From NCBI GenBank assembly GCA_024516035.1, contig CM044955.1, positions 13,244,079-13,308,078 of the forward strand: a stretch of DNA of 64,000 bases, read 5' to 3'. Shown here one piece after another: positions 1 to 64,000 of the stretch; positions within the stretch are counted from its first letter, which is position 1, and the number at the start of each line of letters is the position of its first letter. Position numbers and translations under genes: made by a program. This stretch comes from Bactericera cockerelli (lineage: Eukaryota; Arthropoda; Insecta; Hemiptera; Triozidae). The notes below the pieces were generated by a model. It did no database searches. It was not told where the DNA came from and saw only the letters and a program-made list of their open reading frames with translations.

Positions 1-2093
1 TTGAAATTATTTTGAAAGCTCATTAACCTGCACTATTCATCCCCAATACTCAGAATTAAAATAACATAACCTCAATATTATAGAAATGACATTAGACCAC
101 GGAAATTCATGGAATGTGAAATTTCGCTCTCCTCGTGTCTTGTGTGCACTTTTCTCTTGCAAGGTCTGCGTAATTTAATTTAAAAGAAAGAAAACGTTCA
201 ATTTATTTTCCTACTTACTTGAAACAATAAAAATAAACAAATAAAACGAAAATAAACATTTTCTGCATGTTCGAAAAAACGATAAAAGTTTCCGGGGCTC
301 TGCGTTAATGTTCATTCAAGAATTTCATACGAAAAAAACAGACGATGCTATTTAAATACGTTTGAAATAAATTAAGTAAGTTTAAAATAAGATAAATAAA
401 AAAATGCAGTGCCCAACTTCACCAAAGAATGCTTCATAGGACGCAAAAATGAGAACTAGGGTTAATTAATACCTATCTATTTACAATAAAGAATTATATT
501 CTTTGATTTTCTGGTATCAGAATGAGGTATTAATTACGCGTACTAAGATTAAGCAAGGTTAATTGGGTAGTTTTAGTATTAAAATAATAAAATTTAACAT
601 GTATATTCTCAGAAGTCTATTAATTAATATATTACTTTAAGATAACCAGAAATAAAAGGTGTAACAAAGCACTGCCATGCGTACTTTATGTACCTAAGAA
701 CGTGTGGTACAAAAAAGGTGAATGTTGTAAAATATTTATACTTATTTGCTTCTGAGAAAGAACTGGTTAACTTTTACCTATTCGCCGTCGCGTCGGTTTA
801 AAATGATGCTTTTAAGATTTTCAATATTTGTAACATTTTTTTAACTGATAGCAGTCGTTCATTGAAGATAAAAAAGAACATTTTTTCACTTATTTGAATA
901 ATAAAGTTTTTCCGTCTTATAGAGATCTCCTAGCTAGAGAATGAAAACGTTTCTTTAAACTTTAGGCTAAACAATTAAAACAGTGAATAGGCAATGAAAA
1001 CATAAACTGTCCACCATTTCTGTATCTCTCGGTAACTCGGGAACCTTTAGTTCTAATAATTAGATCCTACAGAACGCACCTGCTGCTATGTTCATGCTGA
1101 GAACTAGCTAGCACTTATGTGGAAAGTCTGATATTAACAGAACATGTTAGGTTTCTACACCTTCAGCTAATAATATCGCTACTGGGAAGGTGGTGAGCCG
1201 TGTAGCCAAAACGAATATTCTGAGAGCAAAATATTCATGATAAAAAAGGGTAGTTCAAGAAAAATCATCAATTGAAGGCCAAAAAAATGCAATTTTCCTG
1301 GTAAATTGAGTTCAGAGCCATTCGAATTTCTCGATTGGCTCTTAAATAACTTTTTCCGTTAGATATAAATAGAATTTATTTTTTCGTGTCTTAAAAAATG
1401 TACCTAAATTAATTTGGCAGTAACATAATATTGAAAATGATTAAAATGGGTCTTTTCAATCATTTAGTCAGGAAAAAGTATTAATTTTTTTTGTTGGAAC
1501 TAACTAAGAATAAGAATAATTTCAACTATTGGTTCAAGTTAACCATAAAAAGTTCTACTTAAGGAATTTTCAAATAACTTGAGAAAGTCAATTTATAAAA
1601 GTAATGAATAGTGCAAGTTCTACTGAAAATTTGCCAGGTATTTGGCGCTTAAGTCAATTCACCTTTCCAGTAGCGATATGAAGTGTTTAATTTTAGTATT
1701 TCCAAGATAAAGCCATGTCTACATATAAATAATTATTTAATTATATACCTGCCTACATCAAACACCTCGGCCGAGGTGTGAAGAACGCCAATACAAAGAA
1801 AGAGACAGTTACATAGTATTACCTAACATGTAAAACATAGAGTCCAAGCTATGTATATTTTTACTCCCTCACTTATTCACTAATAAAAATATGGATGTAG
1901 CCTAAAAATTGACTAACCAGGAAAATTTCATTACAAATTTTTCTCACTGATTTTTTTTCTCCAATGAGACACTTTAACCAATTATTATACGGTCATTAGA
2001 AGTTATGCTGTACTCATAATAATGCATGATAAAAAAGGAAATTATTTATCCGTTATCGTGGTTGTAGCACAAATTCGAGTCATCATGCTTGTA
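1..2093. other. AT-rich flanking or intronic sequence, no gene seen
   Basis: No reading frame with a recognisable domain and no clear repeat family is visible here. If the Beat-like gene continues leftwards this is still its 3' intron or 3' flank. No exon that would accept the phase-1 donor at 7363 could be identified. Confidence 0.5.
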
Positions 2094-2170
2094 GCCTAAC
2101 CCAGGCTGGGCGAGGTTAATATGGGTAGCTGGATTGTAAGTTTCTAGCGAATGAAGGGTAAAACCCCTAT
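2094..2170 (+). repeat. SINE central-domain fragment
   Basis: It matches the body module (CCAGGCTGGG, GAGGTTAATATGGGTAG, GAAGGGTAAAACCCC) found complete in the 5S-headed SINE at 32155 and the tRNA-headed SINE at 7643. Both the head and the tail are missing, so the parent family cannot be decided. Confidence 0.7.
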
Positions 2171-2240
2171 ATCTAAACTTCCACACAATACTTTGTTACA
2201 CTCGCATTCGGAAGTATTTCCTTCTCATAAGTAAGATCAG

Positions 2241-2403
2241 TTCCAGAAACACTCGCCACACTCAAAAATCTCCAGATCTCCCTTTCAACCGACACACAAC
2301 GCACTTTGATTGATTAATTTGAACGCAATAACCAATCAGAGTGCGTTGTGGGACGGTTGAGATGGAGAGTCGGGGATTTGGAGAGTTGAGAGTGTTTCTG
2401 GAA
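2241..2403. mobile_element. Small fold-back MITE
   Basis: The ends are inverted copies starting TTCCAGAAACACTC and ending GAGTGTTTCTGGAA, and imperfect pairing continues for about 70 bp per arm around a short AT-rich centre. There is no coding capacity. No convincing target-site duplication was found, so the superfamily is unknown. Confidence 0.65.
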
Positions 2404-2671
2404 TGGGCTACTGATAACCATCATGCAGCAAAAAGGTATGTTAAACTTAAAATTATCCAGTAAAAATCCACTAAACTTATTTAAAGTACATTTAATTAAA
2501 AAATTACTCGCAGAATTCTCGTACATTAAAGTTCAGCAAAATAAAGAAGGTATTCTAGAAATCTTGGGAATTTCCAGAAATTTAGGGTTGTTTTATACAG
2601 GTTGTCCTACTTTCACTGCTCGTTTTATTTCTGAATGTAACTCCATTTATTATTCACACATCATATTCACA

Positions 2672-2809
2672 CAGGTCGCTTGATCGATAAAGCGGCGAAC
2701 TTGTAATGGAAGGTCAGTGGTTAAGCAATATTTAGTCCCGAGTTAAGCAAATATTTAGTTAAGTGAGTTTGAGTAATTGTGATATCACGATTGTGATTAA
2801 CACAAATAA
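2672..2809 (+). mobile_element. tRNA-derived SINE, family B, degraded copy
   Basis: It carries GCTTGATCGATAA (box A region), a damaged box B region, and the family tail GAGTTTGAGTA, TTGTGATATCACGA, GTGATTAACACAAAT. The same sequence recurs across the window at 4191, 19185, 28046, 30116, 36040, 38225, 58040 and 59551. Confidence 0.75.
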
Positions 2810-2965
2810 CTTCATTTGTAAGTAGGCATTTGTATACTGTTATGTATTGGTACATAATTACATCGTGATGACTGAAATAAATTAGGATTATCTTCCCTAC
2901 TTGATTGAAATATTTTTTGGATTTTATGTATCAGCTTTGTGGTACCTCAATTTTAACTGTTCAAA

Positions 2966-3110
2966 CCGGCCGAGCTCAGTGGTTAAAAGCATTGGTTACT
3001 GACCCGGAGGTTACGTGATCGAATCCCGGCCGGAGCGGAAAATTCTGAACGAGTTTTTCGTTTCGGAATGGTATGCTTGTAAACGTAAAGTGCCCTGAAG
3101 TAAAGGAAAG
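2966..3110 (+). mobile_element. tRNA-derived SINE, single-copy type in this window
   Basis: A tRNA-like head has box A (GAGCTCAGTGGTTAAAAG) and box B (GATCGAATCCC), with GGCCG and CGGCC at the two ends able to pair as an acceptor stem. It is followed by unrelated body sequence beginning AAAATTCTGAACGAG. The non-tRNA tail and the absence of a normal anticodon arm argue against a functional tRNA. Confidence 0.65.
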
Positions 3111-4190
3111 GGGTTCCAGGTTCAATTACATTTGTTGAGAAAAAAAATCCTACTATATTCAAATTAGATAACACCCGATTCTTAACATCTCTGGCCTCAA
3201 AAAAGCATTCACATGACCCAGTAAACCCAAACAAGATTCAAAGATAGCTAACAAAGCCTGGGACGCCACGCGTCTCCCTCTGCAAGGTAAACTCCTAACA
3301 AAAAGTTCTTGGGTAATTTTTAATTAAATTTATGGTATTAATAGAGAAGCGAGGGCAAAAGGAAAGAATATAATTTATACAAAGGTGGCTACCCCTGCCA
3401 GCCCACCATCCTGAATCCCCCTTATTCACATTTCAATTAAAAATAATTTTTCCGAGAGCTTTTTGTTTTAACGATGCTATTTCCAATTTGAATATCTTGA
3501 TCTTCCTCTTTGATTGTTTTCTATTATCTCCCCAATGCCTCAGCGAGGGGACGGAATTGAATCTCGATTCCTGGTTGTTCTCCTGAGAGAAATCTGCTTA
3601 TCCTGAAATATAAAAAAATGAATTTGAGAGATTCAGCAGAATTTTCTAAACCTATTTTAATGGTTACCAGCTTTTGATTTATCTTATTTCTAAAGTTTCT
3701 TGTTAAATTTAACACGTTCATCGCCACATATTAATTAATTTATTATGCATGACTTATTGTTCTGTGCCAACCTGTGGTTGAACAAGTTGTATGCTTTGAA
3801 TGGGCTTTATAAATTGACAAGTATATCAAGTAGCTCTGTTCCACAGGAAATTAATCCCATAAAAATAATTGAAATAAAAACTCTTTCAAGACACCAGTCC
3901 AGAGAGGGTTTTACGGTACGAGTCAATAATATCAGTAAATCCCTCATGTGGATTTTAGGTACCAGCTCTATTTCTAAAAAAGCCCCATATGGGTTTACGG
4001 CGCTGAACGTGTTAATATGATAATTATCGAAGTATGCTCTCAAGATTGCGGTGGTATATTTGTTTTTTTTATTTCAGAAATTAGATGTACTTAGTAAAAG
4101 ACTTACCTACTTTTTCTTTCATAAGAAGACTGCATTGACTTTTTTCAAGTTGAAAAATAACTGTCAGTGTAGAGATACATAGTTATCAAT
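3111..4190. other. No recognisable feature
   Basis: This is AT-rich sequence. The short open frames on both strands overlap one another and show no known domain, codon bias or splice context. Confidence 0.5.
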
Positions 4191-4326
4191 GACCGACCTC
4201 AGTAGCTTGATCGATAAGGCCAACTTGTAACCTGGAGGTGGGGGTTCAAGTCCCGGTTTTAGCGTAGATTTAGTCAAGCGAGTTTGAGCAGTTGTGATAT
4301 CACGTAGGTGATTAACACAAATACTG
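4191..4326 (+). mobile_element. tRNA-derived SINE, family B
   Basis: It opens with GACCGACCTCAGTAGCTTGA (box A), then AACCTGGAGGTGGGGGTTCA and AGTCCCGG (box B), then the body AGCGTAGATTTAGTCAAGCG and the tail GTGATTAACACAAAT. A few bases are missing in the anticodon region relative to other copies. Confidence 0.85.
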
Positions 4327-5034
4327 CTATGCATCAAACTAACTTTCTATTATAATCAGTATAAAACAAGGAAAAGTGAGAAGTTGTATAAAAATGAGAT
4401 TTGTATTAGATTCAGTATTAAAGTTCAGTAATTTTTTTTTTCAAATCTTCAATAATAATTTATATTTTCACTAAAAAAACATTCTTTTTTCTTCAGTGTG
4501 CTCCAAATAAAGATGCCCATTTCCTATTTGTACCGCGAAACTCACTCTTGTTGAGTTTTTACTTATTTTGCTCTGTGCTCTTGTTTCCATCTTTGGCAGT
4601 ACTAAACCCTAGGGGTACGGGTATAACCCTATCTATTTAATGCGAATCAAGCACTCTGCACTACATTTTCAAAAGCAATTCCGACAGTAGAAATAAGGTT
4701 TTATTATTATTTATGTACTATTGACGTTTCACATTACATCTTGGACAATTAATCCGGTGTCGTAAAACCCAACAAAGTGGATGAGAGTAAGATCTAATAA
4801 CATTAAGAGAATTTCTTGTCTTACATTCGCTGACTCGTAATTTTCCATCTTTCATAAAACAATATTTTTACAACCGACGATAAACTGTCCTGCGCCTAAT
4901 TCTCTCTCCTCTTGTTAATCCTCCGTCTTTAATTCTCCATCATTCTTAACAAATTATTAACCATAAAAAAAGTTTCCATCTATTTGAGCTTTTTTTTAGT
5001 CTTAATAAAACAGGCAATAAAAAATGATGTAGAC
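4327..5034. other. No recognisable feature
   Basis: AT-rich spacer with homopolymer runs. No domain-bearing frame and no match to the other repeats of the window were seen. Confidence 0.45.
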
Positions 5035-6200
5035 AGAAATAATATAAAGAGAGATGGAAGAGGTACGGGGATGAGAGGGGAGGAATATAAAGAGGAATGG
5101 AGGGAGCAGTGGGTAGAGGTATAATTGAAGAAGGAAGGAAGTAATTGTGATGAGAGGGGAGAAAGAGGGGAAAGGAGGCTAGGAATCAAAGAAGGAACGG
5201 AGGGAAAAGTAGAGGTAAGTATAGGGATGAGTGGAAGGGATAAGGAGAAAGAAAGGAAGGGGGGTTAGGAATAAAAGGAGGAACGGAGGGAAGAGTAGAG
5301 ATAAGTATTGGAATGAGTGGAAGGGATAAGGGAAAGAGGGAAAGGAGGTTAGGAATAAAAGGAGGAACGGAGGGAAGAGTAGAGGTAAGTATAGGGATGA
5401 GTGGAAGGGATAAGGGAAAGAGGGAAAGGAGGTTAGGAATAAAAGAAGGAACGGAGGGAAAAGTAGAGATAAGTATAGGGATGAGTGGAAGGGATAAGGA
5501 GAAAGAAAGGAAGGGAAGTTAGGAATAAAAGGAGGAACGGAGGGAAGAGTAGAGATAAGTATTGGAATGAGTGGAAGGGATAAGGAGAAAGAGAGGAAAG
5601 GAGGAAGGTATAAGGAAAAAGATAGGAAGGGAGGTTAGGAATAAAATGAGGAAAAGAGACAAGAGTAGAGGTAAGTATAGGGATGTGTGGAAGGGATAAG
5701 GAGAAAAAGAGGAAATGAGGAAGGGATAAGGAGAAAGAGAGGAAGGGAGGTTGGAATAAAAGGAGGAAAAGAGACAAGAGTAGAGGTAAGTATATGGATG
5801 AGTGGAAGTGATAAGTAGAAAGAGAGGAAGAGGGGAAGGGATTTAGGAATAAAAAGAGGAACGGAGGGAAGAGTAGAGGTAATTATATGGATTTGTGGAA
5901 GGGATAAGGAGAAAGAGAGGAAGGGATAAGGAAAAAGAGAGGAAGGGAGGTTAGGAATAAAAGGAGGAAAAGAGACAAGAGTAGAGGTAAGTATAGGGAT
6001 GAATGGGAATGATAAGGAGAAAGAGAGGAAGCTTAGGTTAGGAATTCAGGAATTTCAGAAGGAAGGAAAGGAGGAGTACAGGGGAAATAGAAGGCTGGAG
6101 AGAGGGGTAGAGGTGGAATAAAAGAAGGAAAGAAGAGAGTAGTAGAGGGGAGGAATAAAAAGAGAAAAATGGGGAAGAGAAGGGAGGGAGAAGAGTTAAT
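5035..6200. repeat. GA-rich minisatellite, unit about 84-86 bp
   Basis: A purine-rich plus strand repeats a unit containing GGTTAGGAATAAAAGGAGGA, GAGTAGAGGTAAGTATAGGG and ATGAGTGGAAGGGATAAGG. Successive GGTTAGGAAT starts at 5263, 5347 and 5431 give an 84-bp period, and the next AGTTAGGAAT at 5517 gives 86. The array becomes shorter-phased and more diverged after about 5600. The long Lys/Arg/Glu-rich frame on the plus strand and the Ser/Leu/Pro-rich frame on the minus strand are by-products of this composition. Confidence 0.85.
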
Positions 6201-6869
6201 AAATGAATAGCTAATAATTATGTACCCTTCTCAGTTTATTGACTTTCATTCCATTGAAATTTTTAATTTTTTTCTACTAAAAAGAATAATTTACTAGGAG
6301 ATAAAAAATTACATATTCAATTGAACTTACTTGAACTCTTTTTCAAATAGAAATGTTCACCATTCTTGCAATGTTGGCAGGAATAACCAATTTCACACTC
6401 CAACTACTTGACCTCCAATGCATGTAAAAGTGGATTGTAAGTAGATAGATACAAAACTATGTTCATATTTATGTACTTCTAATTATCTACTCATAGTGAA
6501 GTAGGGCGGTGGACGTTTTCCGAATTACCAGAATCTGGATCAACCATTATCACCGATGTCACCATGGAACATTAGCTACCTACTTATTTATTTCATATAC
6601 TCCGTACTTAATACTATAAAATTGTTGGGGCTGTAGACGTTTTTTGAACGGCCCCCCAAAAAAAACCTTGGGAAATTACTTACATAACTAATTTCTCACG
6701 TTTACAGAGCGGGTAGACGTTATATTATGACTGACCCAGCCACAGTATGCAAGTAAGTAATGACCAGCCACATTACATTTCTTACTTGCATACTGTGAGA
6801 AGTTGCATTCTACTTACAAATTTTAGGGACGGTATTAGATGTTTCTTTAAAAATTAATATATAATGTGT
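6201..6869. other. Spacer containing a 17-bp perfect hairpin
   Basis: No gene was seen. CACAGTATGCAAGTAAG at 6741-6757 is exactly inverted as CTTACTTGCATACTGTG at 6781-6797, with a 23-base loop. The rest is AT-rich sequence. Confidence 0.6.
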
Positions 6870-7082
6870 GTTTAACGTCGGTCTCCACTGCATCATGATC
6901 ATATCACGACGGGGGTGTTACCTTCCATTCGCAGGAAACACACATACTTGTTACCCACATTAACTTCACCCAACCTGGAATGTGCCAAATGGCAGCATCA
7001 CAAAGTCTTCACATCGCTGGACGTTGCTTAATTTCGGTGATCCTACGAGAACCGGTCCATTCAACGCGCCATCGACGCTGGA
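6870..7082 (-). mobile_element. 5S rRNA-derived SINE
   Basis: Read on the minus strand, it begins with a 5S-like head (GCGTCGATGGCGCG, GGTTCTCGTAGGATCACCGA, AAATTAAGCAACGTCCAGCG), lacks the last part of 5S, and runs into the shared SINE body (TGAAGTTAATGTGGGTAAC, GGAAGGTAACACCCCCGTCG). It ends with AACGTTAAA-type sequence at the left. Compared with the copy at 32155 it is a somewhat diverged, internally shortened member. Confidence 0.8.
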
Positions 7083-7151
7083 CGGTAGATGTTTTTTAAC
7101 ATGGGAGATTTTTTATTTTCAAAATACATATTACCTATACATGTTGTGTTA

Positions 7152-7357
7152 ATATAAGCCGGTTGGCTCCCGGCGAGCTTGATCTATAACTACTTTCTTG
7201 ATCTATAATTGGGGTTCGGTGAAAGAGCCACAGGCTTTAACCCCGCCCCTTGGTTCACTACATATTCTATTTTTTTTTTTTTTTAACATGTCTTATTTTG
7301 TTGAATGTATGTAGTTGACCAATAAAGAGTTAAATAATAATAATAATAATAATAACT
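7152..7357 (+). mobile_element. LINE 3' end with (TAA)n tail
   Basis: The segment contains GCCACAGGCTTTAACCCCGC, a module seen in variant form at 11600, 28340, 35240 and 35880. It then has a T-rich stretch, ACCAATAAAGAGTTAAATAA and (TAA)n. The 3' simple-repeat tail and 5' truncation fit a non-LTR retrotransposon. No reverse transcriptase is present. The tail stops about eight bases from the 5' splice site of the Beat-like exon. Confidence 0.6.
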
Positions 7358-7363
7358 ACTTAC

Positions 7364-7583
7364 AATTATTAGTAGCGACAGAGGTTTTCTGGATGGCAGC
7401 CGACTCGGGGGCTTCCTGCACTATGTCGTGGTAGTGGCTGGTCTCCCTGTACACGCCATATTGGTTAGCCACGCACAGCAGCCGGTACTTGTCCGGCTTC
7501 AGTTCCATCTCCAGCGTGCTGATGATCGTCTCCACCAGACCATTCACGTCACCCGTCGTCACCGTCTCAGACGTCTCCTTCAC
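7364..7583 (-). CDS. beat: Beaten path-like protein, exon 4 of those seen (second Ig domain, C-terminal half)
   Basis: This internal exon encodes VKETSETVTTGDVNGL through KYRLLCVANQYGVYRETSHY to QKTSVATNN. LLCVAN supplies the F-strand cysteine of the second Ig domain, paired with the NCTS cysteine of the preceding exon. The charged stretch that follows matches the linker of Beat proteins after this domain. The minus-strand acceptor is TTCCAG before GTGAAGGAG (phase 0, matching the exon at 17056-17189), and the donor is GTAAGTAG after AATAATT (phase 1). The product continues into at least one more exon that was not found to the left. Beat proteins are secreted or membrane-anchored ligands of Sidestep receptors and act in motor-axon defasciculation. 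The paralogue cannot be assigned here. Confidence 0.88.
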
Positions 7584-7599
7584 CTGGAACCAGACGACC

Positions 7600-8202
7600 A
7601 TAAGAAATAATATAATAATAAAGAAATAATATCGCCTTATTTGCCGGCCTCCGTGGCGTAACGGTTATGACTACTGCCCGTAGTCCAGAGATCCTGAGTT
7701 CAACTCCCGGCTGGGGCAGACTTTTCGAAGAAAATTCTGTTCCATCCAAACACGTGAGGCTGGCATTTCCGGCCCTACCCAGGCTGGGTGAGGTTAATGT
7801 GGGTATCTGGTACGATTCGCAGCGAATGGAGGGTAAAACCCCCGTCCTAATCCAGGACGTTAAATCAAATAGAATCGTTGGCGTTAGGAAGGGCATCCAG
7901 CCGTAAAAAATGTGCCAAAACCAATCAACCTCAACCATGAGGTTGAACAACGTCGACCCTGCTGAGCAGGATAAGACAGAGTAAAAGAAGAAGAAGAAAA
8001 GATCGCCTTATTTATACTGCCTGAATAGGACAATTAAAGTTCCATGAATCCAGCAGCAGCTCAAGACATATTATTATGTGGTAAAATCCCAAATGGAAGG
8101 ATAAATTGTCATGTCCCGGCTGGGTTTTGAACCCGCGACCTCTGGTATCTCTGGATTCACCTTTACCACTGAGCCGCCTTTACCACTGAGCTACCAGGAC
8201 AG
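7600..8202 (-). mobile_element. tRNA-derived SINE, family A, interrupted copy
   Basis: Read on the minus strand from 8202, the head is CTGTCCTGGTAGCTCAGTGG (box A) and GGGTTCAAAACCCAGCCGGG (box B), followed by TCCATTTGGGATTTTACC, ATAATAATATGTCTTGAGC and the AAGGCGAT tail with TAT repeats. Family-C SINE sequence interrupts it at 7643-8001. The segments 7600-7642 and 8002-8202 are the two pieces, sharing ATCGCCTTATTT. A short internal duplication (CCTTTACCACTGAG twice) sits in its head at 8160-8190. The tail reaches to within about 20 bases of the Beat exon acceptor. Confidence 0.82.
7643..8001 (+). mobile_element. tRNA-derived SINE, family C, full length with 12-bp target duplication
   Basis: The tRNA-like head has TGGCGTAACGGTTATGAC (box A) and GAGTTCAACTCCCGGC (box B). 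The body holds the module CCCAGGCTGGGTGAGGTTAA and GAATGGAGGGTAAAACCCCC, shared with the 5S-headed SINE. It continues GGCGTTAGGAAGGGCATCCA and ATGAGGTTGAACAACGTCGA and ends in AGAGTAAAAGAAGAAGAAG. ATCGCCTTATTT at 7631-7642 and 8002-8013 is the target duplication, created inside an older family-A SINE. Confidence 0.9.
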
Positions 8203-8233
8203 ATTAAGGGCCGAATTATGAAACAGAATTAGT

Positions 8234-8447
8234 CTGTCCCGGTAGCTCAATGGTAAAGGCGGCACTCTGTGAATCCAGAGATACCAGAGGTCGTGGGTTC
8301 AAAACCCAGTCGGGACATGACAAGTTATCCTCCCATTTGAGATCTCTACCACATAATAATATGTCTTGGGCTTACTGTTGGAATAATGGGACTTAAAAGT
8401 CCTAATCGGGCAGTATAAATAAGGCGATATTATTATTATATTATTAC
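8234..8447 (+). mobile_element. tRNA-derived SINE, family A
   Basis: It opens CTGTCCCGGTAGCTCAATGG (box A), has GGGTTCAAAACCCAGTCGGG (box B plus the end able to pair with the start), then the body and the (TAT)n tail. It faces the minus-strand copy ending at 8202, with 31 bases between them, so together they form an inverted repeat with arms of about 200 bp. Confidence 0.88.
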
Positions 8448-9296
8448 TTCCTTAGCTTCTAGCTAAGAGCTAATGTACCATTACTAGGCGCTACCTAGCT
8501 ACTTACAAAATATGCTCCACTAGAATTTATATAGGTACACAACTATATAAAGTTTTCCACCCAGAAAATATTTTCCAAAAGCTTTTTTGGTGGAGTAGGT
8601 TTATGTTGGATTTTACATCATTTTTAAAAATTGAATCCGGATTATTTATTATTACATGGGGTATGTATACGTATACGTACCTACATACTTATATAAGTAC
8701 ATTTTTCACTTATATATAACCTACATTTTCACTTATGTATAACCTACATACGAGGTAATTGTCCACTGTACAGTGTACATAGAGGTATTACTTTCGGTCC
8801 GGCGCGGCGGGCCAAATTTCAACCCGTCCTCTTTTCAAACTCTTTCTCTTGAATTACTTCATAATGGTAAACGGCAAAGAACATAACATAAAACTGTTCA
8901 AAGGGGCTCTAAAAAAGCGATTTCACTCGCCTTCCAAAGAGTCCAAAGCTCGGTGTTTCAGCTCTGGCAATTTTCATAAATACCTTCATAAGTGAAAGAA
9001 AAGCGCAATATCCTGAACCCTGCAACCCGATCCCGAGTTTAAAAAAAGGGAGTGATAATCGTAAATTTTGAGAAAAAAGGGAGCTTTTTGTACTATATTT
9101 AACACTCCTCAGTCCTCATTGTGTAAGCACATGTTGCGTTGTGTTTCCTTCGTTTTTCCTCGCATATTTTCAACCTGTTTTGTTTTTTTGTACTCATTTA
9201 GGTAATAAAGTAAACTAGATTAGTTTATTTGCTCCAATGAACAACGAGATTATTCGCATCTTCTTTGAGAGAATATTTATTTCTTGAGTCTTCACA
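8448..9296. other. Intronic spacer, no gene seen
   Basis: AT-rich. A short direct repeat of CACTTATRTATAACCTACAT occurs at about 8708-8752. Nothing else was recognised. Confidence 0.45.
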
Positions 9297-9362
9297 GACC
9301 TCAGTAGCTGGTTCGATAAGTGGACTCATAACCTGAAGGTCGGAGGTTTGAGTCCTACGCAT
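9297..9362 (+). mobile_element. SINE family B, head fragment
   Basis: It contains GACCTCAGTAGCTGGTTCGA (box A) and ACCTGAAGGTCGGAGGTTTG followed by AGTCC (box B). The usual body and tail are not recognisable downstream, so this is a decayed or truncated copy. Confidence 0.65.
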
Positions 9363-10834
9363 CGGGAGTTGTCAGTTTGAGAGGGTGGGACAATAATTAC
9401 TCAAACTCGGAATATTCTAATTATTCAAAAATTGGATAATCTCATTTTATTAATTAGAGTAAATAAATTAATTGAGCTTACTATATGTGTAAAGTGGGAG
9501 CTTACTACATAAAGTACGAGTACAATATACCTAAATGCCACAAACAAATAGTAAGAAGAAATTCAACGTAAAAAACGATAAATCCATTGTAGATATTGTT
9601 TATTATTATTATTGATTCATGACATTGGGGATCGATAGTATTTATTTATTTTGTTCTAATAATTATCAAAAGAATGAGCTCCAATGATAAAGGTCATTTT
9701 AACTTTACCACCGAAGAAGGAACACACTAAGAAGAAAAATAAATGAGTGTGAAAAACTGAAAAATTCTCTACTGAAAACCACTGAAATGGTTTAAAACAA
9801 CCATCAAAAGTAGGTACAATGGTACACAGGAGTTTCAAGGGGGGGTTGGGGGTTGAGGGTTGGGGGGGCAAGAAATGAGTTAAAACTCAATTTTTGAAAC
9901 TTTCATCGGGATCAATAAAATAAGTTTATAGTGTATTGCGGAAGGACAAGGCTAAGTAAGAGAGTCTCTGGTCTCATTTTGACAATAAATTAATGAAATA
10001 TTAAAGCATCAATTGTTCCAAATGGGGATCTAGAAAGAGAAAAATAAACAAATAAATTGTTTTTTATTGTTTGCACTTAGAGCAGAATTGCAATTATTGT
10101 TTTCACGTCGGAAAACGGAGTGAGCCAGTAGAAAAATCTCCCAGACGAAAATCCATATAACTACCACATAAATCTTTTTTTAATGTTTCAAAATGTATTA
10201 AATTTTTGTACAATATTAATGTGCCCTTTTCTCTCTCTGTGGATGTAGAGTCATAACGTAAGTCCCTACCTTAAAGTATCTTTACAGCTCTTCTGCTCTG
10301 ATAAGTTGCATTTAACATCCTGCTACCCGGGAAATTTTCCTCTTTTTCTATCTTCATACTTGAAAAGTTTTCGTCTCAAAGAATTTGGGTCACTTCCAAA
10401 AAAAATCTTCATACACCTTGGGGAGGTTTATCGCTCACTTCAGCATGCAGTCCGTGTGAACGGAAGTCACAGCGGGGGGCCCGTCACACATGGCTAGCTT
10501 TGCGATTTCAGCGCTAGCTACCTACCTTGGCTAATAGCTAGCCTTATAGAACACGAAGCCTTGATGACAAATTCCTTACTCACTAGCTCACTGATCAAAG
10601 TTACAGAAAAGGTAAAACGGGAAACTTGACGTTTGAAATGATGCTCACTTCTCACATAGTTTTGTCATAAACCAAGAAGAACAGGAAGCATGATTTGGCC
10701 AATTTATGACAATAATAAAATTATCTTATTAGATCTCCTAGATCGCCCTAAGTGAAACTGTATAAAAATTTCATTCAAGCTAAGTATTTTTCTTTCTTTT
10801 TTTTCAACAAATCTTTAATACCTAGGTCATTCAA
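9363..10834. other. Intronic spacer with one G-rich run
   Basis: No gene was seen. Four G-tracts of three or more separated by TT, TTGA and TT at 9840-9868 form a canonical G-quadruplex motif on the plus strand. The rest is AT-rich unique sequence. Confidence 0.45.
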
Positions 10835-10922
10835 GACAGGGGTTTTATCCTCCTCTCCCAGGAGTTAAATCTGATAGCCACAGTAACCTCACCCAGCCTG
10901 CTTTGGGCTTGGAAAACATAGG
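10835..10922 (-). repeat. SINE central-domain fragment
   Basis: On the minus strand it shows the shared SINE body: CAGGCTGGGTGAGGTTACTG and the remnant of GGGTAAAACCCC (here GGATAAAACCCC). The head is missing. Confidence 0.6.
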
Positions 10923-11596
10923 TAATGGTAGTTTCAAAACAAGGTAGTTGGATTTGTCAGTTCAATTTACTCTGCTTGTGTATCTACATATACATAAATT
11001 AAGCCATCAAACGCGTTCACTGATACATAAACATTAAACCTTTAGAAATATACATGATAATTTCTCAGTTCCTTTTCTCATTACCGGGATGAGATGTGTG
11101 TCAAAATCTAAACATCAAAAGATAAACAAAGAATTAGGTTTATATCCTTTTCATACAGATTCACGTTTACGCGAATACGCATTATTTTAAGCTGTAAATC
11201 TTTTCCACAAACATGGTTAGATAAGGGCATTAATATAATGAATACATCATTTATGTGTTGTGGTAGAAAGGACAGAAAGTGTTGTTATGACATTTTAATC
11301 TTTTTTCTTGGAATACATTTTTAGAAAGCCCCCATTTTCCAGGCCTTTTTTTTCGCATAAGGCGTGCTGCTGGAGTTATTCCGTAGGAAGATAATAAAAG
11401 TCCCCATGTCTGGTTATCCTCATTCCCAGACCCCTCCCCTCCCCTCCCCTCTCTCCCTCCCTTCCCCTGCTTCCCATGCTTGACCGGTCTTGTATTTTCC
11501 ATAAAAATTGTGTTCCAAAAAGACGAATTTGGAATTTTTCGTGATAGTAAAAAAAAAAATTGTGACACATAATCATGCAGCTTATTTCTGGTTATC

Positions 11597-11640
11597 GTGG
11601 AAGAGATTGCCAAAGGCAATAACCCCGCCTTTTCTAAAAT
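11597..11640 (+). repeat. LINE 3'-end module, relic
   Basis: GTGGAAGAGATTGCCAAAGG followed by CAATAACCCCGCC is a near copy of the sequence at 35870-35910 and, inverted, at 35245-35295. Only this block survives. Confidence 0.55.
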
Positions 11641-11835
11641 CTGCTTGGACCATTTAGCTCCTGAGCTCGATGCAGAGAAACAATATTCTTTTAAAAAATA
11701 TCACGAATTTTTTAATGTTTTTCTGTTAAAGCGAAGGACTACTTTTGGAATTTAGAGAACCCTGTTCTTTGAAGCGGCGGCGGTATAAAACAAGGGATTT
11801 TTTTAAACCAAACAGAGAAAAAACAAAGGTCGGAC

Positions 11836-12180
11836 ACAGAGAAAGAGAGAGAGAGAGAGAGAAAAAAGAGAGAGAGAGAGAGAGAGAAAGAGAGAGCGAG
11901 AGAGAGAGAAGGAGAGAGAGAAATAGAGAGAAAAAGAGAGAGAGAAAGAGAGAGGGAGGAAGGCAGAAAGAGATAGAGAGAGAGAGAGAGAGAAAGAGAG
12001 GGAGGAAGGCAGAAAGAGATAGAGGAGAGAGAGAGAGAGAAAGAGAGAGAGAGATAGAGAAGATATAGACAGAGAGAGGGAGATAGAAAGAGATAGAGAT
12101 GAGAAAGAGGGAGCGTGAAATAAGGACAAAAGAGTGGAGAAAGAGAGAATAATATCAAGGAGGGACACAAAGAGAGGGAA
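11836..12180. repeat. (GA)n microsatellite with interruptions
   Basis: It is almost pure AGAG on the plus strand, with occasional AAA, GGA and GCG interruptions and a duplicated block containing GGAGGAAGGCAGAAAGAGAT. The long Arg/Glu-rich frame and the Ser/Leu-rich frames opposite are composition artefacts. Confidence 0.9.
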
Positions 12181-12372
12181 GGAGAAAAGTGGCTGATATA
12201 TTTTCAGAAGAGAAGTGTCGGTTCCGGGGTCTGAACTCCGCATTGTAATGTTAATCACACCCACGGAAACCCTTTCATGAAGTCTCCTAGCCTTACCCTT
12301 CATAACTAGTTATGGTAAGGGACTCGTTTGTGGACAGTTTAATGTAGAATTAGTTACGTACAGAGTACAGAA

Positions 12373-12602
12373 GTGTCCCGGTAGCTCAGTGGTCAAGGCA
12401 TCGGTCTTGACATAAAAAGTTATTCGCTGATTTGGATTTTGACCAAATAATAATACGTATTGGACTATTGGGCTTACTGCTGGAAAAATGGGTATTTTTT
12501 GCATTGGTAGATAAGGCCATTCCATGCAGCCAAAACAGAACTTATTAGTCCTTGTCAGACAAAATAAATAAGGCAATATTAACATTATAAATTATTATTA
12601 TT
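12373..12602 (+). mobile_element. SINE family A, diverged copy
   Basis: It begins TGTCCCGGTAGCTCAGTGGT and keeps ATAATAATACGTATTGG, GGGCTTACTGCTGGAA and the AATAAGGCAATATTA tail. The box B region is deleted, and a segment of about 50 bases after the GGAA block is extra or substituted. Confidence 0.75.
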
Positions 12603-13744
12603 GCTTTTATTTTATTCAAAAGGGGGTTTTCAAAGAAGTTCTTATGTGTAGCGTTTAATTTAGATCTATTTGCAGACCACTCATCACAATGCAACACGTC
12701 TGTGCTCTTAGAAGGCTTATAGCAAATGTATTAAGTGGATTATTTAGACACTGGGCTTAAGACTTTTAGTAGATCCAAGATCCCAATAGTCGATTCAGTC
12801 CCTTATGTAGGAACATCTCAACACCTGAATGAACTGCATCAGTTTGACTTGCAATAATAAGTAGCAAGATTTAAAAACAGGTTAATAATTATTTTCATCT
12901 CAGCTAAAATTTGATACCCATCAATTCTATCATCAGAAACAAAACAATCAATTCAATTTCAAGATACTAAAGCAACGAACAAATACCTAAATATTAACTT
13001 TTCCAATTATAAAATTATTTCAAAGTAAGTATACAACTGTACATTTGTACATACATAAATTCCTACGAGTAGGTCCAAGGTAGGTACTTGAATATTATAA
13101 ATTTAGGTACCCATATTTGATACTCCTCCACAGGTTTAGTTAGTTTATATTGGTCTGAAAAGTTTACAAGTAGATTAAAGGAAAACATTACTAATTAGCA
13201 ACTTTTTGGCGTCTTTCATAATACTGAAAGTTATTTTACTTAGTGACAGAGTCAAGGTCTTGCTAATTTATTTTGTTTTTAATCAAATGAAAAATTCATT
13301 AAGTTATAATATTTACGATTGAAAGTATTTATTTTTGTGAAAGAAAAATAGCTTCAAAAGAGAAAGAAAAAATATAACTCAGAGATTAATAATTTATTCA
13401 ATACTTATACTGAAGAAAGGATCAACTACCTTGATAATGATAGAACTCTGTAGTACTCTGTACCGCCTTCTTTGTCCTACGCTTGGGAGTCCTGACCATA
13501 ATAAAGATAAAAAAATATATTAAAAATAAAGCTCATGCTTTAAGCTCAACTTTGTTATAACAAGACAGAATAATGCTTTTTTCTGTTACTTTGTTTACTT
13601 CTCGACAATGTGTTTTTGTACTTTTTTTTATACTTTACTATAAATTCTCGGTAAGAATACAATGTAAACTAGCTTTGATATCTCTTTAGTATTGAAAAAA
13701 AATATACAAAACAATTCATCTCCACAAAGTTCAATGAGTTGAGT
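12603..13744. other. Intronic spacer, no gene seen
   Basis: Very AT-rich sequence without recognisable repeats or domain-bearing frames. Confidence 0.45.
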
Positions 13745-13749
13745 TCACC

Positions 13750-13895
13750 AGTTCTCGTAGGATAGCTAATATTAGCATCCAGCTAGGTTAGGACCGGAAA
13801 TACCCATTGTCCAACCCAGGCTGGGTGAGGTAATATGTGAAAATGTGTAAATTTCTAGCAACTGGAGGGTAAAATACCCTTATAGAATGACCACC
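13750..13895 (+). mobile_element. 5S-type SINE, degraded
   Basis: GTTCTCGTAGGAT and GCATCCAGCTAGGTTA are remnants of the 5S-like head. CCCAGGCTGGGTGAGG and ACTGGAGGGTAAAATACCC are the shared body. The central part of the head is deleted. Confidence 0.6.
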
Positions 13896-13977
13896 GGATT
13901 TAGATAGCTGCTCAATGTTCATTGCAACTATACTCACAAAACCTATTTATTTACGAGTTTGTAATTATTATATCATG

Positions 13978-14138
13978 AGACCAAAGTTGAGATGGAAAGA
14001 CAAAGTTGAAGAACACCTAAGAGAGAAAAAGTAGAGAAAAGAGGACGCGCAAATAGAAAGATATGGAAGGAAAGGATTCGTGGAACAAATGCCGACCCCA
14101 AGTAGGTTTGGGAAAAGGCAAAGTGAAAGAAGAAGAAT
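13978..14138 (+). pseudogene. LINE reverse-transcriptase C-terminal relic
   Basis: Conceptual translation gives RPKLRWKDKVEEHLREKK, a stop, then DAQIERYGRKGFVEQ and PSRFGK. This resembles the RP-K-RW-D-V-E-L motif and the tryptophan-poor tail that close many insect non-LTR retrotransposon ORF2 proteins. The in-frame stop and the absence of the polymerase domain show it is dead. A related short block lies at 28455-28510. Confidence 0.5.
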
Positions 14139-14436
14139 AAAATTACTGTATCATAATATGGCAGGCGATTATCAAAAGATTAAACTTGAAATTTATAACT
14201 TGTGAAGATAAAAGATCACCCAGGTAAGGTGTTGTCTTCTGAGAAGCGAATAAAGAAAAGTTTAAGGTCAAGTTTCTTTGCAGGCAGGAAAATTACGACG
14301 CAACGTAAAAAAAAAAAAAAAAAAAATCAATTGCCTAAAGGGTTTGTTAAACAGTAGTTCAGGCAGTTTCGAAACTATTAAAATTTTGGTTGGTCTTAGG
14401 TAGAACTTATTTTATGGGAGCATGAAAAGGTTGTGA

Positions 14437-14691
14437 CTACTGCCGGTAGTCCAGAGATCCTGAGTTCGATCCCCGGTCAGAGCAGGCTTTCCACACAGAA
14501 AATTCTGTTAGCTGGTACGATTCCCAGTGAATGGAGGGTAAAACCCCTGTCCTAATCCAGGACGTTTAATCAACGAGATTCGTTGATTAAACGTCCAGCC
14601 GAAGAAGAAAAATATGTGCCAAAACCAACCAACCTCAACTATGAGGTTGAACAACGTCGACCCAGCTTGAGCGAGATAATACAGAGTAAAA
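14437..14691 (+). mobile_element. SINE family C, 5'-truncated, with 16-bp target duplication
   Basis: It retains GTAGTCCAGAGATCCTGAGT, box B (GAGTTCGATCCCCGG), part of the body (GAATGGAGGGTAAAACCCC), AGGACGTT and the 3' end with ATGAGGTTGAACAACGTCGA. CATGAAAAGGTTGTGA at 14421-14436 and 14692-14707 is the target duplication. The central GGCTGGGTGAGG module is deleted, and the segment after AGGACGTT has become a perfect hairpin (14560-14596). Confidence 0.85.
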
Positions 14692-14707
14692 CATGAAAAG
14701 GTTGTGA

Positions 14708-16067
14708 TTCGTGATTATTTATTAGTAAGCATATTTTTTATCAAATCATAATATATGTAGGTATGACGTTGATATAGTACCAAGCATTTTTTGATAGTTC
14801 ATGCAGTTCTCACCTAATGCTTTCCATCATTGGAATATATAAAGCTATAAGAGATCTATAACCAGACAAAACAATAAAAACCTGAAAGACAACAACAGAT
14901 AGCAAAAAAAAAAGTTCAAGACAATAACAATGAAAGTTCATTAATTTTCCAATCGACACAGAAGTCCTGTGGATAGCGAGTAAGTCTTCAAGATGAGAAA
15001 TTATCTGAATCACCCCGACTACAATTCCACTTCACGAGAACAAAGGATTTCTTTTTCCTTCGCCTCCTGTCTCCCTCTAAAAAAAAATGTCGGAAAAAAT
15101 TAAAACAATTTAGAAGAAAGGAATAATGAAAATGAAGACAATATAGGGGGGCAGGGAGTGGGAGAGGCGATGGAGGAGAAGGAGGAAGAGGAGGAGAGAA
15201 GAAGATGGAGGAGGAGGAAGAGGAGAATAGTCCCAATGATAAGATTGAGAGTTTGAAATATTTTCATTGAGAGAGATCAAAGGAGAGGAAGAACCGATCG
15301 GAGGGGGGGCAGACGAAGGGAGGCGATATAAAAAAGGCCATTAACACGAGCTTCCTCCCTCTCCTCTTTCTTGCCTCCCTTCTCTCCCCTTTCTTTCCTC
15401 CCCCAAGTAATCCTTTAATCAAATGAAATTGAAAGAAACCATTTAATAGCGGTGATGCAGTGATATATCGCAAGATATGGCGACAGATTTCTATCGACTC
15501 TTTTGTTTTATTTGTTCGAGACGAATTCGAATGTGTTTGTGCTTCTGTTCATGACCGTGAGAGCTGTAGGGGGAGGGATGGAATTCATAAAATTTATGGA
15601 CTGAGAAACTTGTTTCTCAAGGCTGGGTTTGATGAACGCATCGGCCAAAACCAAAGTTGATGGTGTCTCCTCGGATGAGCGGTTAAAGTTAAACAAACCT
15701 CCATTTTTTTCTGTGCACTAAGGAGCACAAACAATTAAAAATGGATCCATGATACCTATTTACTATTTTTTGTTTAAGGATGTGTGCTTTACATTTTTTA
15801 TTTTATAGCTTGAAGGCATGAAGCAGGATCTACTATAGACGCTTATGGTCTGTGTTGCAGCTTGCCAATCCCGTAGTATACCTCCCTCTGACGGGCAGAA
15901 ATTGAGACCATATTTCCCATTTATACCTAACAATCAACTGTCACCAAATTTTGAATACAATTATATTATGGACACAATACTTCCACGTGATTGGTTCACA
16001 TGTATATCTACTAAATCACTTGTATTTCTAAAACCGATGATTTTTTTTAAAAATTTGTTTTGATATG
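14708..16067. other. Intronic spacer with purine- and pyrimidine-rich tracts
   Basis: No gene was recognised. A GA-rich tract lies at about 15120-15240 and a CT-rich tract at about 15345-15405, which explain the low-complexity frames there. Confidence 0.45.
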
Positions 16068-16633
16068 TACAGGGTGGCGCCGCAGGTTCTCGTGTTTTTG
16101 AAACGGGTAGTACGGCCGAACGGAGGGGATGACGGGGTCGACGACCAACTCCTCTTGAAGGGCAGGAGGGGGAGTTTCAGTAACAATGCCGACCAGGTCC
16201 GTGGAGCATCGTGTTTTCGCTGTAGAGCAATTTTAGCGAAATAACGAATCTATCGTAACATATGGATTGGCCCCCCCGCTCGCCGGACCTCACGGTTCGT
16301 GACTTCTTTTTATGGGGTTATTTGAAAGGAAAAGTGTACACCAATAAACCTCGCACCCTTCAGGAGTTAAAGGCTTCCATTGAGACTGAAATTCGAGCAA
16401 TTCCAACCGAAATGCTGGAGCGAGCAATGGGAAATGTGAAGGACCGACTCCAAGAATGCATCGCCCAAGAAGGAAGGCATTTGATGGACATCATTTTTTA
16501 TAATTGACTTTTTTTTCCTAAATAAAATGCCCTTGTTACTGAACATTTTAAAATTTATTTCAACGCGATACCTTCAACATTGACGATTTGACGACTGTTT
16601 CAAATTCACGAGGCATAGCTGCGCCACCCTGTA
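16068..16633 (+). mobile_element. Deleted Tc1/mariner-type element
   Basis: The ends are inverted (TACAGGGTGGCGC and GCGCCACCCTGTA) with TA at each border, as expected for the superfamily. A start-proximal relic at about 16187-16260 reads MPTRSVEHRVFAVEQF followed by a stop. It is joined out of frame to the transposase C-terminus at 16262. The catalytic middle is missing, so this is a 0.57-kb internally deleted, non-autonomous copy. Confidence 0.85.
16262..16507 (+). pseudogene. Transposase C-terminal fragment (DDE, mariner-like)
   Basis: The 81-residue frame starts DWPPRSPDLTVRDFFLWGYL and ends EGRHLMDIIFYN. The WPPRSPDL-DFFLWGYLK block is the region around the last catalytic acidic residue in insect mariner-like transposases that have an N-terminal DUF4817-type domain. 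The DD residues upstream and the DNA-binding domain are absent, so it cannot be active. Confidence 0.85.
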
Positions 16634-17055
16634 TATGGTAGAATACCGTTTTATCTACATTCTTGATCCTACAAAAAATTCTGTCGTAGACGTCCAGGAA
16701 TATTAAAAAAAAAAAAAAAAAATCGGATTTCTTTTATTGGAAATTTATCGGAACTAATATAAAAACCATTATGCAGGTTTCATTTGTGAATATCTCACAT
16801 GATCTTGAATCATCATCATAGGGTGACGTCATCGTGAACGATGGTAGCCAGACAGTGGAGGAATGACTCAGCACTTCTACCACTGTCTTTACAAGGAGGC
16901 TAATAATTGACAAGGACCCCCAGGACCAAGCCAATGCTGGTCTACTCCCTGTTTATAGTCCCCCAGCCAGAATACCAAGTTTGTTTGATTCTTTGTTCGA
17001 TAAATTATTTCCAGCAAGAACTATGCAGTGGTTTGCTGACAAAAAGAAGGCTTAC

Positions 17056-17189
17056 CATTTCGTTGTTCCTGTACCAGGTGATGTTCACCCCAGGGTAGGC
17101 GGGGCCAGACGTACAGTTGGCCCTGATCACTTCCCCGTACGGATACTTCCATTTGTCCGTCTGGATTTGAGGCATGGATTTAGGAGGAA
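17056..17189 (-). CDS. beat: Beaten path-like protein, exon 3 of those seen (second Ig domain, N-terminal half)
   Basis: The exon encodes VPPKSMPQIQTDKWKYPYGE, then VIRANCTSGPAYPGVNITWY and RNNEM. The valine is completed by the last base of the upstream exon. NCTS gives the B-strand cysteine and NITWYRNNE the C-strand tryptophan of the second Ig domain; NCT and NIT are potential N-glycosylation sites. The minus-strand acceptor is TTTCAG before TTCCTCCTAAA, and the donor is GTAAGC after GAAATG, leaving phase 0 and matching the exon at 7364-7583. The split of the domain across two exons at this point is consistent with the two conserved cysteines lying on different exons. Confidence 0.9.
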
Positions 17190-17344
17190 CTGAAACAGGG
17201 AGACACAAGATGACGTCACTATCTCAGGAGTTAAGCAGATTATAAATAATGTATGTATAATTAATTAGAGATTAGAGACAATTATGAATTAGAGAAGAGA
17301 GAGATAATTATTAGAGAGAGAGAATAGAGAGAATTAGAGAAAAA

Positions 17345-17450
17345 TTATCCAGGTAGCTTGGGGATTCATTTGTTCGAATCCCTCCCAATGTGTGCAATTT
17401 TCCCCTAATAGTTGAGAATTTTCCCACATAATAATGCTGCTGAAATAGAG
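17345..17450 (+). mobile_element. SINE family E, partial
   Basis: It has TCCAGGTAGCTTGGGGATTC, box B-like TTGTTCGAATCCCTCCCA and the following GTGCAATTTTCCCC and CCACATAATAATG. This parallels the better copy at 42248. The 5' part of the head is missing. Confidence 0.6.
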
Positions 17451-18119
17451 AGACTCATAAATCCTATAATTAGACAGTAGAAATGTTTTTATCATAAGAT
17501 TGTACTAAATTTCAAACATTTATCATAACAATTTAACTTAATTTATCTAGGGCTTTTGTCAACATACTAATTCAGTATTATCAGTATAATGTGAATGTGT
17601 TTGTTATTATGATTCTAGGGTTCTCCTTCAGCATGGTTATTCCCTTTTTAGAGCCACTTTGATCGATTCTGGCAAATCCATCAGGTAAAAAAAGTAAATA
17701 GTTATACAGTTCACAAGCATTTTTGTTTCCATGCAAAGTTACCTACTTCTAAGTTAGCCACACAAAAACAAAGAAAGAACTGGAATAATTTAATTACAGT
17801 GACACTAATTTACCCGAAGCTAAATGTAAATTAAACTGACCCCCCCTGAAAATTGATAAGACAATGCATTTATCTTTCATTTATGCAGAAATAAAACAAA
17901 GAAAAGGGTAGACGAAGATGATGCAAAAGAAAGTGCATTGTAATCTAACCAGCAGAACACTTAGCGTGGGACCTACTACTCCGAAAATAGTAGAATTTGA
18001 ATTTTTGGATTTGGATTCTTTTCTATAAAATTTCACTAGATTTTTTGTTGTTGTTAATGTCTATTTAACCTCTAGATTCTGTTTTATTTTGAAGTTTCAC
18101 ACTCTCTTTTCTGGGAAAT
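17451..18119. other. Intronic spacer, no gene seen
   Basis: AT-rich sequence without recognisable repeats. Confidence 0.4.
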
Positions 18120-18280
18120 CAGAACCAGCAACACACATTAACCTCACCCAGCCTGGGTTAAGCCAAGAATAGCCAGCATCACGAAGGTTTGCAAGTCACT
18201 CTCCAAGTTTTGACCTGTCTAAACGTTTCTTAACTTTAGTGATCTGACAAAAACTGGTATATTTAACGAGGCATTTCATT
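18120..18280 (-). mobile_element. 5S-type SINE, degraded
   Basis: On the minus strand it has a 5S-like part (CAGATCACTAAAGTTAAGAA and ACGTTTAGACAGG) and the shared body start (AACCCAGGCTGGGTGAGGTT). The 3' body and tail are missing. Confidence 0.65.
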
Positions 18281-19170
18281 AATGTGGTTTTTCCATGAAA
18301 TTTAAGAATTTTATGTTGGGAAATGTTTAGTGTTGACCAGAGAACAATAATAATATTCTTATAATAACTTTGTATGTATATATTTTCTAACGATTTTTAT
18401 AATGCCACAATTTTGCTGTCATAGACTATAATCCACGCCTCTCGAGTAGACCCCAAAACCAAAGACGTGCAAAAAAGTGTGGAAAAAACTGCACCCAACT
18501 AGACTTCGAAACAGCATCTCCTGTGTTACAGTAGAAAGCGCACTGCCACGCAGTTTTTTATTATAATTTTACCAAGTGCATCTGTAAAATATCATCGCTT
18601 GCAACGAGCACACGAGTTGTTATCACGTATTTTATGCTGACTGAATGGTATTATTAATTTATGATTTTTTGAATATACAGGGTGGAAGATGAAGCAAAAT
18701 AATATCATTTTGAAATTCCTTTACGAAGTTGAAATATTCGGCTTCAGATTTTTTTCTCTTTGTAATATGAGTGACCTGTAATGTAGGTCAAAAATTCTGT
18801 GTTGTCAATTACAACATTGCTCATAATTACTCAATTTGTCATGAGTTCATAAGTAATGGTTTGTAGAATATGAAAAGCAAAATCCAGGTAGAATTTCCAT
18901 TTTTAGAATTTTAATATTCAGTTTTCCTTTTCATTCCATTTAATCGAAATTGGTAGAAACCGTTTTAGAATAGAACCAAAAGAAGTACGCCAATCAATTA
19001 GAGGAGACGCCAGAAGATCCAAAATAGTAGTTTTGGCGCCTCCACCAATTGAAAGGTCTGCTTCTACAACGGCCTCTTATTATTATAATGATTATAGATT
19101 TTCAACTACCGAGGCTTTCTCATCAGGACACTTTTAGGCAAAAAAAGCCATGTCAGAAGATTTTTTGTCT
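18281..19170. other. Intronic spacer with isolated transposon end
   Basis: TATACAGGGTGGAAGATGAA at about 18676 looks like a single Tc1/mariner-type terminus, but no partner was found. The 18960-19055 segment (CAATTAGAGGAGACGCCAGA) is one diverged unit of the repeat array at 25428-25735. No gene was seen. Confidence 0.45.
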
Positions 19171-19184
19171 ACAAGTCTACACTT

Positions 19185-19290
19185 ATAACCTGGAGGTCGG
19201 TGGTTCAAGTCCAGGTTTCAGCGTGGATTTAGTTAAGCGAGTTTGAGTAGTTGTGATATCACAAAAATGTTTAACACAAATATGATAACA
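19185..19290 (+). mobile_element. SINE family B, 5'-truncated, with 14-bp target duplication
   Basis: It starts at AACCTGGAGGTCGGTGGTTC (box B) and continues through GCGTGGATTTAGTTAAGCGA, TTGTGATATCACAAAAATG and ACACAAATATGATAAC. ACAAGTCTACACTT at 19171-19184 and 19291-19304 is the duplication. The A-box half was never inserted. Confidence 0.88.
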
Positions 19291-19304
19291 ACAAGTCTAC
19301 ACTT

Positions 19305-22300
19305 CTTTAGACTTCTGGCTGCCTACTTTCAACAGTTAGACCAGCCTGAGTTTATCTTCCGCCATTCAAAATACTATGTCGTTAATTTCTTTTTTGGTGT
19401 TCATTTAATATACGTCACCCCGTATGAAGTACGCAAAGATAATTTATGCAGAACTTTCAAATCACGTCCGAAAATATGAATTACAATCAATTTGGACAGA
19501 GCGAATTAGAGGGAGAAATATACATGAATATTATTAATTTTATTTATAATGAGGTATCTGCAGTGTATTGTACCTTGATACCGAATATATATAGCTAGGT
19601 AGTTAGGTGCCTCTACCTTTGTGAATGTATCTGTATAGATACATACATGTATTGGCTATTATTAAATAGAAAAAACCTATAACTTTTTTTTTCAGGTAGC
19701 TTTATATCTTATACCTAGTTACCTAACTACTTCTAAGAAAAGATAAAACTTATTTGACACAATTTCTAAATAGACCAAATTATTCAATTTGAAAATGTAC
19801 TTTTTCAAATACTAAATTAGTATAGGTATTAAGATAATTTCAAGTTCCACTTCAATACATTGTATCAACTTGCTATATTCCTTGTGACTTGTGAGAATTG
19901 TGAGTGTTCTTGTGAAGCATTCAATTGGAACCCAGGTAACACGATGTTGCGTAGGGGGAAATAAACGACATGCCAATTTCTGACACTTGGAACAAATTTG
20001 CATTAAATAAATTTCATTTTTCTCTTGTATGTTTTCCTATACACGTTTCGCTTTGATTTCTCTCCCTTTGATGACTTCTCCTTTCCTTTCTTCTCGGAAA
20101 AAAAGTCTTATGTAAAATTCAATTCCCCCTCCCCCTCTGTGTTTCTTGTTATTTTCATTTCTTTAATCTAAAAAATAATATGAAGCGCATGCAGTGTTAT
20201 TGGCATGATATGAAATTTCTCATTACTTCATCGGCAACTTGAAACACTTCAATCACATAATACAATATATCTGAAATGAATACGGGAACTTGACACAAAG
20301 GGCGTTTGGCGTCGTAACTAAATTTACATTCTGTCATTCCAATGAGCTCACGGGACACAGAGAGATTTCTATTTTTGCTTTTTGATCACCTGATATGTTG
20401 ATTTTCTTTAATGAATGTCAACATTTTCAAGGTGACCTTTGATTAAAATATCAAACGTATATTGATGCCCTTACACACCTTATTAAAACGAAATTATTAA
20501 AAGTTAAGGAGAAAAACTAAAAAATTCAAGATTATTACAATTTACGGGGGACCCTTTTCAATTTTTGCGTATTAATGCTAAGTGGAATTTTTTTTTGGAG
20601 AATTGGCCCCAGATGAATACCAACTTGTCATTCAGGTCCAGTTAAGTTATTAGATTCTGCAATGTTGCTACATCAATAGTTTTAAAACTGTGCCCATAGA
20701 GCTTTAATCGATTTTCACTAGAATAAAGTCACCAACTCAGCTTTCCAGCAGAGCATTTCAATCTCAATCCTGCACAAAACTGTCAACCGACGAGAGTAAA
20801 TTGCAGAAAATTCTTTGTATTCTATGTAGCATAGAAACACGAGATGGAACTTTGTCGTGATAGGTATTCTCCTATTTATCTATCTACTTGTATAGAATAC
20901 ACGTGACAGTACATGGCGTGACACACTGCTGTAAGACGTGACGGAGCGAGGTTCATGTAGTCACGTATCTCCTATATTACATTCTTTCTATGAACTGTTG
21001 TGAACTCCATGCTGAAAAGCCCTCCTGTCAGAGAAGTAATTACAGAATACCAAACCTCCAACTTTTCACTTTATATTACTCGATCACGTCACATAATTCT
21101 TCGTTTCACATCGCGTCAACCTTTGCCTGCTCTCGCCTGCTCTAGATTTATGTACAAGTTCTTTCCTTTTGTTTTGTCATTAGGACGCAGATACAAAGGA
21201 GATAAAGTGCGAGAAAAAAGAGAGAAAAATAACGTGAGAAGAAGAGAGAAAGAGGAGAAAGCTCATTTCAAAATCCTCTCACGTATATTTCAGAATCTAT
21301 TAATACAGTTTTTTGTGTGACCTCTCCGTGTTCTATACTCTATAAATATTGAGTAAGTTTTTTGTTCAAAAAAAAATCTGGTGGATCGTAATAAAGGTTT
21401 TTTCATCTCGAAGTCTCTCGTTTCTAAAAAAATAAATCAACTATTTCCTTTTCTAAAGGTTCCTGTACATTATGTACAAGTACCAAGATTTGCAGAATAG
21501 ATTCCTCATGCGCATGACGGCAGACTTGTGTCCAGAAGTCCTTGTTGGAAGATAAGGTTCTGTTATGTCAAAGACACAAAGCGAGATGCAAAGCAGAACT
21601 TTACATGAAACACAATATCAGTTCTCGAGTTTTTCCGTCAATTCCGTCTCTCCTCCTCCAATATTTGTTTGTTCTCCTGCCTTATCTTGTCTTCAGGATA
21701 TTGGAACCCAGCCCTGCGCCATCACAGCCACAATCATCTTCATGTGCATAACGTTCCTTGTGCATTTGACGTTCTCTAGCGTGCGACCCCCTGCAGCTAT
21801 GTTAGGCGCGGTGGCGGTGCTATGGCTTCCATTATTAAAAATCTTATTTGCGATATAAAACTATATATTTATGTCTCAATACATGAAAAGCATTGAAGAG
21901 TCGAAAAGCAATATTATTTCGGAATTCGATTTATTCTCAATCAGCTGAACCTGACCTTATTATTAGAGTTTCATAAGAGAAAGACGAGTAAAAACATGCC
22001 AGATTATAGGCGCCATTGTGACTGAGTGGAAAATAGGGATTTGACGTATTGAAGCAATTTGTCTGATCACGGACTTAAGTGATTTTTTGGCTCCAAAACA
22101 TAACAACTCAAACTTTTGAAGCACAAACAATAAAAGTCATGAGACTTTTCTCGATTCAAAAGTACTATGACGATCATTTGTAATTATGGCACATATTCCA
22201 CTTGATGAAAACAGATGAATGCATAGGAAAGAATAACATAGAAAAAACACATCAAAATAAAACAAGTAGGGTAGTTATTAAGTTAATTAAAAACTTTTTT

Positions 22301-22961
22301 ATGGAAATTTCAATTGCGCCAGTCAAGGCTATCCCTATTGGCGCCGCCATTTCAATGGAGCATTCCCGCTAATACTTCCTGTTAGATTAGCATATACAGT
22401 ATTGTATCCCCTCCCGATCAAATGTCATTATTATTTTATTGATTCGTTACTTCTAAATGTCAAAATATGTTCGTTCAATATTAATAACGCAGTTGAAAGG
22501 ATGCAATATGTCATAGCTCCATAATAATACCTACTGCCTATTGTTCAATTTCGCATGTCAATGTGTTTTGTTTTGTTTTATCAGAATTGTACGTGGGGTT
22601 TCTCACAACCCACATAAGACTTTTCAATGGTATCGTGGACTATCACGTTTTTGCTAAGCGAAACGATCATTACTTTACAGTGTAATTCATTTTTAAATGC
22701 AAAACCTTTCCTATACCTGAAATGTTTTTAAAAAAGTTCTGAAATAGTTAGGTGGGTAAATATCTGATATCTAAGTAGTACACCCGTTCTTATTATAAGC
22801 AACGAGAAATCTGATATAAGTTATTATTATTAGTTCCTCCTGTTGAAAGCATTTCTAATATGAGGAATAGTTCAATTAGTTGATCCGCGTAGGTATAAGC
22901 CTTGGCTCGAAGACCAAAGACATCAATAGCAGTTGTACTTACTGAAGAAAAAAAATAGTCA
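19305..22961. other. Intronic spacer, no gene seen
   Basis: A long AT-rich stretch with short overlapping frames on both strands and no recognisable domains. No strong repeat family could be assigned by eye. Older transposon remnants may well be present. Confidence 0.4.
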
Positions 22962-23189
22962 TCTCTATATATAAATGAGAAATATGGACGGGCTTTGTAT
23001 CTTTGTGTGCAGGAATTGTTTAGGCGAAACGGTAAGAGATAGCGAAAAATTGATGAGAGATGACCCCAAGTAAAATGGCCGTACGGTATCAGGAAAATTA
23101 TCAAAAGTCCGAAATTCCAAACCGTCCTTGAGTTATGACCTTCCTCAAGTATTTCCTTGAGGAAGGGTCCGATTTTAAGACAGTCTTTG

Positions 23190-23720
23190 CCCTGGAACTT
23201 GAAATCTATCGCGAGGACCTATATTTTTTATTATTTAATAACACATAAGACAAAATTAGCTTTCATTTAATTCATTTTAGGCCACATTCTGACGTACCGT
23301 TCTGGAGATATAAGCCAGAATGTTCGAAATTTTGACCTTTTTTTCAGACTTTTCACGTTTTTTAACAGATTCCAGCATGGAACTTAAAATTTATCGCGAG
23401 GGCCTATATTTTTTATTATTTAAAAACAAATTAGACAAAACAAGCTTTCAATTAATACATTTGAGGCCACATTTTGACGTACCGTTCTTGAGATATAAGC
23501 CAGAATGTTCGAAATTTCTACCTTTCATTCAGACTTTTCACGTTTTTTAACAGATTCCAGCGCGGAACTTAAAATTTATCGCGAAACCCTATATTTTTTA
23601 TAGTGTAAAACTGTCTCAGAACATCACATGCTTTTATTTGAGGCCTTTGTTGCCATATTCTGACAAACCGTTCTCAAAATATAGGCCAGTTTGCTACATT
23701 ATCAATATCCGCTATGATAG
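23190..23720. repeat. 185-bp tandem repeat, nearly three units
   Basis: GGAACTT followed by AAATYTATCGCGA recurs at 23194, 23379 and 23564, giving a period of 185 bp. Each unit also holds GACGTACCGTTCT, GAGATATAAGCCAGAATGTT and CAGACTTTTCACGTTTTTTA. It sits inside the Helitron-like element. Confidence 0.85.
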
Positions 23721-23756
23721 ATTTGGCTCGGGATTTTGAAATTTACAGCGATGATG

Positions 23757-23786
23757 TGGTGTGTGTGTGGTGGTGGTGGTGGTGGT

Positions 23787-23825
<39 letters not shown>

Positions 23826-23901
23826 TGTGGATCTGTGTGTGTGGATGGGTGTGTGTGTATGTGTGTGTGGTTTGTGTGTGGTGTGTTGTGGTGTGTTGTG
23901 T

Positions 23902-23974
<73 letters not shown>

Positions 23975-24240
23975 GATGTGTGTGTGTTTGTGGATGGGTG
24001 TGTGTATGTGTGATGTGTGTGGGTGTGTTGTGTGTGTGGGTGTGTTTGGGTGGGTGTCTGTGTATGGGTGTGCGTGTGGATGTGGATGTGTGTGTGATGT
24101 GTGTGTGTGTGGATGTATTTGTGTGTGGATGGGTGTGTGTGTCGATGTGTGTGTGTGTGGTTTGTGTGTGTGAGGTGTGTGTAGTGTGTGTATGTGGTGT
24201 GTGGGTGTGGTGTGTGATGTATGGGTGGTGTGTGTGTGAT
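23757..24240. repeat. (GT)n-rich low-complexity tract
   Basis: TG/GTG repeats with GGAT, GGTG and GTGG interruptions run for about 480 bp. The three overlapping Cys/Val/Trp-rich frames on the plus strand come from this tract and are not proteins. Confidence 0.95.
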
Positions 24241-24269
24241 GGCTTGGCGAAGCGGGTGCAGCCCGCTAG

Positions 24270-25427
24270 TGTCTAATATAAAATTAATAAATATTAACTA
24301 TGTTATACAGTATGAATGCGAGCTTTCATTGAATATCACTTCTTCATGCTGTCTTTTTTAATATAGTGAAGAACTGGGTCTTAGCTAAATTCAGCAGAAG
24401 AGCAAATATAATAGAATAACTCTATCCAAGTACTCGTCTGTCTGCACGGAGCTGAAATTAAACTGGAAACACTACATGCATGAACCTAATCTCGCTCCCA
24501 AATCTGATTGAGTTGGGTTAGAAGAGATTTTGAGGACGATGAAAATGGGAGAAAGACGGAATAGAATTCAAATATATTTGGAATAGAAAGAGAATGGAAT
24601 GGGAGACAAAGAAACAAATACGTAAAGAGAAAATGAATAAAAGAAGATAGGAGGAAGAAAAAATGGGAGAAAAAGAAAATGAGAGCAGGATACAAGCGAG
24701 ATTATGAGAGGAGGTGGAAAAGATTAAAGAAGAAGAAAGAAGGAGCGACGGAAAGAAGAGATGGTAAGAAAGAGAGAGTTGAGGATATAGCAAAAAAGAA
24801 AATAGAAGGGAACAGAGTGAAAACCCCAGGTATTATCAGTTATGTTATTTCCTCTCCTAGGAAAACAATAATACTTATAAGAAAAATGCAATATTTGGAA
24901 AGGAATTCATCCATAATACATGAGATACCTTGCGAGTACCCAAGCTCAATGATATTGATGATGTAATAGATAGACTGTGGGGTTTAGAGGTTTCAGTCGA
25001 GACAGTATCGTATCCAGAGTGCTAGGAATATAATTTTACGACTTGATGAGTAAGACATCACCAGAAAGAACATAAAGACTCACTTGAAAAAAAAACATTA
25101 ACAGTCGTATTTATAAACAGAAAATTTCGTCTTGAAAATGTCTCAAGTATAATTCCTTATGATTTTATTGGCCTTATTTCAAACCTGAATAATAATTACA
25201 ATAAATTTTATTATGTAGGTATTTATCTGCAATGTTCATTTATACATTTAAATTTCTCTATAGGAGCTGTGTGTACTTTTAGGGAATATTTTGTGTATAC
25301 ATAAATATGGCTCAAAATGCTAGAAACATGAGACAAGTTTTATTTGGATCCAGTTAGAAACTTTCATTAAGTATTTAACTCCGTGTTAAATTTATAATCC
25401 TTAGTTTCATAAAGGACCGTTATAAAA
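24270..25427. other. Intronic spacer, GA-rich in part
   Basis: About 24525-24800 is purine-rich on the plus strand. The remainder is AT-rich. No gene was recognised. Confidence 0.4.
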
Positions 25428-25735
25428 TAGAGAAGCAGTCAATTAGTGGAGAAGCCAGAACTACAGATTTTGTATTTTTGGTGTCTCCTCTAATTTCTTA
25501 TATCAAAAGTTTTGAGTGTAGTCTTATTGTACTGTTGTTTTTGGATACATAGAAGAGAACCGTCAATTATTGAACATGTCAAAACTGCCAACTATGGGTA
25601 GTTCTGGTATCTCTTCCATTTCATTATTTCTAATGTTTTGGGTGTTGTTTTTTTATTCGTATAGTTTAAAAGAAGTTGGCCAGTCAAATAGTGGAGATGC
25701 CAGAGCTACCAAATTGGTTTCTTATTTCAGATAAT
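25428..25735. repeat. Degenerate array of about 120-bp units
   Basis: Units begin with CAGTCAATTAGTGGAGAAGC, CCGTCAATTATTGAACATG and CAGTCAAATAGTGGAGATGC and carry CCAGARCTAC and TTTGGTGTCTCCTC or GGTATCTCTTCC. Each unit is partly self-complementary. A further unit lies at 18970-19055. Confidence 0.55.
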
Positions 25736-25799
25736 ATTTCATGGGGTTTTTTTACTATTGTAATATTCCTGTTCTGTTCATCGTAATGGTATTCACTAT

Positions 25800-25872
25800 G
25801 GTAGAGTGGAGGAGCGCACTAGTCTTGCACACAGATGACCAGGGTTCGCATATGGCTACGTAGAAAAAAAAT
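25800..25872 (+). mobile_element. SINE family F, head fragment
   Basis: GAGTGGAGGAGCGCACTAGT is the box A side, and GATGACCAGGGTTCGCATAT includes box B with one change. It is followed by a short A-run. Compare the copies at 33545, 51580 and 59816. Confidence 0.55.
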
Positions 25873-26163
25873 TCCGAATAATGCCGTTGAGTTTTTTTTA
25901 AATGTTTTTTAGTGTTTTTAATGCAATTTTTTTATTAGTTTTTATATGCAAAGTTTTTAATGTAAATTTGCAAGTAGGTACGTACAAATGTTTGGTATTT
26001 ATTTGGGAAATTTACTTAATGATCATAACACACAAAAAAATGAGATCCATTTTTACTTGTTTTCAACAAGTTCAATTTTTCATTTGATTTTTTTTTCTAG
26101 TGGTTTTTTTTAATTATTCGAAAAATTACGCAAGATTATTTTAGTCTTAGAATGTCTTCTGGG

Positions 26164-26322
26164 GGTGAAATGTTAGTACGCCTCCTCGTGGTTCACCCTG
26201 GGCAACGCAATGACATGCGGCTAAAGTACTGACAATTTTGGCGATGAGACAATCACTACCATCAGATTTGCTGATAAAGTTTAATATGTCTTCTCACTTT
26301 GAGATCTGTAATAAAGCCATAC

Positions 26323-26355
<33 letters not shown>
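26164..26355 (+). mobile_element. Retroposon family G with poly(A)
   Basis: GGTGAAATGTTAGTACGCCT, CGTGGTTCACCCTGGGCAAC, TCTTCTCACTTTGAGAT and GTAATAAAGCCATACGGT are followed by about 30 A. A second copy is at 50717-50888. The AATAAA motif just before the A-run suggests the 3' end of a LINE or a LINE-derived SINE. The small size and lack of an RNA polymerase III box leave the class open. Confidence 0.7.
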
Positions 26356-26358
<3 letters not shown>

Positions 26359-26450
26359 GGTTAATTCTGAAATTTTATATAATTATGTATGTATAAAAAA
26401 AACTTGGACAGTGGACACCCCCCTGTATATTAGGATAGAAATGAACTCAC

Positions 26451-26586
26451 CAACAACTACAAGGTAACTAGAACCGACGACTGTGTAGAACTTGGGATAG
26501 TCAGTGACCACTTCACAGCGATAGTAGTCGCTCAGTTCCCGCTGCATGTTGATCAGGCTGACTCTGGTGTCGGTGGAGTTGTTCAA
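26451..26586 (-). CDS. beat: Beaten path-like protein, exon 2 of those seen (first Ig domain, C-terminal half)
   Basis: The exon encodes LNNSTDTRVSLINMQRELSD followed by YYRCEVVTDYPKFYTVVGSS and YLVVV. YYRCEV is the F strand of the first Ig domain, whose cysteine pairs with the CTYD cysteine of exon 1. LNNST follows ITVD of that exon as in the family pattern GI-VD-L. The minus-strand acceptor is TTTCAG before TTGAACAAC (phase 0). The donor is GTGAGT after GTTGTTG (phase 1), matching the exon at 17056-17189. NNST is a potential N-glycosylation site. The aspartate in LSDYYRC stands where glycine is commonest. Confidence 0.92.
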
Positions 26587-26872
26587 CTGAAACATGGGAG
26601 AATAAGAGTAGGTGAACTAACACTGTTTTGGGAATCGATTTTTAAAATCTATTTGATCACCAAATCATCTACAATTTAGTGATCTGAGGCTTTTGTACTG
26701 TGATTTAAATCCCTATAAATATACATTATTATTATTAATTATGTATGTGTTCATTGTGTCATACATCTTCAATTCGTTCCAATAAGGAAAACCGAATAAG
26801 AAAATGCCGTTGGCATTAGCACTACCATTGATCAAGTTTTGTTTCTATAATTGTAAATATTCCTTAAATGTA

Positions 26873-27993
26873 TACAGGGTGTATGAAAAAAAAGGAGCCA
26901 GTCAAAATATCTCGTCTATGGAAGCGATTTTCAGAAAACCCTGAAACACGTGTCTCATTATAATTATGGAGGGGGAAACTTTTTCAGGGGGTTTAATTTT
27001 TCATACTCTTAACAGGGGCAGACCCAGGGGGGTCAACTTTGGAATCTTAAATGAAACCACCCTATTTGTAATAAATTTCTGAAAAGTAGTTGACATTAAA
27101 AGTATTTTTTGACAAGTTTGAGATTTTTAATCAAAACAGGGCCGGAGATATCGTCCATTTCATTTCACGGGTTTCAGTCATTTTTTTATTAGAAATAAAT
27201 TGTATTATTGTAAAAAATAGTTTTTCAATTGAATTAATGAAACTTTCCTGCTTTTTTATTACCATTAGCTTTACCAGGGAAGATTTCAAGGGGTCAACTT
27301 TTTTTCATGTTATAGAAACCATGCTTTTTCGAATATAATTTGTGAGAAATAAATGCAAGGATTCATGTTGTTCAAATTAAAATAAAAGAGGGCCCAATTT
27401 ACTTCAAAATAATGTGAAAAATTCTAAAACCCGCGGGCAGTACTAGTATCCGGCCCTGTATTCAAGGGTATCTTAAATTTAGATTAAACAACAACACTCA
27501 GTGCATTTATTTGGCACAGACTATACTAAAAAAAAGAATAGTTTTTACACAATATAAAAAAAATGACCCCTTGACACCTTCCCTGGTAAAGCTAATGATA
27601 TAAAAAAAGAATGAAAATTCAATTATTTCAGGTAGAAAGGCATGTGTTTAACATTTTTTACAAAAATACCATTAATTACTTATAAAAAATAATTGAAACC
27701 TGTGAAATAAAATGTACGATATCTCCGGCCCTGTTTTGATTAAAAATCTCAAACTTGTCAAAAAATACTTTTAATGTCAACTACTTTTCAGAAATGTATT
27801 ACAAATAGGGTGGTTCCATTTAAGATTCCAAAGTTGACCCCCCTGGGTCCGCCCCTGTTAAGAGTATGAAAAATTAAACCCCCTGAAAAAGTTTCCCCCT
27901 CTATATTATGAGAGACGTGTTTCAGGGTTTTCTGAAAATCGCTTCCATAGACGAGATATTTTGACTGGCTCCTTTTTTTTCATACACCCTGTA
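26873..27993. mobile_element. 1.1-kb fold-back DNA element with very long inverted arms
   Basis: The termini are TACAGGGTGTATGAAAAAAA and its inverse at TTTCATACACCCTGTA, with TA at each side. The arms pair almost base for base for more than 300 bp and recognisably for about 500 bp (for example CAGGGCCGGAGATATCGTCC against ACGATATCTCCGGCCCTG, and TAGCTTTACCAGGGAAG against CTTCCCTGGTAAAGCTA). Only a short centre around 27400-27520 is unpaired. No transposase is encoded. Confidence 0.9.
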
Positions 27994-28045
27994 TAATCTT
28001 TCTGTAAATAAAACTTGATCGATTTTGTATAGTAATAATAATAAT

Positions 28046-28150
28046 GTGTGTTAATCGCAATCGCAAATATTTGCTTTATTTGGGACTCAAACCATCGGGT
28101 TCCGATTAAAAGTGTGCCGCCTTATCGATAAAACTACTGAGGTCGGTCCA
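28046..28150 (-). mobile_element. SINE family B, diverged
   Basis: On the minus strand it shows ACCGACCTCAGTAGTTTTAT, ATAAGGCGGCACAC and a weak box B (GGTTTGAGTCCCA), then the tail GCGATTAACACAC. Most of the body has been lost. Confidence 0.7.
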
Positions 28151-28319
28151 AAAGACGATAACACAAATCATTGGTGCCCTCAACAGGGTTTATTTATTTC
28201 TTTACACTTTAATTTTTATAGAAAACAATCAACAGTTAACTTATTAACAATAAATTTAAAAAAAAAACCTTAAAAATTCTAAAAAAATATAGAACATTAT
28301 TAATTTTTATTTACAATCG

Positions 28320-28520
28320 TTTTGTAATGCAGGGGAAAGTTAATGCCATAGGCATTCTCTGCCACTTAACCCCGAAGTTAAGAAAGGTTGGTGTGAAGAA
28401 GGGCTTTCGTCAGTAAAACGTGGAAGTAGGAGTGCTAGAACCAACCAACTTTCATGAGGCAGAATTGAAACAATGGCGACTCCAAGTAGGTAGGTTCGGG
28501 AAAAGCAAATTTAATGAAGA
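28320..28520 (+). repeat. LINE 3'-end relics
   Basis: GTTAATGCCATAGGCATTCT and AACCCCGAAG resemble the LINE 3' module at 35870. Then AAACAATGGCGACTCCAAGT and GGTTCGGGAAAAGC resemble the reverse-transcriptase-end relic at 14080-14120. Both blocks are strongly decayed. Confidence 0.4.
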
Positions 28521-30115
28521 AATAGAAGTATTGGTTCAAGCTTTTTTTAAAATAATACACAAGTTAACTTTTGTTTTAAACTACAAGTTTTAGTTGAAGA
28601 ATTCACTTCATTTCATATTTTTCCTCGGGTAAAAGCCGTAGAAAATGAACAAAATAATCATTCTCATTAAGCCCAGAACACCGCACTCTGCGGCTCTTAA
28701 TATCCAGGTATTCATAATACCGGCTAAATCCTCTATCTCTGGATGTGTATTAATACTTTCGCCCTCAGCCAATGGTCTCGTACTTTGGCGAGGTATTAGA
28801 GAGAGGGGTTTGAGGGGGGGTGAGAGGGGGGCAGGAGGGGTGAGAGAGGGGCGAGAGGAGAGAGAGGGGGCGGGAGGGTGTTCAGGAGTTTCGGTGAAAT
28901 TTTATAAACCTCAGACTTATTGATGAGTTTTTTATCCTACCGGGTAAAACTTTCCGCTTTGTGATGATTACAATACATTTTCCAGGAATATTATACAGGG
29001 TGTTTTTTTATAGTAAACTTATTACTTTTTTTTGTAATTTTTACCCATAGAGAATAATTCTTTTTCATAATGTTGAAAAAGAGGAAGATGATCAAGCAAC
29101 CATGTACCTAGGTATCCATGGAAATATTATTCTATCGAATTTTTATATTATATTATTAATTCCGAGGAATTTCTAATATTAGAAATTTATTTGTAGCAAT
29201 AGGTATATTTTAGTATTATTTTTTTACAAAGAATTAGGTATGTAAACTGTTTCTTTCTAGTCTCAGCCCCACATTATAAATAAAGGAATTCTCATTCTAT
29301 TGTTTTCTTAAAATAATATACAAATATACATCATTTGGACGAAACGAATTATTTATTTTAATAACATCGCCTCTCGGTTTATTGAACATTGTAACTTCCT
29401 TTTTTTTAAAGAAATATTCACATTTAGACATCAAAATCAAAGAAAATTTTAAACAACATGGTATCTTAATCAACACTTCACATCACACAGGAAATGAAAG
29501 GAGACCAGAAAATTTCTTCTGGACGTCCAGGGGGTATACCCCCATCAATCCTTACACCCCCATGACAACCATCATGGACACTGAGAGTGAAAGTAGATAT
29601 AACTACTATAATTATGTTTATGGAAAGACCCTCTGGTTCTTCATCATCTTATGATGATGAAGTTACTATTGTATTTTATTTAGTTATTCATTTTATTTTT
29701 CATTTAACCAAAAATATTCTGTCCCTAAAATTCTCCTAGTAGAACTCTCTCTCTTCCGGATCCTCCCTTTGTTTATTGTCTCTTAGAAATCCTCCTGTGG
29801 TCGACAGATCATATTGTATTTATTTCGTAGCGAAACGGAATGAATTTCATAAATTCCAAACTAGGATGAATGCGTTTCCTTTAAGTCGCCTTTTGTTTCA
29901 TTTCGAATTGGAGAACATTAAAATTACGAACACAAAGGGTAAAGCGAGATTATATGTATACTTTGTCATGGATTCTCAGCAACTAAGAGTTAATGTACTA
30001 AAAGTGGGTCCTTTCCCGAAATAAACAAAAGTACTTAAACAAGTAGAGACTATGTTGGGGTGCAACACAATCAAAACCCATTTTTCATCTAATTTTCTTG
30101 AGTTACCACAAAAAA
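28521..30115. other. Intronic spacer with G-rich run and small repeats
   Basis: A G-rich tract at 28800-28880 has many G4-capable runs. TATACAGGGTGTTTTT at about 28994 is another lone transposon-like terminus. The 18-bp palindrome ATTTCTAATATTAGAAAT occurs at 29169-29186. The segment 29500-29600 (CAGAAAATTTCTTCTGG, TACACCCCCATGACA, ATGGACACTGAGAGTGA) has a diverged relative at 32965-33065. No gene was seen. Confidence 0.45.
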
Positions 30116-30187
30116 CGACTTCAGCAGATCGATCGTTATGGTAGTGAACTTGTAACCTGGAGGTTGGTGGTTCAAATCTCAAACACG
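30116..30187 (+). mobile_element. SINE family B, head fragment
   Basis: GACTTCAGCAGATCGATCGT (altered box A), AACTTGTAACCTGGAGGTTG and GTGGTTCAAATCTC (box B). The body is not recognisable. Confidence 0.65.
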
Positions 30188-30749
30188 TGGACGCTGAATA
30201 ACCAGTAACCTCAAAAGCTATACAATTATAGCTAATTTTATTTTTATTCTTCAACAGTATATTGTACGAGCATACCAAGGTTTGTATTAGATGGACAAGG
30301 ATTTTTAAAGCTATAATTTTACTTATTGGGTTGAAATTACCCTTTTATCAAAGAAAATAATTTATGTACAAAATAAGTAATGTATTGATTTAATTAGTCA
30401 ATAAATAAAAGATCAAAGATAACTGAAGGCAGACAAATATTGTACTTCCATTTACAGTAATTTTGTACACAACTTGCCCTAGAGAAGTTGTACAGCAATT
30501 AGAATTTGAAGTAAAATACTCTCACAAGGAATATAATTATTAATGTTAGTATTGGTCTGTTAAACCGTAATTTTATCAAAGAGATTAGCAATATAAATTC
30601 GTTATTTTTAGAGTAAATATAATCATTATAGTTACGTAACTAATTGAAAAGTCCGTCTGAGGACTTCATTCTACTATGTATAAATCATTTTATGTATATC
30701 CGTGTTTTTTATGTACTGGGTTCTATCAGCAGACTTATTCCGTTGTGAT

Positions 30750-30825
30750 TATTATTATAGACTGGTTGGAGTTCCACAAGAGAAGCACCAATTATCACAT
30801 CGACCTCTACTTAGATCTATTGTGA
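30750..30825 (+). repeat. Repeat H, about 76 bp
   Basis: ATTATTATAGACTGGTTGGA, GTTCCACAAGAGAAGCACCA and ATTATCACATCGACCTCTA are found almost exactly inverted at 49624-49700. It is a dispersed repeat of unknown class. Confidence 0.75.
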
Positions 30826-30881
30826 CCAGTTGATCTGTTGATTTTAATTCTGATATACGTCCTGATTGGAAGTAGTCAAGA

Positions 30882-30973
30882 CAGGCATTTTACCCTCTAT
30901 TCAATGAGAATCGTACCAGCTACCCACATTAACCTCACCCAGCCTGGGTAGGGCTGGAAATGGCAGGCTCACG
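30882..30973 (-). repeat. SINE central-domain fragment
   Basis: On the minus strand: GCCATTTCCAGCCCTACCCA, CAGGCTGGGTGAGGTTAATG, TGGGTAGCTGGTACGATTCT and GAGGGTAAAATGCC. The GTACGATTC wording is that of family C rather than of the 5S-headed SINE. Confidence 0.7.
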
Positions 30974-31383
30974 TCCTAACTTCAAACTGCAAACTCTCTA
31001 CCCTCCAAATAATTCTCTTCACTTCACCTTTACTCCTCCATCCCGAAAACTCTCTTATCTTCCTTACAACTCCCTCCTATTCCCTAAAACTCCCTCTTTC
31101 TCTCCAAAATCCTCATCCCTCCCTCCAACTTCTTCCTCCTTCGCATAACTACCTCCTCATCTCCCCTCCATGCATTACTTCTGCTGGTCCCCATTCTTTT
31201 GTCTCATATTAATATAATTCCTACTCGGGTCATTTAAATTGTCTGCAAACAGTTCTCTTTTCTGATGTATTCTCCTTGTACAGGGTTCATTTTTTGTGAA
31301 CAACATTTCTGTTTTACCGCGCTGAACTTTTTTTTTTTCTTTTCTTTTTTCTTGAACTGAGTATCTACACTTGAGATGTACAA

Positions 31384-31772
31384 TATGGATGGCTCAGAAC
31401 AAAAGGCGACCAACTCCATTTTTTGAAAAAATTCCGTTACTCATAGGACTAGATTGAGTCATCAATTATCTTTCAGTGGAACTGACGACCAACACCCTAG
31501 CTCAAATACTTTTCGATAGAGAACAGCAAAAGTGTTTGTGCACTGAATTTTTTTAAAAATATTTTCGGAGCAACAACAAACCAACTCCAGTAGACTTTCA
31601 AACACTATAACTGTCATCTTGTAGACTTTCAAAAAATATAACTGCTGTAAACTCGCAGATACCATGCAATTAAAATAAGTGAAGAATTGATAAACGACCC
31701 AAAACTTTAGAGCTGATTTACTCAAAATTGGGTTTTCTGGAGTTGGTCGCCTTTCGCTCTGAGCCATCCATA
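31384..31772. mobile_element. MITE with about 34-bp inverted ends
   Basis: The left end TATGGATGGCTCAGAACAAA continues AGGCGACCAACTCC. The right end is the inverse (GGAGTTGGTCGCCTTTCGCT followed by CTGAGCCATCCATA), with two mismatches. The 389-bp element has no transposase. It contains a local duplication around GTAGACTTTCAAA (31589 and 31622). Confidence 0.82.
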
Positions 31773-31979
31773 TATGTTTAAACAATTACTAAAGTATTCA
31801 AGGATGTATATTATTATGTATATCGTATCAGAGGTAAGTGGTACCGATGCACATTTATACATAGGTTATACAATATACATAATTATATTTATACATAATT
31901 CTGCCTCATCATTTTTTTTTTTTTTTTTCCTACTCTCATCAGAATTCCTACTTACAAAGGAACAAATACGGAGAAGATT

Positions 31980-32080
31980 TTGGAATGCCAGCATCATGAA
32001 GTCTTCACCTTGCTGGACGTTGCTTAACTTCGGTGATCTTACGAGAATCTGTGCATTCAACGCGCCATCGACGCTGGCTG
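31980..32080 (-). mobile_element. 5S-type SINE head, partial
   Basis: On the minus strand: CAGCCAGCGTCGATGGCGCG, TTGAATGCACAGATTCTCGT, GATCACCGAAGTTAAGCAAC and GTCCAGCAAGGTGAAGACTT. The body is missing past GCTGGCATTCC. It faces the full copy at 32155, so the two 5S-like heads form an inverted repeat separated by about 75 bases. Confidence 0.82.
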
Positions 32081-32154
32081 AAAACCCCCCTTAATTGAGT
32101 TAAAAATTTGGACAGATAGACTTTTCATTCCCCCACGTTTCAAAGTAAAAATGA

Positions 32155-32428
32155 GCCAGCGTCGATGGCATGTTGAATACACCGGTTCCCTTCAGAACAC
32201 CGAAGTTAAGCGACATCCAGCGAGGTTAAGACTTGGATGGGTGACCATTCAAATTCTAATTCTCGTGACGCTGGCTTTTCCCGGCCCCACTCAGGCTGGG
32301 TGAGGTCAATGTGAGTAGCAGGTTTGTGAGTTTCCTGCGAATGGAGGGTAAAACCCCCGTCGTGATATGACCATGGCAGTTGAAAGCGACGTTAAACCCC
32401 ACTTCAAAAAAAAAAAAAAAAAAAAAAA
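32155..32428 (+). mobile_element. 5S rRNA-derived SINE, full length with poly(A) and target duplication
   Basis: The head, 32155-32275 (121 nt), is a complete 5S-like sequence. GCCAGCGTC at the start pairs perfectly with GACGCTGGC at the end. ACACCGAAGTTAAGC and GACTTGGATGGGTGACC match the internal control region of 5S genes. TTTT follows directly. The body, 32280-32400, has CACTCAGGCTGGGTGAGGTC, GCGAATGGAGGGTAAAACCC and GACGTTAAACCCC, then about 23 A. AAAGTAAAAAT before and after is the target duplication. Confidence 0.9.
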
Positions 32429-33544
32429 GTAAAAATATTTATCGGACCAATTTGGGACCGTCAAGCCGGGTGCCCTAAAAAATATATAAATTTTGGGACT
32501 CCATTGAACATAACCTACAGTGTGTAATCATCCATTAAAAAGTTGAAGCATCCATTAAAAAGTTATTGTCTCTTTGAAACCAAGGTACTCACTTCATTCG
32601 GTCAGTAAAATAATGCTAATTAGGTATAAAATCTTCAACAAGATAGTCTCCATTCTCCACTTACATAACTCTAGGGAAAGTAGGCATTACCAGAGCTCTA
32701 AAAGTAATAAACAATAGAATAAAAGCAGACAACATCAGAATTGAAAGTTTCATATTAAAAAATAATAAATCTAGCAATTCAAAGAGGAAATGGGGCGGCA
32801 GTTGTGGGCTGTGTGCCCCAGGGAGATGTGTTGGTTGACTTGTTTTATAGATAAAAAAAATAATTAAGAAATATTTTTCACTAGTGAAATTTATACATGA
32901 ACACATAATATTATACTCGTACATGAACAACACTACACAATAGTAATATATACCACACACAGGACACGGAAGGAGCCCAGAAAATAGCCTCTGGGGAAAA
33001 ATACTCCATAAATGCCTTCCACCACCATGACACATACACCATGGACTCGGAAAGTAAGTAAGGAAGTACCAGAGTAAGCGACACATGGAGAAAGCAAAGT
33101 GATAAGCTAGAAGCCAGCCACGAATGGAATCGTCATACATACGGCTCTCTGTAATTGCATAAAATAAATGAAGACCAAGAAGAAGTGAAACGACACAAAA
33201 AAAAAATGTTTGTTTTAATAAATTCACAGTTAATTCTCCTGGGTTTTCTGTGTTACTTCGTTTTTGTAAATTTCGTAAAATGTCGGGACACAAGAGATCA
33301 TTATCAAAGCAATAATTATCTTCTTTTTGTTCTAGAATAAAATTCCATTCTGAATTTTCCCAAGCTCCCTCTGATCCTTTGTATACAGTGTGATAAAGTA
33401 TCCTTTCTAATACGTTATTATGATAGGGTAAGAGTGGGTAAATGTTCCAAGTAGCCACTTGCTGTGGGCTGTAGGATTTCCATAAAGTATGTACATCATA
33501 TAATATTACGAATAAATAATTTTACTTTTTATGTTACGTGCCAG
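32429..33544. other. Intronic spacer with a 265-codon open frame
   Basis: The longest open frame of the window lies here on the minus strand (33458-32661). It mixes unrelated hydrophobic stretches, has no recognisable domain, and partly overlaps a dispersed repeat (32965-33065). I treat it as non-coding apart from the possible signal-peptide exon at its end. Confidence 0.45.
32665..32753 (-). CDS. Possible signal-peptide exon of an unidentified secreted peptide
   Basis: From the ATG at 32753 the minus strand encodes MKLSILMLSAFILLFITFRA followed by LVMPTFPRV, a typical signal peptide (short charged start, long hydrophobic core, Ala/Val at the likely cleavage zone). It is followed at once by a consensus donor, GTAAGTGG. 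The exon would end in phase 2, which does not fit the Beat-like exons (the intron between 41383 and 26586 is phase 0). It would therefore belong to a separate gene nested in that intron on the same strand. No second exon was identified, so a chance match is quite possible. Confidence 0.25.
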
Positions 33545-33612
33545 AGAGGGTGGAGCACTTGGCTTGCTGCAGTTAACCCGGGTTCGATGCCTAGTTGGCG
33601 CGATTTTTTTTT
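33545..33612 (+). mobile_element. SINE family F, head fragment
   Basis: GAGAGGGTGGAGCACTTGGC (box A side) and AACCCGGGTTCGATGCC (box B), followed by GGCGCGA and a T-run. No body is visible. Confidence 0.5.
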
Positions 33613-35110
33613 TCAGCTTTGTAGCTCTGATCTTTGATGGCAAGGGCCCCGTAGCTATCAACGGCATTACAGACACAAGCAGAACTCAATCAGCACAAGA
33701 TCGTTAATCTTCAATGGAGTTGGTTTTTGGTCTTGGGCCCACGCGGCTCAGTACCCAAGTACTAGGTAAAATAATTACATACCTGGTACTGACGAATAAG
33801 ATCAAGTTTTCATTAATAAATTAATCTAGCACTTTTTTGATAAATAAATTTTCAATGAATTGATTTTTTGGGATGTTACAAGGTGTTAAAAAAATAATAT
33901 TACCTAATGATATCTACACAAGATAAATTACATGATTTTCTCATTTTCTTTTCAAACCGAAACTGGCTATTGTGTCAAAACATCTTCGGATCTTCTATAA
34001 AGAACTACTTAGAAAAGAAGAAAAAGTAGTTGAACTGTTAAAACTGAAACACTAAAGAGACGATGGGCAAAAAAAAAAAAAAAAATGAAAGCAAGGAAGG
34101 GGTAAAGCGAGGAGCTTACGAAACAAGCAACAAAGAATACTAAACAAAAGGTAGGATTCGGAGGGTGAGAAAGAGTAAGGTTTTGGTTGAAAATAATGCG
34201 GGGGTCTTTTTCTCTTCCCCTGGAGCGGAAAGCGAGGTTCTGCAACAAAAGAGGCATGGCGCTTTCGAATGAGATCTGGTCAAATGCCACCGTCCTGGAA
34301 GAGACACTGTGACGGGTAGCCCTAATTTAAAGAGACTTGCAAATTGCCTGAACTTTGTTGTGAATTTTTGAAGTCAAAGTGGTGGTGTTAAGACGCAATA
34401 CGTTTGACTTAGTATATCATTTTATGTATTCTTAGTTATAGAATTCGTGGTTATAAAGTATAATTATCATGCATGTTATCAGTTGCTTCTTCATAATCAA
34501 CGTAGCTCACAAAATGTGCTAGAACTAAAAGGATTTTTTAATATAAAAATTGAAAGTGAACCATAATGGGCCACACTGTCCCTCAAGTTGGGCTACAGTG
34601 CGCTATGCTGATTGGTTGAAACTCCGACCTAACGACTTGTTTGGTTTATCTGAACTTTTATGCTGTTTGATATCTTGACCATATGTCTTCTCAATTTGTC
34701 GAGATGTAACTTTATTATGCATAGATTGTTCGAAATTTGAACTAAAAAAGGTAAATGCATGTCTTTTAACGGGAGTCCTAACTAATTTGCCATCTAAAGT
34801 GCCTATGGCAATTTAGTTAGGACGTAATAGATATTGTATTAATGTATATTCTTTTTCATATTTATGTTTGTTTTCATTTTTTTATATTTATCCTTCTAAT
34901 AAAGTATTCAATAATAATAATGACTGTCTCTTTAGACTTATAAAATTATCAAGTTTAGACTTATACAATTCTCAATCAAGCCAAACGGTCGTTTCGCGGG
35001 AGAACGCCTCCCAGAAACTACAGTGCTTATGTAACGTAATACTAACTAACTGTATAACGTAATACTAACTTCAAAATTAAAGACTTTGAATTCTCATTTT
35101 CAATATTTCT
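33613..35110. other. Intronic spacer with a LINE-derived hairpin
   Basis: GTCCTAACTAATTTGCCA at 34775-34792 is inverted, with one extra base, as TGGCAATTTAGTTAGGAC at 34805-34822. The same AGTTAGGAC wording occurs in the LINE end at 35915. No gene was recognised. Confidence 0.45.
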
Positions 35111-35300
35111 TCAAATAATTATTATGATTATAGTATGCTTTATTAGGTAAGACAAAAATATGTACAGTAAAATACAATGAAATTATAAAGAAAAAATATA
35201 TAGATTGAACAAAGAAACAAGAACAAAAAAGAGAATGAAGCCAATGTCCTACCTAAAGGGCGGGGTTATTGTCAGTGGCAATCTCTTCCACAATCTCTTC
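35111..35300 (-). mobile_element. LINE 3' end
   Basis: On the minus strand: GTGGAAGAGATTGCCACTGA, CAATAACCCCGCCCTTTAGG and TAGGACATTGGCTTCATTCT, then a T-rich stretch ending ACCTAATAAAGCATACTAT and ATAATAAT. This is the same module as at 35866-36040. It is 5'-truncated with no coding part. Confidence 0.65.
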
Positions 35301-35406
35301 CCCACAAAAAATTATTATTTTTCATGGACTCTATAATAATTAAGTGAAATACAGTTTAATGCTACAATACGTAATATGAGTCGTGTTTGATTTTAACATT
35401 CCTCCG

Positions 35407-35434
35407 AAATCAAAAAAAAAAAAAAAAAAAAAAA
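35407..35434. repeat. Poly(A) tract
   Basis: A run of about 24 A follows TCCTCCGAAATC. It is a likely retroposon tail, but the element upstream was not recognised. Confidence 0.6.
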
Positions 35435-35865
35435 TAGGTAAGCTTCTCTATTTTGTCCACCACGTTTTCAAGGTTCACAATTTTTTAGATCGTAACAACT
35501 AATTATATGATAATTTGTGATATACTACTTCATTGGAGGGATCTATCTTTTCTACCCCTTAAGAAACTAGCAAAGAAGAGAGACAGCATACAATATCCAT
35601 TTGAAAATTAAATTGAAAACCACTCCACCATAGATTTTTTTTCTATCTCACTGAACAAGCAAGGGGGCGATATGATGGGCGGCTAAAGTGGGAAACTGAC
35701 TTCTGCAATTGACACATTGGCGTCCGTTGGTTATTCTAGAGAAAAATAGATAGTGTGATATTGTGTTCCTACTATACTGAGGCAAAAAACTGGTGTCAAA
35801 AAGTCAAATTTATTCTTGCATTCTGCCTCCCCACCCCACAAAGTAATTATATGTTAATCACATAG

Positions 35866-36040
35866 GGTTGGGTGGAAGAGATTGCCATAGGCAATAACCC
35901 CGCCCTTTAGTTAGGACATATGTCTATATTTTGTTTATTTTTTTCTTTTTTATATTATTAATATTGTCAATTTTATATTTAATTTTTACCATTATTTTTC
36001 TGTATATTATATGTTCTACTAATATAGAGTTTTTATAAAA
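35866..36040 (+). mobile_element. LINE 3' end
   Basis: GTTGGGTGGAAGAGATTGCC, CATAGGCAATAACCCCGCCC and TTTAGTTAGGACATATGTCT, followed by a T-rich stretch and ATATGTTCTACTAATATAGA. It is homologous to the minus-strand copy at 35111-35300. No coding part is present. Confidence 0.65.
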
Positions 36041-36160
36041 AAAACACTTTCGTGATATCACAACTACTCAAGCTTGCTTTACTAAATCTACGCTGAAACC
36101 GAGACTTGAACCACCGACCTCCAGGTTACAAGTCCGCCGCCTTATCGATCAAGCTACTCA
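36040..36160 (-). mobile_element. SINE family B
   Basis: On the minus strand: GAGTAGCTTGATCGATAAGG (box A side), GCGGACTTGTAACCTGGAGG, TCGGTGGTTCAAGTCTCGGT (box B), CAGCGTAGATTTAGTAAAGC and TGATATCACGAAAGTG. The first bases of the head are changed. Confidence 0.85.
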
Positions 36161-36185
36161 CAAAGCAATTAAAATGCCTAGTTAA

Positions 36186-36262
36186 GCCAGCGTCGATGCT
36201 ATGCTAAATACACCAGTTCTCATTTTGTAGTTTTGTACAAAAGTTAAGAAACAACCAGTGAG
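36186..36262 (+). mobile_element. 5S-type SINE head, fragment
   Basis: GCCAGCGTCGATGCTATGCT, AAATACACCAGTTCTCATTT and AAAGTTAAGAAACAACCAGT match the first part of the 5S-like head at 32155, with an insertion of about 15 bases after GTTCTC. The body is absent. Confidence 0.7.
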
Positions 36263-37204
36263 AACCGTTGTAATATACAAGTACACTATCTGTTCATACT
36301 TTTAAAAATAGAGAGTTGATGGCATGGATAATCAGAACTATTACCTGCTGATGAGAGCAAATAAGCTCAAAAAAGCTGTCCAGGTATGTTCTGAAATTGA
36401 TGTACATCTAATACAATTTCTCACTTTTCTGTTTATACTGATACATACATACTGATTATACATAATTGGCGTACATGACTACATACCAAAGTATAGGAAC
36501 ATATTTTACAAAATGTTTGAATAATTCATGTCTTCAGTCTGGGGGAGATAATCATAAGAAATGGGGATAACGACATGCTCTTCCTTATTTTCGGTGAGCC
36601 CTCCTCCCCCAGCACATAGGACATTGTTGTCCTAGAGATGTCTCATTCACGCACACACTCTTACAAGTACCTGAATATAAATCCAACGTTATTTCCTTTT
36701 CAGACTTTTCCAGGGGGTTTGTTTTGTCCGAAATATAGAGTGAAAAAAAAGAAGAATAAATATGAAACTTTTACCTATTGTGTGAGAATTTCATATTTTA
36801 TTGTGGATAAAAGTTATAAGAGGGTGAGTTTGGATGTAAAACTGAATACGGAGTGTATTGTAAGCTCGGACTTGGGAGAATTTGAATAACGGGTTCTCAT
36901 CATCAAGTCTTTTGCGGAGATCCATTGGGGATTGCTGTAAAGTAGGGTTAAGGGACCCAGGTCCATCAGACAGGGAAATTGTTTGTGTGTTTATCATAAA
37001 AATATTGGTGAGATACACGATGTCAGCACAATGCTGTAGACAAGGTTTGACCAAAGTGTTTTTGGCCTGCCAAAAGTATGGCTGTTTGAAAATTCGGTTG
37101 AAGATTTTAATGTGCACATTCTAGAGGCCATTGTGATGTACGGAGCTATATGTTTTTTAATCAGTTGAAACTTATGTTTAAAAAAAAATATTTTTTTTTT
37201 TAAT
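36263..37204. other. Intronic spacer, no gene seen
   Basis: No recognisable domain-bearing frame or repeat was found. Confidence 0.4.
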
Positions 37205-37207
37205 ATT

Positions 37208-37525
37208 TAAGAGATCGAATCTAATCATTAGATCTAATCTAACTTGATCTAATGATAAGACATCTAATCTAATCATTAGATGTAATCTAATTTGATCTAG
37301 TGATAAGAGATCTAATCTAATCATTAGATCTAATCCACCTTGATCTAGTGATAAGAGATCTAATCTAATCTAATCTAATCTAACTTGATCTAATGATAAG
37401 AGATCTAATCTAATCACTCGATCTAATCTAACTAGACCTAATGATAAGAGATCTAATCTAATCACTAGATCTAATCTACCTAGATCTAATGATAAGAGAT
37501 CTAATTTAACTTGATCTAATGAGTA
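37208..37525. repeat. 48-bp tandem repeat, about 6.5 units
   Basis: The unit reads AAGAGATCTAATCTAATCAT, TAGATCTAATCTAACTTGAT and CTAATGAT. One unit has a three-base contraction in which TCTAA is reiterated. The unit is built from TCTAATC and its near-complement, so it can form small hairpins. The Leu/Asp-rich minus-strand frame through it is a by-product. Confidence 0.92.
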
Positions 37526-38213
37526 CTGTAGGTATTTGGGTTCCTGAAAATCCCTCTGAACAATAAAATGAAGAAAGTCCATTAAATTATTTCTACTATT
37601 GCCAAACAAAAAATATTTCCAATAATATTAACACAATTGACTTTTAATTGGTTTTTTTTACGGCAGCAATGATAATCATATTTCCTGTTTCGATAAACTA
37701 AAATGAAACTTTCCCCGGTTTCAATGGAATTCGGCAGGGAAGTTCACTCCTATTTTAAAATTTATTGCTCCAATGAAACAATGAGATAGGACGAAGGAAG
37801 TAATTTGATTTCAAATAATTTTAATGGCTTTTAAATAAAAGGAAAAAAATTGAGAGAAAATTTGAACAGGCGGGAAGAGAACGCTGGAGAAAATAAAGGT
37901 AATGTCAAAATTCCGAAAAGTAGTATAGCTTTAACCTAATTTTTACTTGATGTTATCGGGATTTTTTTTCTTCTTTCAAAGTTGAGTAAAAGTACTAAAA
38001 GTCAAAAGTAATAAGAGCATTTTATTGGTTATCTTTCCGGGAAAACTTTATGCACTGTCTTTTAAATCATTATTAGGTATTTTAGATTTCAATGTAGCAA
38101 ACATTGCATGCATTAGTATTAGAAAGTTTAGTTAGATAAGAATTTAATAAGGAGCCACTAAAGTATACTAAATATTGATAGAAACATGATGGTTACCTAA
38201 ATAAATATCTACG
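37526..38213. other. Intronic spacer, no gene seen
   Basis: AT-rich sequence without recognisable features. Confidence 0.4.
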
Positions 38214-38224
38214 ATACAATACTG

Positions 38225-38375
38225 ACCGACCTCAGTAGCTTGATCGATAAAGTGGAGGACTTGTAACCTGGAGGTTGGTGGTTCAAGTCCCGGTTTCAGC
38301 GAAGATTTAGTAAAGTGAGTTTGAGAGTTGTGATTAACACAAAAAATATGATGACTTAAAAAAAAAAAAAATACA
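38225..38375 (+). mobile_element. SINE family B, full length with 11-bp target duplication
   Basis: Starts ACCGACCTCAGTAGCTTGAT, then CTTGTAACCTGGAGGTTGGT, GTTCAAGTCCCGGTTTCAGC, GAAGATTTAGTAAAGTGAGT and a tail with poly(A). ATACAATACTG at 38214-38224 and 38376-38386 is the target duplication. This copy defines the family's 5' end (ACCGACCTC) and shows that the tail is A-rich. Confidence 0.92.
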
Positions 38376-38406
38376 ATACAATACTGTTTATCCAACAAGA
38401 GGGAGA

Positions 38407-38438
38407 CCCTTATTGATTAAGCTACTGAAGCCGGTATA
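38407..38438 (-). repeat. SINE family B, 5' fragment
   Basis: On the minus strand: TATACCGGCTTCAGTAGCTT followed by AATCAATAAGG, the first 30 bases of the family-B head. Confidence 0.55.
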
Positions 38439-38654
38439 AGTTGAATATACCTAAAAAAATTAAAAGTTTAATTTTAAATGGTTAGGGGTGTTTGAAGTGA
38501 ATTTCAACTAATAGTAATCTTTTTTAACTGGGGGTTTTGTTTAAACTACACTGCTACTTAAAAAACAACACTCAATCTCTAAAGGACCAAATTTCAGAAG
38601 ACCATGGATTGCCATCAATTCCTTTGTTTACCACTAATATGGATTTAAAACCCA

Positions 38655-38722
38655 AATAGTCACCCATTGAGGTCCTTATTATGTTAGACGTTGCTTATCT
38701 TGAGTGTTTCTTGAAAGACAGA
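38655..38722 (-). repeat. 5S-type SINE head, decayed fragment
   Basis: On the minus strand: CAAGAAACACTCAAGATAAG, CAACGTCTAACATAATAAGG and ACCTCAATGGGTGACTATTT correspond to the control-region part of the 5S-like head. Confidence 0.5.
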
Positions 38723-38744
38723 TGTACCAAATATTCGACAGGGA

Positions 38745-39026
38745 TCAAAAGCGACCATAATTTTTAACACTTTTTTTTCGACATTAAATTTAGAATCCTT
38801 GTTCATACTATAAGAAAGGTAAAAAGGAATTCTTTTGACTCAGATATCGCTCGTTTATGTATTTTCAATGTGTTAAACTTTCATAATTGAGTAGCATTAT
38901 CGTGTTCGATAGTCGCCAAACTTCGTGTATCCATCAAGTTTAGGAGGCTAATAATTAACAAGGGCCCCCAGAACCAAGTTTATGAGGGTTGAAAAATATA
39001 GTGTCAAAAATTATGGTCGCTTTTTT
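38745..39026. mobile_element. MITE with 24-bp inverted ends
   Basis: AAAAGCGACCATAATTTTTA (then ACAC) at the left is inverted at the right as GTGTCAAAAATTATGGTCGC (then TTTT) with one mismatch. The 282-bp element encloses AGGAGGCTAATAATTAACAA and GGGCCCCCAGAACCAAG, a block also found at 16893-16926 without these ends. Confidence 0.7.
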
Positions 39027-41382
39027 CAGCGTACATGTACTATCCAATAGTACATGTACGCTATTCAACGTAACGCTGCGCTGGTAAAATGTTGAATTGA
39101 TCTGTTTTATAGAATGTTGGGTGCTATTCTGGACATTTCCAGTTGTATTGAGTTTCAAAAGAGCAAAGTTTACGAAGCATTAATGCGAGAATGTAACAGA
39201 ACCTAATCCAACATAGGTTATGGGATAAAGCTAGTATGAGACCCCATCGTTTCGCATGCTCTGTCAATTAATCATATCAAATGAATATAAAACTAACTTC
39301 ATTTCAGTGAAAATAATGAAAGAGGAAAAAATAAAGGAGAGGAAAAGTTGGGTGATAAAAGCTCGGTACAGAAAAGAAATAGGGTAGCGTCGGGTGACCA
39401 GACCGGGGGTAATGACGGCTCCATTGAATATTTTTCTGAAACAAGTATAAATGAGCGGACCCCTAGCAGACAGTTGTCGGGAAAATGTGTTCGATGTTGC
39501 CTGCATGATAACTAGGTGGAGTGGAAATTTCACATAGGAAATGCAAAATTCGACAGTGAAGTCGAATTTTCTCTTAGTTCCATCAGATTTCTCGATGATG
39601 CATGACGTATCGAGATTTTTTTTTCTTTCTTATAAGGCGCTTTAACTTGTAGTTTGAAGTCGTTCGCACGGTCCCGCTATAGATCTATGTTAAGTGGAAC
39701 ATTTTGAGGAGAACAAGGAAAATCAACGTCAGGTACCTGATATGGAACCTGACAACCTGGTTGGGTGGAAGAGCTCCCTTTAAAAAAAATAGGACCTGGA
39801 CACCGTCCACTTTGTCATCAAGAGCAGGAGGGCAGGGGAGGGTGGGGTGAATATGATCATGACGGGGGCATATCAGGTTGACCCACAGACGGTCGCCACA
39901 CTGACAGTCTGGTGGTTCAGATCCCGTGAACTAACTAAGAGTTGTGAGTTATCCATGGGTAGCCTATCCCCATTCGGGTGAGTACTATTTCAAATTATTA
40001 CGGGTCGCCTTTGAATCAGAATTCCATATTTATTAAAAAAATTACGTCTTAGCACATTTGTAAACTTTCCTTTTTTAGTCAAGACAAGTGAATAATTTAT
40101 ACTTGCAAGGATTCCCAGGTAGAATTATGTCAGGTATCAGACACTACACGCTTTTTTTCTATTCAGAGCTATCTGACAAAAGATAACCTATTATTCAGTC
40201 CATTTATTGGTTTATTGAAAGCGGATAGAGATCGAAGGAGAGAGAGAGTGAGAGGGGGAAAGAGGGAGAGGATATGATAAAGAAAGTAGAGCTAGTGGTA
40301 GAGGAAGATAGGGAGAGAAGTATAGAGGGTGTGTGTGTGATAAAGTTAGACAAGCGGTGTAGAAAGAGAAGAGAGAGACAGATAGATAGAGAAACAGGAG
40401 AGAAAAAGAAGAAGGAGTAAAATAGGAAGCTGACGATTGCAAATAAGGTAAAAAATATGCAAAATAATGCAAATGGAAAATAATTTAATGGAGAAAAAAA
40501 GTCCTTGTTTTATTCATTTGCCCGGTTTTTATTTCCAGTCGATATCTACATTATCTACCTTAGTTTCTGTCCCTTGTTTCTGTCCCTCAGTAGCTCAGGG
40601 CGGAAGAGGTGCTGAATCAGCCTAAGGAGGGGTATGACAGTCAAGAGGGTGTGAAGTGATGGAAAATGTAGGTACACATTACAACATAATATGATAAAAG
40701 GTATAAATGTAAAAGATGCATTATGCAGATGTAAAAAATTCATGCAGCTTCTATCTACTTCTATCTTTGAATTCAAATTGAAAGTTTTTTTTTCCTTTTG
40801 AGAATGGGCTTTTGGTAGGCATATAGATAATAATTAGTGAAATTATATAACAATAGATTAAATCGGACAGGTACAGATGGGTGATCTTGAGTTATAATTT
40901 TACCAATTGAAAAGAAAATCTAAATCAAGACATTCAAGTTGTTTTTGCAAATTTCTAAGGGTGAAATTAATATAGGTTTACAATAATTTTGTAACTAATA
41001 CTTAAAACTGAGAATTTGATCCTTTAATTTCGCGTATTGTTTTATATGGGGAAATATAAGTTTGGAATAGGACTTGTGATTCCGATTTTCTCTATCTATC
41101 TATTACTCGTAATTTCGCCCAAAGCGTCATTTAGTCAAATTACCCTAAACGTCTGTTAGTAATTAAATAATAGTAAGTAGACTTTAAGTGTTAATCCGGC
41201 TCAAGTAATCTGGTTAAGTTCAATTCGATTCAATACTTACTTACATTTTATTTTTGTATTCGACTAATGTATGTGTACTTGAATTTTATCTTCTGTACTA
41301 TAGTACTTACCATTGTATATCTTGTACAAACAGTTACTTTCTACTTTTGTTATGTGAATATTTATGGAATAAAAATACTTAC
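39027..41382. other. Intronic spacer with a 15-bp hairpin and a GA-rich tract
   Basis: AGCGTACATGTACTA at 39028-39042 is perfectly inverted at 39048-39062 (loop TCCAA). About 40215-40410 is GA-rich. The segment 39870-39960 has a weak tRNA-like look (GGTGGTTCAGATCCCG). No gene was recognised. Confidence 0.45.
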
Positions 41383-41591
41383 GTCAACGGTGATTCCAGA
41401 AGACGCAAAAGTTCTGGTGGGAGGGATTTCTTTCGGTACAAATCGGTAGAACTCGGTTTTGCCCCGAAACCACTTGACCGAGTAGAGAAGGTCACCCTCG
41501 AGGTCGTATGTACACTCGAGCATGCAGCTTCCTCCGGACACCACCGCCTGGGGGACGGTGATCTTCAGATTCCTCAGGCCATGCGTCAGGT
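41383..41591 (-). CDS. beat: Beaten path-like protein, exon 1 of those seen (first Ig domain, N-terminal half)
   Basis: The exon encodes LTHGLRNLKITVPQAVVSGG, then SCMLECTYDLEGDLLYSVKW, FRGKTEFYRFVPKEIPPTRT and FASSGITVD. Family hallmarks are the L-L-I-VP-AV strand, C-Y-LEG-LYSVKW (B-strand cysteine and C-strand tryptophan), FYR-PKE-PP and GI-VD. The minus-strand acceptor is GGTTACAG before ACCTGACGC, so two bases complete a codon begun upstream. The donor is GTAAGT after GTTGAC, phase 0. A signal peptide is expected from an exon further right that was not found. Two partial copies of this exon's 5' edge lie just upstream (41779 and 41956). Confidence 0.93.
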
Positions 41592-42019
41592 CTGTAACCA
41601 GAAGAAGAATCTTGTGAGAAGGTTGTACACGATTCATTAATTCATCGTATGACTGTTTTATTTCAGAAAATAAATAAAATATCAACATATTTATACTGCC
41701 CGATTGAGACTATTAAAGTCCCATTATTCCAGCAGTAAGCCCAAGACATATTATTATGTGGTAAAAATCCCAAATGGGATCTTCAGATTCCTCAGGCCAT
41801 GCGTCAGGTCTGAAATCAGGAGAAGAATCTCGTGAGAGGGATAATAATAATAATAATATCGCCTTATTTATACTGCCCGATTGAGACTATGAAAGTCCCA
41901 TTATTCCAGCAGTAAGCCCAAGACATATTATTATGTGGTAAAAATCCCAAATGGGATCTTCAGATTCCTCAGGCCATGCGTCAGGTCTGTAACCAGAAGA
42001 AGAATCTCGTGAGAGGGAT
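41561..42019 (-). repeat. Tandem copies of the exon edge joined to SINE family A sequence
   Basis: The exon block ATCTTCAGATTCCTCAGGCC plus ATGCGTCAGGTCTG occurs at 41561 (in the exon), 41779 and 41956. Each extra copy is fused at its left to AAATGGG of the SINE body and at its right to AAGAATCTCGTGAGAGGGAT and the (AATAAT) SINE tail. The two extra copies are 177 bp apart. The third copy keeps the intron wording TGTAACCAGAAGAAG, while the middle one has TGAAATCAGGAGAAG. Confidence 0.92.
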
Positions 42020-42229
42020 AATAATAATAATATTGCCTTAATTTATACTGCCCGATTGAGACGATTAAAGTCCCATTATTGCAGCAGTAAGCCCAAGACA
42101 TATTATTATGTGGTAAAAATCCCAAATGGGAGGATAACTTGTCATGTCCCGGCTGGGTTTCGAACCCACGACCTCTGGAATCTCTAGATTCAGAGAGTGC
42201 CGCCTTTACCACTGAGCTACCGGGACAGA
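42018..42229 (-). mobile_element. SINE family A, full length
   Basis: On the minus strand: CTGTCCCGGTAGCTCAGTGG (box A), AGGTCGTGGGTTCGAAACCC and AGCCGGGACATGACAAGTTA (box B and stem), then TCCCATTTGGGATTTTTACC, ATGTCTTGGGCTTACTGCTG and the AAGGCAATATTATTATTATT tail. The 3' part of this element was copied, with the exon edge, into the two tandem units to its left. Confidence 0.9.
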
Positions 42230-42622
42230 AGGATGTACAAGTGTACATAGTGCACTTGTAGTCAAGTGGTTAACGCGCTAGTCTGGTAATCCAGGTAGCG
42301 TAGGGATGCGTTGGTTCGAATCCCACCCAGTGCATGAATTTTGCCTCATGAATTTGAGTTTGTGACCACATAATAATAAGACTCTGAGGCAGTGGCGGCT
42401 CGTCGGGTGAAGACACTGAAGACATTTTCACCTAATTTTGAACAGTGAAAACACTACTCATAATCCCTTGAACATGGCACAATTGATCCAACTCAAAGAA
42501 AAAAAAAAAAAAGAGTAAGCTTTGTGTAAAATAGATCAATGCTGCTTAACATTTCATGTTACTTTCCAAGGAGAACACCAAATGTGAAGACAATTCGAAA
42601 TTGTCTTCAGTTGTCCTTGAAT

Positions 42623-45282
42623 CAGTGGCGGCTCCTGACTTCAAGACTAGGTGAAGACAAATTATACCCAGAAGTATTGAAAAAATAAAATTATTAATTT
42701 ATCAGATCTTAGTTCTTATGGTCTCATAAACACAGCCCATTGTAAGTTATGGCTGTTTCCCTGCAGAGCATGATTTTCTCTCATACCAGTTTTGCATCAT
42801 ATAAGTTTTTATAGGTACTTTTTTTGGAGAACACTTGGTACTTAATAAATAAACAAGGCCAGCAGAACAATTTGTCAACACTTGAGCTGGTACACAGCCA
42901 TTCATTTTTCATAAGCCATTCAGGCTTGAACTGTATGGCTGTGGGGCAGGCATTTGCTTTACTTTTTTAGTGGTGGTTATAGTAATTGGAGATCCAGTAA
43001 TCATAATATCTTTCTTATCCTCATTACTTCTTAATCTGAATGGGGTTACTTTTAATGTTTGAACCCCATGATTTTGTGGGGATCTCATTGTTTCTTTGAA
43101 ATATTGTTATTAATTATTCATCTTAATAAAAAATATTTATTCATCTTAATAAAAAATATTAACTAAAAGTTGGTAAAAAGGAATTAAAATAAAAATATTA
43201 GGATTATACCTCAGTAGTTAGAACTAGGAAGGAAAGAAAATTAGTTGAAGACTAAAAATTACAATCCAAAACTGGAAGAAAATCCACCACCAGATTACAA
43301 AATAAATCTAAGAAAACATACTTACTACAAATATAAAATCAGCTTAAATTTGTGTTACCATTGATGTTTAAATGACTAGGTATTTAAGAAAAACACAGAT
43401 ATTGCCTTATAATTTTAAGTACTTCACTGGAAGCTGTGGGCTTAGCTACCTGCAACCTGCATAATTATAATGTTATTTCTGACACTGAAAGAAGTACATA
43501 GCTACTTCATATTCAACTTATTATGAAAAGCACAGGTCAGATCAGGTAGGAATAATGTTTCTATCCTGTATCAAATACTGGGAAATAACTTTATTAACTA
43601 GTTACACCAATTAAAAGTCACTTGATTACCGTTGAAAAGATTTGAAAATGGTCTAATAAAATTTAAAAAGTACGCGACAAGTTTTGTTTACATTCTAAAG
43701 ATAAGAGATACAATGTTGCCAAGTTAATTTCATTGCTAAATTTCTACAAACTTCAAGAGCTATATTTTAAATTTAAAGAAATCCCTCAAATCATGTAAGA
43801 CGTATTTATTTATTTAAAAAAATAATACTACACCGCCTGAACAGAATTTTCTCTTGAGAATTTCATTTCAACACGTCTAATTTCATGATTTTTTTTTAAA
43901 GTGGTTCCATAGTCAGGATCTTAAACAGGACCACCATTGTCCCTATTTAAAAACTTCTTGGAACAACTAGATACCAGATTATCTTATTTGGCTCAATTTC
44001 GGTACCTACATTAAATAATTATTTCCGAGATTTGACTTCAATTGAGATGTCCTTTTTAATACTACATATACAGTAGAAATCGTTTATAACGACACCGTTT
44101 ATAAGGAACAATCGGCTATAGCAAACAAAATCTCCGGTCCCTTGGATTCTTATGGAAAATTAACATTGGTATCATTTATAACAAACATCGGCTATTAGGA
44201 ACAATATCGGCTTTAGCGAACAAATTCTTAAGTCCCGTGGCTACTTTCTATCGGTTATAACGTACAAAATTCATTTTGATGCTCTGTGAGTAAAACAGAA
44301 AACATGTTTAGTTATGCAGATTTTTGTCAAGAAGTAGATGAGTGATCTGTCTGATTTAGATCATTTTATAACACCTAAAAGTTAGTATTGTTTCAGATTT
44401 TGAATTAGTGGATTATGAATGTACCTACATTCATACATAATTGTACATTTTTCATGTCTTACGAAGTTCCCTTATAACGTACATTGTTCTCTATAAGCGA
44501 TACATATCGGATATAGTGAACTTGTTCCTTATAGCCGATATATCGGTTATAGTGAAAATCGGCTATAAGGAACAAATCTGTCCGGTCCCTTGAAGTTCGT
44601 TATAAACGATTTCTACTGTAGTTGACAAGATACATAAAATATAGTTAAAATTTATTGGTATCGGCTATCGTTTAGGAACTATGTACAAAACTAGAACCCA
44701 AAAAATGAGAAATAATATCCAAAATTCCTGACACAAAATCCTGCTTTCCTAGCGCCTACGTTATTATTATTATTTTTTTTTTAATATTACAAGATTGTGC
44801 TAGATATGGGAGGCTAAATCATTGACTGGTTTCCTAGGTCTGGCATAATGCTACTGGCAACAATGTTAATATCAAAAACACATGACATCGCACATGGTAT
44901 GTGGCTTCGTGACATTTCGTATGAGGTCGTGTAGATAATGTAAACTGAATACAACTGAAGACTGTCCTCAGTAGCATATTACATAGATATAGTTCTTGCC
45001 TAATATTTCATGATACCTACTTGGAAATACTCAACTCTGATTGGTTGATTCAAGGACAACTGAAGACAATTTCGAATTGTCTTCACATTTGGTGTTCTCC
45101 TTGGAAAGTAACATGAAATGTTAAGCAGCATTGATCTATTTTACACAAAGCTTACTCTTTTTTTTTTTTTTTTCTTTGAGTTGGATCAATTGTGCCATGT
45201 TTAAGGGATTATGAGTAGTGTTTTCACTGTTCAAAATTAGGTGAAAATGTCTTCAGTGTCTTCACCCGACGAGCCGCCACTG
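42623..45282 (+). mobile_element. hAT-type element copy A (complete ends)
   Basis: It starts CAGTGGCGGCTCCTGACTTC and ends CGACGAGCCGCCACTG. It is 2660 bp long, of which 548 bp is an inserted pogo-like MITE. CCTTGAAT at 42615-42622 and 47211-47218 is the 8-bp duplication made when A plus B entered copy C. No intact transposase reading frame is present, so it is a non-autonomous family. Confidence 0.88.
44071..44618 (+). mobile_element. pogo/Tigger-like MITE
   Basis: Perfect inverted ends of about 22 bp (CAGTAGAAATCGTTTATAAC and its inverse) are flanked by TA on each side. The interior repeats CGGCTATAAGGAACAA and GGTTATAGTGAA-type motifs and has GGTCCCTTGAAGTTCG near the right end, as in pogo/Tigger relatives. 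Copies B and C of the host hAT element lack it. Confidence 0.85.
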
Positions 45283-47210
45283 GTACTTAATAAATAAACA
45301 AGGCCAGCAGAACAATTTGTCAGCACTTGAGCTGTTACACAGCCATTCATTTTTCATAAGCCATTCAGGCTTGAACTGTATGGCTGTGGGGCACGCATTT
45401 GCTTTACTTTTTTAGTGGTGGTTATAGTAATTGGAGAAATTGGACATCCAGTAATCATAATATCTTTCTTATCCTCATTACTTCTTAATCTGAATGGGGT
45501 TACTTTTAATGTTTGAACCCCATGATTTTGTGGGAATCTCATTGTTTCTTTGAAATATTGTTATTAATTATTCATCTTAATAAAAAATAATTATTCATCT
45601 TAATAAAAAATATTAACTAAAAGTTGGTAGGTAAAAAGGAATTAAAAAAAAAATATTAGGATTATACCTCAGTAGATAGGTAGGTACAACATTTTAAAGA
45701 GGGGTTAGAACTGGGAAGGAAAGAAAGTTAGTTGAAGACTAAAAATTACAATCCAAAACTGGAAGAAAATCCACCACCAGATTACAAAATAAATCTAAGA
45801 AAGATACTTACTACAAATATAAAATCAGCTTAAATTTGTGTTACCATTGATGTTTAAATGACTATTTATGAAAAACACAGATATTGCCTTATAATTTTAA
45901 GTACTTCACTGGAAGCTGTGTGCTTAGCTACCTGCAATCTGCATAATTATAATGTTATTTCTGACACTGAAAGAAGTACATAGCTACTTCATATTCAACT
46001 TATTATGAAAAGCACAGGTCAGATCAGGTAGGAATAATGTTTCTATCCTGTATCAAATACTGGGAAATAACTTTATTAACTAGTTACACCAATTAAAAGT
46101 CACTAACTTGATTACCGTTGAAAAGATTTGAAAATAATCTAATAAAATTTAAAAAGTGCGCGACAAGTTTTGTTTACATTCTAAAGATAAGAGATACAAT
46201 GTTGCCAAGTTAATTTCATAGCTAAATTTCTACAAACTTCAAGAGCTATATTTTAAATTTAAAGAAATCCCTCAAATCATGTAAGACGTATTTATTTATT
46301 TAAAAAAAATAATACTACACCGCCTGAACAGAATTTTCTCTTGAGAATTTCATTTCAACACGTCTAATTTCATGATTTTTTTTAAAGTGGTTCCATAGTC
46401 AGGATCTTAAACAGGACCACCATTGTCCCTATAAAAAAATCTTGGAACAACTAGATACCAGATTATCTTATTTGGCTCAATTTCGGTACCTACATTAAAT
46501 AATTATTTCCGAGATTTGACTTCAATCGAGATGTCCTTTTTAAGACTATAGTTGACAAGATACATAAATAGTTAAAATTTATTGGTATCGGCTATCGTTT
46601 AGGAAATATGTACAAAACTAAAACCCAAAAAATGAGAAATAATATCCAAAATTCCTGACACAAAATCCTGTTTTCCTAACGCCTACGTTATTATTATTAT
46701 TATTTTTAATATTACAAGATTGTGCTAGATATGGGAGGCTAAATCATTGACTGGTTTCCTAGGTCTGGCATAATGCTACTGGCAACAATGTTAATATCAA
46801 AAACACATGACATCTCACATGGTATGTGGCTTCGTGACATTTCGTATGAGGTCGTGTAGATAATGTAAACTGAATACAACTGAAGACTGTCCTCAGTAGC
46901 ATATTACATAGATATAGTTCTTGCCTAATATTTCATGATACCTACTTGGAAATACTCAACTCTGATTGGTTGATTCAAGGACAACTGAAGACAATTTCGA
47001 ATTGTCTTCACATTTGGTGTTCTCCTTGGAAAGTAACATGAAATGTTAAGCAGCATTGATCTATTTTACACAAAGCTTACTCTTTTTTTTTTTTTTTTTT
47101 TCTTTGAGTTGGATCAATTGTGCCATGTTCAAGGCATTATGAGTTGTGTTTTCACTGTTCAAAATTAGGTGAAAATGTCTTCAGTGTCTTCACCCGACGA
47201 GCCGCCACTG
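45283..47210 (+). mobile_element. hAT-type element copy B (left end missing)
   Basis: It begins GTACTTAATAAATAAACAAG, equal to copy A from position 42838, so the first 215 bp are absent and B abuts the right end of A directly. It ends CGAGCCGCCACTG. A 62-codon minus-strand frame at 45354-45542 (MRFPQNHGVQTLKVTPFRLR) is open here. It is interrupted in C and has a nine-base in-frame loss in A. Its function is unknown. Confidence 0.88.
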
Positions 47211-49199
47211 CCTTGAATCAACCAATCAGAGTTGAGTATTTCCAAGTAGGTATCATTAAATATTAGGCAAGAACTATATCTATGTAATATGCTACTGAGG
47301 ACAGTCTTCAGTTGTATTCAGTTTACATGATCTACACGACCTCATACGAAATGTCACGAAGCCACCATGTGCGATGTCATGTGTTTTTGATATTAACATT
47401 GTTGCCAGTAGCATTATGCCAGACCTAGGAAACCAGTCAATGATTTAGCCTCCCATATCTAGCACAATCTTGTAATATTAAATAATAATAATAATAACGT
47501 AGGCGTTAGGAAAGCAGGATTTTGTGTGAGGAATTTTGGATATTATTTCTCATTTTTTGGGTTCTAGTTTTGTACATAGTTCTTAAACGATAGCCGATAC
47601 CAATAAATTTTAACTATTTATGTATCTTGTCAACTATAGTCTTAAAAAGGACATCTCGATTGAAGTCAAATCTCGGAAATAATTATTTAATGTAGGTACC
47701 GAAATTGAGCCAAATAAGATAATCTGGTATCTAGTTGTTCCAAGAAGTTTTTAAATAGGGACAATGGAGGTCCTGTTTAAAATCCTGACTATGGAACCAC
47801 TTTAAAAAAAAAATCATGAATTTAGACGTGTAGAAATGAAATTCTCAAGAGAAAATTCTGTTCAGGCGGTGTAGTATTATTTTTTAAAATAAATAAATAC
47901 GTCTTACATGATTTGAGGGATTTCTTTAAATTTAAAATATAGCTCTTGAAGTTTGTAGAAATTTAGCTATGAAATTAACTTGGCAACATTGTATCTCTTA
48001 TCTTTAGAATGTAAACAAAACTTGTTGCGCACTTTTTAAATTTTATTAGATTATTTTCAAATCTTTTCAACGGTAATCAAGTGACTTTTAATTGGTGTAA
48101 CTAGTTAATAAAGTTATTTCCCAGTATTTGATACAGGATAGAAACATTATTCCTACCTGATCTGACCTGTGCTTTTCATAATAAGTTGAATATGAAGTAG
48201 CTATGTACTTCTTTCAGTGTCAGAAATAACATTATAATTATGCAGGTTGAAGGTAGCTAAGCACACAGCTTCCAGTGAAGTACTTAAAATTATAAGGCAA
48301 TATCTGTGTTTTTCATAAATAGTCATTTAAACATCAATGGTAACACAAATTTAAGCTGATTTTATATTTGTAGTAAGTTTGTTTTCTTAGATTTATTTTG
48401 TAATCTGGTGGTGGATTTTCTTCCAGTTTTGGATTGTAATTTTTAGTCTTCAACTAACTTTCTTTCCTTCCCAGTTCTAACCCCTCTTTAAAATGTTGTA
48501 CCTACCTATCTACTGAGGTATAATCCTAATATTTTTTTTTTTAATTCCTTTTTACCAACTTTTAGTTAATATTTTTTATTAAGATGAATAAATATTTTTT
48601 ATTAAGATGAATAATTAATAACAATATTTCAAAGAAACAATGAGATTCCCACAAAATCATGGGGTTCAAAAATTAAAAGTAACCCCATTCAGATTAAGAA
48701 AGATATTATGATTACTGGATGTCCAATTTCTCCAATTACTATAACCACCACTAAAAAAGTAAAGCAAATGCCTGCCCCACAGCCATACAGTTCAAGCCTG
48801 AATGGCTTATGAAAAATGAATGGCTGTGTACCAGCTCAAGTGTTGACAAATTGTTCTGCTGGCCTTGTTTATTTATTAAGTACCAAGATTTCTCCAAAAA
48901 AAGTACCTATAAAAACTCATATGATGCAAAACTGGTATGAGAGAAAATCATGCTCTGCAGGGAAACAGCCATAACTTACAATGGGCTGTGTTTATGAGAC
49001 CATAAGAACTAAGATCTGATAAATTAATAATTTTATTTTTTCAATACTTCTGGGTATATTTTGTCTTCACCTAGTCTTGAAGTCAGGAGCCGCCACTGCT
49101 CTGAGGGTTAGGTTGTAGAAAAGGCTTTGAGCATTAACCTCGCCTGGTGGTTACCTTCACTAAAGAGTGTTTTTATTACTATTATATGATTTATTTATT

Positions 49200-49231
49200 T
49201 ATCGTATGACTGTTTTATTTCAGAAAATAAA
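49200..49231. repeat. 30-bp direct repeat of intronic sequence
   Basis: ATCGTATGACTGTTTTATTT followed by CAGAAAATAAA occurs here and at 41643-41674. The two copies flank the whole block of SINEs and hAT elements. Confidence 0.85.
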
Positions 49232-50716
49232 CAGTAGTCTATGACAAAAGAAGCTATGAATTAATTTGATGTTTCAAACCTCAGAAAATGGACAATGAAA
49301 GTTTGTTTACACGGAAATTCAATGAAAAAAATGAAAGATTTTATGCCCTGCAGAAAGATTTGCGTGCTCTTGAACGCCATTTCACCTATTTCAGACGTCA
49401 TCAGTCTATTCATTTTAGAACATAATGTGATGCACTTTCTCTTAATTTCAACCATTTTAGGAAATTTAGGGTTTGGTCTTTGGTGGAAGTTCAACAGATT
49501 ATCAAGAAAACTGAGGTCTAGAAAATACCTACTTGAAACTCGTTCTTCTTTCTTTCTCGTCTTTCTTTCACTTTGCCTTTTCCCAAAAACCTACTATAAA
49601 ATGTTTATATAATAATAAGTTTTCACAATAGATCTAAATAGAGGTCGGTGTGATAATTGGTGCTTCTCTTGTGGAACTCCAACCAGTCTATTATAATAAT
49701 AAGCTGGTGCTGTAGCAATTGAACGTCCCCAGCCAGACAGACAATTCATAGCCACTAGCTTCTGATCTTGTGGCTATGAATTAGTCCAGACGACAATAAG
49801 CGGTTTTTTTTTTTAACTGACCGAAAAGCCTGAACAAGACCGAACGGTCAGCTCTGGTCAACCAAAATTTGAAGAATAAAAAAAAGTGATTTGTGGTACT
49901 CTGGTTTGTTTACATTAAAGATATTGGTGTTGGTGTACATTTTGCATTTAAAATCATCCACTTCCTCTTCTTCTTACCGAACCAGAAGCCATGACTGAAC
50001 GAACGGCCCGGTCCACTCTGGTCAGGATTTTTCGGTCCGGTCGAATAAAAAAAAGTGAATATCAGTGACCAGATCAGCTTCGGCTCGCTTCGTTAAAAAA
50101 AGCGCTTAATGAATCCTAGTCTCATTATGAAAATATAATTGTCACATGCCTGGGACTCGTTTGAGTCGTTTGTACCTATTCTAAGAGGATGCAGATTCCT
50201 AGAACCTTGTGTTTAAGAAAGGAAAAAGAAACTCTTGAAAGTACTCTACTTTCCGTACTTGTTAACTAATAAAATTACACGTTTAACTTTTCAGAGAAAG
50301 GGAGGGTATTTGTGTAACGTATGAAGAATAACTGCACGTGTGCTGGGTCTGGGTTTGGGAGAAGACGGTACTGCCTCTAATGTATCTAATGTCCCGGGCA
50401 GGTCTTAATAATAGAAAGCCTTTCCCTATGCCATGACAATACGAAACTAGAAAGCTCTATTGAATAGTAAAACAGGCAAACTGTTGAAACTTTAATGAAG
50501 ACGCGCGCTCTCTCTCAGGAGAGAGGCAGAAAAGAGGGGAAGTAGTCTCATTTAAAATTAATTTAAAAAGATCGTCACTATGTTTACTCTACTTTTATTC
50601 TTTTCCTTTTGGTAGGTAAAGGTATGTTTAGACAGATAATGGGATAAAGTAGACATATGACGGTAAAATTAAGAGCTATTCATCACTTTCTCACTAGATA
50701 CACTCTCTTTTATTTA
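49232..50716. other. Spacer with repeat H, a hairpin and a diverged local duplication
   Basis: Repeat H is inverted at 49624-49700. AATTCATAGCCAC at 49743-49755 is inverted at 49770-49782. Two related blocks, 49810-49890 and 49978-50065, share CTGACCGAAAAGCCTGA or ACCAGAAGCCATGACTGA and end in AATAAAAAAAAGTGA. No gene was recognised. Confidence 0.5.
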
Positions 50717-50888
50717 GGTGAAATGTTAGTACGCCTTCTCGTGGTTCATCCTGGGCAACGCATTGAATAGCAGCTAAACTACTGACAAACGTTGGCGATC
50801 AGACAATCATTGCCATCAGATTTCCTGATCAATTTTATTACGTATGTCTTCTCACTTTGAGATGTGTAATAAAGCCATACGATAAATA
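50717..50888 (+). mobile_element. Retroposon family G, second copy
   Basis: GGTGAAATGTTAGTACGCCT, TCGTGGTTCATCCTGGGCAA, TCTTCTCACTTTGAGATGTG and TAATAAAGCCATACGATAAA. It matches 26164-26330 over its whole length, with a short AATAAATAAAT tail in place of poly(A). Confidence 0.75.
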
Positions 50889-51579
50889 AATAAGTCTAAA
50901 CACTTTTATTCTTAAAAGGATTTTCTGAAACAGGATCACTTCACAGTTGATATAAATGAGAAGTGATTGGTTTAAATCTCACTAGAGGGGTGTTAAGGAC
51001 AAAACAAGATCAGATTAATCCGGTTTTGGATTAGATTCATCTTATCCTGTTTCATAATTCGGACTAAGAGTAATTCTGTGAAACCCACTAACAATTGTAA
51101 AGGTTCTTTTTTTCTCAGAGAACTCAAGGGACCGGAATATTTTCTCTCATATTAAATTTATGATTCTCTTATGGAGAGGCTATTCTACCTAATAGAGAGG
51201 TACATGGGTCCTGGACATTGTTCTCTTATATCCAGTTCTCTTATATTCGTTCTTCGAACCTTGGCCGCGGTGCTTGACCATCTCCGCAGGCCAATCCGCA
51301 CCTAACCTACTCTATGTAGTTACATTTCGAGCAAGCAAAATGAAAGCGAAAAGAAAGCGCAAAGAAAGCTTACGATCTTCTCTCAGAAGACAAATGAACT
51401 CGTACAGTAAAAGCTGCAGGAAAATGTAGAGAAAAAGAGATAGAGAGAAGAAAACAGGATTGTACCTGCCTAGAGAAACTGATTACACTTTAATTTTTCC
51501 ATCTCAATGCAGTTCGTACCTTTTCTAACCTTTTTGTTCAGGTGAGATCATCTATCGCAATTAGCTGCTCAATATTTTA
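50889..51579. other. Spacer with possible pogo-like remnants
   Basis: GAGAACTCAAGGGACCGGAA at about 51118 is the inverse of sequence at 52678-52700 and may be one end of a decayed pogo-like element. No gene was seen. Confidence 0.35.
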
Positions 51580-51690
51580 GTAGCCACCGTGGCCGAGTGG
51601 AGAAGCACACCTTTGCACGCACGGTGACCTGGGTTCGATCCTGGGCTGTATAGTAAGTTTTCTGCTCTGTACATATGCCTGCTCTGTACA
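51580..51690 (+). mobile_element. SINE family F, partial
   Basis: GTAGCCACCGTGGCCGAGTG (box A), TTGCACGCACGGTGACCTGG, GTTCGATCCTGGGCTG (box B) and GTTTTCTGCTCTGTACATAT, followed by a short repeat of GCCTGCTCTGTACATA. It resembles 59816-59998. Confidence 0.75.
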
Positions 51691-51725
51691 TATGTATATT
51701 ATGCCTGCTCTGTACATACTAATAA

Positions 51726-52131
51726 CTGTCTGAATATAATAGAAATTCATCAACTAATACATAAAACACCTCCCGCATATCCGCTGTCCTCTTCATTGTC
51801 CCCAACACACTCGCCGAATTTCCAACCTGAACAGCCAAACTGATTCTTTGCATTAGGTATGCTTTTTCTCTCTTCTCTCCTGTCACACACGCTATCCGGT
51901 CTCCCAACTCTGTTAAAAACTTCATTCCACGCATCTTTGCGAATTGGCCCCATGGTTTCAATAGCAACGGGTACAAAGTGATAATCACTTGCAATTTGTT
52001 TGTATTTGTCTAGTTTCTTTTTTGCAGCTATTTCCGCATCATGTCCTGCATTTCTTTTTGAAAACTCGATGTTACATGCTGCTAGAGTATCAGTACAAGT
52101 GGCGTCCCAAACCAACCCCAAATGAAGTAGT
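51726..52131 (-). pseudogene. Retroelement-associated protein relic, frameshifted
   Basis: One frame reads LLHLGLVWDATCTDTLAACN, then KKLDKYKQIASDYHFVPVAI and ETMGPIRKDAWNEVFN. A shift near 51915 leads to LTELGDRIACVTGEKREKAY, LMQRISLAVQVGNSASVLGT and MK. The WDATC-DTLA, KY, F-P-AIETLG and QRIS-AVQ-GN-AS-LGT motifs are those of a domain commonly found beside reverse transcriptases in invertebrate mobile elements. No polymerase remains, and the frameshift shows decay. Confidence 0.6.
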
Positions 52132-52315
52132 TCAAATGTCCATTGCCTTCGAATAACCAGCTACTTCCCCAATGTCAGTAATAGAAGGTAACATGGTACT
52201 GACAAGAGAAAAAGTGCTATTTACAGAAGACAAGAAAGCAGGAAGGATTGTTTCATGCCTAAACTATAAAATCAAACCATACCTATTCAGTCGAACAGGT
52301 CGAATCTGCATCTAA

Positions 52316-52395
52316 GAGAACTATATTAGAGAACTATATTAGAGAACTATATTAGAGACTATATTAGAGAACTATATTAAAGACTATAAGAGAAA
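52316..52395. repeat. Short tandem repeat, 17-bp unit
   Basis: GAGAACTATATTAGA and shortened forms repeat about five times. Confidence 0.8.
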
Positions 52396-52491
52396 CTTTG
52401 ATTTAAGAGAACAATTTCCAGGAACTTTTCATCTATCCTATCTTTAAGGGAAAATGACCTCTTAATACAATAACCTCTTAATGTGGCTGAA

Positions 52492-52590
52492 CATCTTCGA
52501 CAGAGAATATCCCTCGCAACTCAGAGGGGCAATGCTGCTAGTATTCCATCTACCCTGAAAAGCTCGCAAGATGAACTAGAAGAGATTTTT
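52492..52590 (+). pseudogene. Retroelement-associated protein relic, C-terminal end
   Basis: Conceptual translation gives HLRQRISLATQRGNAASIPS then TLKSSQDELEEIF. This is the same C-terminal motif as at 51750-51830 (minus strand) and 61250-61330 (minus strand), here on the plus strand and without upstream parts. Confidence 0.55.
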
Positions 52591-52619
52591 ATCTGTAACA
52601 TTGTTCAAGAGTGTACCTT

Positions 52620-52712
52620 AAACAATAATGTATTGTATACTTAATGAGGGAAACTTGGACTTATGAGAGGAAATTTCAGGTCCCTTGAGTTCTCTTATAT
52701 CCAGGTTTGTCT
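52620..52712. mobile_element. Possible pogo-like terminus
   Basis: GGTCCCTTGAGTTCTCTTAT followed by ATCCAGGTTTGTCTG has the wording of a pogo/Tigger-type end and shares GGTCCCTTGA with the MITE at 44071. The matching left end is unclear. Confidence 0.35.
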
Positions 52713-52936
52713 GTGATAGTGTTATAACCTGAATCAACAATCTACGTATCACAAATTTAAACCCTATATTATTTATTTGATGAAAAGGTAGGCAGGTAGG
52801 TATACTATTGAAGTACAAACCTCTGTATTATGGACTCTGAAATGAGCTGTTCTGCTGTTCCCTCCGCTAATAAAAGCTTCATTGGGCAAAATCTCAACAT
52901 TTTTTTCCCTATGCTGTAATTTCCTTTTATTATATT

Positions 52937-53670
52937 ACTTCCGAGAAATTTCTAATATTAGAAATCGGAAGTATTGTGTTCGTTTTTGTAAAAAAAAATA
53001 TTTTTTTGCTCCGATTTCAATTTTTTTCATATTTCTGGACGTTTCATAACCTCCTGAGCAAATTTGGTTTTGTGTCTGTCTGTCGGTCCGTCGGTCTGTC
53101 GGTCTGTCGGTCTGTCGGTCTGTCGGTCTGTCTGTCGGTCTGTTAAAACGATTCCTTGTAACGCGCAAATCTCGGAAACTACTCGACCGATTTTGATGAA
53201 ATTTTGCACACATCTAGGAGACATTCTGCAAATGGTCCCATTTTAAATTCATTGAATTCGTACTAGCGGTTCTTGGTGAAAGAGACCATGCGCCTGACCA
53301 CTAACTTTTTACTTAAACGCTGATATCTCGTGAACGGTACACTCGATTTTGATGAAATTTTGTATGGTTATGCATATTATTATTTTACATAGGCTTTTTA
53401 TATTTATTTTTAAATTAATTATAATTTGACTCTGATATTTAAGAAAATCCGAAATTTTGGACAAAGAAGTAAAAAAATAAGGACCACGACTTGCCGATAC
53501 AGAATTTTTTGTAGAATCTAGAATGTATAAAAAACAATATTCTACCATATAAAACAAATTTGAAGAAAATCGGTTGGGCCGTTTTAGAGATACAAGTAAT
53601 TTTCTAAAAAAATCTCAAATTTGGCACGTGTTTACAATGTGAAGCAATCACGAGGAAGTATTGTGTCCAT
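52937..53670. mobile_element. Unclassified element with palindromic end and GGAAGTATTGTGT borders
   Basis: ACTTCCGAGAAATTTCTAAT followed by ATTAGAAATCGGAAGT is a near-perfect palindrome around ATTTCTAATATTAGAAAT (52948-52965). GGAAGTATTGTGT follows it and recurs at 53657-53669. The interior has a TGTCGGTC microsatellite and ACTCGACCGATTTTGATGAA. Related palindromes occur at 29169, 56886 and 62273. It resembles no superfamily I can name. Confidence 0.45.
53079..53143. repeat. (TGTCGGTC)n microsatellite
   Basis: The octamer or its TGTC sub-unit repeats about eight times. It produces the Pro-Thr-Asp-Arg and Ser-Val-Cys-Arg low-complexity frames. Confidence 0.95.
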
Positions 53671-53704
53671 AATTGGCAGTGTTTTTTTTATGTTGAATGC
53701 CCAC

Positions 53705-54108
53705 CATAAAAATATAATGAAGTTTTTCTTTTCTATCGATTTCCAGTTTCCGAATCCCTTTTATTTATAAATATGGGCTATCTAAAGAATATTCTTTCCT
53801 TTTTTATGAACATCTTCAACAAGAAACTGTTTCTTTCAACTATGTATAGATTGTATACGTTATTATAATGTGAGTTAGTATATTTCACTTCTGATATTGA
53901 GTTATATTAAAATATAATGAAGTTTTCTTTTCTATCGATTTCCAGTTTCCGAATCCCTTTTATTTATAAATATGGGCTATCTAAAGAATATTCTTTCCTT
54001 TTTTATGAACATCTTCAACAAGAAACTGTTTCTTCAACTATGTATAGATTGTATACGTTATTTAAATGTGAGTTAGTATATTTCACTTCTGATATTGAGT
54101 TTCAATAA
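53705..54108. repeat. 202-bp direct tandem duplication
   Basis: AAAATATAATGAAG, TCTATCGATTTCCAGTTTCC, GGGCTATCTAAAGAATATTC and TTCACTTCTGATATTGAGTT appear at 53707-53908 and again at 53909-54103 with very few differences. The low divergence suggests a recent event. Confidence 0.92.
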
Positions 54109-55015
54109 AAATCCCTGATAGCAGTTTAGTAGGTATGACACGTCGAGAAATATTCGTGGTTCCAAATGGCCTGCATAATGGCATATTCTCGTGTTGCACT
54201 CAACAAGAAAAATCACTACACTTTCTTTATTAAATTTTTATTAATTTAAGATTAGCAAGACGGAGTTTCAATACTTCCAACCAATCACAGCGCACTATAG
54301 TCTAATTATAATCATCTTAACATTATGGACGCACTCCATAACAGAGTCCACTATAGTCCAATTATAATAAAGTTAAGATAATTATAATAACTTTATTCCT
54401 GTTTTATAATCCTCGTCTGTTAGAAGGTCCCAGTATAAGTTGTCTATAAAATGTTGAAGCGTTCAGTTTCATGTTGAGCACCCTGTACTCTGCCTCTGCG
54501 GCGGGCAACCTCCTATTGAAGCAATAATAAAGCTCACAACTTCAAACAAGAAACACCACTCCTCCGCTCCTCGAAATTCCCCAGGCTCCGATTTCTCTGA
54601 TAAATGTCAGAACATGTAATAAAGTCGAGACAATATTGTTCCCAGTGCTTTATACACAAGCGACAAATTACTGAGCTAAAGATCTGGAAAGTTAATTACC
54701 GCCGTCGCACAAAGCCAAGAAGGAAGAGCGTCATTATTCAATCGAAAGGAAATCAGTTGGCTGGGCGCGGTACCCCCTGGTATTGATTGCCCCACCTGTT
54801 CCTACTTTTCAAATGTTACCTTGAAATGTTTCAGCAAGTTTTATATTGATATTGATACTTGCTGTTATCATTCGAGCAAAATGGAGCTTTCATTTCCATT
54901 TGCAGAGAGGAAAATAGCGGAGTTTTATTTCGACATACAGTTTCATGTTTCCTGGCCTACCGTAACCAATTAACAGCAATTTGACAGACAAAATATAGGT
55001 TAGGTGCAAACTGGG
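54109..55015. other. Spacer, no gene seen
   Basis: CACTATAGTCTAATTATAAT and CACTATAGTCCAATTATAAT form a short diverged duplication at about 54293-54370. Otherwise nothing was recognised. Confidence 0.4.
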
Positions 55016-55241
55016 ATTTATAATAATTATGATAATAATATCGTATATTATTTATAATGTCCGTTGAACGAATGAGTCCCACTGTTCCCGCAGTAAGTCC
55101 AAGAGATATTATAAAATAAGTATTATGATGCGAAAATCTCAAATGGGAAGACAACGTGTCATGTCCAGCTCAGTTTCGAACCCACGACCTCTGGAGTCCG
55201 GACCGTCCGTCGCCTTGATCACTGAGCTACTGGGATGGATG
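55016..55241 (-). mobile_element. SINE family A, diverged
   Basis: On the minus strand: CCATCCCAGTAGCTCAGTGA, AGGTCGTGGGTTCGAAACTG, AGCTGGACATGACACGTTGT, CTCTTGGACTTACTGCGGGA and a (TAAT)n tail. The head is changed at several stem positions. Confidence 0.82.
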
Positions 55242-57841
55242 GTGAAGTCCAGATGTAATAATATTATTAGTATCACTTATATTGTGTAATTGAAACTGTG
55301 ACTTTATGCTCAAAAGATACCAATAGGTACCTCCTACTCATTGTTAAACAGGGTTGATAGCTGTTATAAGTTCGAAAATTAACTTAGTTGATTCACATGG
55401 AGGTGTATCAACTCATTATTGATTATAGGTAAAAAAAAATATTATTTAAAATTAACTATTATATTATTTAATTGAAATACTTTTACTTGTCTAGGTACTT
55501 ATAATTTTTATTATTATTACGTGTGTAATAATAATAAAAGTATGGTACAAAATATATAAATATACTTAATTGTATCAGTGTCTCACTTGCTCACTGCTGT
55601 AAATTGAAAAATACATAAATTATGTAAATTGACCTATAAGTACACGTTACTGTTTTAAATAATCATTTCATTGCCTATAAAAACAAACTAATTGTGACGG
55701 ACATGCTATAATAAATGAACTTCCAGCTTCCATTATCAACTGCTTGGATTTTTAATATTTCTTGAAACTGTCACTAAGTCCAAACAGTAGAATTTTAAAT
55801 CTTGAGATTAATTCCTTTGTGCTGACTGAATTTCAGACCATTGCCTTGCTGATTGCTCCCTGCTGCAGCAGCTGCTTATGGCAATGACAAATATCAAGAC
55901 TGGAATAATAAAAAGAAAATAATAGATCTGGGTTCAAGAGAAGAGTTTTTATTAAGTAATTAATAAAGTTTAATTACACTTTCCCAGTACAGAGATGAAA
56001 AATCTTTTTGTCATGAATAATGAAATGCAGAGAGTTTCCAAGGTTGACTTTCTTGTTACTTCTTATATAAGGTGGACTTGTAACTTAGAGGTCGGTCGGT
56101 GGTTCAAGTCCCGAGCTGTTAAGCAACCAACACAGAAATATATATCACCTAAGGTACCTAATGATAATCTGATCCGGATGGTAGTGTTTGGAGTTAGTTT
56201 GTTTGAATCGAAATCAATTATCATTGGTTTTTTTTTTTAATAATTTTATGAACAAGAAGTTTCCATTTGTACAAAAATATCTATAAATCTAACTTAAAAC
56301 CTCACACAGATTCAACAATTGCATTATCAATGTTGAATCAAGCTGTATCGGACCTTTCGATAGGTTTTAATTAAAAAATACAACCAGTTTTTTTGGCCTT
56401 TTTAGATTTTTTCCACAGTGCTTCCCCCTTGGCTTACATGATCACAAAATTTCATTACTAAACTCATATATATTTCTTAACGACTCTACAAAATTTCAAG
56501 AGCGTTCCTTTTCAATTTCGTTTTCGAATATTCACCAAAACGCACCCAAGTGGCCCAAATCGGCCAAAACTACAGTTAGGATTTTAAAACCCCAATGAAC
56601 AATGAACATGTATACTAAATAGCAACAGTTTTAAAGAATCTAGTCAAGAGTTATCGCAGAACAGACAGACAAACATACAGACAGACATACATACGAAAGC
56701 CAAATCGTCCAGTACCCAAAGTTTAAACAAAACCTCACTGTGTTCGTTTGATTAAATTAATTTATAGATGATTCAGTACATCAATCACTTCATCATACAT
56801 AAAGTATATGTACTCTGATTGGTAATATAACTTTTGTTAAAAACATTGTTTAAAACAATGAAATTCCTAAGAACTAATTCGATAAATTTCTAATATTAGA
56901 AATCGGAAAGTAATTCCTAATATTGTGTTCTTTTTTTGTAAAAAAAAATAAAACATTTTTTTGCTCCGATTTCATTTTTTTAATTTGCTTTTCGTCTTAA
57001 AATTCAACAAGAAGAAACTTTCTTATTACCTATATTTAGATGTTTTCAGCAAAAAATGGCAAGCTGAAGAGAGGTGGAATAATTTGAGTCTCTATTTTTA
57101 CCAAGACACCATCCCTTTCTATTGATTTCCCGTCTTCTCTCCTCACTAATACTCATTTAAATGAAAATCTGTGTGAGAATATGTTAATTTTGGTGTTTTA
57201 CCTTTCTCTTTTTCGTTCTTTTCTCTCTTCTCCTGTGGTAAGAATTAAGTTCTTCTATAAATCCTTTCCTGTCTGGAATATTTTCATTAAGAGAGTACTG
57301 ATAGTAAGTTGACTGAATTTAACTCTCAGATATAAAGAGGGATAAAAAACGTCTAGGTAAGATTCTAGTGGTTGAGTGAAAGAGTTCACTAATGAAAAAT
57401 CTGCTACTTTTGTAACTTTAGAGATACCCAAAAATGAAAGAAAAAAGAACATTTCGTTTTACACTTATGACTAAACTTATTTAATCGAATTTCATTCCTT
57501 TTTTTTTGAGAAAGTAAAATTTATTTACTAACAAACTGACATCACTATCGATGTTTGCCGTATGACACAGAACTAAAGAAATATGTTTTGAATAGGAATG
57601 GTGATGATGGTTATTTCAGGATGTTTTGTAGAGGTGGTTGTGTTCATTATTATATTTAACATGGAATCGTTCGATTTTGTATTTCCCAAAAAGTCTAATA
57701 AAATCTCAAGGGATAAGACATGGGCGGAAATGGATAGCGCGATCAAGTGCTTTGATATTGAAACTGACAGGATACAGTAGCCCACACCAGCCATATCAGG
57801 CCAAAAGAACAGTATAAAAATCGTTTGGCAGCCTAAGTAGG
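55242..57841. other. Spacer with small repeats, no gene seen
   Basis: A family-B SINE fragment lies at 56070-56115 (GTGGACTTGTAACTTAGAGG, GTGGTTCAAGTCCCGAG). ACAGACAGACAAACATACAG at about 56662 is a short microsatellite. The 18-bp palindrome is at 56886-56903, followed by TTTTTTGCTCCGATTTCA as at 53008. The frames around 57573-57794 show no domain. Confidence 0.45.
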
Positions 57842-57900
57842 GTTGGCGTTAGGAAGGGCATCCAGCAAATGTAAAAGTAGGAGAGCCAATGCAATAAACC
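57842..57900 (+). repeat. SINE family C tail fragment
   Basis: TTGGCGTTAGGAAGGGCATC followed by CAGC matches 7878-7902. The rest has diverged. Confidence 0.55.
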
Positions 57901-57984
57901 ATGCCCGATCAGTGCTAAAGAGTCCCTTTATTCGAAGCCTGGAGTTTTTTTTGATGCCTTTATAATAATTTATTTATCTTAATA

Positions 57985-58335
57985 ATACTCTTTATTGGAA
58001 GGTAACCACTAGGTGAGGTTAATAGCTTAAAGTATATTTTTTTTATCATATTTGTGTTAATCACAATCGTGATGTCACAACTACTCAAACTCGATTTACT
58101 AAATTTACGCTGAAACCTGTGGGACTTGAACCACGACCTCTAGGTTACAAGTCCGCCGCCTTATCGATCAAGCTACTGAGGTCGGTTTGCTTAAAATATT
58201 ATCTACCACGTCACCCCTCAGAAAGTTATTATTATCTGGTCATATACTCAAATGAATGAGTAAAAATCATGCATTTGGGTGAGATTGGAACCACGGATTA
58301 CCCGACTAGCGCCTTAAACACTTGACTATCAATGC
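57985..58335 (-). mobile_element. SINE family E split by a family-B SINE
   Basis: The 3' part is at 57985-58028 (minus strand TTAACCTCACCTAGTGGTTA, CCTTCCAATAAAGAG), and the head is at 58200-58335 (minus strand TGCATTGATAGTCAAGTGTT, GGTTCCAATCTCACCCAAAT). Family-B sequence lies between them. Confidence 0.75.
58040..58188 (-). mobile_element. SINE family B, nested
   Basis: On the minus strand: ACCGACCTCAGTAGCTTGAT, AAGGCGGCGGACTTGTAACC, GTGGTTCAAGTCCCACAGGT, GAGTTTGAGTAGTTGTGACA and ACACAAATATGATAAAAA. GCTTAAAGTAT at the left and GCTTAAAATAT at the right look like a slightly diverged target duplication. Confidence 0.85.
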
Positions 58336-58367
58336 ACAATAAGTATGTATTTTCTTAATAAAATAAG

Positions 58368-58425
58368 GAAAAATCATGCATTGGTTTAGATTCAAACCGT
58401 GCGCTATCTGGATTACCAGTTTTGG
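58368..58425 (-). repeat. SINE family E head fragment
   Basis: On the minus strand: CTGGTAATCCAGATAGCGCA, CGGTTTGAATCTAAACCAAT and GCATGATTTTTCC correspond to the box B side of the family-E head. Confidence 0.6.
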
Positions 58426-59547
58426 GAAATAGATTGAAATGTGTGGAAAGCAGTTCGCAATTTCTAGACATTTCTAATATCTCAAGACCAGGACCCGGAC
58501 TAGAGCAGACAGGATTATATATGTATTTCCAGAGTAAGTATAGAAGCAGCAGTAGAATGGAAGTGAAAGCTCTGAGGGCAGACCACTGTAAGGATGCGAG
58601 TGGATTTACGACAGCACACAGGAGTGGTGATTTAAGGAATAAAGAAATATAACTCGTCTCCTGGGAGTGCCAGGATAGAAATGAAATCTTCCGCAGGGGG
58701 GATAAATATCAGGATGAATGGGAAACTGTTATGTTTTCCGTCTGGATTGCGGAGTTCTGAACGAAAAGGATTTCAAAAGGATTGTGGAAAGAGATAGTTG
58801 GACGATCCTTGAGAACCTAATCTGCCGTAGGATATCGAGTACAGATTTCTATCTGGGCTAACATCAGTCATCAGTCAGGTTCAATTCAATTCAATCAAAT
58901 GCATCCCTGTCGAATTCGCTACAAGTTTTCTAAACTATTTTTCACTGTGATAGGTTTTCGAGAATGACCATAATATTTCTACCTATGACCTAATGAAAGC
59001 CCTACAGATAAAAAAAAAAAAATCCAGAAAATTCACACGAAAACTCTATTAGCGGTGAGTTTTGGACGATTTTATTTTCAATTATAGTCTTTCGTTTTGT
59101 TGCCAAAACTATTTTAATATCGCTCTCAGCACTTTTCAATTTTGAAAAAAGGGCAAATAGGAGCAACAGAGAGAGATAGAGGTATGAGTATTAAGTGCAG
59201 ATAACAATGGAATCTATCACTATACAAATGCATGATCGAAATCCATCTGCAATATTATACAAGTACATTACGAGTTATAGGAGTTCATCATCATTTAGTA
59301 CCACTATATTATACATATTTATTTATTTATTCCATCAGTATAGGTGTTTCATCACAATCTCAATTTATATTGTTCCATAAACCATTGTTGGGTAGATATA
59401 TTTAATTACAATATAATCGTATATTGTTTTAAAGCTGAAGAAAAATGCTAGGGGTTCCTTGAATAGTAAAAATATGGCCGTTAATCGGTTTTTAGTGAAT
59501 CCAAGTTCTTAAGGTATTACACATAGGTAAATCAACACGAGAAAAAA
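58426..59547. other. Spacer, no gene seen
   Basis: No recognisable domain or repeat. The short plus-strand frames have no supporting features. Confidence 0.4.
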
Positions 59548-59684
59548 GTTATCATATTTGTGTTGATCACTTTCGTGAAATCACAATTACTCAAACTTGC
59601 TTTTCTAAATTTACGCTGAAACAGTGACTTGAACCACCGACCTCCAGGTTACAAGTCCGCCGCCTTGTAGATACTGAGGTCGGC
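59548..59684 (-). mobile_element. SINE family B
   Basis: On the minus strand: CCGACCTCAGTATCTACAAG, GCGGCGGACTTGTAACCTGG, AGGTCGGTGGTTCAAGTCAC, CAGCGTAAATTTAGAAAAGC and CACAAATATGATAAC. A deletion removes GCTTGATCGA from the box A region. Confidence 0.82.
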
Positions 59685-59815
59685 TACAAGACGTAAATAC
59701 ACTGATTCACTGATAATACTGATATCATTGTATTTATGTGTTGATGTTGTCTTGTTTTGTTTGTACGATTAAATCTTGAAAATGAAAGTAGTAATTAAAA
59801 TAATGTACTTTCTCA

Positions 59816-59998
59816 GTAGTCCCCGTGACCGAGTGAGTTAGCACGCTAGGCATTGCACGCACGGTGACCTGCGTTCGATCTCCAGCGGGGCAGGAGTTTT
59901 CTGCTATGTACATGGGTGTTTGGGGTTCTCTCATAACTCGTGAGGAAAAATGAGTAGCTACTTTAATGTTAGCAGCGACCAGCGGCGGAATCACAGGC
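59816..59998 (+). mobile_element. SINE family F, most complete copy
   Basis: The head TAGTCCCCGTGACCGAGTGA (box A) and GGTGACCTGCGTTCGATCTC (box B) closes with GCGGGG, which can pair with the opening CCCCG. The body follows with TTTCTGCTATGTACATGGGT, GTGTTTGGGGTTCTCTCATA and CAGCGACCAGCGGCGG. The body excludes a plain tRNA gene. Confidence 0.75.
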
Positions 59999-60229
59999 AA
60001 AAATAAGATATTGGGATATTATTAAAAATACGGAAAAGTCCTATAATTCTGCGCTATCGACTAATATTATGATATAATAACACAAAAAAAAAATACATTA
60101 TTATTATTACTGTACTTTCTTTTTTCGATTAAAACAGGAGAGAGATTTTTGAGGAAGCTGTTTTCCAGAGGTTATGCGCAGCACGGCCTGCAAGAACCCA
60201 TTGGTAAGTAAGGTAAGTCTCCGGCTCTT

Positions 60230-60468
60230 AATTTTTTTTGGGTTTAACGTCGCTTACAACTGCATGCCTGCATGGTCAATGGTCATATCACGACGGGGTG
60301 TTACACTCTATTCGTGGAAAACTCACAAACGTGCTACCTACATTAACCTCACTCAGCCTCGATTGGGCCGGAATGCCAGCATCACGAAGTCTTTACCTGG
60401 CTGGACGTTGCTTAACTTCGGAGATCTCAAGAGAACCGGTATATTAAACGCACCCTCGACGCTGTCTA
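60230..60468 (-). mobile_element. 5S-type SINE, nearly full length
   Basis: On the minus strand: AGCGTCGAGGGTGCGTTTAA, ACCGGTTCTCTTGAGATCTC, CGAAGTTAAGCAACGTCCAG, CTTCGTGATGCTGGCATTCC, GGCTGAGTGAGGTTAATGTA, GAGTGTAACACCCCGTCGTG and ACGTTAAACCC, then an A-run. It lacks the TTGGATGGGTGACC part of 5S, which is retained by the copy at 32155. Confidence 0.85.
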
Positions 60469-61037
60469 AAGGGGAGTCTTAATGGTTTCACAAACAGAAG
60501 AGAATTTTCAAATTCCAAACGGTACCCCACGCACTGACGAAAAAGCGACACATCACCAGGCCCGAGCTGGTATACTCAGCATGCCAATTAAAAAATTGTG
60601 CGAAAAAACTCGTGCGGTTTCCTGTGTAGACATAAAATATTCTAATGAAACTGAAACAGAAATGATTAACCAAATCCCCCCGGGATGTGTACATTGAGAA
60701 CAAAATTTCCCGTATTCGATATTTTGGAAAAAAAGATATTAATTACCATCTATGTATGTTTGTATGTATGTAATGTATCTATGTATGTATGTGCTTAGGA
60801 AAATCTGGACTCCGGAGTTTATTGATATTGCATGGGACACGCAGGAGCCAAACTGGATGGGAACTGGGAATTGCTTTCAACATAAATTTCTGGATTATTA
60901 CAGTAACAATTAATTTAATTAATTAGTATAATCCCAGTAATGAGAGTGGTCCCCGAAGCGAATCTCATATAATTATGCTGTTTGTTAAATTGGAATTCAG
61001 GTTGTTTTTTTTTTTTAACAATGATAATCAGAGCATT

Positions 61038-61245
61038 AAAATGCGTCTACTTTGGTTTCTGACTCAGAGCCGTAAAATGCGTCTTCTTTGATTTCTGACT
61101 CAGAGCTGTTAAATGCGTCTTCTTTGGTTTCTGACTCAGAGCTGTAAAATGCGTCTTCTTTGGTTTCTGACTCAGAGCTGTTAAATGCGTCTTCTTTGGT
61201 TTCGGACTCAGAGCTGTTAAATGCGTCTTCTTTGGACATCTCCCC
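61038..61245 (-). repeat. 36-bp tandem repeat, six units, in frame with a protein relic
   Basis: On the minus strand the 36-bp unit encodes KEDAFNSSESET, repeated about six times with few changes (NSS to YSS or YGS, T to I). It continues the reading frame of the retroelement-related relic just upstream. Confidence 0.92.
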
Positions 61246-61430
61246 GAGGCAGTGTGCACAATTACCTCTCTGAACAGCGAAACTAAGTCGTTGCCTGGAA
61301 TATTCCCCGGCGCGTCTGTCCTTCGTCTCAAGGACCAAAGTTTTGGATATGCTGTTAAACATTTCCAAAGCACTTGGCCCAAAAGAGCCGAGTATTTACC
61401 CTATTACTTTTGTACTCTTTTCTGAAAACT
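61246..61430 (-). pseudogene. Retroelement-associated protein relic, third fragment
   Basis: The minus-strand frame reads EFSEKSTKVIG, a stop, ILGSFGPSALEMFNSISKTL, VLETKDRRAGEYSRQRLSFA and VQRGNCAHCLGEMS. The QRLSFAVQRGN-LGE end equals the motif of the relics at 51726 and 52492. It is followed in frame by the KEDAFNSSESET repeats. The stop and lack of upstream domains mark it as dead. Confidence 0.6.
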
Positions 61431-62129
61431 CGATCTAGTAATATTTGGAACTAACTTTGAGACACCGAGGTCGGTTCATACTTTAGCGAACTGTACTTGA
61501 GCTTTCCGAGACACCCTGAATACCTATACATTTTGTTTACCCATTTTATACACACACCTATCTGAATAATTATTACGATGTTGCCGGGTAATTTAGAGTG
61601 CAGAATCCTCTGGCTATGAGTTATCAGGCTTTCCACCTCATTGATCAGCCGAACAGCCAAAAACTACACCCCCCATCCCCCCCTCCCCCCGTCACTGGCG
61701 AAGCGTCATCAGCAGCGAATTTTCAATCCGATCCCCGCCACCCCTCTCAACACTAATCGTTTTCATGTCGCTTTTTCACACTAATCTTTCAAATTTCTTT
61801 TCACAAAATTCAAGATAAAAAAAGAACTGAGAGAGAGGAAGAATGGATCTTGTTTCGATTTGGAAAAAAAAAAAAAAACAAACTGAAGAAGAGACAGTTG
61901 TGCAATTCTCATTATACTTTTTGTTAGACAATAAAAAAAGTCATTAGTCTTGTTTGTCTGATAAATCATGTAAAAAAAAAAACAATTTCAACTCAGCAAA
62001 TTACTCGCCAGGTACTATTCATTGGCATTTTTGAAAACCAATTTGAAATTTATTATTTTTTCACTTGCAATTTGCAATTCAATGGTTCCTTTTTTTTGAA
62101 ATCTCTGTTTGGTGTAATATTTTAAATTA

Positions 62130-62420
62130 TGTTGAAATCTAATAAATTGAAGTTTACAGCCAATTAATAAATATAATTAGGTAAGTGTGTACCTACTTAT
62201 TTATTCTAGTTTCAAAGGTTATTTTAAAATATAACTTGAAATCTTGGTTTGTTGTAATATTACTTCCGAGAAATTTCTAGTATTAGAAATCGGAGGTATT
62301 GTGTTTTTAAATTATGTTGAAATCTAATAAATTGAATGTTACATCCAATAAATAAATTAATATAATTAGGTAAGTGTGTACCTACTTAGATATTCTGGTT
62401 TCAAAGGTTATTTTAAAATA
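62130..62420. repeat. 183-bp direct duplication containing the palindrome unit
   Basis: GTTGAAATCTAATAAATTGA, ATATAATTAGGTAAGTGTGT and TTTCAAAGGTTATTTTAAAA occur at 62132-62233 and 62311-62416. Between GTAATATT and TTAAATTATG the second unit has extra sequence, ACTTCCGAGAAATTTCTAGT plus ATTAGAAATCGGAGGTATTG, which the first unit lacks. Confidence 0.8.
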
Positions 62421-64000
62421 GAAAAACATGTTATAAACACTTACAATAGGTAAGTCTGGTAGGTAAGTACCTTCCTACATAGTACTTAATAAATTAAAAT
62501 AATTATTTGGTATGAAGATTTTCGGGTTGATAACAGGTGTAAAAAACTGTTTTCATTGATTTTGTCTTATTTTTCCGTTTTTTTTTCTAGTCAGATTTTA
62601 CATGTGAAATATCAAATTTCTTTAGAAAAAATATTAAGTCCATAATTATGTACATACCTATCTATCTATCTATTATTCTATGTATATGTTTTATTTTAAA
62701 TTATGCCTAAAACAGCAGATTGTGAAGCTTTTTGAGTCTCATAGTTTATCTGGAATTAACACCATTCATGTTCAGTGGCACCTGATGGAAATGTTGACAT
62801 TTGAGTCATGATATTCTATAGAACTCGTATCTCAACTCGCTTCATTAAATTAACCACCATTCTTCACAAGTACGTAGTTATAATATAATTAATTAACATC
62901 AATACCATCAGATTGTTAAAATACTTCCGATATCAAATATAGGGTATACAAACTCTGGTACACATATTAAATAAATATATTTAATATGTGTATCTGACCG
63001 TGTTGACCCAGCAGCCCATTGGGAAGTATTGTGTCACTTCTCGCCCATCAGAGGGGAGGCATACTACGGGATGGGCAGGCTACAACACAGACTTCAAGCA
63101 TCTACAGTAGCTCCTGTTTCATGGCTACGAAATAAAAACGGTTGTGAAACACTCATCAAAAAATAAAATAAAAAATAAATTACGAAAAGTTTATATTTAT
63201 ATTTTATTTATTCAATAAATTTTTTTCTCCCAATGATCTTCCACTGGACAGAGTACTATGAGGAATATAATTTGTTCCTCACATATTATATTTGTTCCAA
63301 TGCGGAGGGTAGGATGAATCATGAGAATTTCACCACGACTGACTGAAGAACCGAAGATACATAACGAAACAGAGGTTCTATTTTAGTTCGGAAATATTAT
63401 TCAAAGGGAGGTGATACCGTATTTATGGTTCTCTACAACTCATATTTTATTAAAATATTCATTGCACGGATTCCGACTGAAAATATCTCAATCACTTTTT
63501 TATGTAACAACATAATGCTATTAGTATTATCAGTAACAATAACGATATCATCATGACTGATACCCTAGCTTTAACCCCGTGAATATCTCAAGCTGTTCTC
63601 GTTCAATGCCTATTCGCGGTGAATCTTCATGTATTTACATAGATTTACAAGTGTAAAGTATTTTGTTGTTTGTACTTATAAAATGTAACTTTATCTAAAA
63701 ACCACCTTTAGGTAACCACGGGTGTTTCGGCTGATAATTTTAGTAACCAAAAGTGTTGGCGGCGCCAGCGGAGAAGTGTAATCCAAACTTTTGTGAAAGT
63801 ACTATTGAGTACCAACAGTTTACAGCAATTCACAAATAATTAGTTCACTCAATAAATAAATGTAGAGCTTAAAAAAATAGGCGAAATACGTCTGAAAAAT
63901 AAGTCCTGACTCCTGACTTATAATGGGTGAGAAAATGAAAATATGGGGGCTCAAATGTCCCATGTCACAGGATGTCAGTATTTTTCCGAACGACATTTTT
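62421..64000. other. Spacer, no gene seen
   Basis: AT-rich sequence with a short TATC microsatellite at about 62655. GGGAAGTATTGTGTCACTTC at about 63020 repeats the border motif of the palindromic family. No exon of the Beat-like gene was recognised. Confidence 0.4.

Follow-up and report, generated by a model that had tools for sequence, protein, structure and literature searches.

A Beat gene on the minus strand

The window, a stretch of 64,000 nucleotides of Bactericera cockerelli DNA (contig CM044955.1), carries on its minus strand three exons of a gene for Beaten path (Beat), a nerve-wiring protein. Ig-motif patterns were among the means used to trace the gene beyond its first exon:

41383..41591, minus strand: first-half exon of Beat Ig1, 209 nt, with a phase-1 acceptor at 41592/41591 and donor GAC/GTAAGT at 41382; matches Beat-Vb and Beat-Vc
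26451..26586, minus strand: second-half exon of Beat Ig1, 136 nt, from the three-exon translation; exon-edge repeat not found
17056..17189, minus strand: first exon of Beat Ig2, 134 nt, from the three-exon translation; exon-edge repeat not found

The Ig1 first-half exon (41591-41383) matches the solved Beat-Vb with an E value of 1e-8 and Beat-Vc with 4e-6. Joined, the three exons yield a translation that matches Beat-Vc and Beat-Vb at E 4e-19 over about 150 of 159 residues, and the reading frame stays open across them, from Ig1 into Ig2. Judged on these three exons, the gene is apparently intact. No Beat exon was found 5' of the Ig1 first-half exon; the intron downstream of it is about 14.8 kb long. 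The Ig1 exon has 20 matches in the genome, from 22 candidates.

The acceptor edge of the Ig1 exon is present three times

Self-comparison of 41383-42239 revealed a 63-bp piece, comprising the last 31 nt of the intron and the first 32 nt of the exon, that occurs three times:

41560..41622, minus strand: the original exon edge, termed gamma
41778..41840, minus strand: exon-edge copy beta, identical at 58 of 63 positions (five mismatches), with acceptor GATTTCAG at 41810/41809
41955..42017, minus strand: exon-edge copy alpha, identical at 61 of 63 positions (two mismatches), with acceptor GGTTACAG at 41987/41986

Within the window the repeat matches reach E values of about 1e-21 or better, so chance is ruled out. 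Tandem Repeats Finder describes the region as a tandem array with a period of 177 bp and 2.6 copies, and inside this array both extra exon edges are joined to SINE sequence. All five variable columns of the 63-bp piece lie in its intron part, and the 32 exon bases are identical across the three copies. When the six edges of the window's three Beat exons were tested, only the acceptor at 41591 carried a repeat. A whole-genome DNA search, which skips very common words, placed the 63-bp piece at three sites, all at this locus (565 Mb, 1032 contigs; all three candidates scored). The triplicated acceptor of the Beat Ig1 exon is confirmed as a real feature.

The original prediction, that the exon's acceptor edge is present three times with the two extra copies fused to SINE body, is borne out at these positions. 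Its estimate of the repeat size needs a small correction, the exon part being 32 bp rather than about 33 and the intron part 31 nt. The acceptors GGTTACAG, GATTTCAG and GGTTACAG precede ACCTGACGCATGG just as claimed, and translation from beta or alpha runs, again as claimed, into LTHGLRNLKIPFGIFTT followed by a stop, which is reached after 17 codons from either acceptor.

A tRNA-derived SINE lies upstream of the exon

The remainder of the array consists of SINE sequence, a target-site duplication and the end of another repeat:

about 42018..42226, minus strand: full-length SINE of family A, with tRNA-like head (Rfam tRNA, 30 bits, 42145-42226), body and (ATT)n tail
41841..41954, minus strand: the SINE body of unit beta with its (ATT)n tail; genomic copies at 95-99% identity
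41689..41777, minus strand: SINE body of unit gamma, joining the copied exon edge at 41777/41778
42227..42239, minus strand: 5' copy of the target-site duplication, TGTACATCCTTCT, adjoining the SINE head, from sequence comparison
41617..41629, minus strand: 3' copy of the target-site duplication, TGTACAACCTTCT; it stops 25 nt short of the exon and agrees with the 5' copy at 12 of 13 positions
41631..41674, minus strand: the terminal 44 bp of a different dispersed repeat, including an (AAAT)n-like tail; 41 of 44 positions identical to 49188-49231

tRNA-derived SINEs are known near splice sites, and are built of a tRNA-like head, a body and an A/T-rich tail with a target-site duplication. The same parts are all present here, with a full-length SINE and its tRNA-like head at the upstream end of the 177-bp array, and dispersed copies are many. 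The difference from such insertions is that, as the array formed, the adjoining exon edge was copied along with the SINE body. For the stretch 41841-41956, about 40 genomic copies elsewhere were scored (40 of 1532 first-look candidates, with at least 46 matches), most of them 95-99% identical. Body and tail are common to six alignable SINE copies elsewhere, the alignment covering six loci with L006 left out. Agreement as good as that of the target-site duplication (13 bp with one mismatch) was reached in 10 of 19884 random trials. This duplication flanks the SINE, which therefore appears to have landed 25 nt before the exon with its 3' end exon-ward.

The 44-bp piece lies in the exon-proximal unit gamma, between the SINE tail and the target-site duplication. 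A remnant of the empty target site was considered for it and ruled out, since the piece is the end of a dispersed repeat. At both 49188-49231 and 41631-41674 this end is sharply bounded, about 42 bp long and followed by an (AAAT)n tail. It has 34 further matches in the genome, a count that leaves aside both copies in the window and a single match lying elsewhere on the query. Most of the sequences that match the window copy break off at one common point.

Proposed history of the array

We consider it probable that a SINE inserted first and that tandem duplication on the spot then produced the triplicated acceptor as a side effect. The sequence itself shows units that start within the exon (41560), pass over the acceptor and reach into SINE body, arranged head to tail. 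A tRNA-derived SINE would have inserted 25 nt before the acceptor of the Beat Ig1 exon, after which a first tandem duplication, broken at one end in the exon and at the other in the SINE body, would have copied the region. The 44-bp stretch would then have been lost from the upstream copy, and a second tandem duplication would have given the two truncated exon edges now upstream of the intact exon. This order is the simplest; other orders are possible, and the 44-bp insert makes the sequence of events ambiguous. Units alpha and beta are without the 44-bp piece and without most of the target-site duplication, and agree at two bases of the intron part where gamma differs; at one of these two, the 5' target-site copy matches gamma.

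Over 152 columns spanning the intron part, the exon part and the SINE body, the pairwise differences among the units are 6, 4 and 6, and the array is therefore not brand new. Given 8 variable columns in the 152, the exon piece would be identical in all three copies by chance with a probability of about 0.15, which counts against the favoured explanation. Selective conservation of the copied 32-bp piece was considered and rejected, the changes being too few to tell.

Elsewhere in the genome (L009; G000:C6:13593400-13595400), a family-A SINE occurs three times in tandem at a spacing of 314 bp, with its flank repeated too. This SINE-plus-flank array shows the same process away from the Ig1 exon.

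Splice-site strength and predicted use

Scored with metazoan base frequencies, the three acceptors reach 4.76, 4.64 and 4.76, which ranks them near the 98th percentile among AGs. These similar scores count against a preferred use of 41591. The donor scores, likewise based on such frequencies, are 3.16 for the real GAC/GTAAGT, -2.86 for the best GT between the real acceptor and that of beta, and -6.5 between beta and alpha. The copied 32-nt exon piece itself contains no GT. An exon that began at the beta or alpha acceptor would be 427 or 604 nt long, against 209 nt normally.

The spliceosome would be expected to use acceptor 41591 almost exclusively, because only this site defines the normal 209-nt exon with its strong donor. 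The upstream acceptors lack their own donor, and any transcript that leaked through them would contain the stop. Transcripts with a premature stop are degraded by nonsense-mediated decay, and leaked products of the extra acceptors are probably degraded. Exon definition should favour 41591 over the extra acceptors, and whatever masks these is plausibly ordinary exon definition combined with proximity across the exon. Masking by RNA folding was also considered. The folding prediction has all three acceptors mostly paired and is uninformative.

For alternative splice sites with large flanking introns, PMC9225289 describes a preference for the site closest across the exon. In the same study, upstream acceptors are reported to be preferred overall, a point against 41591, and in the long-intron class this preference is significantly reduced, not shown to be reversed. 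Combined with the 14.8-kb downstream intron, the published pattern would favour 41591, short of proof. We infer that the array is near-neutral. The acceptor copies look like harmless debris of ordinary origin, and a function for them is unlikely.

Exon-edge repeats elsewhere in the genome

Non-simple direct repeats crossing an exon edge were sought in 20 Beat Ig1 exons, 30 I-set exons and random pseudo-exons. The 20 Beat exons include near-identical paralogs and number about 13 when collapsed by eye; the second and third Beat exons of the window are left out of the 50 sampled exons. The 30 I-set controls were fetched from 150 scored matches (685 candidates). The first 20 were taken in rank order (frames under 200 aa, close pairs skipped) and the last 10 were hand-picked from the next 20, with flanks of 800 nt for L050-L069 and 400 nt for L070-L079.

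Edge repeats occurred in 3 of 20 Beat Ig1 exons, 2 of 30 I-set controls and 40 of 500 random pseudo-exons (23/250 and 17/250 in the two sets), so that the exons combined stand at 5/50 against 40/500. The point-wise null gave 33/427 and 46/589 unfiltered, and 14/385 and 43/689 filtered; the random null was drawn from Beat-gene flanks and the window rather than the whole genome. Edge repeats are slightly more frequent at Beat than at I-set exons, which counts against the favoured explanation; the difference is not significant (Fisher p 0.38, or 0.15 with the Beat exons collapsed to 13). A Beat-specific enrichment was accordingly rejected, being significant neither against I-set exons nor against random points.

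In this small sample, exon-edge repeats are neither clearly enriched nor clearly depleted relative to random points: any enrichment falls short of significance, and purging is not visible. Equality with random points could hide an excess at exons, because random points hold much transposon sequence, more than exons do.

Two Beat paralogs show such events. In the paralog at L036 (C3:15129698; G000:C3:15124698-15132698), the Ig1 acceptor and the first ~45 exon bases are present six times, and a second exon follows 0.9 kb further on; these copies form an 82/69-bp tandem array (L036, and L029 1080-1546) that ends in the intact exon and contains no SINE. In the paralog at L049 (C9:2406477; G000:C9:2403674-2411674), the Ig1 donor GTGGAC/GTGAGT and 14 exon bases form part of a minisatellite of 48-51 bp in the downstream intron, with at least 13 further donor copies. 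Among the I-set controls, a second copy of the edge is found at L063 (acceptor) and L077 (donor).

Comparison with known boundary duplications

In potato RdRp, a tandem duplication across an intron-exon boundary made a new intron, which is spliced (106 junction reads) and takes a cryptic GTAAG of the exon as its donor, as reported by Ma, Lan and Niu (2016, PMC4974935). As in the potato gene, the duplicated piece at the Beat locus reaches from the 3' end of the intron into the beginning of the exon, it brings along the acceptor, the pyrimidine tract and the putative branch site, and the copies have diverged slightly. The Beat locus differs from the potato gene in that no donor is present in the copied stretch of exon, the repeated unit includes a SINE body, and the locus is known from DNA alone.

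Internal tandem repeats of the minisatellite type have also been described in human paralogs, at the borders between exons and introns, and De Grassi and Ciccarelli (2009, PMC2812944) state that repeats covering such a border can give rise to new introns. The Beat array resembles these in placing tandem repeats over an exon-intron boundary. The human repeats are reported to vary among recent paralogs and were compared with transcripts, whereas the Beat locus is represented by a single assembly. For Drosophila, duplication within coding exons has been proposed for some novel introns (PMC2891723). Our literature search found no report of the exact arrangement, a SINE-containing array that copies an exon's acceptor edge. 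The Beat locus is a new example of the boundary-duplication kind already described, with a SINE body in its unit and without a donor of the potato type.

Alternative explanations

The original prediction proposed that inclusion from the extra acceptors would make a poison exon. As such a decoy switch they would be used in some cells, lowering Beat output through the premature stop and decay. The sequence features behind this proposal stand: there are three look-alike acceptors of equal apparent strength, both extra ones lead to a premature stop 17 codons in, and five additional acceptors occur in another Beat paralog. Its proposed consequence, the tuning of Beat output, finds no positive support and we regard it as improbable. 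Neither copy is followed by a fair donor of its own (-2.86 and -6.5 against 3.16), and Beat exons show no significant excess of edge repeats over random points or I-set exons. The duplication might instead be the first step of intron gain, by analogy with potato RdRp. It is of the same kind, across a 3' intron-exon boundary, and it spans the boundary and copies the acceptor signals. Against this, the potato donor came from a cryptic GTAAG in the exon, as reported in PMC4974935, whereas the copied Beat piece contains no GT, and the frame at the Beat locus is broken; an incipient intron is very unlikely.

Genome assembly is known to be error-prone where tandem copies are nearly identical, and the triplication comes from a single assembly, so the two extra copies could be false tandem duplications. 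Of the 63 positions, however, 2-5 differ between the copies, and the units are unlike one another in SINE body and tail, one of them holding the 44-bp insert, all of which makes an artefact highly unlikely. It is more improbable still that the SINE carried the exon edge with it, rather than the edge having been duplicated in place. A SINE body is indeed fused to each copy, but the array is head-to-tail with the same junction twice, and the exon edge is absent from the six other alignable SINE copies. SINE-borne transduction was rejected on the confinement of the 63-bp piece to the Beat locus in the whole-genome search.

Duplicated splice edges as a wider phenomenon

Taken singly, the locus amounts to ordinary tandem-duplication debris around a SINE. 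The part that merits specialist attention is the frequency of duplicated splice edges in the genome. The five cases among 50 sampled exons suggest that such edges may be common and tolerated. A broader proposal, which we advance tentatively as somewhat short of an even chance, is that a sizeable share of exons (5/50) carry copies of their own splice sites at about the repeat rate of random DNA, that these copies are roughly neutral, and that they amount to a natural, large-scale competition between identical sites, in which some, such as those of the six-acceptor Beat paralog, may be real decoys. If this is true, the choice of the spliceosome between identical sites, whose only differences are their position and the following exon, would become measurable in natural genes.

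Other repeats in the window

A 6.7-kb insertion at 42390-49103, with ends CAGTGGCGGCTC and GAGCCGCCACTG and an 8-bp target duplication CTCTGAGG, splits a second tRNA-like SINE. Inside it are direct and inverted copies that are 94-99% alike; from the length of its target duplication we take the insertion to be hAT-like. Two family-A SINE copies lie head to head at 7999-8439, and 31986-32276 holds an inverted pair of sequences resembling 5S rRNA, with Rfam scores of 65 and 39 bits.
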